Source of the DNA: Tritrichomonas foetus
Lineage: Eukaryota > Parabasalia > Tritrichomonadida > Tritrichomonadidae
Reading direction: 5' to 3'
Length of the DNA: 64,000 nucleotides
NCBI GenBank assembly: GCA_001839685.1
Contig: MLAK01001149.1
Location: 62,471-126,470 of the forward strand
The notes under the pieces were generated by a model. The model made no database searches, was not told the DNA's origin, and worked only from the letters and a program-made list of their open reading frames with translations. Shown here in pieces: positions 1 through 64,000 of this stretch. The first letter of the stretch is position 1; each line of letters opens with the position of its first letter. Position numbers and translations under genes: made by a program.

Positions 1-348
1 AAATCTGGTTTCTATGCTCATCTTATTCAACATCAACTTCAGTAATTTTTTATTGATGATATGTGACTTGCATCTTTCATAAAAATGTGCTTATATATTT
101 TATCAAGATCAATGAAATGAAATTTTCAAAGTTAGAATCCAAAATAAGAATTGGTTCTTTGGATTCTTGCTTTTTTAATGTTTTCTAAATTATGAATATC
201 ATTTGCTTTCTTGTTAAATTTTTTATTACCATTATTTTCAAATCTGTATAATATATTGTCATAATATTTATTCCTAATATCATTTTTTTAAGTGAAAATA
301 AATAAATAAGCAATTAAATTTAATGAATACATGATATTTTATTCTACA
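1..348. other. Left-edge intergenic stretch
   Basis: This AT-rich stretch lies downstream of the minus-strand VPS13-like gene. In frame 1 of the plus strand bases 1-45 are open and end in TAA, so they could be the last 14 codons of a gene beginning left of the window. A second plus-strand frame is open for about 80 bases, so the reading is ambiguous. No RNA gene or repeat was recognised. Confidence 0.3.
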
Positions 349-3300
349 TTATTCATCATGATATTGATCATCATGTTTATTTTTGTTATTGGTAAAAATA
401 TCAAGAAAATCTTTTTGCGCGTTTATAAACAAAACAAATAAATTTACTTCTTCGGCACTATCTAATTGAATATTGATTAATTTATCATCTTGTGAGGATT
501 TGAGAGTTACTGAAGACATGTTTGTATTTAAGATTTCAAATTGATTTAAGTTGTAATTTGATTTGATTGACATATCATTTTTTAAAGTGAATAATTTACA
601 ATAAGTAATACAATAATATTCATTATGTTCAGTTGATTTTAGAAAGAATACAATCTTTGATCTGTGACCTGGTTCCTGTTTAAAAATGTTCTTCTGAATT
701 TCATCAAGATTGACTAAATTTTCGGTATTAGAAGTCAAAATAGGCGTTACCTTTGGATTTCTTGATCGCTCAACATTTTCTACAATTTGAGCATCATTTA
801 CTTTCTTTGAGATATTTTTTCCAAAAATACAATTATCAAATTGATAAATTTGAAGGTATAATATATTTCCATTAATTATTGATTTGATTATTTCTGATTC
901 TTCATTCAAGTAAATATTTAAATAATTCAATAAACTTTCTAATGATAAACCATTAAAATAATTCGCAACAATTTTTTGATTATCATATATCGAACGATTA
1001 ACATTATCTCTGCGAGTATTCATGATTGCTTGAAAATTAATTTTCTCAAAATTAACAAAATTAAGCCAATCTACAATACCATAAACAGAATACAGCAATA
1101 CAGAATCTTTGGAAATACTATCAATTGCTGAATTTCCATAAAACATAACTAGTCTTTCTTGTAGCATAGAAACACTATTATTAAAATTATATAAAAACAA
1201 ACTCGGAAATTCAATTGTTTTTCCTTTTGATAAATTCAATGTCCATAAAATAAAAGAATAAATTGAACTTTTGACACCTTCTTCATTCACTTTTACAGAG
1301 GCATAAATAGATGATATTTCAGCCCATAAAATGTGAATTTTATTTTTACTTATTGATTTATAAGCAGGTTGTAAAACATTGGGAAATTTATCAGATTTTT
1401 TAACCTTTTTATTTGATGAATTATAGAAATCAATTAATTTCCAAATAAATTTCATATCTAAAAAAATATGTATTGGTTGAATATTTAAATTGAAATATTC
1501 AATAACTGATAAAAAGGGAATACCTCGTGGAAAAATGGATGAAACATAAATGAAAGGATTAATACCAACATTTGGTCCATATAAAAAAACTGGATACGAT
1601 GGTGAAAATGATTGATCATCAAATTGAATTGATTGGGTGGAAAATGTCATAATTGATTTTTGATTATCTTGTTTCACATTTACTAAAACTTTATTGATTG
1701 AAAGCAGGGCAAATTCTCTCATATCTCTATTAAATAATGAAATATATATTTGATTTATCGATAACATGAAATTAGCACTTTGTTTAAAACCAAATATTTG
1801 ATTAGAATAATGAACAAAAACCATTTTCTGATTTTGGCCTGTGACAATAAGTTCAATAATAATTTTGTTATCATCATTATCAACAATTGGAGCTATCTGT
1901 TCTTCTAAAGAAAAAGTATATTTTCTTTCTATTATATCATTAACATGAATAACAATTTGACTGTTTAAAAATGGCTGATCGAAAGCAAAAATCGATGTAG
2001 ATGATTCAACAATTTGAGTTTTACGCCCAGAATCGAATTGACTTACATAAATTGACGATTTTAAAGAATTATTTATCATAAAAGGTGTAGGAAATAGTGG
2101 ATTTCGAAAAGTTGCATAAAGAGTTGATTCTTTTTCGATAATTTCTAATTCAACATACAATATTTGATCTTTATTGATCATAGAAAACACTGTTTTTGTG
2201 GGACGAGATAAATAAATAAAAGAAATAGATGAAAATTGGAATATTGAAAACAAAAATTTTTCATCATTTGGAATCCAATCAATAAGAACTTTCTGTCCAC
2301 AACCAATAAAAAAAGGTTCTTTTAATAAACTGTCATTCATTTTCGTAGGTGAAAGAAAAAAATCATACATTAATTCATTAATAACGTATAAATATGAGGT
2401 AAATGTGATAATATGAGTAAGATTCATTTTCCCTTTTCCCATGACATTAGAATAGTTTATTGGAGTTAGTAAATTTTCATATTTTGAGCTTTGTAGATAT
2501 ATTGTTTTTGAAAGAGGACATAAAATTTTACAATCAATCACATTTTTTCCTTCAATACTTTGGCCTTCAATTGTGATATCAAGATTGGTTGATTTAGATT
2601 TTTCAAAATATGTTTTGGGTCCATAAAAAAGTATTGAATTTGGTAACATTCTATGATTTGGCGAAATAATAATTGTTTGTGATGATTGATTAAAAATAAC
2701 ACATGGAACATAAATAATAATGTTTTTTTGGTGTTTCAAATATTGAATATATATAGCTAATTGGTATGATTCTTCTTCAAAATCAAGAGAAATATTATAT
2801 GAATAAAGTGAGTTGGGATTTAATGCAATTTCAGTACTTTTACCAAATTTAGATGAATAACTTAATGCCATATTTATTTTTTCAGAATTTTTATTGATGA
2901 ATGATAATGGTTTCTTTTCACCTGATTTTACAGATATATTATTGGTTGAATTATTTTGAATGATTTGACAATAAATCATATTATTTTGAATAGAAAAAGG
3001 AATAGAATTGATGATAAATATAGTAGGCACAATTTTATATACTTTACTATTTGATTGTGAATTAAACTTTGGAATAATTTGATATTTTATCTCCATTCCA
3101 TCGGTTACAATTTTGATATCGTTGGGATAAGAATGGGCTGAAAAAGTGTAACATTCAGGCTTAATTCCAGAATTAATATTGGTCACAAAAATATAGCTGT
3201 TCTCATTGAAGAAAATTGGATGTTTATACCCTGGCATTAATTTTATATATTTAATGAAATTTGTTGATCCTTTTGTGTTAATGTAGATGAAAAAGGGGAA

Positions 3301-3891
3301 ATCAAGTTTGTTTTTTATAGAAAGAAGTGAAGAAAATTCTATTGATAATGAGCTATGATACTTAATTAGTGAAACAGAAAAGTTATCACAATACAAAGGG
3401 AAAATTATATTTTTTGGAATAATTTTGAAGTTTTTATTGCTAATTTCAATGTTTAATTCAGAATCTTTTTTAATCTGAAAAATTGGAATATGATCATGAG
3501 AATTTATTATAAATTCATGTTCATTATCACATGTTAATTTAATTAAATCATAAAGATTATTATGAATCCAATATTCAGGATCAGTTGAATTTTCGTGCTT
3601 TATCATAGCTGTGTCATTTTGATTATGAAATTCATCAATGATTTGGTAAATGCTATTTAAAGAGTCTGTAGAAAAATCAACATTAATGTTATCAATAATC
3701 AATCCAAAATTAGTGGTATTAACATTGTTGTGATCATAAGTGAGTGTAATTTTTGTCGGGGAAAGGAAACTATCAAATTTGCTACGAACAAAATTTCTAT
3801 GATAAATAGAAAAAAGTTCTTGTATAACAATATACTTATCATTTATTTCAACATTCCAAGAATCTAATAAAATTTTAAATAACGAATTATA
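349..3891 (-). pseudogene. VPS13/chorein-family lipid transfer protein, C-terminal segment of a broken gene
   Basis: This is the C-terminal part of a large VPS13-like protein. VPS13 proteins are rod-shaped bridges that move lipids between membranes at contact sites. The frame ends with TAA at 349-351 and stays open through 3703-3891 up to the mariner, giving about 1,180 residues. No ATG opens this segment: the apparent start at 3700-3702 is TTG, which shows it is an internal piece. The sequence is rich in short beta-strand-like blocks with a PH-like tail, as expected for the VAB/C-terminal region of VPS13, although no single motif is diagnostic. The assignment rests mainly on collinearity with the chorein-type N-terminus at 6498-9257. 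Across the mariner, a simple one-TA excision model does not bring this segment into the frame of the upstream piece. Confidence 0.7.
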
Positions 3892-3892
3892 T

Positions 3893-3920
3893 AGGGTGTC
3901 CGGTAATGTGATGTCACTAA
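3893..3920 (+). repeat. Left terminal inverted repeat of the mariner
   Basis: The end reads AGGGTGTCCGG, then TAAT, then GTGATGTCACTA. It matches the reverse complement of 5153-5180 at all but about four positions in the first 27 bases. The first A may belong to the TA target duplication. Confidence 0.9.
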
Positions 3921-5179
3921 GTATAATAAAGTCATTTCTAATAAGTCATTTTTTATTGATAAGTATTTCAAAATATGTAGTCTCCATTGGCATCAATAAC
4001 TTTTTTCAGTCTATTTTGCCATTCTGCAAAAACTGAAAACAAAGTTTCCGATGGAATTTCATTGAAAATTTGGACTATTGTTTGAATCAAATGGCTTGGT
4101 GATTCAAAAACAATTCCTTTAGCTTTTTCTTTAATAGTTCCAAATAAAAAAAAGTCGCTAGGCGCCAAATCAGGTGAATATGCCGGATGTGGAACTGATT
4201 CTAGTGAGTTTTCATTTATATATTTTTTGACAATTTTTGCCACATGAGGCTTTGCATTGTCATAATGAACAAATAATTTTTTATAATTATTCGAGTTTTT
4301 AAACTCAACAATTTTTGACATAATGGCTGTAATATAATATGCAGCATTAAACTTTTCATTTGGCGGCAAAACATCAATATGAATTATCCCATGAGGGTTC
4401 CAAAATACAGTCACCATAAATTTAGTGATCTGAAACCCTGGATTTTGAATAGTTGGGATTACTGAGTTTTCAGGAATCCATTGTGTATTGAAATCAGTCT
4501 TGGAATAAAACCAAGACTCATCTCCTGTTATTAAAAAGGTGAAATTAGTTTTTTGTTCTGCATTCAAAATTTTAAGAAGTTTTTTTGCCAATAAAACTCT
4601 ATTGGCCTTTTGATTTTCTGTTAGAATATGTGGCACCCATCGAAGATGCACATGTTTATACATTAATTTTGATGTTAAACGATCATAAATTGTCGATTTT
4701 GGTTCACCTAAAACATTAGCAATATATCGACACGATGAATGTGGAAATTCGGTTAAAACATCTAAAATTTTCCAGTCAAGAATATCATAACTTTGGCACT
4801 TTTTCTCTTTTTTCACAGGCTGTGTGTTTTGACTTCTGTTCAGTTCTGCCATGACTCGGTAGATTTGTCTTTGAGACAAACATTTTTCTTTCAAGACACT
4901 CTTCATTTCTTCATATATTTCTTTGCCCCTTTTTCCTTCAAGCTGCAGAAAAGTTATGATTGAATGTTGATCAATCATTTTTTAATAAACGTGCATCGTG
5001 TACGTTTATAAATTATTCTTTTTTTTTATGAAAAAGATTCTTTATCTCTATTTTCAGTCAAGAGAAAAAAAAATTGTTTTCAAAATTTTTATGTTAACAT
5101 TGCATAGTTTATTATTTATAAATATAATGTATTGATTTCACTTCTAATGTGGGTAGTGACATCACGCCTCCGGACACCC
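3894..5179 (-). mobile_element. Complete mariner-family DNA transposon
   Basis: The element is about 1.29 kb and is bounded by inverted terminal repeats that both start AGGGTGTCCGG and share GTGATGTCACTA after a four-base variable block. TA dinucleotides flank it at 3892-3893 and 5180-5181, as expected for mariner target duplication. It carries one intact transposase gene on the minus strand. It is inserted inside the VPS13-like gene. Trichomonads are known to carry a mariner (Tvmar1 in Trichomonas vaginalis) of similar size; kinship to it is inferred, not computed. The uninterrupted ORF and well-matched ends suggest a recent insertion. Confidence 0.93.
3968..4978 (-). CDS. Mariner transposase (DD34D), intact
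   Basis: This 336-residue transposase cuts and pastes the surrounding element. The N-terminal about 110 residues form the paired-type helix-turn-helix region that binds the terminal repeats. The mariner hallmark WVPHIL follows, matching the family WVPHEL linker. The catalytic triad is visible: the first Asp in TGDESWFY, the second in VHYDNAKPH, and the third in YSPDLAPSDFFLF. There are exactly 34 residues between the second and third Asp, which is the canonical DD34D signature. The start is ATG at 4976-4978 and the stop is TGA-free up to 3968. Length is typical of the family (about 340-350). No frameshift or internal stop is seen, so the protein could be active. Confidence 0.95.
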   Translation of the reverse strand: MIDQHSIITFLQLEGKRGKEIYEEMKSVLKEKCLSQRQIYRVMAELNRSQNTQPVKKEKKCQSYDILDWKILDVLTEFPHSSCRYIANVLGEPKSTIYDRLTSKLMYKHVHLRWVPHILTENQKANRVLLAKKLLKILNAEQKTNFTFLITGDESWFYSKTDFNTQWIPENSVIPTIQNPGFQITKFMVTVFWNPHGIIHIDVLPPNEKFNAAYYITAIMSKIVEFKNSNNYKKLFVHYDNAKPHVAKIVKKYINENSLESVPHPAYSPDLAPSDFFLFGTIKEKAKGIVFESPSHLIQTIVQIFNEIPSETLFSVFAEWQNRLKKVIDANGDYIF

Positions 5180-5180
5180 T
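5153..5180 (-). repeat. Right terminal inverted repeat of the mariner
   Basis: Read on the minus strand it is AGGGTGTCCGG, AGGC, GTGATGTCACTA, matching the left end. The TA at 5180-5181 is the right copy of the target duplication. Confidence 0.9.
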
Positions 5181-5181
5181 A

Positions 5182-6497
5182 TAATTATTTGATTGTCTAT
5201 TTTCTTTGCATAAATATAGTGAAATACTATCAACAACAAAATACTGAAAATGTAAGTAGCTTTTTTTCTTTTCTTCATAATATAGACTTCTGCAAGTTGT
5301 CATTGGAGATATTGATCTGATAATATTATCAAATATAATTTGTAACTCTACCATGTCGATAATAGATAAATATATATTCAGTGGACCAGTTTCAATTGAT
5401 ATATCATGTCCATTTTTTAGAGTTAACTTTGCAGAAAAATCAGATAAAACTGGTAAAAATTTGACTCTGCTTTGAATTGCAGAAAAGTATATATTAGAAA
5501 CCTTCACAAATAATTCTAATGAACCATTATTAGAATTCATAATTAAATCCAGAGACATAGTAAGATCATGCTCTTTAAATAAAACATCATCAGGAAAAGG
5601 GAAATGTAAGTTAACATCATGAAGAATACATTGAATCATTGGAAAATCGTTGAAATTTGTCTGGTTTGAATCTGGTTTGATTACATCTTTTAGGGATAAA
5701 AACCAAGATTTAAAAGATTTATAAAAACTAATATATTGTATAATTTTTTCTATATCAAGGAAAATATCAAATTGAGAAAAATGAATTGTTATATAATTAT
5801 TATCGAAACAAATTTGAATAAAATGAGTTGGGTCGCAAAGAACAGTTTGATGAATTATATTAGATTTGATTTTCCCAAGTTTAAAATGAAAAGATTGCTT
5901 AATTTTATCAAAAGTAACATCTTGTAGAATGATAGAACCAAAATCACTTTCTTGAAATGTAAAAGAGTTTAATTTGAAATGTAAAATAAATGATGTGTCC
6001 GATTCATTTTCTTTAGAAAGTGAATTGTTGACAGATTTATTTATTACATATGCTTTACATGCTTGAGTTATTTGAAAATAAAGTTTATGTGTAAATTCAA
6101 GATTAATATTGTCTACTTGAAAATTTAATTCATTTTCTTTCAAAATGATATAATTTTGTTGAGCAAGAAAATAATCACTAGAAATCAATGGAATGTTAAT
6201 CATAATCAATGAATTCGAAGGTATATAAGAAATTTTATTGTCATGTGAATTTAGAAATAGGCTTGTAACAGATTCCTTAATGCTGATGGTTTTGATCTTA
6301 ATATCATATCTGGTCATATCAATACTCTTTTTATTTTGGAATTCACTATTCTTACTATTATTTTGTGAACGAAAAATATCCTTCAGGTTATAAAGAAACA
6401 CAAAATTATCAGGTGAAGTTAAAACATCAATCAATTTTATATTGATTTTGTTCTTGTTGCCATTTTTTAGATAAAGAAAATTGGAAATAGTAAACAA
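5182..6497 (-). pseudogene. VPS13/chorein-family protein, middle segment of a broken gene
   Basis: About 438 codons are open between an in-frame TAA (6498-6500) and the mariner end. The segment is in the same frame as the N-terminal piece, directly after the TAA, and its first codon is TTG, so it is a continuation and not an independent gene. The frame runs a further 23 codons into the mariner terminal repeat before stopping at 5112-5114; those residues are transposon sequence and not host protein. Content is the same extended beta-strand style as the flanking segments, consistent with the hydrophobic groove of VPS13. Without stop readthrough it would not be translated. Confidence 0.7.
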
Positions 6498-9257
6498 TTA
6501 GTCAATAAAAATTTGGTCAATGATAATATTGGTGCATATTTGATTAGAAATTTCTAAATGTGAATTGGATAGAACCATTAAACGATTAGCATAACTGATC
6601 TTGATTCTATTTACTTTTACAGTAATAAGATTCTGTAAGTCATCTTCTTTGTTTACAACATATGAACTTGGATTTATGTGACTGTTTTGTCTGTGCTGAT
6701 CATTTGTAAAGTACTGGACGATACATAAATCACTATATGAAAAATTAATAAATATACAATCTAAATTAAATGAAAAAATATTCTTTTTGTCTTGACTGCA
6801 ATATAAAATCTCAATATTTTTACTAACATTTAGTATTATTTTATCATTTGAGTTTCTAATCTCACATGAATTCAAAATAATTTTAATATATTCACCAGCT
6901 ATTAGTTCAAGTTCTCCACAATTGATAAAATAATTATTTTTCATGTTATATATAATATTATGGGAAATAATTCGAATTTCATTATTGTTTTCATTTTGGG
7001 GCTGTTCTTCCATATTATCTGTTTTCTCTGAAATAAAATAGGCTTCATATAAAGAAAATAACTTTGATGATATCCAAAAAGAATCATCTAAAAATTGATA
7101 AAACTCATTTGAATCTAAATTAATATGAATTGAATTAGCAGTGAAAACTGACCATTTGTCAAAAGTAAGAGAAGGAATACAAACAAGTTCATTTTGATTA
7201 GACATGATTTTAAAATGTTTCAATCTCATTTTTGGATTTAATTCTATTTCATACAAGTTTAATAGTAACAAAGAATACCCAGTATTGAAATTCACAGAGA
7301 TATCGGAACAATTCGCCGTGATTTGATGCGAGCTATAAGTTTTTGTATTTTTATTTGTTTTCAATTCCTTTAATGATTTTAAAAGACTTGAGCATTTATC
7401 AATTACCAAATTATCAACATTTATATTCACATCGAAAATATAGAGATTGGTTTGAATATCATCAACATAATAATATTCGTTAATACATCCTTTTGTAAAT
7501 GATTTAATGGAACATTTTTGGAATATTATTAAATTATCAATTATAAAATCACCTAAAAATATCTTCATTTTAAAATTTATTATTTTATTCGTAGAATCTT
7601 TCGAATAATTTTTGATTTCTATTTTATGAATTTCCCCATGAAATGAATGAAATTCATCTACCGAATATTTTGCATTGATTCCATTTAATATTACTTTAAA
7701 TTGTTTTGAAATATTAGGATTTATTGCTTGGAGATAGTTATTTGTATTACTACTTTTGACTTGCTTTTGATTATTTGGAGAAACTATGAAAGAAAAATAA
7801 TGGATTAATGTTTTTAAAAACTCATGATTTAAATCAACATACAATTTGGCTAATATTAAAGAAATTGGTTCATTTTTTGATGAAAAATATAATTGAAGTA
7901 TATTTGGAAAATTATCATCAACACGTACGATATGCTTTTTAGTAACTTCATTAAAGATATTGAATTCATTAAGTAAAAAATTAATTATAAATGCATTTTT
8001 GTCACTCGTAAAATTGAAATAAAAGTTGTTTGTAACAAAATGAACCAATGTATGAATCTTAAATGAAATCGCTTGGATTTTGAAAACCAACTGGAATGAA
8101 TCTTTCTGAAAGAAAACAGTATCATCTGAAGTTAATGTTTTAATTTCACTTTCTCTTAATTTAATTAATCTTTTTCTTTGGTGATCAATTGCTAAAGCAT
8201 ATTGCAATAATAAAAAAGTTAAATCTTCTCCATATTTTTTAATTGATTTATTCACAAAACTTTTTATCATAAGTGATTTTAGATATTTTTGGGTAAATTT
8301 ATTTCTTTTTTTCAAAAACAAAATTGCTTTTTTAATTCTAAAATTATGAGGTCTTCGAATTTTTAAGGCACATCGATAAAAGTAATGCCACATTTTTTCA
8401 TAATTGGAATTTTTTGGCCGAATGCACATCACAAATTTTTGACGAAGTTTTATTTTTGTAATTTGTTTACAAATTAACCAAAAATATTCAAATTGCGTAT
8501 GATTGATTTCTAAAAAGATTGGATCAAAATTAAGTCTAAAAATATTTAAGAATTTGGCATTTTTTGAACGTTCATGAATAACATCAAATGAAAAAGTACT
8601 TGGAAACAGAAAGTTATATTTATTTTGGTAATCATTTGAAACTGATTCATGTGAATTTGGAAAAAATGACAATGAAAATGATTTCATTAAAATTCTTTTG
8701 CATAAAACTTCAGGATTTTCTTTCAGGAAAATCATTTTTCCATTTTCATCTGATGTAAACATTGTAAATTTTTCAATAAACAATACAAAAAGGCATTTTT
8801 GATTTTCTAACGGAATTTCTATTTTAATTGTAATATTTTCAATATCAATTCTGGCATTATCACAGATTTTTTCCATCCAGCTGTTCCATGCATGATGCTT
8901 TTCAGATTTTGAAGCTTCTTTTTCATCAGCAATTGATTTGAGAAGACTTGCTATAGAATTTATTTCAACTTTATATAAAACATCCCAATCAGGTTTTGCG
9001 AGTAAATCCATGTTTTGGATTTTCAAGTAAGCTGAATGACTTCCTTTTTGCAAAAAAGGATAATCAATAACCATATTTTCAATATTATTTTGCAAAATTT
9101 GAAGAGGAATTCCAAAATTGGTCAGAATATCTGGTTGTAATGACACATTATGTAATTCAACATGACCATCAAAAGCTTTTGTTACTATTTGTGTCTTTGA
9201 TACCTGCTGAATGTACCTATCGAGAAATTTTGATATAATTCTTGAAATAAATGCCAT
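6498..9257 (-). pseudogene. VPS13/chorein-family protein, N-terminal segment with chorein domain
   Basis: This 919-residue segment starts with ATG at 9255-9257. The first about 100 residues fit the chorein_N domain: a helical start (SRIISKFLDRYIQQV), then FDGHVELHNVSLQPDIL, then a PLQIL/IENMVIDYPF block and a statement-like line ending LLAKPD. This mirrors the start of human VPS13A. The domain scoops lipid at the donor membrane. The frame stops at TAA 6498-6500 and continues immediately in the same frame for another 438 codons. The whole gene would encode about 2,500 residues, near the usual 3,000 of the family. The premature stop plus the mariner make it a likely pseudogene, although a truncated 919-residue bridge could still be made. 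Confidence 0.8.
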
Positions 9258-9716
9258 GCACTAATGCCTGCAATTTCAAAATTAATAATGAAATGTTATA
9301 TGCAAAAATTTCCACAATATGAACTTTTTGAGAAAACATCAAAATTTGAAAAGAAACAAACAAAAATAAAATCCGAATCATCTAATGACTAATTTCAAGC
9401 CTAATAAGAATGAATGCGCATATGAATTTTTTAATTTCACGAGTCAAATATTAGCATTTCAAATACAAATCATCTTGGATTGTAAAAAGTTTCAAGATAT
9501 TAATCAAAACTGTTTTCATAGCCAATATCTTTCAAATAAGTCATATTTCTATCATGTAAACTACCAGAAGTGACTACAAATTCAAAGCAGGAGTTTTCCA
9601 AAATATACAGTTTTCGTTTTAAAGACATTTCATTGCAAAAATCAGAAAATTTTCAAATCATCTTTATATAATATAAAATAAACTACAATACTAACACTTT
9701 AATCATTATTCGAACA
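9258..9716. other. Intergenic stretch between the kinase and the VPS13-like gene
   Basis: Both flanking genes are on the minus strand, so this holds the promoter of the VPS13-like gene and the 3' end of the kinase. A 62-codon plus-strand frame at 9385-9573 has no recognisable content and is judged to be chance. No RNA gene seen. Confidence 0.4.
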
Positions 9717-10748
9717 TCAAATATATGTTGGAACACGAGAGCAAGTCAGACGCGGTACAATTCTTTTCGATGTGGTAAATCCATTCAATATATTTTTTCT
9801 ATAAATTGAAATCAACTTTATTTGATCTTCCTCTGGCCTTGAAGTATTATTATTTGAATGTTCTGGGAATTGCTTTGAGTATCTTCTTCCGCTTATTGAT
9901 AAAGCATCAAATTCTGGTGTTTTTCCAGAAAATGTATTAAAGCCAGGGAGACACATTTTGAAAACAGGTGAATTCTTGATTTTGTGCATTAATATTCTTT
10001 GTTTTGGATCAATATTAAGCATCTGTCGAATCAAACTAGCAATTTTTGAATTCACCGTTTTAGAAAGCTGGTATGTTCCAATCATGATTGACCTTTTTAG
10101 TTCATGCGTTTCACCAGCACCGATCCATGGATTTGTTCCTGTTGCCATAATTGCAAAAGTGACACCAAGTGACCAGACATCTGCCATAAATGGATCATAT
10201 GCTTTTTTGCACAATATTTCAGGTGCTGTATATGATAAAGAGCCATTGAAAGTTTCTGCAAGATTTTCATTTTCCATCTTCATACTGATTCCAAAGTCTG
10301 CAAGTTTCGGCCTTCCATATGCATCAATTAAAATGTTTTGAAGTTTAATATCACGATGGGCAATATTCTTGGAATGACAATATGTTAAGGCATCAACAAT
10401 TTGCCGACCGTAGTAAACGAACTCATCGTAATTAAAAGCTTTGACTTTTTTCAATTCATCCATAAGACATCCATTTGGACAGTATTCCAAAATCATCACA
10501 AATAAATCATCTTGAACAAAAGTATCGTATAAGCGGATAATATTCGGATGATTTAAAGAAGTTAAGGCAGATACTTCTGCATTAAAAACGTGGTCAACTG
10601 ACGACTTTTCTTTGATTTTTAAAATTTTTGCAACAAAATCGATTTTATAATTTTCGCACTTCGCTTTATAAACGTAAGAAAAACCACCGTGGCCTATTTC
10701 TTCGGTTAATAGGTATTTACCCAGTTGGTAAGGTAAAGAAAGTTCCAT
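9717..10748 (-). CDS. Serine/threonine protein kinase, CAMK-like
   Basis: This 343-residue protein is a single kinase domain with a short C-terminal tail. It phosphorylates Ser/Thr residues of unknown substrates. The glycine loop IGHGGFSYVYKA lies at residues 18-29, the ATP-anchoring Lys is K41 in FVAKIL, the catalytic loop is HRDIKLQN (131-138) and the metal-binding DFG is at 151-153. The activation segment ends in YTAPEIL, and DVWSLGV follows. All catalytic residues are intact, so it should be active. The overall pattern (CHSKNIAHRDIK, LADFGIS, ADVWSLGVTFAIMATG) resembles the SNF1/AMPK-like part of the CAMK group, which is greatly expanded in trichomonads. The tail after residue 270 is Arg/Ser-rich with no domain recognised. 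The ATG directly follows a TGATTTCCG motif. Confidence 0.93.
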   Translation of the reverse strand: MELSLPYQLGKYLLTEEIGHGGFSYVYKAKCENYKIDFVAKILKIKEKSSVDHVFNAEVSALTSLNHPNIIRLYDTFVQDDLFVMILEYCPNGCLMDELKKVKAFNYDEFVYYGRQIVDALTYCHSKNIAHRDIKLQNILIDAYGRPKLADFGISMKMENENLAETFNGSLSYTAPEILCKKAYDPFMADVWSLGVTFAIMATGTNPWIGAGETHELKRSIMIGTYQLSKTVNSKIASLIRQMLNIDPKQRILMHKIKNSPVFKMCLPGFNTFSGKTPEFDALSISGRRYSKQFPEHSNNNTSRPEEDQIKLISIYRKNILNGFTTSKRIVPRLTCSRVPTYI

Positions 10749-10757
10749 CGGAAATCA
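10749..10757 (-). promoter_or_regulatory. Initiator-like motif abutting the kinase ATG
   Basis: On the minus strand TGATTTCCG immediately precedes the ATG. It resembles motifs at four other starts in this window (26674, 30722, 50400, 59417). In Trichomonas vaginalis the core promoter is an initiator of the form TCA-Py-W a few bases upstream of the start; equating the two is inference. Confidence 0.35.
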
Positions 10758-11724
10758 AAACGAAAATTTTAATTTATCTAAAACACAAATTCAATGAATT
10801 TTAAATTCAGTTTATTCCATCAATATCTTAGGACTTTTTGAGAATTTTAACTAAAATTGTAAGAACTTTTCAATAAAAAAAAATATAAAAATGAATTTCT
10901 ATAGAAAAAGTTGACAAATTCGATCAAATTGAAATGACCCTTTTTATGACAATTGTTTATAACGTTGATCAATAAACAAAATCGATATCAAACATGATTT
11001 CAAATAAATTAAGCGAAATAGCGAGGAGATATTTTCCTGAAAAGTCACTCAGAAAAAATTGAATAATTCCTTAATAAATTGAAAATGTACTGAAATGATC
11101 ATGACGGGGATAACATGCTTTATATATACAAAAAAAATAATATCTCATATATAAGAAATGATTAAATAATGTCCCAAATTAACGAATATCTAGTTTTCAA
11201 TGGTATTTGGGAAAACATTCAATTTATTTTCTGAAGAGGCATTCAATATCACAAATAATGCATTTGATATTGTGTTATTTCCGTTGAGGATGGTTTCATT
11301 CAATTTGATGAAATATATTCGTTCTCGAAAGATTTCAATAATGTATGGGTGGTGTTATTTTATTCGAATCATGTTCAATAAAATGGATAATTCTAAAGTA
11401 TTTCAAAGAACAGTTTATAGCAAAGCTTTATTCGTTAATAAGTAAGATTTATTGTTGAGATATTCGTTTAAATAACAATTTCAATTTATTCACTAAGAAT
11501 TAGTTGGAGTAAATAATAAAGCCAAGCGATCAGATTAAGAATCCGAGCTATATTTGTTGAGTAATTTGATATTCAAAATTCATTTTTATCATTGAAAATG
11601 TTTTTCAAAGCTTATCTAATTATTTAATTTGAAATTTTGAAAGATTTTATTAAAAAGTTAAAAACATATAATTAAACATTGGTTTTTTATTAACATATAT
11701 GATTATAGAAAAGATGATTAGAAA
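10758..11724. other. Intergenic stretch upstream of the tRNA, possible gene relic
   Basis: This about 970-base stretch is AT-rich. An 81-codon plus-strand ORF (11200-11445, ATG start) has no family resemblance. A second plus-strand frame starting with an ATG near 11169 also reads protein-like but has several stops, so this may be a decayed gene or chance. No second RNA gene was found next to the tRNA. Confidence 0.3.
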
Positions 11725-11796
11725 TCCGACGTCGTTCATCGGTTAGTATACGTGGTTTTCATCCACGGGAGCGGGGTTCGACTCCCCGCGTCGGAG
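11725..11796 (+). tRNA. tRNA-Glu (anticodon UUC)
   Basis: The 72 bases fold as a complete cloverleaf. The acceptor stem pairs TCCGACG (11725-11731) with CGTCGGA (11789-11795), discriminator G. The anticodon stem CGTGG/CCACG (11751-11755 with 11763-11767) encloses loop TTTTCAT with anticodon TTC, which reads Glu codons. The T arm pairs CGGGG with CCCCG around TTCGACT. The D arm contains the A-box-like GGTTAGTA; one D-stem pair is a mismatch. The internal B box GGTTCGACTCC is intact. The 3' end is the target of the retrotransposon that follows, and the last 16 bases of the gene are repeated after that element. Confidence 0.95.
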
Positions 11797-11805
11797 AAAT
11801 TTTTT
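11781..11805 (+). repeat. Left target-site duplication of the retrotransposon
   Basis: The 25 bases start in the T loop of tRNA-Glu (ACTCCCCGCGTCGGAG), then AAA and six T. The same string recurs at 18432-18457 with seven T. The bases before it differ (G versus A), which fixes the left limit. Confidence 0.9.
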
Positions 11806-11814
11806 CGTTTTTTT
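11800..11814 (+). terminator. RNA polymerase III T-run terminator of tRNA-Glu
   Basis: Six T residues start four bases after the tRNA discriminator, then CG and seven more T. Runs of four or more T terminate Pol III. The first T run is inside the target duplication; the second is at the element's 5' edge. Confidence 0.6.
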
Positions 11815-11830
11815 GCAGGAGCCTTTTTAC

Positions 11831-14800
11831 ATGGATATACCTACATATTCTGAATCTACTCCAGACAAGCTTTCTAATGATGCTATTCTCACCGAATTTC
11901 GTGATATTTTTTCAATCGAATCTCCAATATCATACGAGACATCTCACACTTCAGAACAAATACAACTATTCTCAGACTCGCTGTCACCTAATCTATCTAT
12001 TACACCGAGCGTTCAAACTAAACTACATTCGCTTCCCAGTTTTTCAGTTGATGCAGATTCGCAATCGTCCGACAGCCTTCTAAGTCCGCCAAATTACTTC
12101 CAAGACCGAATTTTCAACAACATGGAGTACAATATCATCGAAAATCCGCGACTTTCACCCACTGATATATATCTCGAGATTCAACATTGGGCCGGGAACT
12201 TTAAAATTAACAGAGATACTGGGCTTTTCTTAAGAGACTGCGATATCGATGATATTAATTACGATGGTCTCTTATTTTTGGACGAAAAAGATATGGGTTT
12301 AGATAGTACTGATGAAGCTGAATCAGATAGCGGTGCGGCCATAATTGCATTCAATATTACGGATAGTTTTGTCTCTCAATTTGACTCAGATCTCCCTAAT
12401 GATATGATATTCACGAATGATGATTCCTGTTCCTCTGGTCTATGCTCACTAGACATTACTTCTCGACTCCTTAATATCTCAAATGATGCTACACATGATG
12501 ACTTAGAGAATAGTGACAACCAGAAAGATATTTCATTTAATGTTTTTTTACCACCTACAAATTCTACTTCTCTTCCCCCCATAGAGAACTGTAATCCAAG
12601 TAGGTCTATTTATGTTACAGATTTTAATACAAATGATATTGAAAATTCTGAAATCAATAATAATATTAATAATTCAAATTCATTTTGTAAAGATAAACAA
12701 ATTTTATCAATAGATTTTACTAATTCATCACAAACTGTTACATCTAAAATCATTGAAGAGACTAATGATAATTCGAATGATGATATCGTTCCAGTCAATA
12801 CTACTTCGAACAATATCAGTTCAGTGACTAGTTCAAATACTCCAGTTGACGATTCTCCGGAGATTAAGAATGAGGATATTCACCCAACTTCTGGAACATT
12901 ACCTATAGTCGAGTTTCCTCTTGATGAGGATGATTCACTCAATCCTTTTCCACATAATCGAAATACTTCTGCAAACAGTGCTCTTCAAAAGATTCATGAT
13001 GAATTTCAACAGAAACTACAATGTTATGATCAACAGAACATGTTAATGCTTTTACTTCTTTACCAAAATCAGCAAATGAATGAAAGCAATAAATGTGAAC
13101 TTAATCAACAGATAAATCATATGTTGTCAATAATTGACAACCAAAACGCACAAATCCAATCAATGCATTATATGTTTTCCCAGGTGATGGAACACAATCT
13201 TAATCATTTGGTTACTCAGCAGAACCATATTGCTCATGTCGGGTGCAACAGTGTTCTAGATCATCGGCTAACATGTAATAAAGCTATGGATGATGTAAGC
13301 ACTCGACTACGATCAGAGTTTAACGACATCATCCTCAACCAATTAAACTTTCAAAATCGTGTTATTGAGAACTGTTTCTTTACTCTTTCACAAACAGTCC
13401 AGACTCTTCTAAATCAATCTCAACATCCAATATCTACTCCACATCTTAATAACAAAGTGAACTGTGACAGCAACTGCATGCTGAGCTATGCCCCCCAGGA
13501 GAACATGCTCTGTTCCTGTGTCACTAATGTGTCTAATCCGCAAGTTCCTATTTGTTCACATAATGAACAGCATTCCACACAAACTTCTGATGGTATCATC
13601 GTCTCCCACAATGTGCATGGTTCAGATGACAATTCATTTCGTTCCAATCCCAACTCCCCGTCAGGGTCAAGCGAGGATGGATCTCCTCCTAATCCTTTAC
13701 CCCCTGATGATAGTGAGCCCTCCCAAGAGGATAACCAGACCCAACTCAAACAGAAGATTTATTCACAGCTCAGCTCTGTGAATTCTGTTGAAGAGCTTAA
13801 CAGCCTAATTCACACTTGGATCGAAGAAGATATAATTGACACATCTCTCAATGAAGATGATGACCTTCTTATGGGGATGTATAAAACAAGAAACTATGTT
13901 TTTGGAGGTAAATTTGCATGTCCGCATGCAAACTGCTTTTGCTCTGTCAATACTGCCGCTAAAAGGAAGACACATATTTTGGAGAAGCATGACAATAGGA
14001 ACATCAACCCACAAATCAGCATTCTAAACGCTATTCTTGAGACGAAATTAGTGTTTAAATGTAATAACATCAAACTCATCCCATTCTTTTGCATGGAGAG
14101 AGATTGTGGTGCATTGTTCGAAGACGGAGAGAGCTTACGCAACCACATTACCAACGTCCATCGCAGCAACTCATCCCTGACTACCAAATTTGGATGGTTT
14201 TGGGGGCAGTTGATCGGTATTGCCAGGAGCAATAATTATGCACCTGGAATTCATAATTTTACTGCAGAAAGATTATTATACTGTTGCAAACAGAACGACT
14301 GCTTTCGGACATCGAGGGCTGCAATTTCCTCTCATATCGCTCAGTCCACGCGCCCAGACCACTCCAATGCTAGGGTGGCTGGCTTCGGCTCCTATGTCAT
14401 ACAATCGAATCTTATTGTGACCAATGAAGATATTGATGCAACTCAAGAAGCAAGCGAGATAGAACATCGTTCCGCTCCGGGTACTGATGTATCGGATGAT
14501 GGTGAAAGGTTACATGACGAAGCTATATGTAGTGAAGAAGATCACAATGAAGGAACTCATAACGTCTCCCTTCGCTCGGATTCAGCTAGATCATCAAATG
14601 TAACTGGGATCGCTCCATCTTTTGATGAAGATGAATCCGATGTGCTTAGGACTAATGACGCTGGTCCGGATGCTTCATCGCGTCTTGGGGATGCGGTACA
14701 GAGAAGGAATAAGGCACTTCGTTGGAGGATGAAATATAAAATATTAGAAGAGAGTGGTATCAGTACTCCATATCTCAACAAAGCGTTTAGATCACGTGTG

Positions 14801-17800
14801 AAGAAAGGGTTAAGCGATTTGTACAAGAACAAGATTATTCCGCTGTTGGAAAGTTACTTTCCTTCCAATGAAACGGAAGATTGCTGGTTCCAATTTGAAG
14901 GTGCTCTCTTCAAAGCCACACACATTTTAGCGAAACATACCTTACATTCAATTGGCAAACCGAAAGAAGCACTTTCTAAGAAACCACGACTTGTTAAAGA
15001 CTACATTAAGATTCTCAATACCGCTGCACAACATAACAAAGACATCAACTCAGCTGTGAAACTGACTAAGTTCATTCGGGAATACGATTCCTTGTTGAAG
15101 GCTAACACCGATAATGAGACTACTCGAAATTCACTCGGTCGACTTGAGGACATTATCATTCATGTTGCTGGCAGTTGCAATGATGAAATCTTGAGGCACT
15201 TTGGAGTCGGTGATTCACCTGACACACTAAGAGGTTTCGTCAGTCAATCGGAGGAGTGGAGGTCCAAGGCCCTTGAATGGCTCACAGATTATGCTAACCA
15301 CCTCATGAACCTCAAAAGTGAGAAGATCACAAAGCATGAAATTAAAAGATGTCAAGAGCTTTACGATGATAGTCCCCGTAAAGCTATGCAAAGATACGTT
15401 TGGCCAGATGCATATCCATTTTGCGATATTGACATTCGCAATGTTGAAGAACATTTCACTAACGATTGGTCATTTTCTCCACAATTTCAAGAAGCTGATC
15501 ATGACTCAGTATGGCATCTGGATCGCATCATCGATGAGGAGGATATGAAACAATTCTGGATCGACTTTATTGATGAGAAGGAGATCATGAAGATTGTTCA
15601 AGATAGAAATCCAGCCTCGTCACATGGATCGGATGCTCTTTCAAATGCTGTTCTTTCTCTGGAACCAAAACACGCTGTGAAATTCATACTTATCTTGTTG
15701 AAAGCAATTAAATGTACAAAGAGAACACCAGATAACTGGAAGCACAATAAGACCATTCTCTTGTTCAAGAAGAATGATTCTTCAAAGATTAATAATTGGA
15801 GACCGATTACTGTCACATCGGTGATTTACAGGACTGTCATGTCCCATATCGCACAATGTTTCCAGAAGCTCAATGATCGCTGTACATATATTTCACCTGA
15901 GCAAAAAGGGTTCAGGCATCTTGTCAATGGATGCTTTAATCACACTGCNNNNNNNNNNNNNNNNNNNNNNNNNNNNNNNNNNNNNNNNNNNNNNNNNNNN
16001 NNNNNNNNNNNNNNNNNNNNNNNNNNNNNNNNNNNNNNNNNNNNNNNNNNNNNNNNNNNNNNNNNNNNNNNNNNNNNNNNNNNNNNNNNNNNNNNNNNNN
16101 NNNNNNNNNNNNNNNNNNNNNNNNNNNNNNNNNNNNNNNNNNNNNNNNNNNNNNNNNNNNNNNNNNNNNNNNNNNNNNNNNNNNNNNNNNNNNNNNNNNN
16201 NNNNNNNNNNNNNNNNNNNNNNNNNNNNNNNNNNNNNNNNNNNNNNNNNNNNNNNNNNNNNNNNNNNNNNNNNNNNNNNNNNNNNNNNNNNNNNNNNNNN
16301 NNNNNNNNNNNNNNNNNNNNNNNNNNNNNNNNNNNNNNNNNNNNNNNNNNNNNNNNNNNNNNNNNNNNNNNNNNNNNNNNNNNNNNNNNNNNNNNNNNNN
16401 NNNNAGCTTACGCAGACGATATTGTATTGCTCAGTAATTCGGAAGAGGGATTACAACGCTTGCTGGATGTTGTTTCAGAGTTCTCAGGCTTCTCTTGTAT
16501 TGGTGTTAATCCAAGTAAATGCGCTATTACTTCTTATATTCGACAGAATCGGAGCAGAGTACGTTCTGCTTTCCCTTTCTCAATTCATGATGAGGAGATT
16601 CCTCACATTGACATAAATGAGTTCAAGGAATACCTTGGCGCTCCGATTGCGAGATCACATGTCGTTAACCTCTTACATACTGACAGGTTGGTCGAGGAGT
16701 TGACCAACAAGATCAACTTAATTTTTAAGTCGCCTCTTCGAATAAATCAAAAGGTTGACGCTCTGAAAAGATTTGTCATTCCTTCTATGGACTTCGAGAT
16801 GCTGACAAATTCATTTAGAGCGAATGACATGATCAAACTCGATAAACTCATTCGTTCTCTGGTAAACAAACATATCAAACAGTTATCCACTCCTATACCC
16901 TTCTTTCACACTTCTTGGAGGGATGGGGGACTTGGCATTCAATCTCTACATGAACGTCTCTACGCATTTCGGCTTAAGCAGTGCGGTGAAGTCTTAACGT
17001 CCACTGATAACCATACAAAACAACTTTTCTCAATATGGTTGGAAGAGGAGGAGAGGCTTCGCAACATTGCCAAGGCAGATGATGACGATGTTTCCACGTT
17101 CCTTGACTGGAAGGTTAAATCGGATGGCTCGCTGGATCAATCCCATAACGGAACAGATTGTATTTTCATCAGAGCTTTTAAGGCAACACGAAAACTTCGC
17201 TTAGAGCTGCATATTAGTGAAGATGGAGATATAATTATTTCCAACGCGGATAACAAAGAGAAATTTACTGTACATTCAAAATGTGTGATGCGAAAAATTG
17301 TGCAGATCCTTTACAAACGCTGGCACTCCAAGCTGGTGTCAATGAAGATGAAAGGCCATACATTCACTACACTCTACAACAACAAGATTAGCAATTTTTA
17401 CTTCTCTCCGAGCCCTCCGAATGTTAATGACAACTTGTTATCTTTTACTATTGCTGCCAGATGTAACAATCTCCCCACTGGTGAGGTAATCTCACATAAT
17501 AATGAAACTCCCGAGTGCAGACTATGCAACAAACAACTTAAAGATACTCTTGCTCACAGACTTAATAATTGTGACCCAAAGAAATCGAAGTATACAATTC
17601 GACACAACAAGGTAGTGCAAGAAGTTATGGCATCTCTAAAGAAGGCTTCTCGAATTCAGTTTGTATTTCATGAAAATACTACGATCTCACTCAGGGGTGC
17701 TCCACAGCTTCCTCCTAGCGTTCGAAACCTCAGACCAGACCTTTGGTTTGTTAATCCTGCTAATGGCGTGTTGAACATTGTGGAGGTCACTGTTCCTTAT

Positions 17801-18316
17801 GGACAGATGGATGACAGAACAGATTGTGATCCCCAATCGACTTTAAAGCTGCGTATGGAGGAAAAGCTGCAAAAATACTTACCTTTAGTAAAAGCTGTTG
17901 AAGATGCTATTAACATCAAAGTCAATCTCTATGTCATTGTTGTCAGTTCACTTGGCGCAGTCCCTTCCTCAACTCTCGTTTCGCTCAGAAAATTGCTGTT
18001 TAATAATAAAAGACTTGCTGAGGCCACTGCAAGGAAGATTTCACTTGCTGCAATCCGAGGAAGTGCTTTAATATATTGGAATATTCGGATGAATGCAGGT
18101 GAAATTGATGCCAATGGCTCAGCAAACTTGGGTGATAATGAAGTGAACTCCAGTGATGACCAGGTGATTGACCCGGATGACACTCTCTTTACCGACTCGC
18201 AGTTTGCGACAGACCAGACCAATCATGATGTCGTTGGTGATGTCAGTCCCTTGGGGGAGGGACTTATTCATTTCTCGACATCTGCTTCTGAATATGATGG
18301 TCTAAACGACATGTGA
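11831..18316 (+). CDS. Retrotransposon polyprotein: three zinc fingers, reverse transcriptase, restriction-like endonuclease
   Basis: The protein of about 2,161 residues nicks target DNA and reverse-transcribes its RNA onto the nick. ATG at 11831 is chosen; an in-frame TTG lies six codons upstream. Residues 1-690 are long, Ser/Asn/Asp-rich, with a SAM-like stretch near 110-155 and a Gln-rich helical part near 380-480. Three C-x4-C fingers follow: CPHANC with KTHILEKH (about 695-720), CMERDC with RNHITNVH (about 750-777) and CKQNDC with a His pair (about 815-845). The reverse transcriptase includes SSHGSDALS, a KHNKTILLFKK block, NWRPITVTSVIYR and the catalytic AYADD (16406-16420). Near the C-terminus is CRLC-x9-H-x4-C and then RPDLWF plus VEVTVPYG, the PD-(D/E)-type endonuclease core. 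Motif A of the reverse transcriptase is hidden by the N run, which is in frame. No stop interrupts the known sequence. Confidence 0.93.
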   Translation: MDIPTYSESTPDKLSNDAILTEFRDIFSIESPISYETSHTSEQIQLFSDSLSPNLSITPSVQTKLHSLPSFSVDADSQSSDSLLSPPNYFQDRIFNNMEYNIIENPRLSPTDIYLEIQHWAGNFKINRDTGLFLRDCDIDDINYDGLLFLDEKDMGLDSTDEAESDSGAAIIAFNITDSFVSQFDSDLPNDMIFTNDDSCSSGLCSLDITSRLLNISNDATHDDLENSDNQKDISFNVFLPPTNSTSLPPIENCNPSRSIYVTDFNTNDIENSEINNNINNSNSFCKDKQILSIDFTNSSQTVTSKIIEETNDNSNDDIVPVNTTSNNISSVTSSNTPVDDSPEIKNEDIHPTSGTLPIVEFPLDEDDSLNPFPHNRNTSANSALQKIHDEFQQKLQCYDQQNMLMLLLLYQNQQMNESNKCELNQQINHMLSIIDNQNAQIQSMHYMFSQVMEHNLNHLVTQQNHIAHVGCNSVLDHRLTCNKAMDDVSTRLRSEFNDIILNQLNFQNRVIENCFFTLSQTVQTLLNQSQHPISTPHLNNKVNCDSNCMLSYAPQENMLCSCVTNVSNPQVPICSHNEQHSTQTSDGIIVSHNVHGSDDNSFRSNPNSPSGSSEDGSPPNPLPPDDSEPSQEDNQTQLKQKIYSQLSSVNSVEELNSLIHTWIEEDIIDTSLNEDDDLLMGMYKTRNYVFGGKFACPHANCFCSVNTAAKRKTHILEKHDNRNINPQISILNAILETKLVFKCNNIKLIPFFCMERDCGALFEDGESLRNHITNVHRSNSSLTTKFGWFWGQLIGIARSNNYAPGIHNFTAERLLYCCKQNDCFRTSRAAISSHIAQSTRPDHSNARVAGFGSYVIQSNLIVTNEDIDATQEASEIEHRSAPGTDVSDDGERLHDEAICSEEDHNEGTHNVSLRSDSARSSNVTGIAPSFDEDESDVLRTNDAGPDASSRLGDAVQRRNKALRWRMKYKILEESGISTPYLNKAFRSRVKKGLSDLYKNKIIPLLESYFPSNETEDCWFQFEGALFKATHILAKHTLHSIGKPKEALSKKPRLVKDYIKILNTAAQHNKDINSAVKLTKFIREYDSLLKANTDNETTRNSLGRLEDIIIHVAGSCNDEILRHFGVGDSPDTLRGFVSQSEEWRSKALEWLTDYANHLMNLKSEKITKHEIKRCQELYDDSPRKAMQRYVWPDAYPFCDIDIRNVEEHFTNDWSFSPQFQEADHDSVWHLDRIIDEEDMKQFWIDFIDEKEIMKIVQDRNPASSHGSDALSNAVLSLEPKHAVKFILILLKAIKCTKRTPDNWKHNKTILLFKKNDSSKINNWRPITVTSVIYRTVMSHIAQCFQKLNDRCTYISPEQKGFRHLVNGCFNHTXXXXXXXXXXXXXXXXXXXXXXXXXXXXXXXXXXXXXXXXXXXXXXXXXXXXXXXXXXXXXXXXXXXXXXXXXXXXXXXXXXXXXXXXXXXXXXXXXXXXXXXXXXXXXXXXXXXXXXXXXXXXXXXXXXXXXXXXXXXXXXXXXXXXXXXXXAYADDIVLLSNSEEGLQRLLDVVSEFSGFSCIGVNPSKCAITSYIRQNRSRVRSAFPFSIHDEEIPHIDINEFKEYLGAPIARSHVVNLLHTDRLVEELTNKINLIFKSPLRINQKVDALKRFVIPSMDFEMLTNSFRANDMIKLDKLIRSLVNKHIKQLSTPIPFFHTSWRDGGLGIQSLHERLYAFRLKQCGEVLTSTDNHTKQLFSIWLEEEERLRNIAKADDDDVSTFLDWKVKSDGSLDQSHNGTDCIFIRAFKATRKLRLELHISEDGDIIISNADNKEKFTVHSKCVMRKIVQILYKRWHSKLVSMKMKGHTFTTLYNNKISNFYFSPSPPNVNDNLLSFTIAARCNNLPTGEVISHNNETPECRLCNKQLKDTLAHRLNNCDPKKSKYTIRHNKVVQEVMASLKKASRIQFVFHENTTISLRGAPQLPPSVRNLRPDLWFVNPANGVLNIVEVTVPYGQMDDRTDCDPQSTLKLRMEEKLQKYLPLVKAVEDAINIKVNLYVIVVSSLGAVPSSTLVSLRKLLFNNKRLAEATARKISLAAIRGSALIYWNIRMNAGEIDANGSANLGDNEVNSSDDQVIDPDDTLFTDSQFATDQTNHDVVGDVSPLGEGLIHFSTSASEYDGLNDM
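15949..16404. other. Assembly gap of 456 N inside the reverse transcriptase
   Basis: The N run replaces 152 codons of the reverse-transcriptase fingers and palm, including the first catalytic Asp. The flanks are in the same frame. A gap in the most conserved part of the element suggests unresolved multicopy sequence. Confidence 1.
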
Positions 18317-18431
18317 TGTGAAACACATCAAATAACAATACTTTATTCTTTTTGACTTTTAGTCGTCTCCGGGTAGGTGGATTTATGATGATGACGCCCT
18401 CTACCTTCTCCTACTCTTATGATATTAGTAA
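18317..18431 (+). other. Retrotransposon 3' UTR with possible folded RNA
   Basis: The 115 bases between the stop and the right target duplication can pair GTCGTC (18362-18367) with GATGAC (18390-18395), and GGGTAG (18371-18376) could pair with CTACC (18401-18405), crossing the first stem. R2-type enzymes recognise folded 3' UTR RNA, so this is a candidate binding structure. It ends without a poly(A) tail. Confidence 0.45.
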
Positions 18432-18457
18432 ACTCCCCGCGTCGGAGAAATTTTTTT
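18432..18457 (+). repeat. Right target-site duplication (truncated tRNA-Glu tail)
   Basis: ACTCCCCGCGTCGGAG repeats the last 16 bases of the tRNA gene and is followed by AAA and seven T. It lacks the A box and most of the B box, so it is not a functional tRNA. Confidence 0.92.
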
Positions 18458-18500
18458 CTTTTTTGTTTTAAAAAAAATAATATCTTCTTTCATTAGTTTT

Positions 18501-20294
18501 TTATTTTATGGATACTAATATTTCAAATGATTTGTCTACTGGATTGGTCATCTTTGTAAAATTTCCCAATATATTCCTAAATTTATATCTATTTCTTTCT
18601 TTGAATTCCCTCTGTGCAGATTCATAAGCATATTTTATTAAATCTCTTTTGTCGAAATGAAACTTGACAAATTCATCTATTATCGGCAAACTTTCTAGTG
18701 GGCTCCCTTTTTCTATTTCTTTAAAATCATATAAGGCTCTAATGATATGAAATGGAAATTTCTTCACAAAATGAATCACATTTCGTGACAATTTTTCCGG
18801 ATATGAATCAATTAAATCGTTCAAAAATTGATATGTTTCAATTGGATCAAAATCCTCAAAAAATTCTTGTTTGATAACATGCTGCTGTTCTTGTTGCTGC
18901 AATTTAGGATCAATCATGCCAAATTTGTTCACTAATAGTAGTTTGATATTATCTATTGTTGACGTTAAAACTTTCAATGAAAACTCTTGAACCATTGGAT
19001 TTTCATTTTTTGAGAGAGAAATGTATACAGGAATTAAAACCAACATAGATTTGAAGCTATCTGAATATATGTGCACTACATGTTTCGAAAATGTATTAGC
19101 TAATAAATTAAGTTTAAACTTCTGGCCGAAATTTGGAATCTCTGTTGCCATTTCTTTGAAAAACTTTAGTAAAAAATCATTAAAAAATGCTTGCTTATCA
19201 GATAAACTTTCACCAATATCTCTATAGCCAATTTTATTCAATGTATCACAAATATCTAAACCAAAATTTTCATAAATTTTCTTCTTTTGTTCAAAAAAAT
19301 CAAGAGGCAAGAATTCTTTTATTTCTTGATCTTGTTTGAAATTGAAAAAGACTTCTGAAATCGATGAATAATACTGTTCTATAGACATTGGTGAATTAGG
19401 CGAAAACTTGATCTCTTTAAATGTTTTTGCCATGAATTCTTGTAATGAATCTGGTATAAGTTGAAGAATCTTTTCCTTCTCCCCAATTAAATCACTATTA
19501 GTTGAATCATTTATATTCTTATATGAAATCAATATTTTCTCAAGTGAATTATATTTTTGGAGAAATAAATAAATTTTTTTCGAGTTCTGAATCAGATTGA
19601 TAAAATCATTTGTCTTAAGGTATGAACGAACATTGAAGTATTCAAAAAATGAATGAGTATCTTTTGCAATTAAGAAAATTTGGAATATTTCTAAAGAACT
19701 CACATTTTCGATTCCTCTTTTCGTGAGAAAAGTATTAATTATATCATTTACACCTTTTAATTTCTCTTTCATAGTCTTTTTGGCTTCATTTATTACAAAA
19801 ATCTTTTTATATTCTTGGCCAAATTGCTCTTCTACTTGAGAATATATCTTAATCATTTTAATAACATTATTGATAGAATTGTGTGAATTTTGAAATGCAT
19901 CCAAAAAATGAGTCAATAACATATTCAAATATTTAACTTTACTGCAAATTATTAATTGCCTATTTATTTTATCAATATCGTGAATTTTTTGGATGGGGCT
20001 AACTTTTTTTTCGATCATTGTCATTTCATGATCATAATTAGTCGAAATTGAATTTAAACCAATTAACTGATCATAAACATTTGTTATATTCATATCAGAG
20101 TATTCTTTATCGAGATTAGGATGACTAATTAACTTTTTATTATATTTCATTTTTTGTTCTCTTCTTAACTCTTCAAGAGTTTTGGAATATTGTCCAATGT
20201 TATCTTCATCAATGTCAATTATATTAAAATCTATGGGATGAGGATCTAAAATACGATCATTCAGTTTCTCATTCATGACAATGTCAAATGTCAT
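18501..20294 (-). CDS. Helical coiled-coil protein, possible tethering-complex subunit
   Basis: This 597-residue protein starts with ATG at 20292-20294. I do not recognise a family with confidence. It is almost wholly helical: an N-terminal stretch with a proline-containing DPHPIDF segment, a coiled region near residues 70-110 (YDQLIGLNS onward), then a series of amphipathic helices to the end. This layout, a short coiled N-terminus then long helical bundles, is seen in CATCHR-type vesicle tethers (exocyst, COG, GARP), so that is one possibility, offered as inference. No signal peptide or membrane segment. It lies 43 bases beyond the retrotransposon's right duplication and reads toward it. 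Confidence 0.6.
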   Translation of the reverse strand: MTFDIVMNEKLNDRILDPHPIDFNIIDIDEDNIGQYSKTLEELRREQKMKYNKKLISHPNLDKEYSDMNITNVYDQLIGLNSISTNYDHEMTMIEKKVSPIQKIHDIDKINRQLIICSKVKYLNMLLTHFLDAFQNSHNSINNVIKMIKIYSQVEEQFGQEYKKIFVINEAKKTMKEKLKGVNDIINTFLTKRGIENVSSLEIFQIFLIAKDTHSFFEYFNVRSYLKTNDFINLIQNSKKIYLFLQKYNSLEKILISYKNINDSTNSDLIGEKEKILQLIPDSLQEFMAKTFKEIKFSPNSPMSIEQYYSSISEVFFNFKQDQEIKEFLPLDFFEQKKKIYENFGLDICDTLNKIGYRDIGESLSDKQAFFNDFLLKFFKEMATEIPNFGQKFKLNLLANTFSKHVVHIYSDSFKSMLVLIPVYISLSKNENPMVQEFSLKVLTSTIDNIKLLLVNKFGMIDPKLQQQEQQHVIKQEFFEDFDPIETYQFLNDLIDSYPEKLSRNVIHFVKKFPFHIIRALYDFKEIEKGSPLESLPIIDEFVKFHFDKRDLIKYAYESAQREFKERNRYKFRNILGNFTKMTNPVDKSFEILVSIK

Positions 20295-20685
20295 TTTTTG
20301 TCTCCAAATTAAATAATATTTATTATAGAATGTACCTATGATATATTATATTATACTATTATATATACTTATTAAACAAAGAATATATGGATTTTGTTGT
20401 TACAATTTCAAGATATTCATGTTTTATATTCTATTGTGTGATTATATGACCAAATAACATTTCAATTATGAATGGGAACAAACATGTTGTTAGCATCAGA
20501 ATAGAATGACTTGTTTCAATCAATAATTTTTGGTTAAATTGTACTCACTTTTATCCTATAAATTTTGAATTTATAGAGGATAGATTATCGAATTGGCAAA
20601 TTTTTTATAATTATGATTTGTAGCAGGATTGAATAATCACCTATCCATTCTCAAAAATAAATAACTAAATAAAATATTGAGTGAA
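20295..20685. other. Intergenic stretch upstream of the helical protein gene
   Basis: Very AT-rich, including TATA repeats near 20340-20370. It must hold the promoter of the minus-strand gene at 18501-20294. Nothing else recognised. Confidence 0.3.
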
Positions 20686-21598
20686 ATGCCTCTTCTCCTA
20701 TTTATCAAGAAATACCATTATCAGCAAATTCTAAAAAACCGTTTGGAAAGAGTCTTCTAGTTTAGCCTGTATAAAATCTTTCCAAGAAAGACAGTCCGAA
20801 ATAATAAAAACATCGCAAAAGATAGATTTTTTGCACGTTGGAAGATTATGTGACGTTTACAGTGAAAGATGCATGATTCTAACATTATAAAACACGATTT
20901 TTATTGTTTTTATGCCGTTCATCTCTAGAAATATTCACAACTCCATAATAAATAATGATTGGATAATTTTGTGATTTATATGAAGCTTATATCATATCAG
21001 ATAGACTTAAAAATGAATTTCAGAAAATAATAATGCCCGGTAATCGAATTTCAGCTATCACTAACATTGTGTTATCAAGTAACAACGAAAACGAATTGTA
21101 TGCGCTTTCTCAATATTTCAATTACATCGGCAAAATATATTCAATTAGACTTGCCACGAATACATATAAAAAGTTTCCAGAAACAAAATTTTGAATACTC
21201 CCAAAATAAGATAATTTCAATTTTTCTAATGGTGTAAAGAACAAATTTTGCTCTCTTCTTACAATTGATAATAATGAATAAAGATCATTCCTCACAATAT
21301 ACCTGATGCATTTTTGCCGCTAGCTAATTGATTGAAAGTCGATGTCATGTGAACTTTTTTCACATAATTTTTAACAAATTCAAATGATAGTGAATCTTTC
21401 TAAAGTATATAAAAAATATTTGAATGAATTAAACTCAAATATTTGACCAATCGTTATAGAAAATTCTGAGAATAAGATAAACATTTGTATTGATTCTGAG
21501 ATATATCTCATAAAAAATGCAATTCGTGGCATTTCTATTCTACAACGCGAAAGAAGGAATAACAAATTTATGTATCATTTTTTTACACACATACACTA
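20686..21598 (+). pseudogene. Decayed protein-coding relic
   Basis: Two successive plus-strand frames read like protein with scattered stops. From ATG 20686 a frame runs about 90 codons with few stops. From ATG 21033 another frame begins MPGNRISAITNIV, is open for 53 codons to TGA 21192-21194, and then continues in that same frame to TAG near 21598 with roughly nine stops of all three kinds. Its last 65 codons (after a TGA near 21450) are uninterrupted and contain a charged segment ending ILQRERRNNKF. Persistence of protein-like composition in one frame across stops suggests a dead gene. No family is recognised; chance cannot be excluded. Confidence 0.45.
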
Positions 21599-21782
21599 GA
21601 ATTCTTCATGATTTTAATTTGTTATATTTTATTTTTCTCCAGTTAAAATTGTGATAAAAAATAGAAAGTGGTGCATTCAAATATTATTGCAAAGTTGGAT
21701 AAATTTTATCAATTTCTCATAGAATTCTATTCAAATTGAATCGCCATTGAATAAAAAATCATAAATATTGATCACAAAAAAC

Positions 21783-23291
21783 ATGCTTGAACTTCCTCAG
21801 TTTGCAGCCTCGAACTTCCCACCATCGCCGACTTTTATTCTATCTCAGATGAGCGACCCATCAACAGTGTTAAATTCATTATGTTCACCTTTTTTGAAAG
21901 AAGAGATATCTCCTGATTGTTTTAGTCTTTCATTTGTTGAAAATGTTCTTATACCAAACATACAAAAAACCATTATTAGCGACGATATGAACAAAGAAAA
22001 CACTGACACCCTTCCCAATTCCATTAACCCATCAGCCCTAACTAATTCACCTTTTCCAGGCCAAAATTTCACCTTAGACAAATTTGCAAATTTACCAAAG
22101 CTTATCAAAATCATTGTTGATAATTTAGACATTGAAGGCTTAAATTTGATTGAATCACAGATCCTAGAGTTTATTGTAGAGATATATTTAATGGCAACCA
22201 CACCCCAAATCGCCAATAATATTATCGATTTATATTGCGAATTATTATCATCTATTCCGTCAAAATATCGAGACGATGTATTAGTAGATACAATAAATAA
22301 GTATTCAACAGCATCTGATCATAGATTAAGGATATTAGCTGTTAATATCATATCACTTGTTAGAAAGAATGAAAGAGTTGTTTCTCAATTTATAACTTTT
22401 TCTAAAGACAAAATACCAACTGTAAGAGCGGCAGTTATTAATTGTTTACAGAATTGTAATTTTGATTCACCGGTGATTGAATTGATATTAACAAATGCTG
22501 CAAAAGATCATTCATCACGAGTTAGAAATGCTGCTGCCTCAGTTTTTGGATTTTTGACACCACATTTGACAGACGAATATTTGCAGCTTCTGAAAAATCC
22601 ATCAACGACAGAAAGTGCTTTAGATAGTTTTCAAGCGATGGCCAATTTTTCCGGATTTTCACCATTTTTCGATACTTTCATACTCATAATCAGCGCTTTT
22701 CCAAATAAATGTGCAAAAGTATTAATTGAATACTCTCCATTTGTAGATGCAAGTGAGCACAGACTTCTTTATAAATGTGCGAAAAAGCTCAGATCGAATT
22801 TTTATTTCATTGAAAATCTTTACACTTTTTCACGTGTTTTCTCAAATAAAGAAAGATTTCTTAAATTTTTCAACATCGAGAAAATGACAAACTGGCGTGA
22901 AAGGGCTCTTTACGCCAAAATTTGTATTGATTTTGTTGATGACTTCAAAATCGACATCATTCCTATTGTTTTTAATTTTGCTTATGATACAATTGAAATT
23001 GTCAGAAACTTGTCAGTCGATATCATGGTTAAATTAGTGAAAATAGAGCCGAATTCTGTCTATTCTATCGTTCATTTGGTTGAAGGAGGATGGCACCAGA
23101 GACTTGTTTTAGCAAAAGTTTTGGCCCAAGTTGGCATTTCTGAACAACTCTTAGAAACTGCTCAAAAATTATCACATGATTCTGTATCAAATGTTAGATA
23201 TTGTTTGGCAGTTGGTGTAAAAGGAACAAATTATTTCGATCAACTATTCAATGATTGTAAAGATTCTGATATTTTGTGTGCTGCACTTTAG
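21783..23291 (+). CDS. HEAT-repeat protein, PP2A regulatory A subunit-like
   Basis: The 502-residue protein starts with ATG at 21783; a TTG-initiated frame five codons longer is less likely. After a low-complexity N-terminus (1-90) it is a ladder of paired helices of HEAT type, for example DHRLRILAVNIISLVRK, KIPTVRAAVINCLQN and SSRVRNAAASVFGFL, where the V-R-x-A-A pattern is the HEAT signature. Such solenoids form the scaffold subunit A of protein phosphatase 2A and related regulators such as PPP4R1. The similarity is to the fold; a specific partner cannot be named. No membrane segment. The C-terminus ends in the last repeat, with only 507 codons in total, slightly shorter than PP2A-A (about 590). 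Confidence 0.75.
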   Translation: MLELPQFAASNFPPSPTFILSQMSDPSTVLNSLCSPFLKEEISPDCFSLSFVENVLIPNIQKTIISDDMNKENTDTLPNSINPSALTNSPFPGQNFTLDKFANLPKLIKIIVDNLDIEGLNLIESQILEFIVEIYLMATTPQIANNIIDLYCELLSSIPSKYRDDVLVDTINKYSTASDHRLRILAVNIISLVRKNERVVSQFITFSKDKIPTVRAAVINCLQNCNFDSPVIELILTNAAKDHSSRVRNAAASVFGFLTPHLTDEYLQLLKNPSTTESALDSFQAMANFSGFSPFFDTFILIISAFPNKCAKVLIEYSPFVDASEHRLLYKCAKKLRSNFYFIENLYTFSRVFSNKERFLKFFNIEKMTNWRERALYAKICIDFVDDFKIDIIPIVFNFAYDTIEIVRNLSVDIMVKLVKIEPNSVYSIVHLVEGGWHQRLVLAKVLAQVGISEQLLETAQKLSHDSVSNVRYCLAVGVKGTNYFDQLFNDCKDSDILCAAL

Positions 23292-23813
23292 ATTGTTAGA
23301 TTAAATTTAATGTTTTCCTTTTTTTCCTTATTTATTTCTTATTATCATTTCACATCTTTCATGCACTTTTTCTAGTTCAAATAGTGAATATGGTCTTTGA
23401 TTTGATGTTCTTTGGATTATCAGATTAAATATTTTATGATTATTTGTTGTGTGTGATTAAATCAAAAATGATTCGTTCATTCATAATGTTTTATTTCTTA
23501 TAAAGCATTTATTTCTGTTTAACTTTGATTCCATTCACTAAAGAATGAATGTTTGATGTTCATCTTACATCACTTTTTTTGATTTTCTTATATCTTACTA
23601 TCTAGTCTGCAAAACAATTTATAAAAGGAAATATTTTTTTAAATAATATTTATCAAATATATATATGATATAATAGATTTTTTAAAAATCATAGAATGAG
23701 ATAATATGCATTTATTCGAAAATTTAAGATAAGTCATTTTGTGAAGATATCAAAAAGTGGAAACTTCGATTCAATTATCTCAGAATTTTCCCTCACAAAT
23801 ATTTTATCAGATC
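23292..23813. other. Intergenic stretch between two plus-strand genes
   Basis: T-rich 3' flank of the HEAT gene followed by an AT-rich 5' flank of the beta-helix gene. No RNA gene or repeat recognised. Confidence 0.4.
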
Positions 23814-26267
23814 ATGAATACAATTCAGCTTTCACCTGAAGAACTCTTCAACAAAGTAATTAATGATGAAATATCAAAAGAAGACATTGAACTGGTAAGT
23901 GTACCTGACTTTGCTGAACTAACAAAAGATCCAATCAAAACGAATATTGACGAATATACCAAACTTCAAGGTACATGCAAACAAATATTATCAAAACTAA
24001 ATGGAGGCTCTTACAGATGTGTTGAAAGACCAAACAAATTTACAGAAGAAGATGACGATGAGATGGCAGATTCTGATCTTTCTTCACAAATCAACGAGCA
24101 GCAATACTCAATTTCCTATCGATCAAACTTTGAAGATATTCGATCTAACTCAAAGGTTCATTATGTTTGTCAAAATGACGAAGCACCTCAAGACATGCCA
24201 TGTTATAAAACGATAAGTGAAGCTATTGTCAATTCAATGCCAGGTGAAACAATCATTATTTTTGCAGGATCATATAATGAATCCATTGTCATTGATAGAT
24301 CTCTTGAAATTCGAGCGCATAAAGATAACAAAAATTCTAAGGTTGAAATAACAGCTAAAGTTGGTGATTGTGTTACATTAAAAGCTAACTGTGGAAGAAT
24401 TGTTGGAATTACTTTGAATTGTAGTACACCTGGAAATACCTACTGTGCTCGTTCGAAATCTGGGTGCTTAGAATTAGATGATTGCTATTTATTTTCAGAA
24501 TGTGCAGGTTGCGTAAGAGTTGAGGAATCTGCAAGATTAACTGCAAGTAATTGTGTTTTTGCAGCTAAAAATTATGGATCAACTTCATTAATGCCAAAAA
24601 GTCGGTCTGTTTTTAATGCATGCACATTTAACAAACCAGAAAAAGAAGACAATGCGCTTGTTGTTGGAACAGACGCAACTTGTATTGCTGTTGATTGTAA
24701 GAAAATTTTATCAACTGTTGTTTTTCGTGCGAAATCACGTGGAATGCTTCTTCGTTGTACGATAACAGCACCAAAAGGAAATGGAATTGTTGTTCATGAA
24801 AGTGCAATGCCACTTATTCAAGAATGTACTATTTCAAAGTGTGGTGAAGATGGAATTTTATTTGCTGCTGGTTCAAAAGGAGTCGCAAATGGAAATAAAA
24901 TATTTGCAAATAATAGATTTGGTTTTCTTGCGTTGGCTGCTGAACAATTCTCATTAAATAACAATATAATTGAAGAAAACATGCATTGTGGAATAAGAAT
25001 TACACAAGGATCTAAAGGTGATATTAATAATACTACAGTTCGAGAAAATAAAGCAATTGGTGTTCAAATTGAATCATCATGTTATGTAAGAATCAAAAGA
25101 TCAACAATTGTATCAAACGCATCAACAGGAATTCATTTGAAATATAACGCTGGATATCAATCAGAAAGACTCACTAATGTATGGATCAATGATAGTTTAA
25201 TTTCTTTAAATCGAAAAGGAATTGTTTGTGATAATGGTTGTATTGTTAGGTTTGGACATTCCAGAATAGAAGCCAACAAAGAAGATGGCGTTTTGGTGAA
25301 CGAAAAATGCAAAGCTATTTTTGTTGATACAACATTTTCTAAGAATGAGAAGTCACAACTATATATTAAGAACGATTCAACTGTTGAAGCTACTTCATCT
25401 ATTTTTTCGGAAAGTTTAGTGTTATGTATCCGAGTTACAGGCGAATCAGGTTGTGTCTTTACAAACTGTGTTATTCAAAACAACATCAATAACATGCCAG
25501 CATTACATGTTAATGATGGTGCCCATGTATCTATTGTTGACTGTACATTTAAGAGTAATAAAGTTTCTCTTGGCCTCTTCAATTGCAGTGAAGTTAATGT
25601 CAGAAATTCATCATTCCAAGATTGTGATAATTCAATTGTTGTTCAAAATTCTGCAAACCTAATAATGCAAGATGGCGTAGTTGAGAGAGGAAGAAAAGGA
25701 CTACAAATTAAAGATCAAGGAAAATCAACACTTAAAGGATCAACATTTATCGGATGTAGTGATTTCGGTCTTTTTATCGAAGGTGAAGGAGCTACATTAT
25801 ATGGACAAAATTCTGGTTTTCAAGCATGCGGCAAGTTCTGCATTATCATTCATAAAAATGCACAAGCTAGATTTGATGATTCTAAATTCCAAGGTGCATC
25901 TCAAAAAGGTGGTTTACAGAAATCTGATGCAGGGCTCAAAATTAATGAAAATGCAAATGTTATTCTGTATCGTTGTGCTTTCACTGCTTTTCAATATACT
26001 GGAATTGATGCAACTTATTCAACAATTAGTATTACAGATAGTAGGTTTGAAAATTGCATGCATTATCCTGTCTCTTTGACAACAACAAGCGCATCAATTA
26101 TTCACAATACGTTTGGTGGTGGTCCATTTAATGCTATTTTGTTGAAAGAAAGATGCAGAGCAGAAATTAAGAACAATATATATGGTGAAATGAGAAATAT
26201 TAATTTTTATGAAAAATTGGATAATGAATCCGTGGTTGATGAAGCGAACAATGAAAAACGAGCATGA
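23814..26267 (+). CDS. Right-handed parallel beta-helix repeat protein, FBXO11/SHCBP1-like
   Basis: The 817-residue protein is started at ATG 23814; a GTG 19 codons upstream is in frame but less likely. Residues 1-110 are helical and acidic. From about 130 a pectate-lyase-type beta helix begins with YKTISEAIVNSMPGETIII and GSYNESIVIDRSLEI, the classic entry motif. More than fifteen turns of about 22 residues follow, with repeating phrases such as GNGIVVHESAMPLIQECTIS and NTTVRENKAIGVQIESS. This architecture is shared by FBXO11 and SHCBP1, which use the helix to bind protein partners. There is no F-box visible and no signal peptide, so it is probably intracellular. Enzyme activity on polysaccharide is unlikely. 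Confidence 0.8.
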   Translation: MNTIQLSPEELFNKVINDEISKEDIELVSVPDFAELTKDPIKTNIDEYTKLQGTCKQILSKLNGGSYRCVERPNKFTEEDDDEMADSDLSSQINEQQYSISYRSNFEDIRSNSKVHYVCQNDEAPQDMPCYKTISEAIVNSMPGETIIIFAGSYNESIVIDRSLEIRAHKDNKNSKVEITAKVGDCVTLKANCGRIVGITLNCSTPGNTYCARSKSGCLELDDCYLFSECAGCVRVEESARLTASNCVFAAKNYGSTSLMPKSRSVFNACTFNKPEKEDNALVVGTDATCIAVDCKKILSTVVFRAKSRGMLLRCTITAPKGNGIVVHESAMPLIQECTISKCGEDGILFAAGSKGVANGNKIFANNRFGFLALAAEQFSLNNNIIEENMHCGIRITQGSKGDINNTTVRENKAIGVQIESSCYVRIKRSTIVSNASTGIHLKYNAGYQSERLTNVWINDSLISLNRKGIVCDNGCIVRFGHSRIEANKEDGVLVNEKCKAIFVDTTFSKNEKSQLYIKNDSTVEATSSIFSESLVLCIRVTGESGCVFTNCVIQNNINNMPALHVNDGAHVSIVDCTFKSNKVSLGLFNCSEVNVRNSSFQDCDNSIVVQNSANLIMQDGVVERGRKGLQIKDQGKSTLKGSTFIGCSDFGLFIEGEGATLYGQNSGFQACGKFCIIIHKNAQARFDDSKFQGASQKGGLQKSDAGLKINENANVILYRCAFTAFQYTGIDATYSTISITDSRFENCMHYPVSLTTTSASIIHNTFGGGPFNAILLKERCRAEIKNNIYGEMRNINFYEKLDNESVVDEANNEKRA

Positions 26268-26673
26268 TCAAAATTATTCATGATGATGATATGTAACTTT
26301 TCATTTTTCCCGTTTTATTTTTAGTAAAGAAAACCAGTATTATATTATTCATTCAGCTTTTATTTGAATATTTAACATCTTTTCTATGACATATACCATT
26401 TAATATACATAATCACCTAATTTTTCCAAATCATCAAAAACACTCTTTATATTTTATTTCTCTTATAAACTCGTACAGTAACTGTACTTCAGTTCGTAAA
26501 TATATATGTATGGATTGATAATGCTATTTTTGTTACAATCAAGAATATTGTCATCTCTCACATGATCATCATCAAAATATAGTTCGATAAAATTTTGATT
26601 AGGCGAAAAGAATTGAATTTGCAAAAATCGTTATTTTTAAACGTATGTTTAACAAATTTTTGAGAAAAGCGTT
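26268..26673. other. Intergenic stretch upstream of the CFAP57-like gene
   Basis: About 400 bases, AT-rich, between two plus-strand genes. Apart from the promoter motif at its right end nothing is recognised. Confidence 0.4.
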
Positions 26674-26686
26674 TCAAATTTCCGCC
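26674..26686 (+). promoter_or_regulatory. Initiator-like motif upstream of the CFAP57-like gene
   Basis: TCAAATTTCCGCC ends one base before the ATG at 26688. The same layout is found at 50400-50412 and 59417-59429. Function as an initiator is inferred from known trichomonad promoters. Confidence 0.45.
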
Positions 26687-26687
26687 G

Positions 26688-29600
26688 ATGACGACTTACA
26701 CAGGGCTCAGGCTTGAACCAGTCTCTGCTCTCGGTATCACGCTGTTGGAAAATGGAACTATCTTTTGGAATGCCTCAAGGCAATTTTTTTATCCAGTCGG
26801 TCAACATATTCGCCATTATCATCTCGAAACCAATCAAGCGCAGTTTTTATTCCCAGAAAGATTCGGCTCAAATTGTGCAGAAGTTATAAAAATTTGCGAT
26901 GTGGCTTCAACCAGCAATGGTCAATTTATTGCAATTTCTGAAGTTTATCGTCCAAATCATGGAATTTTAAGCATTTACGATAGTGAAACACAAGTTGCGC
27001 ATGTCCATCTTAGGCACGATGAGATCGATAGATTTATTTCACTTTCTTTTTCAAATGATGGTTCTTTTATTTCAGCTCTTGGCGTTGGCACAAACGATAA
27101 TCGGGTTTTTGTGTGGAAGATGGGACGACAAGTTGCATTAATTGCAATAATTTCTGTTTCAAATAATATCAAATCCATTTGTTTTGATCCACAAGATTCA
27201 TATAGGCTTGTTTTAGTTGGATCAACAGGAATGTATTCTGTTCATGTCAATACAATTGATAAAGTATTAAAAGAAATTGAGAATGAACAATCTTTTGAAC
27301 ATTATGCTTTTGTTACTTCGATAGCTGGATTATTATTTGCTTCTTCTGGTCCTAATTTATATACAATTATGTCTGATCAAGTTTTAGAAGTAACACAACC
27401 TTTAAAAAATGAAAATATTGATTTCATTCGATCAATTAGAAATTTTGTTTTTCTGATTTCAAAAAATATAATTCATTTATATAAAGCAAATGCAACAGAA
27501 CCTTATTTAAATTATATTGGTCCCATCGATTTATCAATTCAATCTATTACAGAATTTTCCCCATCACCAGATGGTGATCTTGCTGTTGTTTTATATGATA
27601 ATTCTTATGCGGGACTTCTTGATATAAATGTCGCACTTAAAATCATCAAACAAAATACAGAAACAAAAGAAAACTCAAGTATTCATCTTGAAAAATCACA
27701 AGAAGATGAACTTAATGACTTTTTAGAAACACAAGCAGAATTAGATACTGAAATGCAAGATAACATTGTTAATGTAAAAGAGATGCAACAATTTATTGGA
27801 TTATTTATTCCACTTCAAATTCGTTATCATATTGGCCCAATTGTAGCAATTGCTACATGCCCAAGAAAACCTCTTTTGGCTACATGCGGTGGACAAGATA
27901 GAACTCTACTTGTGTGGAATCTTGCTAAAAAATGTGTTATTGCATCAGAAAGGCTTTCAGAGCCAGTAAATAGCTGTAATTTTCATCCTAGTGGTGATCT
28001 TTTAGCAGTTGGAACTTCAGAAAAGTTACTTTTATATTCACTAACATTTGATTCACTTGTTTTGAGAGGAAAATGGGAATCATTTAGTTGCACATGTGTT
28101 TCGTTTTCTAATGGTGGACATCTTTTGGCAGCTGGTTCTTTAATTATTAAAGTTATTTCTACATACAGTGCCAAAACTGTTACATCACTTCGTGGTCATA
28201 ATTTGACTGTAAAATCAATTACATGGGCTCCCAATGATGCATTTTTCATTTCTTCTGGTATTGATGGAAACGTATTTAAGTGGTCAGCTAAATCTTGGGA
28301 CAGAGAAACAGAAGTGAGTCTTCCAACTCAATGCATTAATGCTATGCTGACTAATTCTTCTGCAGCTGCCAATTCAGATTCTATCGCTGAAAGTATTTCG
28401 ATGGGATATAATATTCTTGTAGCTACATCTAATAATACTATTTATGATTTAGATCAAAAAAGTGAGAGAATGCCAAATAGAAGAAGAAATATTACTGCAG
28501 TTAATATGCCTGTTCCTTTCTCACTTATTAGTGGTGATACCCGAGGTAACCTTCAAGTTATCCCTTATCCATTACTCCCAGCAGGAGAAGAAAATCCTTT
28601 CCATATTGGTGTTGAAGTCGCTGTTCACACTTCTCCTGTACATTGCATTGTATCATCATCAGATGGTCAAACTTTGTTTTCCGCATCCGAAGATTCATCT
28701 ATCTTTATCTTTAACATTGTACAACCTCATCAAATGGTTATCGCAGCACCAGTTTCGATGGCATTTTCTAGAGGTGATCAAAGTTTCTTAATCGAGCGAG
28801 ATACTTTTGATGAAAAGAAGGAGAACTTATCTAGGCTCCGAGAAATGATGAATCTTCATAGGTCTCAATATCAATGTGCCAAAACCAAGATGACAGAACA
28901 ACATAGTAGAGAAATTGTACAACAAAAAAATAGATGGCAAATGACTTTGTGTTCTCTTCAGAAACAAGTTCATGCTTTAGCAAATCAAAAAACCGAACAA
29001 GAAAAGAAAGCAACAGAGATGATTGCCGAATCTGATTCTCAACATTTTGTTAAAATAAAGAAAGTTAAAGAATTATATGAAAATAAATTAAGTGAACAAA
29101 CTAAGAGATCAGCTGAATTAATGAAAGAAAAAATTAGAGTGCAATGCGAATTTGAAGAAAAACTTCATAGAATGACTGAAGAATTCAAGAAGAAATTGCT
29201 TGATCATAGAGAAGAAGCTCAAAAGCAATTAGAAATTCAAGCCACAGATAACGCAGATGCTGAAAAGGAGTTTAAGCAAGTTCAAAGACTTCAAATCGAA
29301 GAAGTAGCTGTTCTTCAGGCGGAACATGAACGTGAAATGGAAGAGTATCGCCAACAATTTGAACAACGAATAATTGATTTGAACAATCAAATAGATCGTG
29401 TTCGTACTGAATTAGTTGGTGATCAAGATACTTATGATTCACAAGTTGAACGAAAGAATCAATTAAAGATGGAAAAAGAAAAAATTCAACAAGAAAAAGC
29501 TGTTTTATTGCGAAAACAAAAAGTATGTACTGAACAAATTAATGTTTTAAAGAATGAGTTACTAGCTAGGAGTGAAAGGGTTGAAAGACAGACAAGTCAT

Positions 29601-30377
29601 CTTTTGGCATTTAAATCAAAGAATGATGAACTTAACAAGTGGAGAAATGTTATGGACTTCAGATTAAATGAATTGAAAACTCAAACAGAACCCAAAAATA
29701 AAGAAATTGAAGTCCTCAAAAAGAAAATCGAAACAAACGAAACTCTGTTAAGATCAATGAAGAGAACATCCCAATTTGACCAAGATAAACTCAATAAAAT
29801 GGAATCAGATATTAATGAATTATATAATGAAATTATTAAATCAGAAAATGCTGCCACTAAATGTGATGCTAAAATCAAACAATTTAAGAACCGAGTTCAT
29901 TCAGTTTATACTGAAATTGATCCAGAATTCTGGGGAAGAGAACTCAGGAAAATGTATAAAGAATTTGTTACTTATACTCATGTTGATCAAGAAGACCAAA
30001 CAATGATGGAAACATTGACAGAATTTGATAGACATAAAACTGCATTAGCTTCAAAAGTACTTGAATTGAGAAACAAAGTTGAAGCTGATTCACAAACATC
30101 AGGAAACTCATTTTTGAAGCAAATCCGTAAAAACGAGGATTTAATTAGTGATTTATCCAAATTACGTGAAGAAAACAGAAGATTAAGATCAGAGCTGCAT
30201 TTTGTTACAACGAACATTAACACTTTGATGAGGCAATGTTCGAGAGAATCAAAATCGCTTGAAACAAAAGTTAGAACGATGTTTAAGTCTTCAATTATAT
30301 GCCAGCCAACTCAGCCAAATTTGACAAAGAGAGGTGCGAAATCTGGAATACCGACTATTGTAGAACATTTTGTTTAA
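26688..30377 (+). CDS. CFAP57: CFAP57-like (WDR65) WD-repeat and coiled-coil axonemal protein
   Basis: The 1,229-residue protein has two N-terminal WD beta propellers (about 1-700) and a long coiled coil (about 700-1,190). This order and the length match cilia- and flagella-associated protein 57 (about 1,250 in animals and Chlamydomonas FAP57), which sits on the axoneme and helps place inner dynein arms. WD features include LLATCGGQDRTLLVWNLAK, SCNFHPSGDLLAVGTS, SITWAPNDAFFISSGIDG and TLFSASEDSSIFIFN. The coiled coil starts near SRLREMMNLHRSQYQ and is rich in Glu, Lys and Gln; it includes a segment of the form EKEKIQQEKAVLLRKQK. It fits a flagellated organism and the SPATA17-like gene nearby. 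Start ATG at 26688 follows an initiator-like motif. Confidence 0.88.
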   Translation: MTTYTGLRLEPVSALGITLLENGTIFWNASRQFFYPVGQHIRHYHLETNQAQFLFPERFGSNCAEVIKICDVASTSNGQFIAISEVYRPNHGILSIYDSETQVAHVHLRHDEIDRFISLSFSNDGSFISALGVGTNDNRVFVWKMGRQVALIAIISVSNNIKSICFDPQDSYRLVLVGSTGMYSVHVNTIDKVLKEIENEQSFEHYAFVTSIAGLLFASSGPNLYTIMSDQVLEVTQPLKNENIDFIRSIRNFVFLISKNIIHLYKANATEPYLNYIGPIDLSIQSITEFSPSPDGDLAVVLYDNSYAGLLDINVALKIIKQNTETKENSSIHLEKSQEDELNDFLETQAELDTEMQDNIVNVKEMQQFIGLFIPLQIRYHIGPIVAIATCPRKPLLATCGGQDRTLLVWNLAKKCVIASERLSEPVNSCNFHPSGDLLAVGTSEKLLLYSLTFDSLVLRGKWESFSCTCVSFSNGGHLLAAGSLIIKVISTYSAKTVTSLRGHNLTVKSITWAPNDAFFISSGIDGNVFKWSAKSWDRETEVSLPTQCINAMLTNSSAAANSDSIAESISMGYNILVATSNNTIYDLDQKSERMPNRRRNITAVNMPVPFSLISGDTRGNLQVIPYPLLPAGEENPFHIGVEVAVHTSPVHCIVSSSDGQTLFSASEDSSIFIFNIVQPHQMVIAAPVSMAFSRGDQSFLIERDTFDEKKENLSRLREMMNLHRSQYQCAKTKMTEQHSREIVQQKNRWQMTLCSLQKQVHALANQKTEQEKKATEMIAESDSQHFVKIKKVKELYENKLSEQTKRSAELMKEKIRVQCEFEEKLHRMTEEFKKKLLDHREEAQKQLEIQATDNADAEKEFKQVQRLQIEEVAVLQAEHEREMEEYRQQFEQRIIDLNNQIDRVRTELVGDQDTYDSQVERKNQLKMEKEKIQQEKAVLLRKQKVCTEQINVLKNELLARSERVERQTSHLLAFKSKNDELNKWRNVMDFRLNELKTQTEPKNKEIEVLKKKIETNETLLRSMKRTSQFDQDKLNKMESDINELYNEIIKSENAATKCDAKIKQFKNRVHSVYTEIDPEFWGRELRKMYKEFVTYTHVDQEDQTMMETLTEFDRHKTALASKVLELRNKVEADSQTSGNSFLKQIRKNEDLISDLSKLREENRRLRSELHFVTTNINTLMRQCSRESKSLETKVRTMFKSSIICQPTQPNLTKRGAKSGIPTIVEHFV

Positions 30378-30721
30378 ATATTATTATCATGAATCATTTT
30401 TTATCATATTTTTCTACTTTGCATTTCTCCTTTTGTACATCTACCCTGTTAAGTACTTTTCAAAGAACTACTTTTCACATAAATCATATTATCTCTTGAT
30501 ATAATTATACATACATTATATTTAGTATCATATCATGATATCATATTCTAAAACACAGACAAAAACATGAAATGAGTTGATATCCAAATATGACATTTCG
30601 TCAATCCGTTTATTTTTACAAAAATGGCTCTAAGAGCGTTAAATGTAGAAACTGCAAACATAATGTATCACTTTGATAGATAATTAATGTTTGCTGGTGT
30701 GATCAATTTTAAACGGTCGCT
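30378..30721. other. Intergenic stretch upstream of the ARM-repeat gene
   Basis: About 340 AT-rich bases between two plus-strand genes. It contains an imperfect ATATCATGATATCAT-type palindromic patch near 30525-30545. No gene recognised. Confidence 0.35.
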
Positions 30722-30740
30722 TCACTTTCGGCGAAAGTGA
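30722..30740 (+). promoter_or_regulatory. Perfect inverted repeat at the ARM-repeat gene start
   Basis: TCACTTTC, spacer GGC, GAAAGTGA: eight-base arms that end seven bases before the ATG at 30748. It contains the TCA-N-TTTC-SGC motif seen at other starts and reads TTTCGGCGAAA at its centre, which resembles a symmetrical E2F-type site. Role is inferred. Confidence 0.5.
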
Positions 30741-30747
30741 ACTTATA

Positions 30748-32421
30748 ATGGATCAAGACGAGGAACGAGATCACCGAATGATCCGTGGCAAAAAAGACAA
30801 AATAATTGACTTTAATAGCGAGGAATCCTTTTTAAAATCACTCAGCGAACCAATATTGAGTGCAAATATGAATATCTCAATTGACATAAAGGAGCCGCTT
30901 TCACTCATTATCGAGCATCTACGAAACGTAAACGATTCAGTTCTCTTTTTCGATTTGGATATTCTCATCGGGCAAAACTTTCATCAAAGAATATTCGATA
31001 TCATACAAAACGAAGATTTGAAAGGAAATAATGGAGACGAAAATGAAACAGAAGAGATTGACAATAATTTAATTTGTTTATGCGTTCGAATGATTTTACT
31101 TTTTTCAAATGGAAATGATGAACATGTCAAAACGATATTCACCAAAGATGTTTTCACTTTACTTTTACAACTACTTAACAAATTTATTGCCAAAGACAAG
31201 CTTGTTGCAAAACCAGCTTTCAGCACCATCAAGAATTTATTATTAATCAATTATTTACCTGATGAAGCAGTTCATGAATTCATCTTCTGGTTATTCAACA
31301 AATCTTTTAATGTTACCCCAACAAATGAAAAATGTTTACTCACAACTGTTATAAAACATATTTTTAGATGCATTCAATCTATAATTCGCCAATATTTCAA
31401 CATTTTATCTCAAAGTGAAATAAATGGTTTTGTTCTTTTCATCAATAAATGGGTTAATGTACAAATTGATCGAAATGAAGACGAAATTTGTATATCATGT
31501 ATTAATTCTGCTTTAAATTGTATGAATGATCTTATAAAAAGGGAACCAACAACATATCATGCATTTTACACAAAAGAATTCATATCAAATATTTTAATTC
31601 AACATATTCAATCGAATGGAATAAAAATGAATGGATTACGAACACTCAAAAGAATTATGACTTTCGAGTGCCCAGCCAAAGAAGAAGAATTTCATCCATC
31701 AAATTATCTTACAGATTATTGCTACTATTCCATTGAAGCGATGCTTAATTATGAAGACAATGAAATTGTTAAAATATATTATTCTAAAGTAATGAGTGCA
31801 GTTATCCGCTCACCATATTCCAATATTGATTATTTAACACAATATGGTATTATTAGTCGAATTTTACAACTTTCTGATTCTCCTGAAGAGCCTTTTAAAG
31901 TTAGAACACAAGCCACTTTAGCTATTGCTGAAAATATGAGCTACTTAACAAATATAGAGGTTGGATATTTAGTGACGGCAGGTGTTATAAAAGTTCTTGT
32001 CAGATCAATAGAAATACTGGAAAATGATAATTTAGAAACTATTTTTGATGCAATTGATGTTATCTTGAATTATCTAGACACTACAGATCCAGTATCTCTC
32101 GCAAAATACCTTGAAGAATTTATTCAAAATGATGTATTGATGATATTCGATCAGATTAATGAAAATCCACTTTATTCTGACAAGTATGATAAATTGATCA
32201 CAAATGTAACTGATCACATTCAGAATCTTATTGAGAAGAGCAAGAATAGAGATGTATATCATGATTTTCTTCAGGCTGAAAAACGATCACGTGATTTTGT
32301 TTCTGACGATTTTGACGATTTAGAATATGACAATCAAAGCGATCATGAAAATAAACAGGAACATGAAGAAGTGAATCAATATGGTGATTATGATAACAAT
32401 TTCTATTCGAACGCTTGGTAG
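30748..32421 (+). CDS. ARM-repeat protein, importin-alpha-like
   Basis: This 557-residue protein consists of armadillo-type triple helices after a basic N-terminus (RDHRMIRGKKDK, residues 8-19) that resembles an importin-beta-binding or nuclear-localisation stretch. Repeat-like segments include VRTQATLAIAENMSYL and the following VTAGVIKVLVRSIEIL with IFDAIDVILNYL, the order and spacing of importin-alpha repeats. Importin alpha carries basic cargo into the nucleus. The middle of the protein is more divergent, and the usual Trp-Asn arrays are not evident, so a diverged ARM protein is the safe call. The C-terminus is acidic (DDFDDLEYDNQSDHENK). ATG at 30748 lies directly after the inverted repeat. 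Confidence 0.65.
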   Translation: MDQDEERDHRMIRGKKDKIIDFNSEESFLKSLSEPILSANMNISIDIKEPLSLIIEHLRNVNDSVLFFDLDILIGQNFHQRIFDIIQNEDLKGNNGDENETEEIDNNLICLCVRMILLFSNGNDEHVKTIFTKDVFTLLLQLLNKFIAKDKLVAKPAFSTIKNLLLINYLPDEAVHEFIFWLFNKSFNVTPTNEKCLLTTVIKHIFRCIQSIIRQYFNILSQSEINGFVLFINKWVNVQIDRNEDEICISCINSALNCMNDLIKREPTTYHAFYTKEFISNILIQHIQSNGIKMNGLRTLKRIMTFECPAKEEEFHPSNYLTDYCYYSIEAMLNYEDNEIVKIYYSKVMSAVIRSPYSNIDYLTQYGIISRILQLSDSPEEPFKVRTQATLAIAENMSYLTNIEVGYLVTAGVIKVLVRSIEILENDNLETIFDAIDVILNYLDTTDPVSLAKYLEEFIQNDVLMIFDQINENPLYSDKYDKLITNVTDHIQNLIEKSKNRDVYHDFLQAEKRSRDFVSDDFDDLEYDNQSDHENKQEHEEVNQYGDYDNNFYSNAW

Positions 32422-32727
32422 TCACTTATCGGATATATTATTTGTATATAAACTAGAATATTTTTTATTAGTCTTTCTTTTGATAATCTCTCCTTCTCAT
32501 GAATTTCATTATTTAATTGTTGTAGTCCAGGGTTAAACTATTCATTGAAAAATGTATTGATGTTCTATTTGGAAAAAAAAAGTACCTAAAGTAGAAAAAT
32601 AGTCTATTTTCTTGTTTTATGTTAGGTTTGGCTAAATGCGGATTTAATTTGTTTGTTCAAAAAAACGAAAAAACAACGGATAAATTCAATTCTTTATTAA
32701 CAAATAAAAAAGACATAAATTAAACAT
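32422..32727. other. Intergenic stretch between convergent genes
   Basis: About 300 bases joining the 3' ends of the ARM-repeat and carboxypeptidase genes. Short A tracts only; nothing recognised. Confidence 0.4.
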
Positions 32728-34341
32728 TTACAAAAATCGAAAGTGTGGCTGATTTTTGGGTCGATTTGATTTTGAATTTGCCGAACCTTTTGTGAATGGA
32801 AGCGCCAGTTGGTTTGTTTTATTTCGATTTTGTGATATGATCCTTAATTCGAATTCTTTTTTCATTTCCCTCTGCCATTGAAGTGTTGAGAATTCATTTT
32901 TTTGAGGATCCAAACCATTTTGAAGTTCTTTTTCAGCAAATTTTCGCATTCCTGTTGATTGATTAAAGAAGTGATAAATTGCTTCAACAACTTTTGAACC
33001 AATTCCTTTCCAAATTTTCTCGTCATTCAATAAACCAGATAGGGGACCTTGAGTAATACCGCCAAAAGAAGTTTCTATTGTGAAACTTTGAACGATTCCA
33101 AATTCTTTTCGAGCGACAATTCTACCGGACGATTTTCTGGAATTTGGATAAGAAAACTCGCATCTTTGCCAAGTGAAAGCATCACTTAGCATTGTAATAA
33201 TTCTTGGTAATATTTTTTCTTTATTCTTCAAATTTGAATCATCATCATTCGGACACCCGTATGCAAAAGTTCCATGCAAACGTGAATGCCCATGGAAATC
33301 AATATAAAGTTCGATTGAGTTCTGATGAAATTCCATGAAATTTTTCGCATGAAAGATGACGGGATGTAAAACAGAATCAGGTGCACTCCAAACACGATTT
33401 AAATCGTATCCACTTAAGGAGCATCGATAAAATCCTTCAATGACACCATCAATGTTTATCATTGGAATTATTTTAAATATATACCGTTCAAGTAAATATC
33501 TTGCTTGTGCTGATGGCATCAGAAGAAAATCAATAAAACCATGAACAACATAACTGCTATTCGATTCACCTGGATGAACTCTTCCAGTGATAAAAATGAT
33601 TTTCTTCTTATCATTTGAAACTAATGGTGATGTGATTGTAATAAGGGGACAATCCCTTCCACCTACTGTTTGACATAACGTTTCTGAGCTGAAAATTCCT
33701 GACGACTTTTTTGACCAATTAAAAATATTTTTTAAAAGGTGTGAATATGTATATGGTAGAGAATAACTTAAATAAACTGTATCGGCATCATACGAGAATC
33801 TAATTTGGAATTGTAAAGTTGATCTATTGCAGGTGACCGCATAGGCATAATTATATCCAGAACGGGTCCAACCTGCGCCGGTGCTTTGATATGCTTTCTG
33901 CGAATACATGAATACTTTGGATCCAGAATTTAAAACGTCTTTGTTTTTATGAAATCCAGTGATATAGAATTGATATATTGCGTCTTTATGCGTGTTTTTG
34001 ATCTCGAAGTAAAACCATTGACAACTACCTGATCGATTTTTATCGTATTCAAGATTCAATCTGTAAATGTCTCGTTCGATATGAAAAGCGGATTCTAAAT
34101 TCCCACTTTCGAAGTGAGAATTAAAGCGCAGTAATTTATCAGTGCGTTTCTTGCGAGGTGGAAGACATAATGAATGATCTGAAATCGAGTAAATTTGAGT
34201 TCCGAGAGTATGTAAATTTTCAGGCCATTTTGGGTGGCATATTGGTGAAGTAAAAGGGGACCTACTGCGTCCAGGGGTCCCCTCGTGTATAATATGGACG
34301 TTGTCTTTTGATGATGGGGTGAATATATTCTCCTCATTCAT
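32728..34341 (-). CDS. Cytosolic carboxypeptidase (M14 family, AGBL/CCP-like)
   Basis: The 537-residue zinc carboxypeptidase probably trims glutamate side chains or C-terminal residues from tubulin. ATG at 34339-34341 is used; the TTG one codon upstream is not. An N-terminal beta-sandwich typical of the CCP family precedes the catalytic domain: GNLESAFHIERDIYRLNL, then GSCQWFYFEIKN. The zinc site is HPGES (His and Glu, about residue 255) and the His of DFHGHS (about 349); substrate-binding NRVW follows SGYDLNR; the catalytic Glu is in TIETSFGG (about 422). All are present, so it should be active. In a flagellate it would modify axonemal and cytoskeletal microtubules. The C-terminus is basic and disordered. 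Confidence 0.92.
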   Translation of the reverse strand: MNEENIFTPSSKDNVHIIHEGTPGRSRSPFTSPICHPKWPENLHTLGTQIYSISDHSLCLPPRKKRTDKLLRFNSHFESGNLESAFHIERDIYRLNLEYDKNRSGSCQWFYFEIKNTHKDAIYQFYITGFHKNKDVLNSGSKVFMYSQKAYQSTGAGWTRSGYNYAYAVTCNRSTLQFQIRFSYDADTVYLSYSLPYTYSHLLKNIFNWSKKSSGIFSSETLCQTVGGRDCPLITITSPLVSNDKKKIIFITGRVHPGESNSSYVVHGFIDFLLMPSAQARYLLERYIFKIIPMINIDGVIEGFYRCSLSGYDLNRVWSAPDSVLHPVIFHAKNFMEFHQNSIELYIDFHGHSRLHGTFAYGCPNDDDSNLKNKEKILPRIITMLSDAFTWQRCEFSYPNSRKSSGRIVARKEFGIVQSFTIETSFGGITQGPLSGLLNDEKIWKGIGSKVVEAIYHFFNQSTGMRKFAEKELQNGLDPQKNEFSTLQWQREMKKEFELRIISQNRNKTNQLALPFTKGSANSKSNRPKNQPHFRFL

Positions 34342-34815
34342 CAATCATGATTGAAATCCAAAATCAGATAACGTCTCTCAAAAAGTGAACAATTTTCAAA
34401 GCAAGCATGCAAAAGAGAATGATTATATTCAATAATTTGAATTTAAATATCTTATTTTTTTTTTGAATCTCCCAAGTTGATGTTGTTTTTTCAATGAGTT
34501 TTTTAATCTTTGTATTTTATGAAAAAGTGAAAAATTGGAAATTTTTCAATGACGGTTTATTTATAACCATGAATTAGTCATAATAAAATTATCGCATAAT
34601 TTCACAGTTGTAGTTATTTAAGAGAAAAATCAAGATTGGTAAAAAAAAAAAAAAAAAAAAATCTAACGAGTTTATTTTTTATCACTGAACAAATATAAAT
34701 ACAAACAAAGACATGATAAAATAATTGAATCAAAGGTTAATTATTGGCTAATCCTTGTCAAATAAAGATTCCTGACAAGTTTTGTAGCAGTTGACACTCT
34801 TTCCCAATTATTTTT
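34342..34815. other. Intergenic stretch between divergent genes, with an A21 tract
   Basis: This holds the promoters of the carboxypeptidase (minus) and ankyrin (plus) genes. A run of 21 A at 34641-34661 is the only distinct element. No RNA gene seen. Confidence 0.45.
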
Positions 34816-37800
34816 ATGTCCAGTGAGAACAAACTTATTTATAGCCATGATAATTATGGAAATTCTGAAAACCAGCAGTTCTTTGTCACTATCGAAGAAA
34901 ATAAAATTGTTGATAATGAGAATTTTCCAAAAAGTCAATTTTTTGATAAAACAACACTTGACATATTAAATGATTTATGTAAAAGGGGCAAATTCAAGAA
35001 ATATGGAATAAACTCACGATTGATCTATCAAAATAGCTTTTTTTCTATTCCAATTCCAGTTAATGTAAATCCAATCATTTCTTTCCCTCAGATTTTGATT
35101 CATAAAGATTATATCAAAAATGAACATGAAGTTTCAGATTTTTTATCCATTGTTGAAAAAAGTTTTGATTCATTTAAAAATATAAGAATTACTTTCCATC
35201 ATACTTTTGGTTTTTGTAAAGATTTAATTTTACAAATTCCATTTTCTCCAGTGAGTAAATCAACAAATATTTTTGAAGCAATTTCTGAAACACTTGGCGA
35301 AAGAAATTGGAAAGACCCAATACTTAATTTATGTAAATTGATTAACGTTGATTTAGAAAATTTGATTTTACAAGCCAAATTTAATCAAAAAATAGAATTA
35401 ATTTCCCCTTTTGACACAATTATCAATACATTCAGACTTTTGTTTTCTGAAGAAGGTATTTTTCAACCAATATCTGGTGCTGAATCAAATATTACATTTA
35501 TTTATGATGTTGTTTCTTTACCATCATTCATTAAGAACAATCTAATGAATAAGTTTTCACAAGAAAATCATAGTTTAAACCAAATTGTTCTTCCCAAATT
35601 AAATACCGATCTGAACCAGGCTTTAAAGCATACTCCAATCCTAGATTTTTTGCATACAATTCTCACAATATTAATTCCAGTTTTTTCTCAATGGAATGGT
35701 AGTTTTGATGAAGAAATTAAAGAAATTTTGGACTGCGCAATGACAAAATATCTGCTTTCTTTTATTTCTAAGCATGACAAATTATTTGAATTAATGCCCA
35801 TATCGAATGTAAAATGGGAATCTCTATATGAAAATATCAAAGGGAAAATTCACCAAATTGAGAAATCCATTGATTTAGTTGTGGCACTTACATACGCAAA
35901 AATGGACAACCTAATAGATGAATTAATTGGATATATAAAACTTTCCTTAGAATTCCATCAATTATTTTCCAATAACTATAATTCACATGATCCGCCTTCA
36001 AACAATTTACATCAAAATGATTCACCTCAAAATGATATACTTCAAAATGATTTACCTCAAAAAAATATACTTAAAAATACATTAAGTTCAACTACTTTAC
36101 GTTCGAATACTTTAGGTCCGAAAATATTACGTACCAACACATTAAATAATAATAATGATTTAATTTCAAGTAATTCAGAAAAAAAATGTGTAATTGTTAA
36201 TGAAAATATTTTAAATGACAATAGTGTGAATGAAAACAATTACAATGAAGACAATGCAAATGCAAATAATTCTAACTCTTATGATTTATTTTTGAAAGAT
36301 TTTGGTTCAGTTATTTTTTCATGTCCTGTGACAAATTTACTTGGTGATCAATTTCATTTAATTCTGACAAAAGGAATTCTTCGCATATTCACAGTTAAAT
36401 CGAAGATTAAGGCCGAAATTTTTCTGCCTTTTTTTAATGATTCTCAAAGTCTTGACGAACTTTTGTTTGAGATTCCAATTCAATCTACATATTGCATGAA
36501 AATCCCGACTTCCAATGTTTGCCTCCTAAAAACACCCAAAGACCAAATATTTCTTGTTTTTAATAACGATGATACAAATTCAGCAACAACAAATAATGAT
36601 TTATGTAAAATATTTTGGATTCTTTTGAATTTTTGTCAGTGCATAATGAATAAAAAATCCTTTTCACCTCCACATCCAAAAACTTGGATTAGTTTGTGGT
36701 TTTTTAAATGTTCACCAAATAGTGAATCTGTATATGCCAATATTGTGGTTGATAACAATAGATGGCAAGCCCAATTTTCTCTTGAGAAATATGTATATAA
36801 ACTAGGCAAAATAGGAATCACAAACACAGAAACTTTACTTTCAGGTGGAAACTATGAAATTTGTGGCAAATTGAATCAAAAAATTATGAATTTTGATCAT
36901 TTGTATGATTCGATCTATGGGCTTAAATATAGTTATAGTGATTTAATTAGTTATGTAACCAAAGAAAAGCCAATAGAATTCAATAAATATGATTTAATCT
37001 ATTCACTGTCATATGATCTTGCAACATGCCATCAAATTGAGTGCAGATTTAAGATTTTAAAGATTTTAGGAATAGCAAATTTTTCCTTTGCATTGAAAAA
37101 TCAATTGTTTTCATTACTTCAATATCAAATTAATGAATTCTATTTACCTTATTTTAATAATAAGCAAATTGCACTAAAATATAAATTTAGGCAATTACCA
37201 ATTCTCAATTTATCAACTATGTTATCTGATGGTGAAGAAATTCTTTGCTATTTAATAAAAAACTTAAATTGGGATGAAGTGAAAAGCAGCACAAACAAAG
37301 CTATTACTTATTTTTCACTTCATAATTCTTCTTGTTCAAATTTACAAACTCTTCATCAGAATGAAATTAACGTAAATCAACCTAAAAAAATTGGGATATC
37401 TCCAATAATGAGTTCAGTTCAAAATAATTATAGTGATAAAATTTCATTTTTATGTAAAAAAGGAATTTATATTCGTGATTCACTCATTTGGGCGATTGAA
37501 AATAATAAATTAAATATTGCAAATGAATTGATAACATTCTGTTCTCAAGAATTTAACTATCCTGATAAAAAAGGTCGATTTTTGATTCATATTTTAATTA
37601 ATAAATATCCGCATGGGCTTTACCAACTCTCAAAATATTGGGAGATAATTGATCCCAATCGTTACATTCCTAATTCTGAATATCCGCATCCTATTTTTTA
37701 TATTCTACAACAAAAAGAACCACTTAAAGGAGTTTTGCATGCACTTTTGTCATTTCCAAATATAAATCTGAATATTATTGATGAAAACGGTGAAACACCA

Positions 37801-38112
37801 CTGACTTATGCAATTTCAAATAATGTGAGTTCACCTCTTGTTCAGATTTTATTAAAAGACAAAAGATGCAATGTTGATCAATTAAATGAAAAAGGAAAAT
37901 CACCTTTATTTATTGCTGTTGAAAATAGCAATTTTAATTTTGTGAAATTTCTCATCGAAAGAAAAGTGATAGTTAACTATCCTAACGATAATCTAATGAC
38001 ACCTCTTAAACAAGCAAAGCTTCAAGGAAATAATGAAATTATTGAACTATTGCAAAAAAATGGTGCAAATGATAGTTTTTGGGATTATGATTCAGAAGAT
38101 GATGACAAATGA
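34816..38112 (+). CDS. Asn-rich ankyrin-repeat protein
   Basis: The 1,098-residue protein has a C-terminal ankyrin array (about 890-1,085): DENGETPLTYAISNN, NEKGKSPLFIAVENSN and NLMTPLKQAKLQGNNEII are canonical repeats. Upstream (about 480-620) is a beta-rich PH-like stretch beginning FGSVIFSCPVTNLLGDQFHL, and before it helices at about 240-390. The order helical bundle, PH-like, ankyrin recalls ACAP/ASAP Arf GTPase-activating proteins, but the zinc-finger CxxC of an ArfGAP domain is absent, so that activity is not claimed. Residues about 397-446 are a degenerate five-residue repeat encoded by 15-bp units. No membrane segment. The tail is acidic (DSEDDDK). Ankyrin proteins are a very large family in trichomonads. 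Confidence 0.75.
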   Translation: MSSENKLIYSHDNYGNSENQQFFVTIEENKIVDNENFPKSQFFDKTTLDILNDLCKRGKFKKYGINSRLIYQNSFFSIPIPVNVNPIISFPQILIHKDYIKNEHEVSDFLSIVEKSFDSFKNIRITFHHTFGFCKDLILQIPFSPVSKSTNIFEAISETLGERNWKDPILNLCKLINVDLENLILQAKFNQKIELISPFDTIINTFRLLFSEEGIFQPISGAESNITFIYDVVSLPSFIKNNLMNKFSQENHSLNQIVLPKLNTDLNQALKHTPILDFLHTILTILIPVFSQWNGSFDEEIKEILDCAMTKYLLSFISKHDKLFELMPISNVKWESLYENIKGKIHQIEKSIDLVVALTYAKMDNLIDELIGYIKLSLEFHQLFSNNYNSHDPPSNNLHQNDSPQNDILQNDLPQKNILKNTLSSTTLRSNTLGPKILRTNTLNNNNDLISSNSEKKCVIVNENILNDNSVNENNYNEDNANANNSNSYDLFLKDFGSVIFSCPVTNLLGDQFHLILTKGILRIFTVKSKIKAEIFLPFFNDSQSLDELLFEIPIQSTYCMKIPTSNVCLLKTPKDQIFLVFNNDDTNSATTNNDLCKIFWILLNFCQCIMNKKSFSPPHPKTWISLWFFKCSPNSESVYANIVVDNNRWQAQFSLEKYVYKLGKIGITNTETLLSGGNYEICGKLNQKIMNFDHLYDSIYGLKYSYSDLISYVTKEKPIEFNKYDLIYSLSYDLATCHQIECRFKILKILGIANFSFALKNQLFSLLQYQINEFYLPYFNNKQIALKYKFRQLPILNLSTMLSDGEEILCYLIKNLNWDEVKSSTNKAITYFSLHNSSCSNLQTLHQNEINVNQPKKIGISPIMSSVQNNYSDKISFLCKKGIYIRDSLIWAIENNKLNIANELITFCSQEFNYPDKKGRFLIHILINKYPHGLYQLSKYWEIIDPNRYIPNSEYPHPIFYILQQKEPLKGVLHALLSFPNINLNIIDENGETPLTYAISNNVSSPLVQILLKDKRCNVDQLNEKGKSPLFIAVENSNFNFVKFLIERKVIVNYPNDNLMTPLKQAKLQGNNEIIELLQKNGANDSFWDYDSEDDDK
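36003..36152 (+). repeat. Coding 15-bp minisatellite in the ankyrin gene
   Basis: About ten degenerate 15-base units of the type ATACTTCAAAATGAT encode five-residue repeats such as SPQND, ILQND, LPQKN, LRSNT. The frame is kept because the unit is a multiple of three. Confidence 0.8.
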
Positions 38113-38191
38113 TTCTTAAAAAAACTTCAAAAATCAAAACAAAGCGTTAAATACTTATATTTATTCGGTTCTACATAAATAAATGTTTGTA
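38113..38191. other. Short 3' flank of the ankyrin gene
   Basis: AT-rich sequence between the ankyrin stop and the small minus-strand ORF. Nothing recognised. Confidence 0.3.
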
Positions 38192-38497
38192 CTACACAAT
38201 TTTCTTGTGAATTCTATTTTTTTTATTTCTTGCATGAGCGTTACCATCATTGATATTTTCTTCCATTGTAAATAATTGATTCGGATTGTTCAAATATAAT
38301 TGATAATTATCTGTTAATAGTTTTGTTATCTTCTTGACCATTTTCATTATTTCCACTTCGTCTCTCATTAGAATTAATGCATCTCGCTTCTTTCTTTGTT
38401 TGCTAGATTTGCAAGTAATCAAAAAAACTATCAATAGCATGAAAATTTTTTCGGTTTCATTCAAAGTGAATTTTATGTAATTTCTCGAGAATCTCAT
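38192..38497 (-). CDS. Small hypothetical single-pass membrane protein
   Basis: The 101-residue ORF starts with ATG at 38495-38497. It has one hydrophobic segment near residues 17-30 (KIFMLLIVFLITC), then a basic stretch (KSSKQRKKRD) and a helical, charged tail. This looks like a signal-anchor protein with a cytoplasmic tail, but it has no recognised family and could be a chance ORF. It is convergent with the ankyrin gene and separated from the minisatellite upstream. Confidence 0.35.
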   Translation of the reverse strand: MRFSRNYIKFTLNETEKIFMLLIVFLITCKSSKQRKKRDALILMRDEVEIMKMVKKITKLLTDNYQLYLNNPNQLFTMEENINDGNAHARNKKNRIHKKIV

Positions 38498-38578
38498 TAT
38501 CACTATCTAGAAGCGAAATTCATGAAATTAAAAGAATAATTATAAATTCACAATAATATGATTAATCAATAATATAAA

Positions 38579-38740
38579 CAAGAAATAACAAGAATGAAAG
38601 AAATGACAAGAATGAAAGAAATAACAAGAAAGAAAGAAATGACAAGAAAGAAAGAAATGACAAGAAAGAAAGAAATGACAAGAAAGAAAGAAATGACAAG
38701 AAAGAAAGAATGAAAGAAAGAAATAACAAGAATGAAAGAA
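38579..38740 (+). repeat. 18-bp purine-rich minisatellite
   Basis: About nine units based on ACAAGAAAGAAAGAAATG, with variants in which AATG or AATAAC replaces part of the unit. It lies just downstream of the CapZ alpha stop. The long Cys/Phe/Ser ORFs read from it on the minus strand are artefacts of the repeat. Confidence 0.92.
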
Positions 38741-38771
38741 GCAATATTTTATCATCATACAAAAAAACAAT

Positions 38772-39563
38772 TTAAACAACTCCGACTGTTAAAAGGCGCC
38801 TCCAGTCTATTTTTTCACGAACAATTGTTACTTTTCTTCTCAGCTTTTTGAGAGCTTCTTGATTTACTTGCACGAATGCTTTATTCACATTTTCGAGCCA
38901 CTTTTCTTCAAAAGAAATGATTTCGTCCAAGACATGATCAGAAATGTCTTCCGGTGTTTCTTCATCAATATGAACATCCTTCAATTTTGCTCCATTTTCA
39001 CACATTACATTTCCTGTTTCGAAAAAGTGCTGCTTCATTTTTGTTTCACCTTTCAAAGTGCTGTCAGATAAAACGTAGCGGCTTACAACGCTTCCAGTTC
39101 GATAATTTTCCAAACTGACTGAAAAACTAACAATAATGATTACAATTGAATCATCAGGAAGATCGAAAACTCCAAAAGCGAAATCTTCGTGATAGGCAGA
39201 TTCGACATAATTTTTTAACTTTTGCTGGATTTTTGTTCGTAATTTTGAGGACTTCGTTGTTGGCTTCATTCCCGTTTCTTTTATTTGCTTGGTTTTGAAA
39301 TCGTAAGTAAATGATGTGAAATCAACCGGATCGATAAAAGATCCGTCACTTTGCTGTGCTTCGCTGCATAAAATCGCTGTATGTGTTCCAACAGAAACCG
39401 TTAAATAATTATTAAATGCCCAGTTTCGGTATAATTTTGTTTCATTTTTTTTGATTACTTTTTTTGTGCTTGGTGAAACACTTTCAAGTAATTCTTTGCA
39501 TTGCGTAAATTCACCTGGATGTGCGTTTTCTAAAAAATTTTTGACGATTTTGGTTTCTGCCAT
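38772..39563 (-). CDS. CAPZA: F-actin-capping protein subunit alpha
   Basis: The 263-residue protein matches CapZ alpha along its length. With a beta subunit it caps the barbed ends of actin filaments. The N-terminus KNFLENAHPGEFTQC matches the family phrase with PPGEF. The mid-section keeps the family's FIDPVDFTSFTYDFKT line and YVESAYHEDFAFGVFD. The C-terminal actin-binding tail KKLRRKVTIVREKIDWRRLL corresponds to [20 protein letters not shown] of vertebrate CapZ alpha. Length is close to the usual 280-290. Start is ATG at 39561-39563. The capping function is well supported; the beta subunit is not in this window. Confidence 0.95.
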   Translation of the reverse strand: MAETKIVKNFLENAHPGEFTQCKELLESVSPSTKKVIKKNETKLYRNWAFNNYLTVSVGTHTAILCSEAQQSDGSFIDPVDFTSFTYDFKTKQIKETGMKPTTKSSKLRTKIQQKLKNYVESAYHEDFAFGVFDLPDDSIVIIIVSFSVSLENYRTGSVVSRYVLSDSTLKGETKMKQHFFETGNVMCENGAKLKDVHIDEETPEDISDHVLDEIISFEEKWLENVNKAFVQVNQEALKKLRRKVTIVREKIDWRRLLTVGVV

Positions 39564-39795
39564 CAGATTTGGATGGTTTTGCGGATTTCACAATAATGTG
39601 GTTAGAATAATTTCGATTATTTTTGATGTCTAGAAACTTTTTCAATATATAAACAGTCATTGACTCATTTTATGACCATATATATATTGAAAATTTTCGA
39701 TTAAAATTAACTTTTTTCGTATTGAAAAAGTCTTTCTTCAGAAATATTAGACCATATAGACACAGAAAAAGTGTTCATTTTTTTACCAATCTGCA

Positions 39796-40650
39796 ATGAC
39801 AAGCGAATCCGAATCGAGAATCGATCAACTTACTTCCCAGGCATGCGAAACATCATTAGTTGTTCAAGATTTACTCGAAAAAAATGATCCTTCAGTTCTT
39901 GAATCCTATATTTCCTTCTATCAAATTGCAACAGAAGCTTTGGATCTTCAGGAAGCTCAAATGAACGATATAAAACGCGAAAATGAATATCTCGTTGACG
40001 ACATTTCTCAAAAATTGATCAAATTACAGAATTTATCTGAAGATATCACTCAATATGAGGAAGAAATCAAACGCTCGCAAGAAGAAATGGAAAAATTCAA
40101 ACAACAGATAGATGAGCAAACACAAATAAACGGAGTTTTATCAGCAAAACTTGATAAACGAAAATTATTAATACCTCAAATCAAAAATGTTTTTAAATCA
40201 CTTTCTGAAATTGAGAAAACAAACTCTGCAGGAGCAACCGAAGATATTGAATTTGAACTGATCAAACAAAAAGAATTACGTGACCAAATTGAAAAAATTA
40301 AGAGAAGCATGAATGACACAACAATTCGCTCAAAAAGTTTGATTAAAAAGAACCAAATGAAGGCATCAGAACTTGAAGCGAAAATAAAACGAAATTCTTC
40401 ATCTACAAATTTATTAACACTCGAACAAAATGAAAAACAAAAAGTTGGACCTTCAATGATTATCCACAAAACCCAAGATTCGCAAGCCGACGAAGTTCGT
40501 CTTCTTCACACATCGATGGAAGATTCTCTCAGGGCAAATTCCACTTTGAGAGCACAATTAAATAACTTGAAATCAGACTTGAACGCTGTTCGTGAAGAAA
40601 ATGCAGCTTTAAAGGAACTCATGCGGAATGTCATGAATTCACAAAAGTGA
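39796..40650 (+). CDS. Coiled-coil protein of unknown function
   Basis: The 284-residue protein starts with ATG at 39796, about 20 bases after a TTCATTTTTTT stretch that could be an initiator. It is nearly all coiled coil: residues 50-125 (including QYEEEIKRSQEEMEKFKQ), 150-205 and 230-280, with a Ser-rich break near 200-215. No other domain. It is divergent from CapZ alpha, with 232 bases between starts. The composition suits a cytoskeletal or intraflagellar adaptor, but the family is not recognised. Confidence 0.7.
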   Translation: MTSESESRIDQLTSQACETSLVVQDLLEKNDPSVLESYISFYQIATEALDLQEAQMNDIKRENEYLVDDISQKLIKLQNLSEDITQYEEEIKRSQEEMEKFKQQIDEQTQINGVLSAKLDKRKLLIPQIKNVFKSLSEIEKTNSAGATEDIEFELIKQKELRDQIEKIKRSMNDTTIRSKSLIKKNQMKASELEAKIKRNSSSTNLLTLEQNEKQKVGPSMIIHKTQDSQADEVRLLHTSMEDSLRANSTLRAQLNNLKSDLNAVREENAALKELMRNVMNSQK

Positions 40651-40999
40651 GAATTTCGCAATTAGATTTATCTTTGGTTTATTCGTTTTACTTGCTTGTT
40701 TTATTTGTTAATTTCGTTATTTTCATAAATTATGTTTCAGATTTTTATTTATTTATATTTTTATTCATAAATTATGTTTCTGATTTTTTTTTATTTTTCC
40801 CCTTCTTCTTCTTCTTTTACTTCTTTACTTCGAGAACGAAAATGACATTTACTGTGACTCATGATGATAAATTTAAATTAGCAAATTAATTTCATCGTTC
40901 TTTTGTCATTTCTTCGAAAAATTCATGATATGTAACAAAAAATTATAAGATTCAAAATAATGACATGTGAAATAAAATATCATTATCACCAAATTCCAT
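40651..40999. other. Intergenic stretch with a 42-bp direct duplication
   Basis: T-rich. A copy of CATAAATTATGTTTCAG near 40724 is repeated as CATAAATTATGTTTCTG near 40766, so one 42-base unit appears duplicated. An 80-codon ORF here is Phe-rich low complexity and not considered real. Confidence 0.5.
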
Positions 41000-41614
41000 A
41001 TGTCTGCATCAAGGTGGTGGAATGGATTTTTGCTAGTGATATTCATAATATCTCTAATTATATCACAAATAGCACTTTTGGTTCATGGTGCAATATATTG
41101 GAGTTCAATTCGAAATCTTTTTCCTCATGTCAAAACAGAACCATTGAATAAATTGAGACAATTACCACTTCTTTCACTATTAACATGGATTTTTTCACTT
41201 TTTGTTCCATTAATTGGACCATTAGTGACAGGATCAATGATAATTTCACAAACTAAAAGAGAAAAGTGCGTGAATGGTATGAAAGCATTTGTATCACAAG
41301 TTATGAATGTATGTTTAAATACATCACCCATGGAAGAAGATTTCAAATTATTTGAAAACTTTAATTCAACTCTTCACCAAAATAGTGTTTATAATTGTTC
41401 ACAAAATGATTGGTCGACTGATAAATGGTTTATTGATTGGTTTAACTCACGATGCACTGAAATTCACAAATATTTTTGGATTTGGATAGGTCTTCGTATT
41501 TTTTGTTTTGGCGGAATAATTTTAGTTTTGATTATTACTTTGATTATTGCATTTTGCCCTAAAAGTCATGTTTCGAGAAGAATTCGAAATGCTGACCAAT
41601 ATCACAAAACTTGA
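41000..41614 (+). CDS. Four-helix membrane protein, tetraspanin-like
   Basis: The 204-residue protein starts with ATG at 41000. Hydrophobic segments: residues 10-30 (FLLVIFIISLIISQIALLV), 56-78 (SLLTWIFSLFVPLIGPLV, possibly reaching further) and 160-190 (FCFGGIILVLIITLIIAF). Between the last two is a loop of about 75 residues with Cys residues and N-x-S/T sites (FNSTLHQN, YNCSQ). Such a large Cys-containing extracellular loop between paired helices recalls tetraspanins, which trichomonads encode in number, but the CCG motif is absent. The C-terminal tail is short and basic. Function unknown; surface or endomembrane location is inferred. Confidence 0.65.
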   Translation: MSASRWWNGFLLVIFIISLIISQIALLVHGAIYWSSIRNLFPHVKTEPLNKLRQLPLLSLLTWIFSLFVPLIGPLVTGSMIISQTKREKCVNGMKAFVSQVMNVCLNTSPMEEDFKLFENFNSTLHQNSVYNCSQNDWSTDKWFIDWFNSRCTEIHKYFWIWIGLRIFCFGGIILVLIITLIIAFCPKSHVSRRIRNADQYHKT

Positions 41615-42430
41615 TTATGAATTGAAGAAAAAATTCAATGAATAGTGATGATCAAATTATGGTTAAATAGAATTTACCAAATTCAAAAGTTCGGGATTTC
41701 AAAAATGTTAATCATAATCTTCAACAATTGGATAAAGTAGAGAACGAAATAGAAATTTTGGAATAATATGATAGAATATTTACTCAATCATATAGGGGAA
41801 AACATGATAGTTTTCGATCGACATTCAATGTGATCATTAGTAGAGTACTTAAAGCAGACTGTTACATTTTTTTTGGTTTAAACATCTTAGATAATTCGAT
41901 AGAATATAATATAAAGATATGGTAACTGCAGATAAAAATCTTCACAAGCTCTAAAAAAGTGGAAATACGAAAATTTCCAAAAAATCCAATCAATATTTAT
42001 AATATTAGCTAACATATTTTCAAACCAATATTTTATTTATTTTGGGCGTTGTTTGTCATATTGCTTTTGCCTATTATTTTAACTATAATGGGAATAATAA
42101 GGTTTGTTTTATATTCATTCTGGTCTTCCGAGAAAATGGAGATCTTGTATAGGTGATAACAGAGAAAATGAAAATAAATTTTAATGCAGAAGGCCTGAGT
42201 GCTCTATCTTTGTTGTCCATTTTTTGTTCACAATGAAAGATACTTTACCAAATTTTCTGTTGAAATCTTTCCCTCATGCTTCCTGTTTGTTTAATATTCG
42301 ATTTTGATAATGGTTGTACTTATCATAAACTATTTGTCTTTATCTTGGATTTTCTTTTAAAACAATTCTTTTTATATCTTGTTGAAAGTCCAATTTCACT
42401 AAAGAAGATCGGCGACCGCTAATTTTGGGA
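41615..42430. other. Intergenic stretch containing a small gene relic
   Basis: About 800 bases. The left part holds the relic listed at 41638-41925. The rest (41926-42430) is T-rich without a sustained frame, RNA gene or repeat. Confidence 0.4.
41638..41925 (+). pseudogene. Short decayed coding relic
   Basis: One plus-strand frame from ATG 41638 keeps protein-like content for 95 codons (for example LDKVENEIEILE, then FTQSYRGKHDSF) with only two internal stops, a TAG and a TAA. This is unusual for AT-rich intergenic DNA and suggests a dead gene, family unknown. Chance remains possible. Confidence 0.35.
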
Positions 42431-43456
42431 ATGAATGAAATCATCGAAACTGGGAGCAATGCGATAAGAGATCATTTAGAAATGAGAAAAGAAGCAAATA
42501 ATTCAGATGTAGATGATTTACATCATATTGAGGATTTGCTTGCTCAAAATTTTTTGCTCATAATCACAACCGAAGATGAGAATTTTTTTTTTTTTTTGCA
42601 TTTTTCTCTCATTCATCGAATTCTATGGAAATCTAAAAAACATAATTATAATTTGTCAAAAGTTTCAGGTGAACAATTGTTTTCATTTCTCAAAGAAAAC
42701 CAAAGCAGAAAAAATGATACCGATATTTTACCAAATGCAAATACTTTTTATTTTTAAAATTTGTGAACTTTTGTCGATATCGACAGAAGAAATAATGAAC
42801 TTTATTGGTGGTAAAACATTCATTGATGAATTTCAGAAACATTGAAACATTGAGGAATTGTTGTTCCTTTGCTTTCTTCTTTTTTTCAGATTTCTATTAA
42901 TAATACTCATTTCACTTCAACATGAAAACGATAAATTGAAAGTATTAAGTAGCAATCTTACTCAGGAATTTCAAAAAATAAGGAAAATACTTTAAGAAAA
43001 GGCACTTGAATATGAAACATTCTGATTCAGTATGAAAAAAAAAATAATCGAATTTGTCAGCGATTAATTGAAGAAATGATTTAAATAAAGAAGCATAAAG
43101 TCTATAAATACAGAACACTGAAAAACAGCAAAAACATGGCACTCTACAAGAACAGAACACTATTCTCTTAAATGAATCCATTCATCAATAAAATCTCAAA
43201 ATCGAAAAAAAGAGAGAAAAAATTAGAAATTTTCTAATAATAAACCAAGAATTTTACCAGAAAAATAACAATTTAACATTTCAAAATCAAGAACTAATAA
43301 GCTAAAATCAAGATGTAATGCATTAAGGCCAAGAATTGACAAAAAAGCACAATGGAATATTCATTGGCTTCTACAAAAACTTGCTCATATCATAACTTCA
43401 AAAGACTCAGAAATCGAGTCTTTGAAAAATAAATGTAATGTACTTCAGGAGACTTG
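42431..43456 (+). pseudogene. Decayed coiled-coil gene with a T15 run
   Basis: ATG 42431 opens a 108-codon frame (MNEIIETGSNAIRDHLEMRK) that passes through 15 T residues at 42583-42597 and stops at 42757. A second frame carries on from the T run to 42845 with protein-like content. Beyond it, to 43456, frames read as charged helical stretches (for example NDKLKVLSSNLTQEFQK and DSEIESLKNKCNVLQE) broken by stops and shifts. The picture is a coiled-coil gene disabled by slippage in the T run and by point mutations. The first 108 codons might still be expressed. Family not recognised. Confidence 0.45.
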
Positions 43457-43568
43457 ATAAACGTTCGTGGACAAATCTCTTTGGTTTCTGGAAATAATAA
43501 CAATTCATTCATTAATTGGGCATTTTAAAACAGCCAAATATCAATTGAATTTTTCCACTGAGATTTTT

Positions 43569-44759
43569 ATGTCCGTTTATTTATTAAAAAACATGATATC
43601 GTTATTTTCTCTGAGTTTCTTTGTTTTTTTGACAAATTCAATAGATAAATCAGGATATTTAGCGCGGCTTACGAAACCATTTTCACCAGTTTTTCGCCCG
43701 AATGGAATAATCGATACCAAAAATTCCGATGCTCAATTTTCTCAAAAGACCGAAACTGTTTCTTCTTACAATTCTAAGCCCGAACTATCTTCCTTAACTT
43801 CAGAAATTTCATCGAATTTAATCGATAATCAAAATTTTTATTATTTATTCAATCAGCAAATAAAATCCGGAAAGATCACAATTTCAAATAAAACTGTGGA
43901 AATTGCCAACACAGTGTTTGGAAATGATTTTGAAATTATTCAAATATTAAATTGCCAAATTTGTTCTTTTATAAATTGTACTTTTTCTATTAAATCTGAC
44001 AAAGTATTACTTCAATTGATTGATTCCCAAGTTGAATTTCATAATTGTACATTTTCTGGTGGCTCAAAAACCAGAATTTTTTCAAATAATTCAATTCTTT
44101 TATTTTTTGATGTTCGTTTTGAAAATATGAAATCACAAACCAATGGTGCAGCCATTTGTGCTATAAAATCAAAACTTACAATTCAGAATAGTGTTTTTCA
44201 TAACTGCTGTTCATTGAAGGAAGGTGGAGCTGTTTATTTATATGAAACTATTGCTGATTTTAAGAACACCAGCTTTATTGAAAATAATTCAACAAATGGA
44301 TATTCAATATTTTCAAATTATTCTCAACCGATTTTCCAAGCCTGTCAGTTCACAAATTCTTTTAAAGAAGAAGTTAAAGGGAATGGAAATTATCGAGCAC
44401 CAAAAGCAATGATATCAATCGAAACACCACCACCTCCACAAACCGTGGTTCCAGCAACTCCAACCATGACACTTCCAGACCAAACTCCATCTATATCACC
44501 ACAACCAACAATAACACCACAACCAACAGTGACACAAATCCTACAATCTAATGCTCCTGAAAAAACTAAAACTTACACTATTTTCATTGCTGTCATTTGC
44601 TCAATCATAGCAGTTGTTATTATTATTGTGATTGTGGTTGCTATTGTGAGGAAAAGGAAAGCTCGAATTTATCCAAAGAATGATAATGAAGAGAAAGAGC
44701 CACCTGGAATTTCAGTAGTTATCGATAGAATTTACAAAGAAAAACAGGTTATTCCTTAA
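43569..44759 (+). CDS. Pmp-like single-pass surface protein
   Basis: The 396-residue protein is started at ATG 43569; ATG 43593 is an alternative, and the longer GTG-initiated frame is unlikely. It has a signal peptide (ISLFSLSFFVFLTNS), then a parallel beta-helix ectodomain with Pmp/adhesin-type repeats (CSFINCTF, VEFHNCTFSGG, NSVFHNCCSLKEGGAVY, and GGA-type turns). A Pro/Thr-rich stalk follows (about 290-340, PTITPQPTVTQ). One transmembrane helix of Ile/Val lies near 350-372, and a basic cytoplasmic tail of about 35 residues ends it. This layout matches the Pmp-like membrane proteins of trichomonads, a family proposed to act at the cell surface in adherence. Whether this one does is inference. 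Many N-x-S/T sites are present. Confidence 0.85.
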   Translation: MSVYLLKNMISLFSLSFFVFLTNSIDKSGYLARLTKPFSPVFRPNGIIDTKNSDAQFSQKTETVSSYNSKPELSSLTSEISSNLIDNQNFYYLFNQQIKSGKITISNKTVEIANTVFGNDFEIIQILNCQICSFINCTFSIKSDKVLLQLIDSQVEFHNCTFSGGSKTRIFSNNSILLFFDVRFENMKSQTNGAAICAIKSKLTIQNSVFHNCCSLKEGGAVYLYETIADFKNTSFIENNSTNGYSIFSNYSQPIFQACQFTNSFKEEVKGNGNYRAPKAMISIETPPPPQTVVPATPTMTLPDQTPSISPQPTITPQPTVTQILQSNAPEKTKTYTIFIAVICSIIAVVIIIVIVVAIVRKRKARIYPKNDNEEKEPPGISVVIDRIYKEKQVIP

Positions 44760-44993
44760 TGAATAATTTTTTTGTTATTATCATTATAAATCCATCATTG
44801 TATTAGAAATTCATTTTCTTCATTCTTCTTTTTCTTTTTTCTTTCTTTCTTTTCTGATTGTTGAATACATATTTCGATAACACCAAATAATATCATCTCA
44901 CAATTCGTTTGACTCACGAAAAAAGAAAAAAAAAGACAAAAATGAAAAGATAAAACAGGTAAAAATGAGCCAATGGTGAATCAGAAGCAACTT

Positions 44994-44997
<4 letters not shown>

Positions 44998-45036
<39 letters not shown>
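44998..45036 (+). repeat. Uninterrupted run of 39 A
   Basis: This lies between the convergent 3' ends of the surface-protein gene and the 977-residue protein gene. On the minus strand it is a T39 tract 20 bases after a stop codon. No retroposed gene copy abuts it. Confidence 0.95.
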
Positions 45037-45037
<1 letters not shown>

Positions 45038-45056
45038 AAAAAACAAATCGCATATA

Positions 45057-47990
45057 TCATAATATTTCTGATGAAAATACTTCTTGAAAGTGCTTCAATG
45101 TTGTTTTAATTACATTATTACAGTTTTTGAATGATTTATTGCCTAAGTCATCAGCAATATAGATCAATTTCTTTTCCTTGTTATCTGGTAAATAAATGTT
45201 GTAAAAATCTTTGAATTTGCCATCTCTTAATTTTGGACCAGGAATGAAAATAACAAAATTTGGTAAATCAATGTGTTTGCTTAAATGTTGCTTCATTTCT
45301 TTCTTTGCATTATCTAAATTAGAACAATATAAAATTTCAAAATTATAGAAACTATTGTAATTATAATTTGTACCAGAAATAAATTGAGGATTTGCTGGAT
45401 CATTTTTATTGGAATGTTTTGGATCATTGATATAACTGTCACTGTTTTGAAACATGAAAAATCCTGTTTCATCATTCAAAAATACATTTTTAATCATACA
45501 AATTAATTCATGATATGAATTATCTGCTTCTACGATTAAAATAGACATATTTTTATTTAGTAACTTGGAATATTTCTTTGGATGAAAAGTAAATTTTGAT
45601 GATTCATTTAAAATCACATCAACTGAAGCAACCAAATCACAGAATTTTATTAATAAGTCCAATTTCTTTTTATCCTCTTTTGAAATAAAGGTGAAATCAC
45701 GCCCTAATGGAAAATCAAGTAAATAAACAAGATTTGAAATAAACTTTTCTGGATTTGATAATACCAATAACAGTAGTATAAAATAATCTGAAGATAATGA
45801 ATAAATAGATTGTTGATCAACATTAATTTTTCGATTAAAAACTTCAATGGAATTATCAATTGCTTGAGAAATCATGTCAAATTTGGTTTGTGGGTTAACA
45901 TTGGCTTTAAAAGCATTTTGTAATTCAACAATGTTTTCTTTAAATTCATCAAAATAACAATGATAGAAATTATTACAAAATTCTGGGAAAACGTTTTTAA
46001 TTTTAAGTAAAATATCCGCAAATTTAAAACGAATTAGTTCATTAAACATTGCATCAGTGTAGTTTAAATCTTCACGAAAACAAAGAAAATCATAAAACTT
46101 CAAACCCTTGCAGTAAACTAAACCATACAATTCCGAATATTTTTTCCTTTTTATCTTTTCAATTTCTTTTTCAAATAGTGGGAATTTTTGTTCATTCATT
46201 AAGCAAATACAATTTTTAATAATTTGAATGTAGTTGTTTGAAAAAATTGGATTAGTGAAATCGTGGAAATTTATAAGAAAATCATTGTTTTCAATAAAGT
46301 GGCAAATTTTTTCTTGAAAAGATTGATTGAATTGCGTGGGACTCCAAATAATATCACCTATAGATTTAGACTCTGATGAAATGCCATAATCTAGTTTCTT
46401 GAATAAGTCAAAAAGAAATATGTTTGAGATATATTCCATAGCGGGTTTTGATGAAATAAATATTGTCTCTAACTCATGATCAATATCGGCAAATTTTAGA
46501 TACTTATTGGTTTGTTTTTTACACTTTTTATTGAAATATGAATGTAAAAATTCTTTTGAAGAAGGAAAGTCATGATTCTTATAATATTTAATTTGTTCTT
46601 TCAGTTGTTCAACCATAATAACCGCTTTAGAAACAGACAAAGAGTTGTTCTTGTCAATACAATAATTTTCAATAATTTTTAAAATGTCATTTTCATCTAT
46701 TTTGCGATCATTAAGAATGGGCGCTTCTTTAATTAATTGCAAAAGTGTGAAAAAGAATTCTTCTTCTGTTTGAATATCTATTGAATCATCAGAATTCTTA
46801 TCTACAGTTGATTTTTTATGATCATCAATATTTGAATTAATGTTGCATAAGGTATAAAAATAACTATTATCAAGTTCATTAAAATCAGTACTTGATAGAC
46901 TATTACGTTTTTTCGAACATATTGATTCATCAAAATAATCTATTATCCTAAAATTGAAAAATTCAGGATTCATTTCTTCTACTTTTTCCGATAAAAGAGG
47001 ATTGACCAAAGCTTTTTCATTATTTCTCTCAATTTTATTTTTAGTATTTAGGAAAGATAGATCGGTCCCTTTTTCTGAGTTTTTAACTGCTAATTTCTGG
47101 CAAAACATGTTTGCAAAATCATCTGTGCAAATTTTATCTTTCATTGCTGGGAGAAATGTTTCATTCAAAAAGGGATCTCGATGTGACAAATCATAAAACA
47201 TGAATCTTTCAGGATGATTAAATAAAGGTTCAAGTAAACACTTTAAAATTATTTTGGTTTTGATTTCTGCGAATTCTGATAATAATTTTGAAATAAAATG
47301 AGGCCATTTTTCTTCTGGAGGAACTCTATCTAAAATTACTTGAGCTAATTCATCTGGATCAAAAGGTTTTTCCTGATGAAGAATTGGTTTAAATGGTTCA
47401 AAGAAAACATTATGGAAAAAGCATAAAAAGGAAGGAATCACAAAAATTGGCCGAAGTAAGGAAATTTTTAAATCTGAATCATCTTGAATTTTATCACTTT
47501 GAAGAAAGTTTAAATATCTGTTGAATTCTTTTTCTGTGATAAAGAAATTAAAGTGTGATGGAATAATGTTGAATGTGATGTAGTCAATGAAAAACTCAAT
47601 TGAATGAACACTTTCATCATTTGCTTGTGCTTTCATTTTTTTCTTGCATGCTTTTTCTAAAACTTTTTCTATATTTTCTTGCACCAATGAGATTTTATTA
47701 TTATTACTGAAATGTTGTTTGAAGTTTGAACCATTTAAGAAATTTGCATGTTTGAAAATTGGTGAATTCAGAAAACTTTGATACAAAGCAAATTGACATA
47801 TATAATATTTCTTATAGCATGCAAACCTTTCAATATTTCTTTTAAGTAGTTTATCAAATGATGATTCTTGAACACATTCAATTAAACGATCATGTGTTAA
47901 GAGATATTGTTGGACTCTGACCATTTCATTGTAAAAATCTTGACCTGTAAAAGCCAGCTCTTTGTAATCGAATAAAAAAGCATTCTTCAT
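45057..47990 (-). CDS. Large hypothetical protein, helical
   Basis: The 977-residue protein starts with ATG at 47988-47990. I do not recognise a domain with confidence. It is helical throughout, with a region of charged linker at about 300-420 (rich in Asn, Asp and Lys) separating two globular parts. The first part (1-300) includes a hydrophobic run FVIPSFLCFFHNVFFEPFKPIL that could be buried rather than a membrane segment. The second part ends with a small alpha/beta-like stretch with FVIFIPGPKLRDGKF. No signal peptide. It resembles the very large family of trichomonad helical proteins annotated only as hypothetical. A regulator of small GTPases is one possibility but is not supported by a motif. 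Confidence 0.7.
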   Translation of the reverse strand: MKNAFLFDYKELAFTGQDFYNEMVRVQQYLLTHDRLIECVQESSFDKLLKRNIERFACYKKYYICQFALYQSFLNSPIFKHANFLNGSNFKQHFSNNNKISLVQENIEKVLEKACKKKMKAQANDESVHSIEFFIDYITFNIIPSHFNFFITEKEFNRYLNFLQSDKIQDDSDLKISLLRPIFVIPSFLCFFHNVFFEPFKPILHQEKPFDPDELAQVILDRVPPEEKWPHFISKLLSEFAEIKTKIILKCLLEPLFNHPERFMFYDLSHRDPFLNETFLPAMKDKICTDDFANMFCQKLAVKNSEKGTDLSFLNTKNKIERNNEKALVNPLLSEKVEEMNPEFFNFRIIDYFDESICSKKRNSLSSTDFNELDNSYFYTLCNINSNIDDHKKSTVDKNSDDSIDIQTEEEFFFTLLQLIKEAPILNDRKIDENDILKIIENYCIDKNNSLSVSKAVIMVEQLKEQIKYYKNHDFPSSKEFLHSYFNKKCKKQTNKYLKFADIDHELETIFISSKPAMEYISNIFLFDLFKKLDYGISSESKSIGDIIWSPTQFNQSFQEKICHFIENNDFLINFHDFTNPIFSNNYIQIIKNCICLMNEQKFPLFEKEIEKIKRKKYSELYGLVYCKGLKFYDFLCFREDLNYTDAMFNELIRFKFADILLKIKNVFPEFCNNFYHCYFDEFKENIVELQNAFKANVNPQTKFDMISQAIDNSIEVFNRKINVDQQSIYSLSSDYFILLLLVLSNPEKFISNLVYLLDFPLGRDFTFISKEDKKKLDLLIKFCDLVASVDVILNESSKFTFHPKKYSKLLNKNMSILIVEADNSYHELICMIKNVFLNDETGFFMFQNSDSYINDPKHSNKNDPANPQFISGTNYNYNSFYNFEILYCSNLDNAKKEMKQHLSKHIDLPNFVIFIPGPKLRDGKFKDFYNIYLPDNKEKKLIYIADDLGNKSFKNCNNVIKTTLKHFQEVFSSEIL

Positions 47991-48172
47991 TTCGAAATTA
48001 ATATTGGCATTTTTTTATCCAAATAAAACTATTTAATTTATAGAAATGTCAATTTATTTCACATAAAAAGTTTTGTTTTAAATGACCAAATAAATTTGGA
48101 GACCATTGAATTCTATGATTATGGTGAAATTTTGAATTATAATGGTGAAATATCAAACTAAAAAAAATTCAA

Positions 48173-49789
48173 GTGCAAAATCCCAGTTATTCGCAGCCTG
48201 TGCCCGAAATAAAAAATATTTCGAATTCTTTTATCCAAGTAACTCACCACCATCCGCATTCGCTCATTGATTCTCAACCGAGAGATATCGGAATTTCGAT
48301 TACGCCATTTCCAGGCTCTGATTTACGCCCTGATCCGTCATGCATTTCAGCCGATGATATTCCTCGATGCCCGTCTTGTTCAGCATTCTTTAATAAATTT
48401 AATTCATCTCAAAGCCACAAATACAGATGTTCGTTATGCGGATCATGGACTGTAAATCATTTTCCAGTAGATTATTACGGCGTTGAACATACAAATGAAG
48501 TATACGATGCATTTGTCAGTTCAAAGTACGTTTATAGAAGCACATTTGTTCCAACTGATTATTTTATAATATCCTTATCTTTGGTCCAAAACGATGCTAC
48601 CATTTTTGATGCGCTTGAATCATACATATCGGCGTGTTACCAGCCAAGGCAAATCGGAATTGCATTCTTACATGGCTCCATCACATTGATTAAGCAGAGG
48701 CCAAAAATTGAGCTTCAAACTTTTCCAGATGATGTTCCTGTTGCTCGTGCTCCACTTTTTTACGTCAATGCAATTCAGTTCAAAAACACAATTCATGCAA
48801 TCAAAAAAAGAATTGAAGTACTTCGTTACATTGATCAGCCAAATCTTCCAAATAATATAATTGAATTTGCTTTGAACGTCTCTAGCCCTTTTGGTACTTC
48901 AGTTCACTTCATTCTTGATGATTTTGACTATTCCAGTTTTCAGAAATTCAATGACTTGAAAAGTGACGCACTTAAGTTTTTAAGATACTATATTCAAGTA
49001 TCTGTTTCAGTATTTACGAATTCCCTCTTTTATAAAAACCCGATTCTTGATTTCTGTTCAATCACTGGCGGATTCTTTAAAGTCTTTCCCATTAATTCCA
49101 TCAAAACCTGCCATCCAGAAACTTATACAATGAATAATGAAACAGAAAGTATAAATAATGATATATGCGAAGAAGTTAAGAAAGACCTGTTTAAGCTTTT
49201 AATTCATCCATGTTATCATGATGCTTTTATTTTCATTTGTCCACCAAATCGTTCTGAAATCGATGACTATGCCGGCTATGGAATGCTTAAGTCACACACT
49301 GGATTATACATTCCAAAAATCAAAGCTGGTGATACATTTTATTTCCAGTTTAGTGCAAATGATTGCACAAATCCATATATTCAGTTTGTTATTTTTTATA
49401 CGACTGAATCAGGCCACAGAAAGATGCGAGTTGCAACAACACCAATATTAAATCATCCTGAAGATAATATGGTTATGAAAACCGCATTTTCTTCAGCAAT
49501 GATTGCAACTCGCTTTCTAATTGAAGGAAAAGAAGCAGCACTGAAAGAGTTAGATAAGTTGAAGAAGAAATTTAAAGGGCAGAATGTTTTCCAAGGTGCA
49601 GAAAATATCATAAATCAAAATACTTATCTTCATTCTGTCACTTTTGCATTGATGGCATATAACCAACTTTACCAAATTCCTCAAGGACAACCTACTTTTT
49701 GTGTACAACCCCAAACGACAAATCAACAGCAAAATATGAATCAACCGTTACCAAATAATACTAACTTTCATCCCCCGAGTCAAGTTTAA
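48173..49789 (+). CDS. Sec23/Sec24-like protein (COPII coat family), start disrupted
   Basis: The open frame of 538 codons has a Sec23/24 zinc finger (RCPSCSAFF, then YRCSLCGSW), a trunk-like alpha/beta region with an FILDDFD strand, and a beta-sandwich line YTTESGHRKMRVATTPI typical of Sec23/24. These proteins shape ER-exit vesicles. It is shorter than Sec24 (about 1,000) and Sec23 (about 760), so it may be a lineage-specific paralogue lacking the gelsolin-like end. There is no in-frame ATG for the first 300 codons; the frame begins after TGA at 48146-48148. An ATG at 48142 lies one base out of frame, separated by a run of eight A (48160-48167). One A fewer would join them, which suggests a homopolymer error or a real frameshift. 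Confidence 0.75.
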   Translation: MQNPSYSQPVPEIKNISNSFIQVTHHHPHSLIDSQPRDIGISITPFPGSDLRPDPSCISADDIPRCPSCSAFFNKFNSSQSHKYRCSLCGSWTVNHFPVDYYGVEHTNEVYDAFVSSKYVYRSTFVPTDYFIISLSLVQNDATIFDALESYISACYQPRQIGIAFLHGSITLIKQRPKIELQTFPDDVPVARAPLFYVNAIQFKNTIHAIKKRIEVLRYIDQPNLPNNIIEFALNVSSPFGTSVHFILDDFDYSSFQKFNDLKSDALKFLRYYIQVSVSVFTNSLFYKNPILDFCSITGGFFKVFPINSIKTCHPETYTMNNETESINNDICEEVKKDLFKLLIHPCYHDAFIFICPPNRSEIDDYAGYGMLKSHTGLYIPKIKAGDTFYFQFSANDCTNPYIQFVIFYTTESGHRKMRVATTPILNHPEDNMVMKTAFSSAMIATRFLIEGKEAALKELDKLKKKFKGQNVFQGAENIINQNTYLHSVTFALMAYNQLYQIPQGQPTFCVQPQTTNQQQNMNQPLPNNTNFHPPSQV

Positions 49790-50077
49790 CCACAAACTAA
49801 TTAATCATATTATTATTATTTAGACCAATATGTTATCTTATATAAAATTTATATCTATCGACATACTTTGTACTATCTTTATTTATATCTTATATTTATA
49901 TTTCATTAAAAAAGAATTGAATATGAGATTTCGACGATTCGAACCTATGAAAGAGAAAATGAATTAACTAAAGTATATTTATGATGGGCTATGGTGTTTG
50001 CCTTATAAAATATTTGTGTAAAATCCATCTTTCGGAATTACTGAATACCAATGGGTGCCACTAAGGTTACTATCCAT
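49790..50077. other. Intergenic stretch downstream of the Sec23/24-like gene
   Basis: AT-rich 3' flank. It contains GATTCGAACC near 49933, which resembles a minus-strand T loop, but the flanking bases do not pair and no tRNA is called. Confidence 0.35.
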
Positions 50078-50377
50078 TTAATAGAAAGTATAAATTCGAT
50101 GAAATTCGTCTGTGAAAACGCTTCTTCTTTCAGGAATTGGAGAGATGCGTGGGTTTTCGATAATGACTCGAATCAAAGGAGTGAGGCCAGATGAGACAAT
50201 TAGGTCACGTTTGTCAATAATTAATCTGAAGAATCTTTCATTTGGAAATGTATTCAATCTGTATTGAGGAGATATTTCTCTGGCGGCGTTTGTGATGATG
50301 GTGAAACCGTTTAAATATAACAATTTAAGGTTAATTTTCTGCTTAATTTTAGGGAGAATATGGTCAAATATTGGCAA
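50078..50377 (-). CDS. Small hypothetical ORF without ATG
   Basis: The 99-codon frame has ordinary protein content (for example NERFFRLIIDKRDL and IENPRISPIPERRS) and is GC-richer than its flanks. It has no ATG: it opens with TTG at 50375-50377 and reaches an in-frame TGA about eight codons further up. The divergent gene begins only about 50 bases away. It may be a truncated gene, use a non-AUG start, or be chance. No family recognised. Confidence 0.35.
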   Translation of the reverse strand: MPIFDHILPKIKQKINLKLLYLNGFTIITNAAREISPQYRLNTFPNERFFRLIIDKRDLIVSSGLTPLIRVIIENPRISPIPERRSVFTDEFHRIYTFY

Positions 50378-50399
50378 AAATTGACCTTTACGTTTTCAG

Positions 50400-50412
50400 T
50401 CAATTTCCCGCC
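50400..50412 (+). promoter_or_regulatory. Initiator-like motif upstream of the seven-helix protein gene
   Basis: TCAATTTCCCGCC lies 16 bases before the ATG at 50428. It matches the motif at 26674-26686 and 59417-59429, and contains TTTCCCGC, the E2F consensus, which may be coincidence. Confidence 0.45.
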
Positions 50413-50427
50413 AGATAAAATAAAAGG

Positions 50428-51063
50428 ATGAGCATTGTTTGTCAAGCTCTGAGCAAAGTTCGAGGCTATATTTACGCTTTTCAATCTCACCCATTCGTTA
50501 AGTTCTACGCCAGCGGATGCGTTTACCTTGAGCCGGTCACACTCTTATTTTCGTCATTCGTTATCGTCGACTTCTTTTACCGAGTTGCAAAAGGCTACAG
50601 ATATTACCACAAATCCGCTCAACAGAAAGTTAATACGTTCAACTTACTTCTCACCTTCGCGCCAATCATTATAAGCGCCATGTTTATTTTCACCGAAGAA
50701 GGCATCTCCAGCTGTCTTTTCGGATTCACTTTTGTTTCAGACGCACTTTCAATTTTATATCCTATCGTCGTCCAAAGAAAAGGCCATATTATCGGATCAT
50801 TTTTCCAAGTGACTCTTCTCTTCGGATCGCTCTACCACTACAAGTTCCAGTATATTTACTATTTCTTGCTTGCCATTCCGTTTGCATTCATCGTCTTCAA
50901 GAACGAAACAACTCAGATTGACCGATTCCGAAGATTTGTAATTGCTCCATACTTGGTCTGCTCTTTCCTTGGTATTATATTTTCGTATGACGATAAATCG
51001 ACAGTTTCATCAGCTATTGGAATTTTCGGTGGCGCTTTCATTGCAATGATCTTCAGCGATTAA
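50428..51063 (+). CDS. Polytopic membrane protein, about seven helices
   Basis: The 211-residue protein starts with ATG at 50428. After a 30-residue cytoplasmic-type start, hydrophobic segments occur at about 36-56, 70-90, 92-116, 122-140, 142-158, 168-186 and 192-210. It ends two residues after the last helix. There is no signal peptide and no recognised motif. Codon use is GC-richer than neighbours, as in highly expressed genes. An organelle or ER channel/transporter-like protein is plausible but not shown. Confidence 0.75.
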   Translation: MSIVCQALSKVRGYIYAFQSHPFVKFYASGCVYLEPVTLLFSSFVIVDFFYRVAKGYRYYHKSAQQKVNTFNLLLTFAPIIISAMFIFTEEGISSCLFGFTFVSDALSILYPIVVQRKGHIIGSFFQVTLLFGSLYHYKFQYIYYFLLAIPFAFIVFKNETTQIDRFRRFVIAPYLVCSFLGIIFSYDDKSTVSSAIGIFGGAFIAMIFSD

Positions 51064-51876
51064 AATAAATATTAAACAAGACTGTTGATTTTATTTTATC
51101 TTGCAGACACTGACTATTAATACTAAATTCTTTTTTCCTTCATTTTGATTTCTTTTTATAACTTTTCATTTTTGATTTTGATGATTTCATTTATTCGTTT
51201 CAACTTTCTTCATTTTTTTGTCCATAAGCATCCATGTCACCCATGGATGTTTGATGTTTATTTTCTCTCCAAAAGCCTTGTCAAAGTAACGTGTAGCCTT
51301 TTAGCAAGTAATTCTAAGTTAATCTATGCTCTTTATTCACATTATTGCATGCTTTCTAAAAACAAATGATAATTTTCAAACTGGCGTTTTTCTTTATTGA
51401 ATGTAACGAAATACTTTAATTGTTATGTACCATTATGCTACACCAACTACATATATGTAAAGAAATACTTTAACTATTTTGTTTTGCATGAAAATTTTTT
51501 GATTTCACCACATCAAAATTTCTCACTTCACCGGTGCTTTTTTGTCCATAAAGTGTCCATAAGGAGCACTCATACTGGTTTGTGTTTATGTTGAAGGTTA
51601 GAAAAATTTCTATCTAAATTCACTTTGAATAAGATTATTTGTGGAAGAAAATGATTGGTTTAATATTCTTTCAATAAAAAAAATTTTAAGCATGAATCCT
51701 AATTCATGAAAGTGATGAGAAATGATGAACGATTTTGTCGAGATGAGATGATCTTCACATCCGAAATGTAACCATATTTCTTTAAATTTTTGGAAATTAC
51801 TGATTAACTTTTTCTAAGTTGTTTTCCACTTTTTCTTAATTAGTTTTTTCCCAAAAAACAATTTTTTTTGCCATCA
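51064..51876. other. Intergenic stretch between two plus-strand genes
   Basis: About 800 bases, T-rich. Two short similar patches with TTTTTTGTCCATAA (near 51217 and 51539) and two copies of GAAATACTTTAA (near 51408 and 51463) hint at old duplications. ORFs of 65-74 codons are Phe-rich and judged to be chance. No RNA gene. Confidence 0.4.
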
Positions 51877-52542
51877 ATGGATGATACCTTAATTGACGCA
51901 ACTGTGGATTCTGTTAAGAAACAATTCGACAATGATTTAAGACTTTTCATTGCATATCACGAACAACAGTGGAAAGATCAATATCAGCAATTTATGGAAG
52001 AAAAAGAAGAGCTCGCAAAAGCCCATAATCAAGAGCTCGAAGAATTGAAACAACGACATAAAGAAGAGCTCGAGCACGAAAAGCAACTTCTCGAACGAAA
52101 GCGCCAAATGATAAGCGAAGTAAAAAGATTAGAAGCAGCCGCTCTCAATCAACTTCCAACCAGTTCCTTCGAAAATTACCAGCAAGAAGATCCAGTCGAT
52201 TCCAACAGCGGCCAAAATTCAGCTTTCATCAATGAAAATAATAATGAATTCATTGTTGCCAATTTTGAAAACGAGTTCAGAGACATTCTTGGAAAGTATC
52301 ATGAAATCCGAGACGAAATGGCAGAGTTGCCCGAGAAGTCGAGAAATCAAGAAGATTATCAAAAGCTTTTGGCGATTAACAGAAAGCAGCTCGACTACTT
52401 TGAATCTGCAATGAAGAACATGAGGAAGAGAGTTGGAAGAGAATCAAGCAGGTTCAACGATTTGGTGAAGGAGATGGATGATTCCTTTAAAGTGCTATTT
52501 GACACATATAAGGATGCTGTAAATTTCAAAGACAATTTATGA
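51877..52542 (+). CDS. Coiled-coil protein of unknown function
   Basis: The 221-residue protein starts with ATG at 51877; an in-frame TTG three codons earlier is ignored. A strong coiled coil covers about residues 15-90, rich in Glu, Lys and Gln (KEELAKAHNQELEELKQ). A polar linker (90-125) precedes a second helical segment (about 125-220) with GKYHEIRDEMAEL and KNMRKRVGRESSRF. No membrane segment. The family is not recognised; a cytoskeletal or vesicle-traffic adaptor role would be speculation. Confidence 0.75.
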   Translation: MDDTLIDATVDSVKKQFDNDLRLFIAYHEQQWKDQYQQFMEEKEELAKAHNQELEELKQRHKEELEHEKQLLERKRQMISEVKRLEAAALNQLPTSSFENYQQEDPVDSNSGQNSAFINENNNEFIVANFENEFRDILGKYHEIRDEMAELPEKSRNQEDYQKLLAINRKQLDYFESAMKNMRKRVGRESSRFNDLVKEMDDSFKVLFDTYKDAVNFKDNL

Positions 52543-52730
52543 TTTATTTATAAACCACCGATATTGTTAACAACTACTTTCTTTCTTTCTTTTTCACATT
52601 TTTTCCGATTTTGAATTCTTTCGTAAAATTAAAGACTGAATTCATTTCGTGATCTCAAAAAGAAGCGAAAATGCATGAATATATCTAAATTCTAATGACT
52701 TCTCGTTTCATCAATATTAATTATGAGTTG
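52543..52730. other. 3' flank of the coiled-coil gene
   Basis: T-rich stretch leading into the 20-bp minisatellite. Nothing else recognised. Confidence 0.3.
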
Positions 52731-52978
52731 AACATCATTTATTTCATCACAGAATCATTTATTTCATCACAACATCATTTATTTTATCACAATATCATTT
52801 ATTTCATCACAACATCACTTATTTCATCACAACATCATTTATCTCATCAAAACATCATTTATTTCATCAAAACATCATTTATTTCATTAAAACATCATTT
52901 ATTTCATCACAATATTATTTATCTCATCACAATATCATTTATCTCATCACAATATCATTTATTTCATCACAACATCGT
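52731..52978 (+). repeat. 20-bp minisatellite, about 12 copies
   Basis: Units follow AACATCATTTATTTCATCAC with a few substitutions, in phase over 248 bases. The 115-codon ORF that overlaps it (Ser/His/Ile-rich) is a product of the repeat, not a gene. Confidence 0.95.
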
Positions 52979-53318
52979 TCATATTGACACTATTAAATTC
53001 AAGTTTACTTTTTATTGCATGAATAGATTTCATGAAATGTGAAATTGGATAAAAATATGATTGAGATTATTAAATAGAAAAATTAAACGAGTGTTCCTCT
53101 GCATGATGAACAAACATGAAAAAGTTTTCGACCAAGTTTCGTTAATTATTCTGATGAATTTCTGGTTCACCTTTTTGTCGCAAGTTATGACTCGTAATGA
53201 AGAGGAATATACACGCGAAAATAAAAGAAAAAGAGATCATTAATTTTATCACACATCAACATAGTTTATAAAAGTAAGAAAAATCATAAAATTCAGAAAA
53301 AACATTTCTCACATTTTT
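52979..53318. other. Intergenic stretch beyond the minisatellite
   Basis: About 340 AT-rich bases to the stop of the SPATA17-like gene. A 60-codon plus-strand ORF (53061-53243) has no recognisable content. Nothing called. Confidence 0.35.
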
Positions 53319-53960
53319 TCAGGTTTTTCCAATGCTTGGAATGACAAGTTTGGCCTTGTTTACATTCTTTATAAAGTTCTCAATTGCAGGCATTGCTTCT
53401 GCGTCTTTCGTGAAGGCCGGAGGCTGGAAAATTGAAGGAATTGCTGCGGTCGACACAAGATGGTGTTGTTTGAGGGCGTTTCTTTTCTGAATTCGTTTTT
53501 CTCTCTTGAAAGTGGCTCTTCTTTCGTTTTCGTTGGTTTCTGCGTAATGATCGTCGAGTTCCCTCCGCATTTGCTCATTGACATCTTTCACCTGCTGGAG
53601 GTATCTTTGCTGCTTATAGTAATCGAAGATATGTCTCCTACTGTCATAGCCGCGCCAGCACCTCTGAATTTGTGTTGCTTGCCGATTGAAATATTCTATC
53701 CTCTCTTTTCGAGCTTTTTCAACTCGAAGACACTGGACGAGAATCTGGGCTTGATGTTTTCTGAATGTTCGTTGTATTATCGTAGCCATTTTATTTCGGT
53801 GTGACAGTTTTTTCCTTAATTGATATTGTTTCCATGTCATTTGAATGCGAATAGCGGCCATGAATTCCTTCTCTCGATGCTTTTGGGCCTCGTCAATCAT
53901 CGCAAAGTATTTGTCTGCAAGAGAATTGCGTTGTCGGTAAAATTCGGCGAAAGCTGACAT
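53319..53960 (-). CDS. SPATA17: IQ-motif protein, SPATA17-like
   Basis: The 213-residue protein matches human SPATA17 over its N-terminal half. Three IQ motifs bind calmodulin-type light chains: AIRIQMTWKQYQLRKKL (about 36-52), ATIIQRTFRKHQ (about 60-71) and ATQIQRCWRGYDSRRHIF (about 96-113). After the third, YYKQQRYLQQVKDVNEQM and the HHLVSTAAIPSIFQPP line follow the human protein's YYYLKEYLKVVSETNDAI and STKQIPGIYNSPF. SPATA17 is linked to the axonemal central pair and sperm motility, which suits a flagellate. It is shorter than the human protein (361), ending soon after the conserved block. Start ATG at 53958-53960; stop TGA. Confidence 0.85.
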   Translation of the reverse strand: MSAFAEFYRQRNSLADKYFAMIDEAQKHREKEFMAAIRIQMTWKQYQLRKKLSHRNKMATIIQRTFRKHQAQILVQCLRVEKARKERIEYFNRQATQIQRCWRGYDSRRHIFDYYKQQRYLQQVKDVNEQMRRELDDHYAETNENERRATFKREKRIQKRNALKQHHLVSTAAIPSIFQPPAFTKDAEAMPAIENFIKNVNKAKLVIPSIGKT

Positions 53961-54030
53961 TTATACGTTACATATATCGGATTTTTATTATATCACATGT
54001 CATGCTACAAGACTTTTTATATCAAATGTC

Positions 54031-55908
54031 ATGATTTCACTCTTTGTGATTTTAGCATATTTTACTGCTTCAACTGTTCTAGGGTATTTAATTGTATTAT
54101 TATTCCTTAGAAAGTCATGGCAGATTTGTACGCACATTTTTTCAGGATGGATCATTGGACAAATATTATGTTCATTTTTATTGTTTTTGTTTACTTTTAT
54201 ATCATCAATTACAATAGAAATTTTGGTTTCTTTGATTTTGGTTGAAATGGGAATTTCATTTTTCATATTTTTATACTTATGGAATAATTTTGATCATTCT
54301 CTCTTTGAAATTTCGTTTGAAGAGTCATTTTCATATTATTTTTCTATTCTTACTATTGCAGTGATTTCATATGTATATTTATCGAATATATATTCGAATG
54401 TTCCTTATTCAGTTCCATTTATTTCGATTCCAACTTTTGATGAAGAGCTTTCTTTCATTTCTTCTGTTTTATATGGAATCAATTCTAAAAAGGCAGATAT
54501 TTCAATCTTAAATAACACATCAAAATTCAATTTATTTAATGCATCAAAATGTTATTTTAATAAAATATTTGATCAAATTTTATTCAATGACCCTTTCAAT
54601 ATGAAAGAAAAATACAAACAGCCAACAATTCCTCTACTGTATGTTGTTGGATGTTGTGCTTTGGGATTGCCAATTAATGACGCTTTATTTATTATTCATT
54701 TTCTCAATATTTTAGCAACAACGGCTTTTTTATTTTATTTTGCAACTCTTCAAGGAGGAAAAAGGTTCCTTTTTATTATTTGTATGATGTTGAATGGAGG
54801 GTGGGCTTTCTTTAGATTTTTCTTTATTTATGATTCTTCCTGTGACTTTATATTTAATAATGGTTATCGAACGCACTTACCTATATATCATTTCTTAACA
54901 CATCATTTAAGTTTCTCTTTATCTTCATCGTATTCAATACCACTAGCCATTCTTTCATTATGTTATTCTGAAAATGAGTTATCAGATGTTAATTCATATT
55001 TGTTTGGTGGATTTTTAGCTTCACTAATTCCAAATTTCTTAACTTCAATTTCTGTATTTGCAATTTCATTTTGTCATCCAAATTGTGTAAAAATAATTTT
55101 TCCATTTCTAGTTTCATTGATTCCAAAAATTCTAAAAGAAAATTTGATTGTTCAGCCAGTTTGGAGAGAATTTCAAAATGAAGGATATTATTTTTCCCAT
55201 TTATTAATCTGGTTTGAATCTTTTGGACCTGTTTTTTTGGCTACTATTCATTTATTATTTAATTATAAAGATAAATCATTTTATCATTTATTTTTATCAA
55301 GACTTTCCTTGTTTCTTCTGCTGAATATTATCCGTGATGGAAATGATATTTATGAAACTTCAATTGCAATTAATTCTGTTTTCCTTCCTTTCATTATCCT
55401 CTATTCACTCGAATCACTTTTTAATATTAAATATTATTTTTCTAAAAATGGGTCATTGAAAGGATTTGTTAATGCAATTGTTGGTATAGTTATTTTCACT
55501 TATATAGCTGGTGGAGGAATCAATATAATCAAAACTCGAGAAAATACAATTGAAGTTTTAAATGAATATGATCTGAGATTGAGTGAATATATCAATGATA
55601 ATATAAATACGAATGAAACATTTTATGTATTAAATCCAAAATCAATGAATCCAATTACAATATTACTTGGAAGACAACTGTTCATGGGAAATACAACATT
55701 TGTTTGGAAACGAGGTGGTGATATTCAATTTGCACTTTCTGATTTTTTGGAAATAGATCAAAGTGGAAATATTTCGAGCATTCTCAAAAAATACAATTTT
55801 CATTATCTCTTAATACATAATGAAATCAAAGAAGATGCGTTTAATTTATCTTTGACCTGTTTCCGAACTTTGTTTTCGAATGAAAAATGGAATCTTTATA
55901 CAACATAA
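54031..55908 (+). CDS. Polytopic membrane protein, GT-C glycosyltransferase-like
   Basis: The 625-residue protein has about 12 hydrophobic helices between residues 1 and 490 and a globular C-terminal part of about 120 residues, the usual layout of GT-C enzymes, which move sugars from lipid carriers in the ER or plasma membrane. A short acidic patch (FDEELSF, about 132) after the fourth helix sits where GT-C proteins carry their catalytic acids. The C-terminal GRQLFMGNTTFVWKRGGD resembles the GR-x-x-x-x-G-x-x-x-x-W-x-x-G line of bacterial membrane transferases. Both points are suggestive only. Start ATG at 54031, 70 bases from the divergent SPATA17-like ATG. N-x-S/T sites are frequent. Confidence 0.6.
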   Translation: MISLFVILAYFTASTVLGYLIVLLFLRKSWQICTHIFSGWIIGQILCSFLLFLFTFISSITIEILVSLILVEMGISFFIFLYLWNNFDHSLFEISFEESFSYYFSILTIAVISYVYLSNIYSNVPYSVPFISIPTFDEELSFISSVLYGINSKKADISILNNTSKFNLFNASKCYFNKIFDQILFNDPFNMKEKYKQPTIPLLYVVGCCALGLPINDALFIIHFLNILATTAFLFYFATLQGGKRFLFIICMMLNGGWAFFRFFFIYDSSCDFIFNNGYRTHLPIYHFLTHHLSFSLSSSYSIPLAILSLCYSENELSDVNSYLFGGFLASLIPNFLTSISVFAISFCHPNCVKIIFPFLVSLIPKILKENLIVQPVWREFQNEGYYFSHLLIWFESFGPVFLATIHLLFNYKDKSFYHLFLSRLSLFLLLNIIRDGNDIYETSIAINSVFLPFIILYSLESLFNIKYYFSKNGSLKGFVNAIVGIVIFTYIAGGGINIIKTRENTIEVLNEYDLRLSEYINDNINTNETFYVLNPKSMNPITILLGRQLFMGNTTFVWKRGGDIQFALSDFLEIDQSGNISSILKKYNFHYLLIHNEIKEDAFNLSLTCFRTLFSNEKWNLYTT

Positions 55909-56003
55909 AAACAATTGTTCTTTGAATAAAAAATATATATAAGCATTTATAAATAGGTGAAAAGTTAGTAATATGGAATAATTTTATAAATAAACAACAA
56001 TAA

Positions 56004-59000
56004 TTAAAACCAATTTGGAAATTCATCATCGAATGATGGAAACAGTGACGGATTGTCAAATGTTGATTGAAATGTGTTATCATGTGTATCCGGTGGAGAA
56101 TAGGTATTCTGTGGCTGATAAATAATTGGCGGCTCAGGTTCCTGAATCTCAAATCCATAATAGAGTGGATCTTTCACAGCTCTAAAAACTTGTGGCGGAA
56201 TATTTACAATAATAAACTTATTTATTTCATCTGGTACTTTCTCTAAATTTTCTCGAATTCTCTGATGTATTGCTTCTTGTAGCGTATTTTCTTCATCATG
56301 CATACTTTTGTCATTGCTGAAGCATAACAAAAAGTTAAAAACATCAATGACTGGCTCAAGTACAGCACTTTTCAATGCAAATAAATGAGGAATCCATTCC
56401 AAAACTTTGTCTGCAATCATTGGTAAAATTTCAATGTTTGTCGGAAACCTTGAAACAAAAACAGCAAAGACAGAAGCAGCTAACCTTGCGTATTGCTCAA
56501 ATTGAATTTCATCGATACTATATTTACAAATACTTTCACATAAAGCTTCAAATGGTTTTTCAGTAATTACCATCAGTGCAGGATTCAAAAATGTAATCAT
56601 CATTGGACTTAGTGATATTTTTCTGGTTCTTAAATCATTGATCGTATTTTCAACTATTACCTTCGAAAAAGTAATATTGTTACATAATAAAACCCAACAA
56701 TTTAAATAAACTAATGTTTTTTCATCACCCTCAACTGCATGATATAAAAGTGATGAAAACATGGAAATTAATGTGAATCTATAATTAGTAAAAGCTTCTT
56801 TATCAGGTTGAACAGCTGTCACTGGGAATCCTGGAGCAAAGCAAGGGCGAAGCATTAACCAAAGTGTCCAAAATGTTGATGTTGTTCGGGTAACGTTGTC
56901 TCTGAAATAATAAAAAACATCAACAAAATCGATAGCTTGCATTTGAGTTGGAAGTAATGAAAATAAAGCTGCAGGATAAGTCAATCCAGTTGAATTCAAA
57001 GTATCTTTAGATTCAATACATTTTAATGTTTCATCAGTAATAATTGGCGGTGGGAAAGATCGAAGAATTAATAAAAGTTCTGTTAATGGATTTCTTTCCA
57101 ATGCAAAAGATTGAATAAAACCTTTTACAATACTCTCTGTTAAAATATTTTCCACACTGAATAATTCAGGTGATTCTTTGATAATTTTTAAGAAAATGTA
57201 AATCAACATTAATGCCGAAGGTTGTGGCTCATCTCTTCTTTTCGGCTTTTTACATTTTTTGAAAATCGTTTCTAAGAATAAACTTGGTTCAACAATTTTC
57301 AAATGCATGGTTTTAGTGAAGAATGATTCAAGTATTGATTTAACTTTTTGATTTTCAGCAAAATGATGTTCATCAACAATAACAGAAATCATCATTTTTA
57401 TAAAGAATTGAGATGGCCTTGTTATGCACATTGATTGTGAAAATTCAAAGAAAAAGTTTAACAGACAATCAACAGTTAATAATGGATAAATAAACAAATC
57501 GCGTAAGAAAATTGACATTGTTTGAGAAAAGTCATTAATAGTTTTAACCGCAAAAAATGCATCATAAATATGTAGGCTACAAAAATAAGAATATTTGTAA
57601 AAAAGACTAGAAATTTGTTCACCATTAATTTGAATATTCTTTAAATTTTTGGAAATATCATTAATTTTACTTTTTGATGACGTTTTCGCTGAACTGGATT
57701 TATAATGATCATGAAGGAATCCAACTAGATCCAGGCACACAGGATTATTCGTTTGTGCACAAAGATATTGAGTTAATGAAGCTAAAGCTTTATGTGTTGA
57801 AAAACAAGGAATTACACTTTCAATAACTGATTTTATTTCAATAGTAAATTGAGAATTTTCGATTTCATTTTCCATTCTTTTAAAAAGAGGTACAATCAAA
57901 TTAGGTGTTCCAATTTTGTTCATTAATTTGACCGAATTCTGAAAAGATTTAGAATGTTTAGTGAGCCAGATTGATATTTGGTATCGAAAAACATAAGGTA
58001 AACTTAAAATTAAATCAGAACTATTATAAATATCCCCAAATATTTGATTCAATATTTCATTGAAATTAAAATCAGAATATAATTTATTTATCGCAAAATC
58101 TAATTGCTCCAAATCTGAACGAACTTGGCTAGCACATGGTAAATTGCTTATTACTACTTTCGTTTCTTCTTTCTTGCTATTAAAGTAGCCAGTTATCACA
58201 ATTGTACGAATAAAATCATGGTATCTGAAAAATTTGTATTCTTGTAATTCAGCAAACAAAAATGCGAAATTTTGAATCCTGTTGACATTTTCATATAAAA
58301 TTTTAATGAACTTTAATAAAGGAAATTCAATTTTCTTAATGTCTGTAATTAATATATTTATCATAAATGCAACAATTGATGAAACTGCAGGTAAATGATG
58401 ATCAAACCAAAGTAAAGATTTACACATTGTTAAAACATGTTCTTCAATTTGTTTATCATCTGATAAAATAACCATCTTCCGAATATCTGAATCAAAGGAG
58501 TCAGTCGCAAAATATGGATAACCCAAAAATAAAATATTTCGTAATACTGAAGAAAAAGCAAGCTGTGAAATTGTTAAATTGTAAATTGCCGTAACCCTTC
58601 GTTTGAGTTCTGGTGTTAAAAGCCGATCAAGAAATTCTTGAAAAGTGTTTTCTTGTAATTGGGAAATTATTGAAAACTGAATCAATTGAGTTTTATTTAA
58701 AAGTAATTCATTTTTTAATGCATTTATATAGTTTTGTACATTATGAGTATTAAAAGCATAGCATAATAAAGAATGAGTCTTTAATATTTCTTTCTTAAAA
58801 ATAATAAGGTTTTCTGGATTTAGGTTTTGAATCATCCAAATAATAAAACGACTATGATCAACTAAATTTCGAGTGTAAAGCGCATAACCAAATTTTGAAA
58901 AATAATTTGGATCAGTTAATGAATATTTTGGGTCAGAAATTAATTCATTTGTTATAATTTCAGGTGAAACAAATTTCTCTTTTGCGTAGTTGTGAATAGC

Positions 59001-59402
59001 CCATGCTGCCCGGTCAGGTGGAATTTTCATATCGATACATTCAGAGATCAATCGATTTAATTCGAGAAATTCAAAGCTGGGAATTGGAACAAGCGAATAT
59101 AAAGAAACCGTTGGATCAGCTAAAAGTCGAATCCAAAGCGATCCATTTTTGGAATGGAGATTCGGGGGAGAACCTTCATCGAGTAAATCTGTTTGTAATT
59201 TCGATATTTTTGGAATGTTTTGGGACATTGTGTCGAGCATTTGCTGTAATTCGGACATATCTGATACGAATGGCGAATCAAATCCGACAAATAACGTTCT
59301 CAACGTGTCTGTTATTTCGAATTTGGGTAGAATTCTGTTTTTATCTGTTGGTGGAGGCCTTATAAATGGATTTAACACAAATTGTTGAGTAAGGGACTCC
59401 AT
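56004..59402 (-). CDS. Large helical protein, weakly MED12-like (Mediator kinase module)
   Basis: The 1,132-residue protein is started at ATG 59400-59402; a TTG ten codons upstream is in frame. It is helical throughout, with a disordered Pro/Asp/Phe tail (IYQPQNTYSPPD to FPNWF). Residues about 125-215 echo the MED12 start: IPPDRAAWAIHNYAKE recalls the phrase that ends WFIK, and HSRFIIWMIQNLNPE, about 50 residues further, recalls HEFLTWVLECFEKIRPGE. MED12 activates the CDK8 module of Mediator. The match is by eye over a short region only. A different HEAT-type helical protein is the main alternative. The start is preceded by the shared promoter motif at 59417-59429. Confidence 0.65.
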   Translation of the reverse strand: MESLTQQFVLNPFIRPPPTDKNRILPKFEITDTLRTLFVGFDSPFVSDMSELQQMLDTMSQNIPKISKLQTDLLDEGSPPNLHSKNGSLWIRLLADPTVSLYSLVPIPSFEFLELNRLISECIDMKIPPDRAAWAIHNYAKEKFVSPEIITNELISDPKYSLTDPNYFSKFGYALYTRNLVDHSRFIIWMIQNLNPENLIIFKKEILKTHSLLCYAFNTHNVQNYINALKNELLLNKTQLIQFSIISQLQENTFQEFLDRLLTPELKRRVTAIYNLTISQLAFSSVLRNILFLGYPYFATDSFDSDIRKMVILSDDKQIEEHVLTMCKSLLWFDHHLPAVSSIVAFMINILITDIKKIEFPLLKFIKILYENVNRIQNFAFLFAELQEYKFFRYHDFIRTIVITGYFNSKKEETKVVISNLPCASQVRSDLEQLDFAINKLYSDFNFNEILNQIFGDIYNSSDLILSLPYVFRYQISIWLTKHSKSFQNSVKLMNKIGTPNLIVPLFKRMENEIENSQFTIEIKSVIESVIPCFSTHKALASLTQYLCAQTNNPVCLDLVGFLHDHYKSSSAKTSSKSKINDISKNLKNIQINGEQISSLFYKYSYFCSLHIYDAFFAVKTINDFSQTMSIFLRDLFIYPLLTVDCLLNFFFEFSQSMCITRPSQFFIKMMISVIVDEHHFAENQKVKSILESFFTKTMHLKIVEPSLFLETIFKKCKKPKRRDEPQPSALMLIYIFLKIIKESPELFSVENILTESIVKGFIQSFALERNPLTELLLILRSFPPPIITDETLKCIESKDTLNSTGLTYPAALFSLLPTQMQAIDFVDVFYYFRDNVTRTTSTFWTLWLMLRPCFAPGFPVTAVQPDKEAFTNYRFTLISMFSSLLYHAVEGDEKTLVYLNCWVLLCNNITFSKVIVENTINDLRTRKISLSPMMITFLNPALMVITEKPFEALCESICKYSIDEIQFEQYARLAASVFAVFVSRFPTNIEILPMIADKVLEWIPHLFALKSAVLEPVIDVFNFLLCFSNDKSMHDEENTLQEAIHQRIRENLEKVPDEINKFIIVNIPPQVFRAVKDPLYYGFEIQEPEPPIIYQPQNTYSPPDTHDNTFQSTFDNPSLFPSFDDEFPNWF

Positions 59403-59725
59403 TTTTTTCAGATTTACCGCGGAAATTGACAAAGTCTGTTAAAATATCGAAGCTGATAAATCGAACAAATATATATTGAAATTAGTATATTTCAAATTTT
59501 TGAAAAGAAAAGCTGCTTGATAAATTATTTCATTCTCTCAGAAAAGATGCATTCATTTAGCAAGTCTAATCGATGGAGCATAGGCTAAGATTTAAAATGA
59601 TGGGGTAAGGAAAAGAATGATAGAAAAAAGAATAAATGAATGAATGAAAAATTGGTAAAAAAAAAATAGAAGTAAGTGAAAGATATACTTGTTTATAAAA
59701 TTAGTATCTTATGCTATTAGTTTAT
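59403..59725. other. Intergenic stretch between two minus-strand genes
   Basis: About 320 bases with a GAATGAATGAATGAA patch near 59630 and a promoter motif at 59417-59429. Otherwise nothing recognised. Confidence 0.4.
59417..59429 (-). promoter_or_regulatory. Initiator-like motif upstream of the MED12-like gene
   Basis: On the minus strand TCAATTTCCGCGG lies 14 bases before the chosen ATG. It supports the ATG at 59402 over the upstream TTG, which would overlap the motif. Confidence 0.45.
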
Positions 59726-62700
59726 TCATGAAAGAAAGAGATCAGAAACAAGGAAATATAACAATACAGAAAACATCAACACAAAGAAGATATTAAAGTC
59801 ATCTTGTATGAGTTCAATTGCAGTTGGCAGTTTCACAGCAGTGATAACATTTTGTATAACTCCCCTATTAATTGGTTCAACAGCATTGGGAGCTGCAGCA
59901 GCATTTTGTGCTTGTCCCTCTGCCAGTTGTTGGACAATCACATTTCCATCTTGGTCGACGACTTGATCTTCCATCATATAATCGTCCTCGTTTTCTTCTT
60001 CTTCTTCCTCTTTTCTTCTTCTCTTTTCTTTTTCTTCTTCTTCCTTTCTCTGGCGTTCGAGTTCTTGCTGCCTCTTTTCTTCTTCAGCAGCATCTTCGAG
60101 GGCTCTTTCAATCTTTCTGAGAGATGTTTTGAGTTTTCTGATCTGCCTTTGAGCAGCAATGTCAATTCCATTGATCATTAGTTTAAGATCCGCAATTGCA
60201 CCTTCACTAATCTCATGTGGTGCAGCTCCAAGCTCCTCATTATTATTACTTTCAGCAGCGTTTCCATTTCCTGAACCACTAGCAGCTGGAACATTCGCCA
60301 ACTGTGTTTTAACTGTTTGCAAGCTAGCAGATAATTTAGTAATTTGCTCACTAATGTTTGCTCGATCTTCAACTGTAGTTTCAATTGAAGTATTAAGAGC
60401 ATGATGAATTGTTTGTACTTCTTCTCTGAGACTGTTGAAGGTTTCAAGCTCAGCGAAACTTTCAGGTAGATGACGCCTCATTTCAGCAACTTCACTTCTG
60501 ATTTGCCTAGCGACAGATTCGACATTTTCTTGCGCAGAAACAACATCTTCCTTAAGAGTATTAATTTGAATTGTGCAAGTTTGTGAAGATTCTTCTAATG
60601 CAGCAAGTTTAGCTTTAACAAGTTCAATTTCGGCATTTACTTCTGGCATTGGAATTTCTTCACTTTCTGTTTCTTCTGTTGGATCTGTTTCGTTTTGCTC
60701 GTTTACAATTCTCTTCAATTTCCTATGGCTGTTCTTTAATTTGGAAATTAAGTGCGAGAATTGTGGATTTGTAGTATTTCTTTGAACATCGATGGCAACT
60801 TTATTATCATTAATTGCTGCCCACATTTTAGAATATTCTGATTCAGCTTCACGTCTCTTTTCAATATTTCTTTCCACTTTTTCTAAACGTTCTGCGAATT
60901 TTCCGGTATTTTGTTTTTGTGAATCTTCAAAAACGATGAATTTATTCTTTAATTCTTCAATTTCATCATCTGCAAAACTTGCTTGTTGAAGTTGGCTTCT
61001 CATATCTGTGAGTTCACCTTCAACACGTTCACTAAGCTCAGTAATCAACATTTGATTGGTTTCAATTGAATTTGTAACCATTCTTGGACAATCAGCAAGT
61101 TCTTTAGTTGTTGATTCAATATGCTCTTGAAGTTCATTAAGTTTATCCATGTATTCTTTCCTATCTGTACTACTTATGTATTCCAAGTTGGAGATCCGGT
61201 TCAAGTAATCATTCTTATTTTCTTTGATTACTGTGGCAACTTCAGTTAAACCAGTATTAATTTTTTCGAAGTCTTCTTTGGATTGGCCTCTGAATTCTTC
61301 AAGTTTCTTAATTCTATAGCTGAGTTCATCCAATTCAACAGAGAGTTCACTGGTGCCATTATCAGCAGGAGCACTTGATGTATCATCAGAGATAGTTGAA
61401 CGTTGAAGTCGACCAATTTTTTTAAGAATCTTCCTAATTTGTTCTTTATTCAAAGTTGTATCTTGTTCGAATTTATTCGAAATTTCTTCGAGTCTACTAT
61501 CAAGTTGTTTAACTAGTTTAGTGAGTTCTTCATCACTTTCAGCTCTGTCAGTTTTTTCTTTATCAATAAATTCATTTAATTCTGTTACCATTGTGCGAAC
61601 AGATTCCTTTAAATTCTTGAATTTTTGTTTTATTGCATCCAAAGCATTCATTGAAGCAAATGATTCATTCATTTTTTCTTTAATCTGTTCAAAATCAGTT
61701 GAACATTGTTGGCTTGTATTTTGAACGTTTTCAAGTTTCTCATCATATATTCTAAATCTTTCTTCAATTTCTTCAGATGGAACAGAGCTAACTTCAGCTC
61801 CTCTTTCGGTAATAGTCACAACATTTTCTTTAATTTCATTGAATAATGTTAACGTGTCAGTAAGGGCATCTGCTGAAGTACTGAATTTTTCATTGAAGTC
61901 ATTAATGCTTTCGTCTAAACGATGTGTTATTTCTGCATTCGATGAATCAATTTTAGCATTGATTTCTTCAATCTTTGCTCTAAATTCATTAATCATTTCA
62001 CTGTTTTGGTTATCCGCTTCGATTTGCTTTTGAATTGTAGAAAAGCTTGCTGAAAGATCAGCAAATTGATCAGTTGTTGATGATTTAATTAAAATGACAG
62101 ATGATTGAACTTGTTTAATTGTATCTTCAATTGGCGAAAGTCTTTCTTCAAGGATCTTTTCAAGTTCATTATTATTAATGTTTTGTGTGCTTAAATCATT
62201 CTTGAACTTGGTATATTGTTCTTGATGCGAATTAGCATCAGCTTTAATTTGAATGATAGTTTTTGCAGTTTTTTCTTGATATTCATTAAATGATTTAACT
62301 AAATCATTAATTGCTTCTGATGTTGATTTGGATGATTCAGTTAAAGCTTTATTGGTGTTTTGCTGAACCTGGTTCATATTCTCGGTAATTTGGTCAATTA
62401 CTGTTTGGTTATTTGAAACAAATTCTTTTAATGTTTTTTCAGTAGAATCTTTAAAAGCGTTGATATTTGATTTAAAATCATTCAATGAGTCAAATTGTGA
62501 TTTATTATTATCATTAACTTTTGATACAAGATCGTTAAATTTGTCTTGTATGTCATGAATTAACATACTATTTGAGTTGGTTGAAGTATTTGCTTCATTG
62601 ACTTTGGTGATAATATCATTAAATTTATTTTGTAAATCATTAACTACGGTGCTATTTGAAGAATTTGATTCATTAATTTTAGTCACAAGATCATTAAACC

Positions 62701-64000
62701 TTTCTTGGATATCGTTTATTAATTTGCTATTTGAAGTATTTGCTTCATTGATTTTAGTTACAAGATCATTAAACTTTTCTTGGATGTCATTAATTACAGT
62801 ATTATTGGAATTAATTGAAGCATTTATTTCATTAACAAATGCTGTATATCTCTTGATATGTTCTTCTTGCTTCTTTTTAACAAGATTCAACTCGCTTGTA
62901 ATTAAACTTGATGTATCAGCACTCATTGAATCCATGTTAATATGAAGTCCTTCGATTTTTTCGCTTAATTCATCAATCTTGGTTTTAGTTTCATTTGTAA
63001 TTGAATCATTATCATTTGATTTATCTTCAAGTGATTTAATTTTGTCTTTAAGTTCATTGATCATATCTGATAGTTCATTAACTTTATCATTTGATTTGTT
63101 GTTATTTTTTGACGATTTTCGGAGCTTTTTAGATAATCCATTAAAGTTATTTTGAAGAGCTTCGAGAGAATTGTTAGAATTTTCATTAATTGCAACAATT
63201 TTTTCTTGAATTTCTTTGATCGTTTCAGCATAATTCTGTTGGAATTTATTGAAGACGCTAGTCAGGTTGTTTATTCCATCGATTGCTGATTTAGATGAAT
63301 CGTTGATTGAATTAAATAGATTCTCTTGAACTTTTCCAATTCGCGAATTAATTCCATCAATTACCGATTGATTCTTTTCAACAAATTCAGTGATTTGATT
63401 ATTAGCATTTCTAATTGAATCACTTTGTAATTTATTGTTGTTATTAATCGTTGTTATTAATTCATTCATTTGTGTCTTTATTCCATTTATATGCTCGACG
63501 TTTTCTGAATTTGAACTCACAATTGCCCCACTCAATTCGTCAATTTTTGTTTTAGTATCAGTTGCAAATTTTTCAAGTGCTTCAGTTTTATCTTGAATTG
63601 ATTGAATGAATGAATTCTTTTCTTCTTCCTGAGTTGTGAAGGATTTAGTGAGTTTGTGAACCTTGGATTTCGTCTTTTTGAGTGTATCTTTGATTTCTGT
63701 TTCAAAAGTGGCGAATTTGGTAGTATTTTCTTCAATTCCCTGTTTAAGGTCAGCAATTAAAGCAGCAACTTCTGGGCTGACTTCTTTGGCTGATTTACTG
63801 AGATCTTTAATCATGGCCAAATCATTTGATAATTTATTAATTTGGTCGTTTGATTGTGTGAATTTTGTCTCGAGTTCTTTTGTAGATTCAGTGATTTTGG
63901 TATTAAGTTTTTTTGTAGATTGCTTAATTTTTGTGTCAAGATCTTTCTTAGTTTCAGTGATTTTTGTATCAAGTTCTGTTGTAGATTGCTGAATTTTTGT
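59726..64000 (-). CDS. Giant tail-anchored coiled-coil protein (5' end outside the window)
   Basis: At least 1,424 codons are open; the frame runs through 63821-64000 to the window edge, so the start lies outside and the TTG at 63820 is internal. Nearly all of it is coiled coil. The 5'-most part shows 11-residue repeats (LDTKIKQSTKK, LNTKITESTKE), and 62511-62810 encodes four 25-residue repeats of the type NDIQEKFNDLVTKINEANTS. Near the C-terminus is a long Glu/Arg/Lys helix (KRRRKEEEEEENEDD) and then a hydrophobic anchor FFVLMFSVLLYFLVSDLFL at the very end. Golgins such as giantin have this tail-anchored layout, so a tether on an internal membrane is a fair inference. The family itself is not assigned. 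Confidence 0.85.
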   Translation of the reverse strand, partial: TKIQQSTTELDTKITETKKDLDTKIKQSTKKLNTKITESTKELETKFTQSNDQINKLSNDLAMIKDLSKSAKEVSPEVAALIADLKQGIEENTTKFATFETEIKDTLKKTKSKVHKLTKSFTTQEEEKNSFIQSIQDKTEALEKFATDTKTKIDELSGAIVSSNSENVEHINGIKTQMNELITTINNNNKLQSDSIRNANNQITEFVEKNQSVIDGINSRIGKVQENLFNSINDSSKSAIDGINNLTSVFNKFQQNYAETIKEIQEKIVAINENSNNSLEALQNNFNGLSKKLRKSSKNNNKSNDKVNELSDMINELKDKIKSLEDKSNDNDSITNETKTKIDELSEKIEGLHINMDSMSADTSSLITSELNLVKKKQEEHIKRYTAFVNEINASINSNNTVINDIQEKFNDLVTKINEANTSNSKLINDIQERFNDLVTKINESNSSNSTVVNDLQNKFNDIITKVNEANTSTNSNSMLIHDIQDKFNDLVSKVNDNNKSQFDSLNDFKSNINAFKDSTEKTLKEFVSNNQTVIDQITENMNQVQQNTNKALTESSKSTSEAINDLVKSFNEYQEKTAKTIIQIKADANSHQEQYTKFKNDLSTQNINNNELEKILEERLSPIEDTIKQVQSSVILIKSSTTDQFADLSASFSTIQKQIEADNQNSEMINEFRAKIEEINAKIDSSNAEITHRLDESINDFNEKFSTSADALTDTLTLFNEIKENVVTITERGAEVSSVPSEEIEERFRIYDEKLENVQNTSQQCSTDFEQIKEKMNESFASMNALDAIKQKFKNLKESVRTMVTELNEFIDKEKTDRAESDEELTKLVKQLDSRLEEISNKFEQDTTLNKEQIRKILKKIGRLQRSTISDDTSSAPADNGTSELSVELDELSYRIKKLEEFRGQSKEDFEKINTGLTEVATVIKENKNDYLNRISNLEYISSTDRKEYMDKLNELQEHIESTTKELADCPRMVTNSIETNQMLITELSERVEGELTDMRSQLQQASFADDEIEELKNKFIVFEDSQKQNTGKFAERLEKVERNIEKRREAESEYSKMWAAINDNKVAIDVQRNTTNPQFSHLISKLKNSHRKLKRIVNEQNETDPTEETESEEIPMPEVNAEIELVKAKLAALEESSQTCTIQINTLKEDVVSAQENVESVARQIRSEVAEMRRHLPESFAELETFNSLREEVQTIHHALNTSIETTVEDRANISEQITKLSASLQTVKTQLANVPAASGSGNGNAAESNNNEELGAAPHEISEGAIADLKLMINGIDIAAQRQIRKLKTSLRKIERALEDAAEEEKRQQELERQRKEEEEKEKRRRKEEEEEENEDDYMMEDQVVDQDGNVIVQQLAEGQAQNAAAAPNAVEPINRGVIQNVITAVKLPTAIELIQDDFNIFFVLMFSVLLYFLVSDLFLS
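62511..62810 (-). repeat. Four 75-bp coding repeats in the giant coiled-coil gene
   Basis: Units encode variants of NDIQEKFNDLVTKINEANTS with spacing of about 25 codons. Differences among them are mostly synonymous or conservative, which suggests tandem duplication. Confidence 0.75.

Follow-up and report, generated by a model that had tools for sequence, protein, structure and literature searches.

Related retrotransposons of Tritrichomonas foetus, a single-celled parasite of cattle, very probably insert inside tRNA genes, with each family using one kind of tRNA, all entering at the same spot and the tRNA seemingly left whole. We analyzed one such element in the window (the whole 64,000-nucleotide stretch of T. 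foetus DNA under study), together with its copies and relatives in the T. foetus draft genome (63.7 Mb, 1064 contigs).

The element and its tRNA-Glu target

Comparison of junctions across copies placed the element at positions 11797 to 18431 of the window. An earlier note on this DNA had the same end, while its start, 11806, moved to 11797. The note had also described three zinc fingers, a reverse transcriptase (RT), a CCHC knuckle and a restriction-like endonuclease (RLE) in a single open reading frame (ORF), and the motifs, a Pfam hit and a 17-row alignment agreed with this. The features are listed below, with residues numbered in P0001, the protein of the gap-free copy.

11725..11796, forward strand: complete tRNA-Glu(TTC) gene, the target, apparently rebuilt upstream of the element (ARAGORN; Rfam RF00005, 45.8 bits)
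11781..11796, forward strand: target duplication, copy 1, corresponding to tRNA positions 58-73 (common to 7/7 five-prime and 8/8 three-prime junctions)
11797..18431, forward strand: whole retrotransposon (limits set by seven 5' and eight 3' junctions; 456 N of gap lie within)
11800..11814, forward strand: T6-CG-T7 at the element's 5' end, a putative pol III-type terminator for the tRNA ahead (same in 7/7 five-prime ends)
11831..18316, forward strand: long single ORF (2133 aa when read from L011, the gap-free copy on contig C308)
13919..13990, forward strand: C2H2-type zinc finger 1 (motif, P0001 residues 697-720)
14090..14161, forward strand: C2H2-type zinc finger 2 (motif, P0001 residues 754-777)
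14282..14362, forward strand: C2H2-type zinc finger 3, with a longer His-His spacing (motif, P0001 residues 818-844)
15767..16534, forward strand: RT domain, broken by the gap in the window copy (Pfam RVT_1 on the gap-free copy; R2 match in PDB)
15949-16404: assembly gap of 456 N, which breaks the RT of the window copy
16409-16420, forward strand: YADD of the RT
17516..17572, forward strand: CCHC knuckle (C, C, H and C invariant in the 17-row alignment)
17597..18094, forward strand: RLE with RH, PD and K..KY residues (columns invariant or nearly so in the 17-row alignment; R2 fold match here)
18317..18431, forward strand: short 3' untranslated region without poly(A) (terminal TTAGTAA(AC), RTAAAC type)
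18432..18447, forward strand: target duplication, copy 2, an orphan tRNA-Glu 3' half (junction comparison)
18451..18457, forward strand: T7 terminator that belongs to the host tRNA gene itself and now lies beyond the 3' end of the element (T-run statistics of 3' flanks)

The first ATG lies at 11831 and the stop at 18316, with a 5' untranslated stretch of 34 nt. The gap length of 456 N was taken as the assembler's estimate, because the gap-free copies are 84 bp shorter. In the gap-free copy the RT matched Pfam RVT_1 with an E of 6.8e-32, and this was the sole hit of P0001 in Pfam at E<=1, so that no N-terminal Ulp1-like protease was matched. A ribozyme search of the first 504 nt of the element, of a kind that a diverged ribozyme could escape, gave no match, and a snoRNA match in the same stretch (E 2.9) lay far below the gathering score.

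The features of RLE-type non-LTR retrotransposons, namely an RT, a C-terminal CCHC and a restriction-like endonuclease within one ORF, were all present. Inspection revealed neither LTR nor poly(A); the two ends of the element are unlike, and in 8/8 copies the same 3' end passes straight into the target. We infer that the element inserts by target-primed reverse transcription.

The target duplication consists of 16 bp (ACTCCCCGCGTCGGAG), common to all eight 3' and all seven 5' junctions, and ends exactly at the discriminator base of the tRNA. A duplication of 25 bp had been read from the window copy. A 25-bp repeat is indeed present there, yet only 16 bp are common across copies; the repeat looks longer here because the extra nine bases, AAATTTTTT, are the 5' end of the element, which resembles the local host tail. 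Because the element starts with a T-run and the duplication ends at the discriminator, the upstream tRNA would regain a pol III-type terminator, and the gene is thus predicted to be rebuilt together with it. In the four empty tRNA-Glu(TTC) genes, a run of T>=5 begins 4-5 nt past the tRNA, like the T-run borne by the element. Judged from these junctions, the tRNA gene seems to stay complete after insertion. The earlier note had called the target gene intact; it is complete according to ARAGORN and Rfam, but has a G-to-T substitution at base 23 that no other copy shares. Changes that we read as stem-weakening were found in 2/7 occupied tRNA-Glu genes (base 23 in the window; bases 4 and 5 on C170) and in 0/4 empty tRNA-Glu(TTC) genes, so full function of the occupied genes is not assured.

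Copies at tRNA-Glu and families on other tRNAs

The genome searches scored the best candidates only, and all copy numbers are therefore lower bounds. The 3' part of the element as query detected at least eight copies and one short match to a tRNA end, and the 5' part detected at least seven copies. All eight copies ended with ...GATATTAGTAA|ACTCCCCGCGTCGGAG followed by unrelated DNA, and all seven 5' ends opened with identical AAATTTTTTCGTTTTTTTGCAGG straight after the last tRNA base. The insertion site proposed from the window copy was borne out by the flanks of all copies found, since 8/8 three-prime and 7/7 five-prime ends lie at tRNA-Glu(UUC) with unrelated surrounding DNA. The contig ends C504 and C156, which are 99.85% alike over 1340 bp and stop 3 nt past a tRNA-Glu, probably hold an eighth 5' end.

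Three gap-free copies with an intact ORF were found, each of 6551 bp. Compared with the third, two of them show 2 and 14 differing positions and contain 2 and 11 N, and such near-identity points to recent activity of the Glu family. An insertion of 482 bp and a deletion of 124 bp in two further copies may be real or a product of the assembly. The empty tRNA-Glu genes found comprised four TTC and four CTC genes. The copies were confined to one tRNA species (8/8 in tRNA-Glu(TTC)), and 0/4 of the tRNA-Glu(CTC) genes found were occupied; the difference in occupancy, 7/11 for TTC versus 0/4 for CTC, is suggestive only (Fisher p 0.077). In their 3' halves, the TTC and CTC targets differ by a single base.

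Relatives of the element were located by searching the genome at the protein level, with 22 of 133 candidates scored, and by a second search whose query was a diverged member (84 of 90 candidates scored, 79 rows listed). Of the 79 rows, 48 matched only query residues 1-82 and were dropped as a presumed different repeat; among the remaining 31, C235:13567, C463:51559, C315:25297 and C857:15817 were left out as presumed inner pieces. Nine tRNA species were targeted, namely Glu, Ile, Tyr, Asp, Cys, Thr, Lys, Phe and a variant of elongator Met. A tRNA 3' half adjoined 25/27 of the three-prime ends examined. The two ends without a tRNA were C876, where the terminal sequence of the family is followed by non-tRNA DNA, and C582:1576, a degenerate copy with no recognisable end.

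Family B occupies tRNA-Ile and comprises five copies, at least 99.5% alike in long pairwise matches. Its 3' ends were followed by TCCCTGCGGGACCA and a T-run in 4/4 read (C74, where the contig ends, was left out), and a complete tRNA-Ile stood directly ahead of the 5' end in 4/4 read (C581 was left out). The pattern TCRAATCCCTGCGGGACCA had no match in the genome, because intact tRNA-Ile has G at position 59. Among the 11 tRNA-Ile genes of the Rfam list, four hold family B, one (C235) holds a decayed relative and six are empty. The 3' end of the C235 element lies at tRNA-Ile and its 5' end resembles that of family B by eye. TRFO_08113 of T. foetus, a family-B protein (P0219), was 99.86% identical to two copies and 98.99-99.71% identical to the other three. 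Identities of 49-54% to named T. foetus proteins had at first suggested another parabasalid as host, an idea that this match overturned.

The single copy at C857 has both junctions in tRNA-Tyr, with a 16-bp duplication; this tRNA has a 13-nt intron according to ARAGORN. Further tRNA-Tyr halves adjoin 3' ends at C508 (twice) and C463. A tRNA-Cys half adjoins the 3' end at C582, where the downstream flank of the tRNA is repeated on both sides and the 5' junction is ambiguous. Halves of tRNA-Asp (C284), tRNA-Thr (C121), tRNA-Lys (C1008) and tRNA-Phe (C186) were also found at 3' ends. For these four, the flank was first read as a tRNA end and intact ends were searched afterwards, yielding 16, 6, 10 and 5 places, respectively, against 0 matches for each of the reversed-pattern controls; one intact gene was typed for each. 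Met-like halves at the 3' ends of C751, C113 and C942 differ from intact tRNA-Met at 1 of 14 bases, and the pattern TTCGAGTCACGCTCAAAGCA had no match in the genome, so this flank is a variant. Three contigs end 15 nt past tRNA-Met with the same 15 nt each and look like further broken 5' ends. The 3' junction alone was covered for the Asp, Thr, Met-like, Lys and Phe families and for C508 and C463. ARAGORN detected no complete tRNA in 14/15 of the loci L042-L056, most of which stop short of the 5' end.

Scans of viral contigs with P0001 and with alignment A2 gave no match. Among genome contigs, 30 loci matched, and three on contigs of a bacterial MAG (L076-L078, 34-35% relatives) were read. One contig ends at the 3' motif of the element, one is cut inside the ORF, and one of the three has a T-run after a candidate tRNA-like piece; ARAGORN found no tRNA in any of them.

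The families share one insertion frame, described here with tRNA positions counted back from the discriminator (73). In the 25 tRNA-adjoining ends, the 3' junction falls within positions 57-60 of the T-loop. Family B pins it at 59|60, because its 3' copy lacks the G59 of the tRNA, and the junctions of the other families are ambiguous by two or three matching bases. The 5' junctions, where seen, follow base 73 directly (7 Glu, 4 Ile, 1 Tyr and, by eye, 1 diverged Ile), and every element with a seen 5' junction opens with a T-run. A duplication size of 14-16 bp is suggested across families. An RTAAAC-type motif stands close to the terminus in 22/25 tRNA-adjoining 3' ends, being absent from C508 (first), C186 and C942. 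A run of T>=5 within 12 nt was present in 25/25 tRNA-adjoining 3' flanks versus 4.5% of window 12-mers, a count that is not independent for Thr, Lys and Phe because these targets were first picked by eye via the T-run.

Enzyme relationships and origin of the shared frame

An RT tree of 68 rows, in which Glu, Ile, Asp and two Tyr members stood for T. foetus, revealed a tRNA clade of 29 rows (support 100/99) that comprises these five and 24 probably metagenomic proteins. R2 formed a separate clade of 13 rows, also supported at 100/99, including a bird protein that stands for true R2 and matches R2Tg in PDB with 1596 bits. In the best tree, the closest neighbour of the tRNA clade is a clade with Phytophthora RNase H elements (95/87), a position not firm by the AU test. 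We took these elements as Utopia because they fit the description of oomycete Utopia in the excerpts of PMC4640811. Within the tRNA clade, Glu pairs with Ile (100/100), one Tyr family pairs with the other (100/99) and Asp stands at a distance; thus the target switched more than once. The RT-RLE has the R2 fold over an 831-residue part, and every one of its best structural matches is an R2 protein. The R2-type enzyme proposed in the earlier note therefore holds for the fold (RT, CCHC and RLE) and fails for the RT, which falls in a well-supported clade of its own and is not nested in R2.

We tentatively propose a broader account, which we consider unlikely to hold in every part. One clade would have spread over much of the tRNA set, nine species of which were seen, by changing its DNA-recognition part between families while keeping the cutting frame from T-loop positions 57-60 to discriminator 73. 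The tRNA and the element would be cotranscribed, and host tRNase Z would cut after base 73, so making the 5' end of the element RNA; this putative cut would do the job of the self-cleaving ribozyme in R2. The duplication and the element-borne terminator would spare the host tRNA gene. The T-run ahead of the ORF speaks against simple read-through by pol III.

There is a somewhat better than even chance that our elements belong to the lineage of NeSL-1_TV, a tRNA-Pro-specific element in Repbase, and that the clade is thus already named, if thinly described. Even then, NeSL-1_TV would contribute one further target beyond the nine of T. foetus. Its host would also be a trichomonad if the suffix TV denotes Trichomonas vaginalis, as we presume. 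The excerpts of PMC4640811 give it as tRNA-Pro specific, with its position between HERO and NeSL unresolved, which agrees with such a relationship.

A second alternative concerns the 5' end and is possible, although we lean against it. Here, the 5' boundary would mark the second-strand cut site only, a pol II promoter near the start codon would make the RNA 5' end, and the first bases would come from host copying or annealing. The 5' untranslated stretch of merely 34 nt is consistent with such a promoter, as is the fact that the element opens with the same 10 bases as the tail at an empty tRNA-Glu gene (L023), as if once captured from the host. However, 7/7 copies share the 5' start base for base, despite differing host tails at their 3' sides, and the first bases were therefore probably copied from RNA. 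The 5' sequence TTTTTTTGCAG|G was dropped as a trans-splice acceptor, since trichomonads are not known to have a spliced leader.

It is improbable that the element is a true R2 whose target switched from 28S rRNA to tRNA-Glu. The ORF layout and the structural matches are those of R2, and the AU test did not reject R2 and the tRNA group as one clade (p 0.255), by which a sister relation is possible. In the tree, an approach suggested by the earlier note, the two groups nevertheless stand apart, each at 100/99, with the RT outside R2; in the best tree, the clade with the oomycete RNase H elements is the closer neighbour of the tRNA clade. Finally, although occupied loci always show tRNA and element together, the idea that the tRNA is cargo, with a randomly inserting element carrying its own 5' tRNA as promoter and a 3' tRNA piece, is strongly disfavoured by the T-run that follows the orphan 3' half in 8/8 Glu-family copies, each with a different tail, just as a T-run follows empty tRNA genes, by private changes in two tRNA copies, and by sister families that carry different tRNAs matching intact genes elsewhere.

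Comparison with known systems

RLE elements specific for tRNA genes, even for tRNA-Glu, are already known. The excerpts of PMC4640811 (Kojima & Jurka 2015) place LIN25_SM in tRNA-Glu, LIN15_SM in tRNA-Arg and NeSL-1_TV in tRNA-Pro. The novelty raised in the earlier note is thus lost for the tRNA-Glu target. LIN25_SM and LIN15_SM resemble the T. foetus elements, by description only, in being RLE-type non-LTR elements specific for one tRNA gene, and differ in having a planarian host of another phylum. NeSL-1_TV, likewise compared by description only, is an RLE-type element in a tRNA gene with one target reported. Among the literature matches listed, which were mostly open-access papers and included no preprints, we found no description of such T. 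foetus elements, no single lineage over many tRNAs and no such frame. A term search of the review PMC5911963 gave no hit. The T. foetus chromosome paper PMC11415386, which reports 377 tRNAs for the chromosome-level KV-1 assembly, gives LINEs as a class in its excerpts.

R2 (R2Bm, R2Tg) targets 28S rRNA, whereas all Glu-family copies found lie in tRNA-Glu. The RT clades are separate, and the element here has, in its first 504 nt, no match to a 5' ribozyme, which in R2 is HDV-like, and apparently has its tRNA repaired by duplication. The Ulp1-like N-terminal protease occurs in nematode NeSL and one Utopia only and is not required of all NeSL-clade members. Utopia, of the NeSL clade, is also an RLE element in a small-RNA gene, although its target is U2 snRNA; its duplication is absent in arthropods and 20 bp in reptiles according to the excerpts of PMC4640811. 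The dictyostelid elements TRE5, TRE3, NLTR-A and DGLT-A also use tRNA genes as safe harbours, but insert approximately 2-100 bp outside the tRNA (PMC5006619, excerpts), while the T. foetus elements insert inside; the earlier note had also placed TRE insertions outside the tRNA. Dada elements share insertion inside tRNA and snRNA genes, but are DNA transposons with 6-7 bp duplications (PMC8869645, excerpts).

The T. foetus families would represent a clear case of a parasite that repairs the essential gene it enters. They would also form a natural series of related site-specific enzymes that differ in target sequence and share one structural frame, the kind of material required for working out how these enzymes recognise DNA and how they could be directed to other targets. 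Bacterial integrative elements use the 3' ends of tRNA genes, and the outcome is similar to the gene repair by the T. foetus elements. Relative to the known tRNA-specific RLE elements, and among the matches listed, the new feature is one lineage over nine tRNA species with a shared frame from the T-loop to the discriminator.

tRNA genes adjoining members of the clade

Elements of the Met-like family, whose members abut a variant tRNA-Met 3' half, were observed to start directly 3' of this half at loci on contigs C751 (L049/L053), C113 (L064), and C714 (L065), an arrangement as for head-to-tail copies. The 3' half reads AGTCACGCTCAAAGCA at the Met-like elements, versus ACTCGCGCTCAAAGCA in intact tRNA-Met genes. 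At the C714 locus, A-rich DNA was present in place of the middle of a tRNA-Met. On contig C582, more than 100 bp of tRNA-Cys downstream DNA was found twice (L059, L055), directly after the tRNA and after the 3' end of the element, indicating either a duplication of the locus or an unusually long target duplication. ARAGORN placed a further tRNA gene in front of the copy on contig C857:

L056 139-223, tRNA-Tyr(GTA) with a 13-nt intron

Other repeats and contigs

When the genome was searched with the protein of C121, a Thr-family copy, 48 of the 79 rows listed matched the first part of its reading frame alone (query residues 1-82). These residues probably stem from another repeat, located upstream of the truncated C121 element. 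Relatives (34-35%) of the main element, the R2-like retrotransposon in tRNA-Glu(TTC), were encoded on CAMWTP010000157.1, CAMWTP010000162.1, and CAMWTP010000188.1 (L076-L078), which are assigned to a Lachnospiraceae MAG and are probably eukaryotic contamination of the bacterial bin.

Judged by eye, one ORF in the window resembles a transposase. It separates two parts of an apparently VPS13-like gene and is probably an insertion in this gene:

349-3702, minus strand, one piece of the VPS13-like gene
3968-4978, minus strand, Tc1/mariner-type transposase-like ORF, 336 aa
5112-9257, minus strand, other piece of the VPS13-like gene

Ubiquitin hydrolase domain

A ubiquitin hydrolase domain (PF00443) accompanied the reverse transcriptase in 7 of 78 homologues (P0007, P0015, P0019, P0023, P0026, P0027, and P0029), and all seven fell inside the tRNA clade, which holds tRNA-targeting families, in two groupings including the first larger reverse transcriptase tree. 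Some NeSL elements carry another cysteine protease, which is Ulp1-like.
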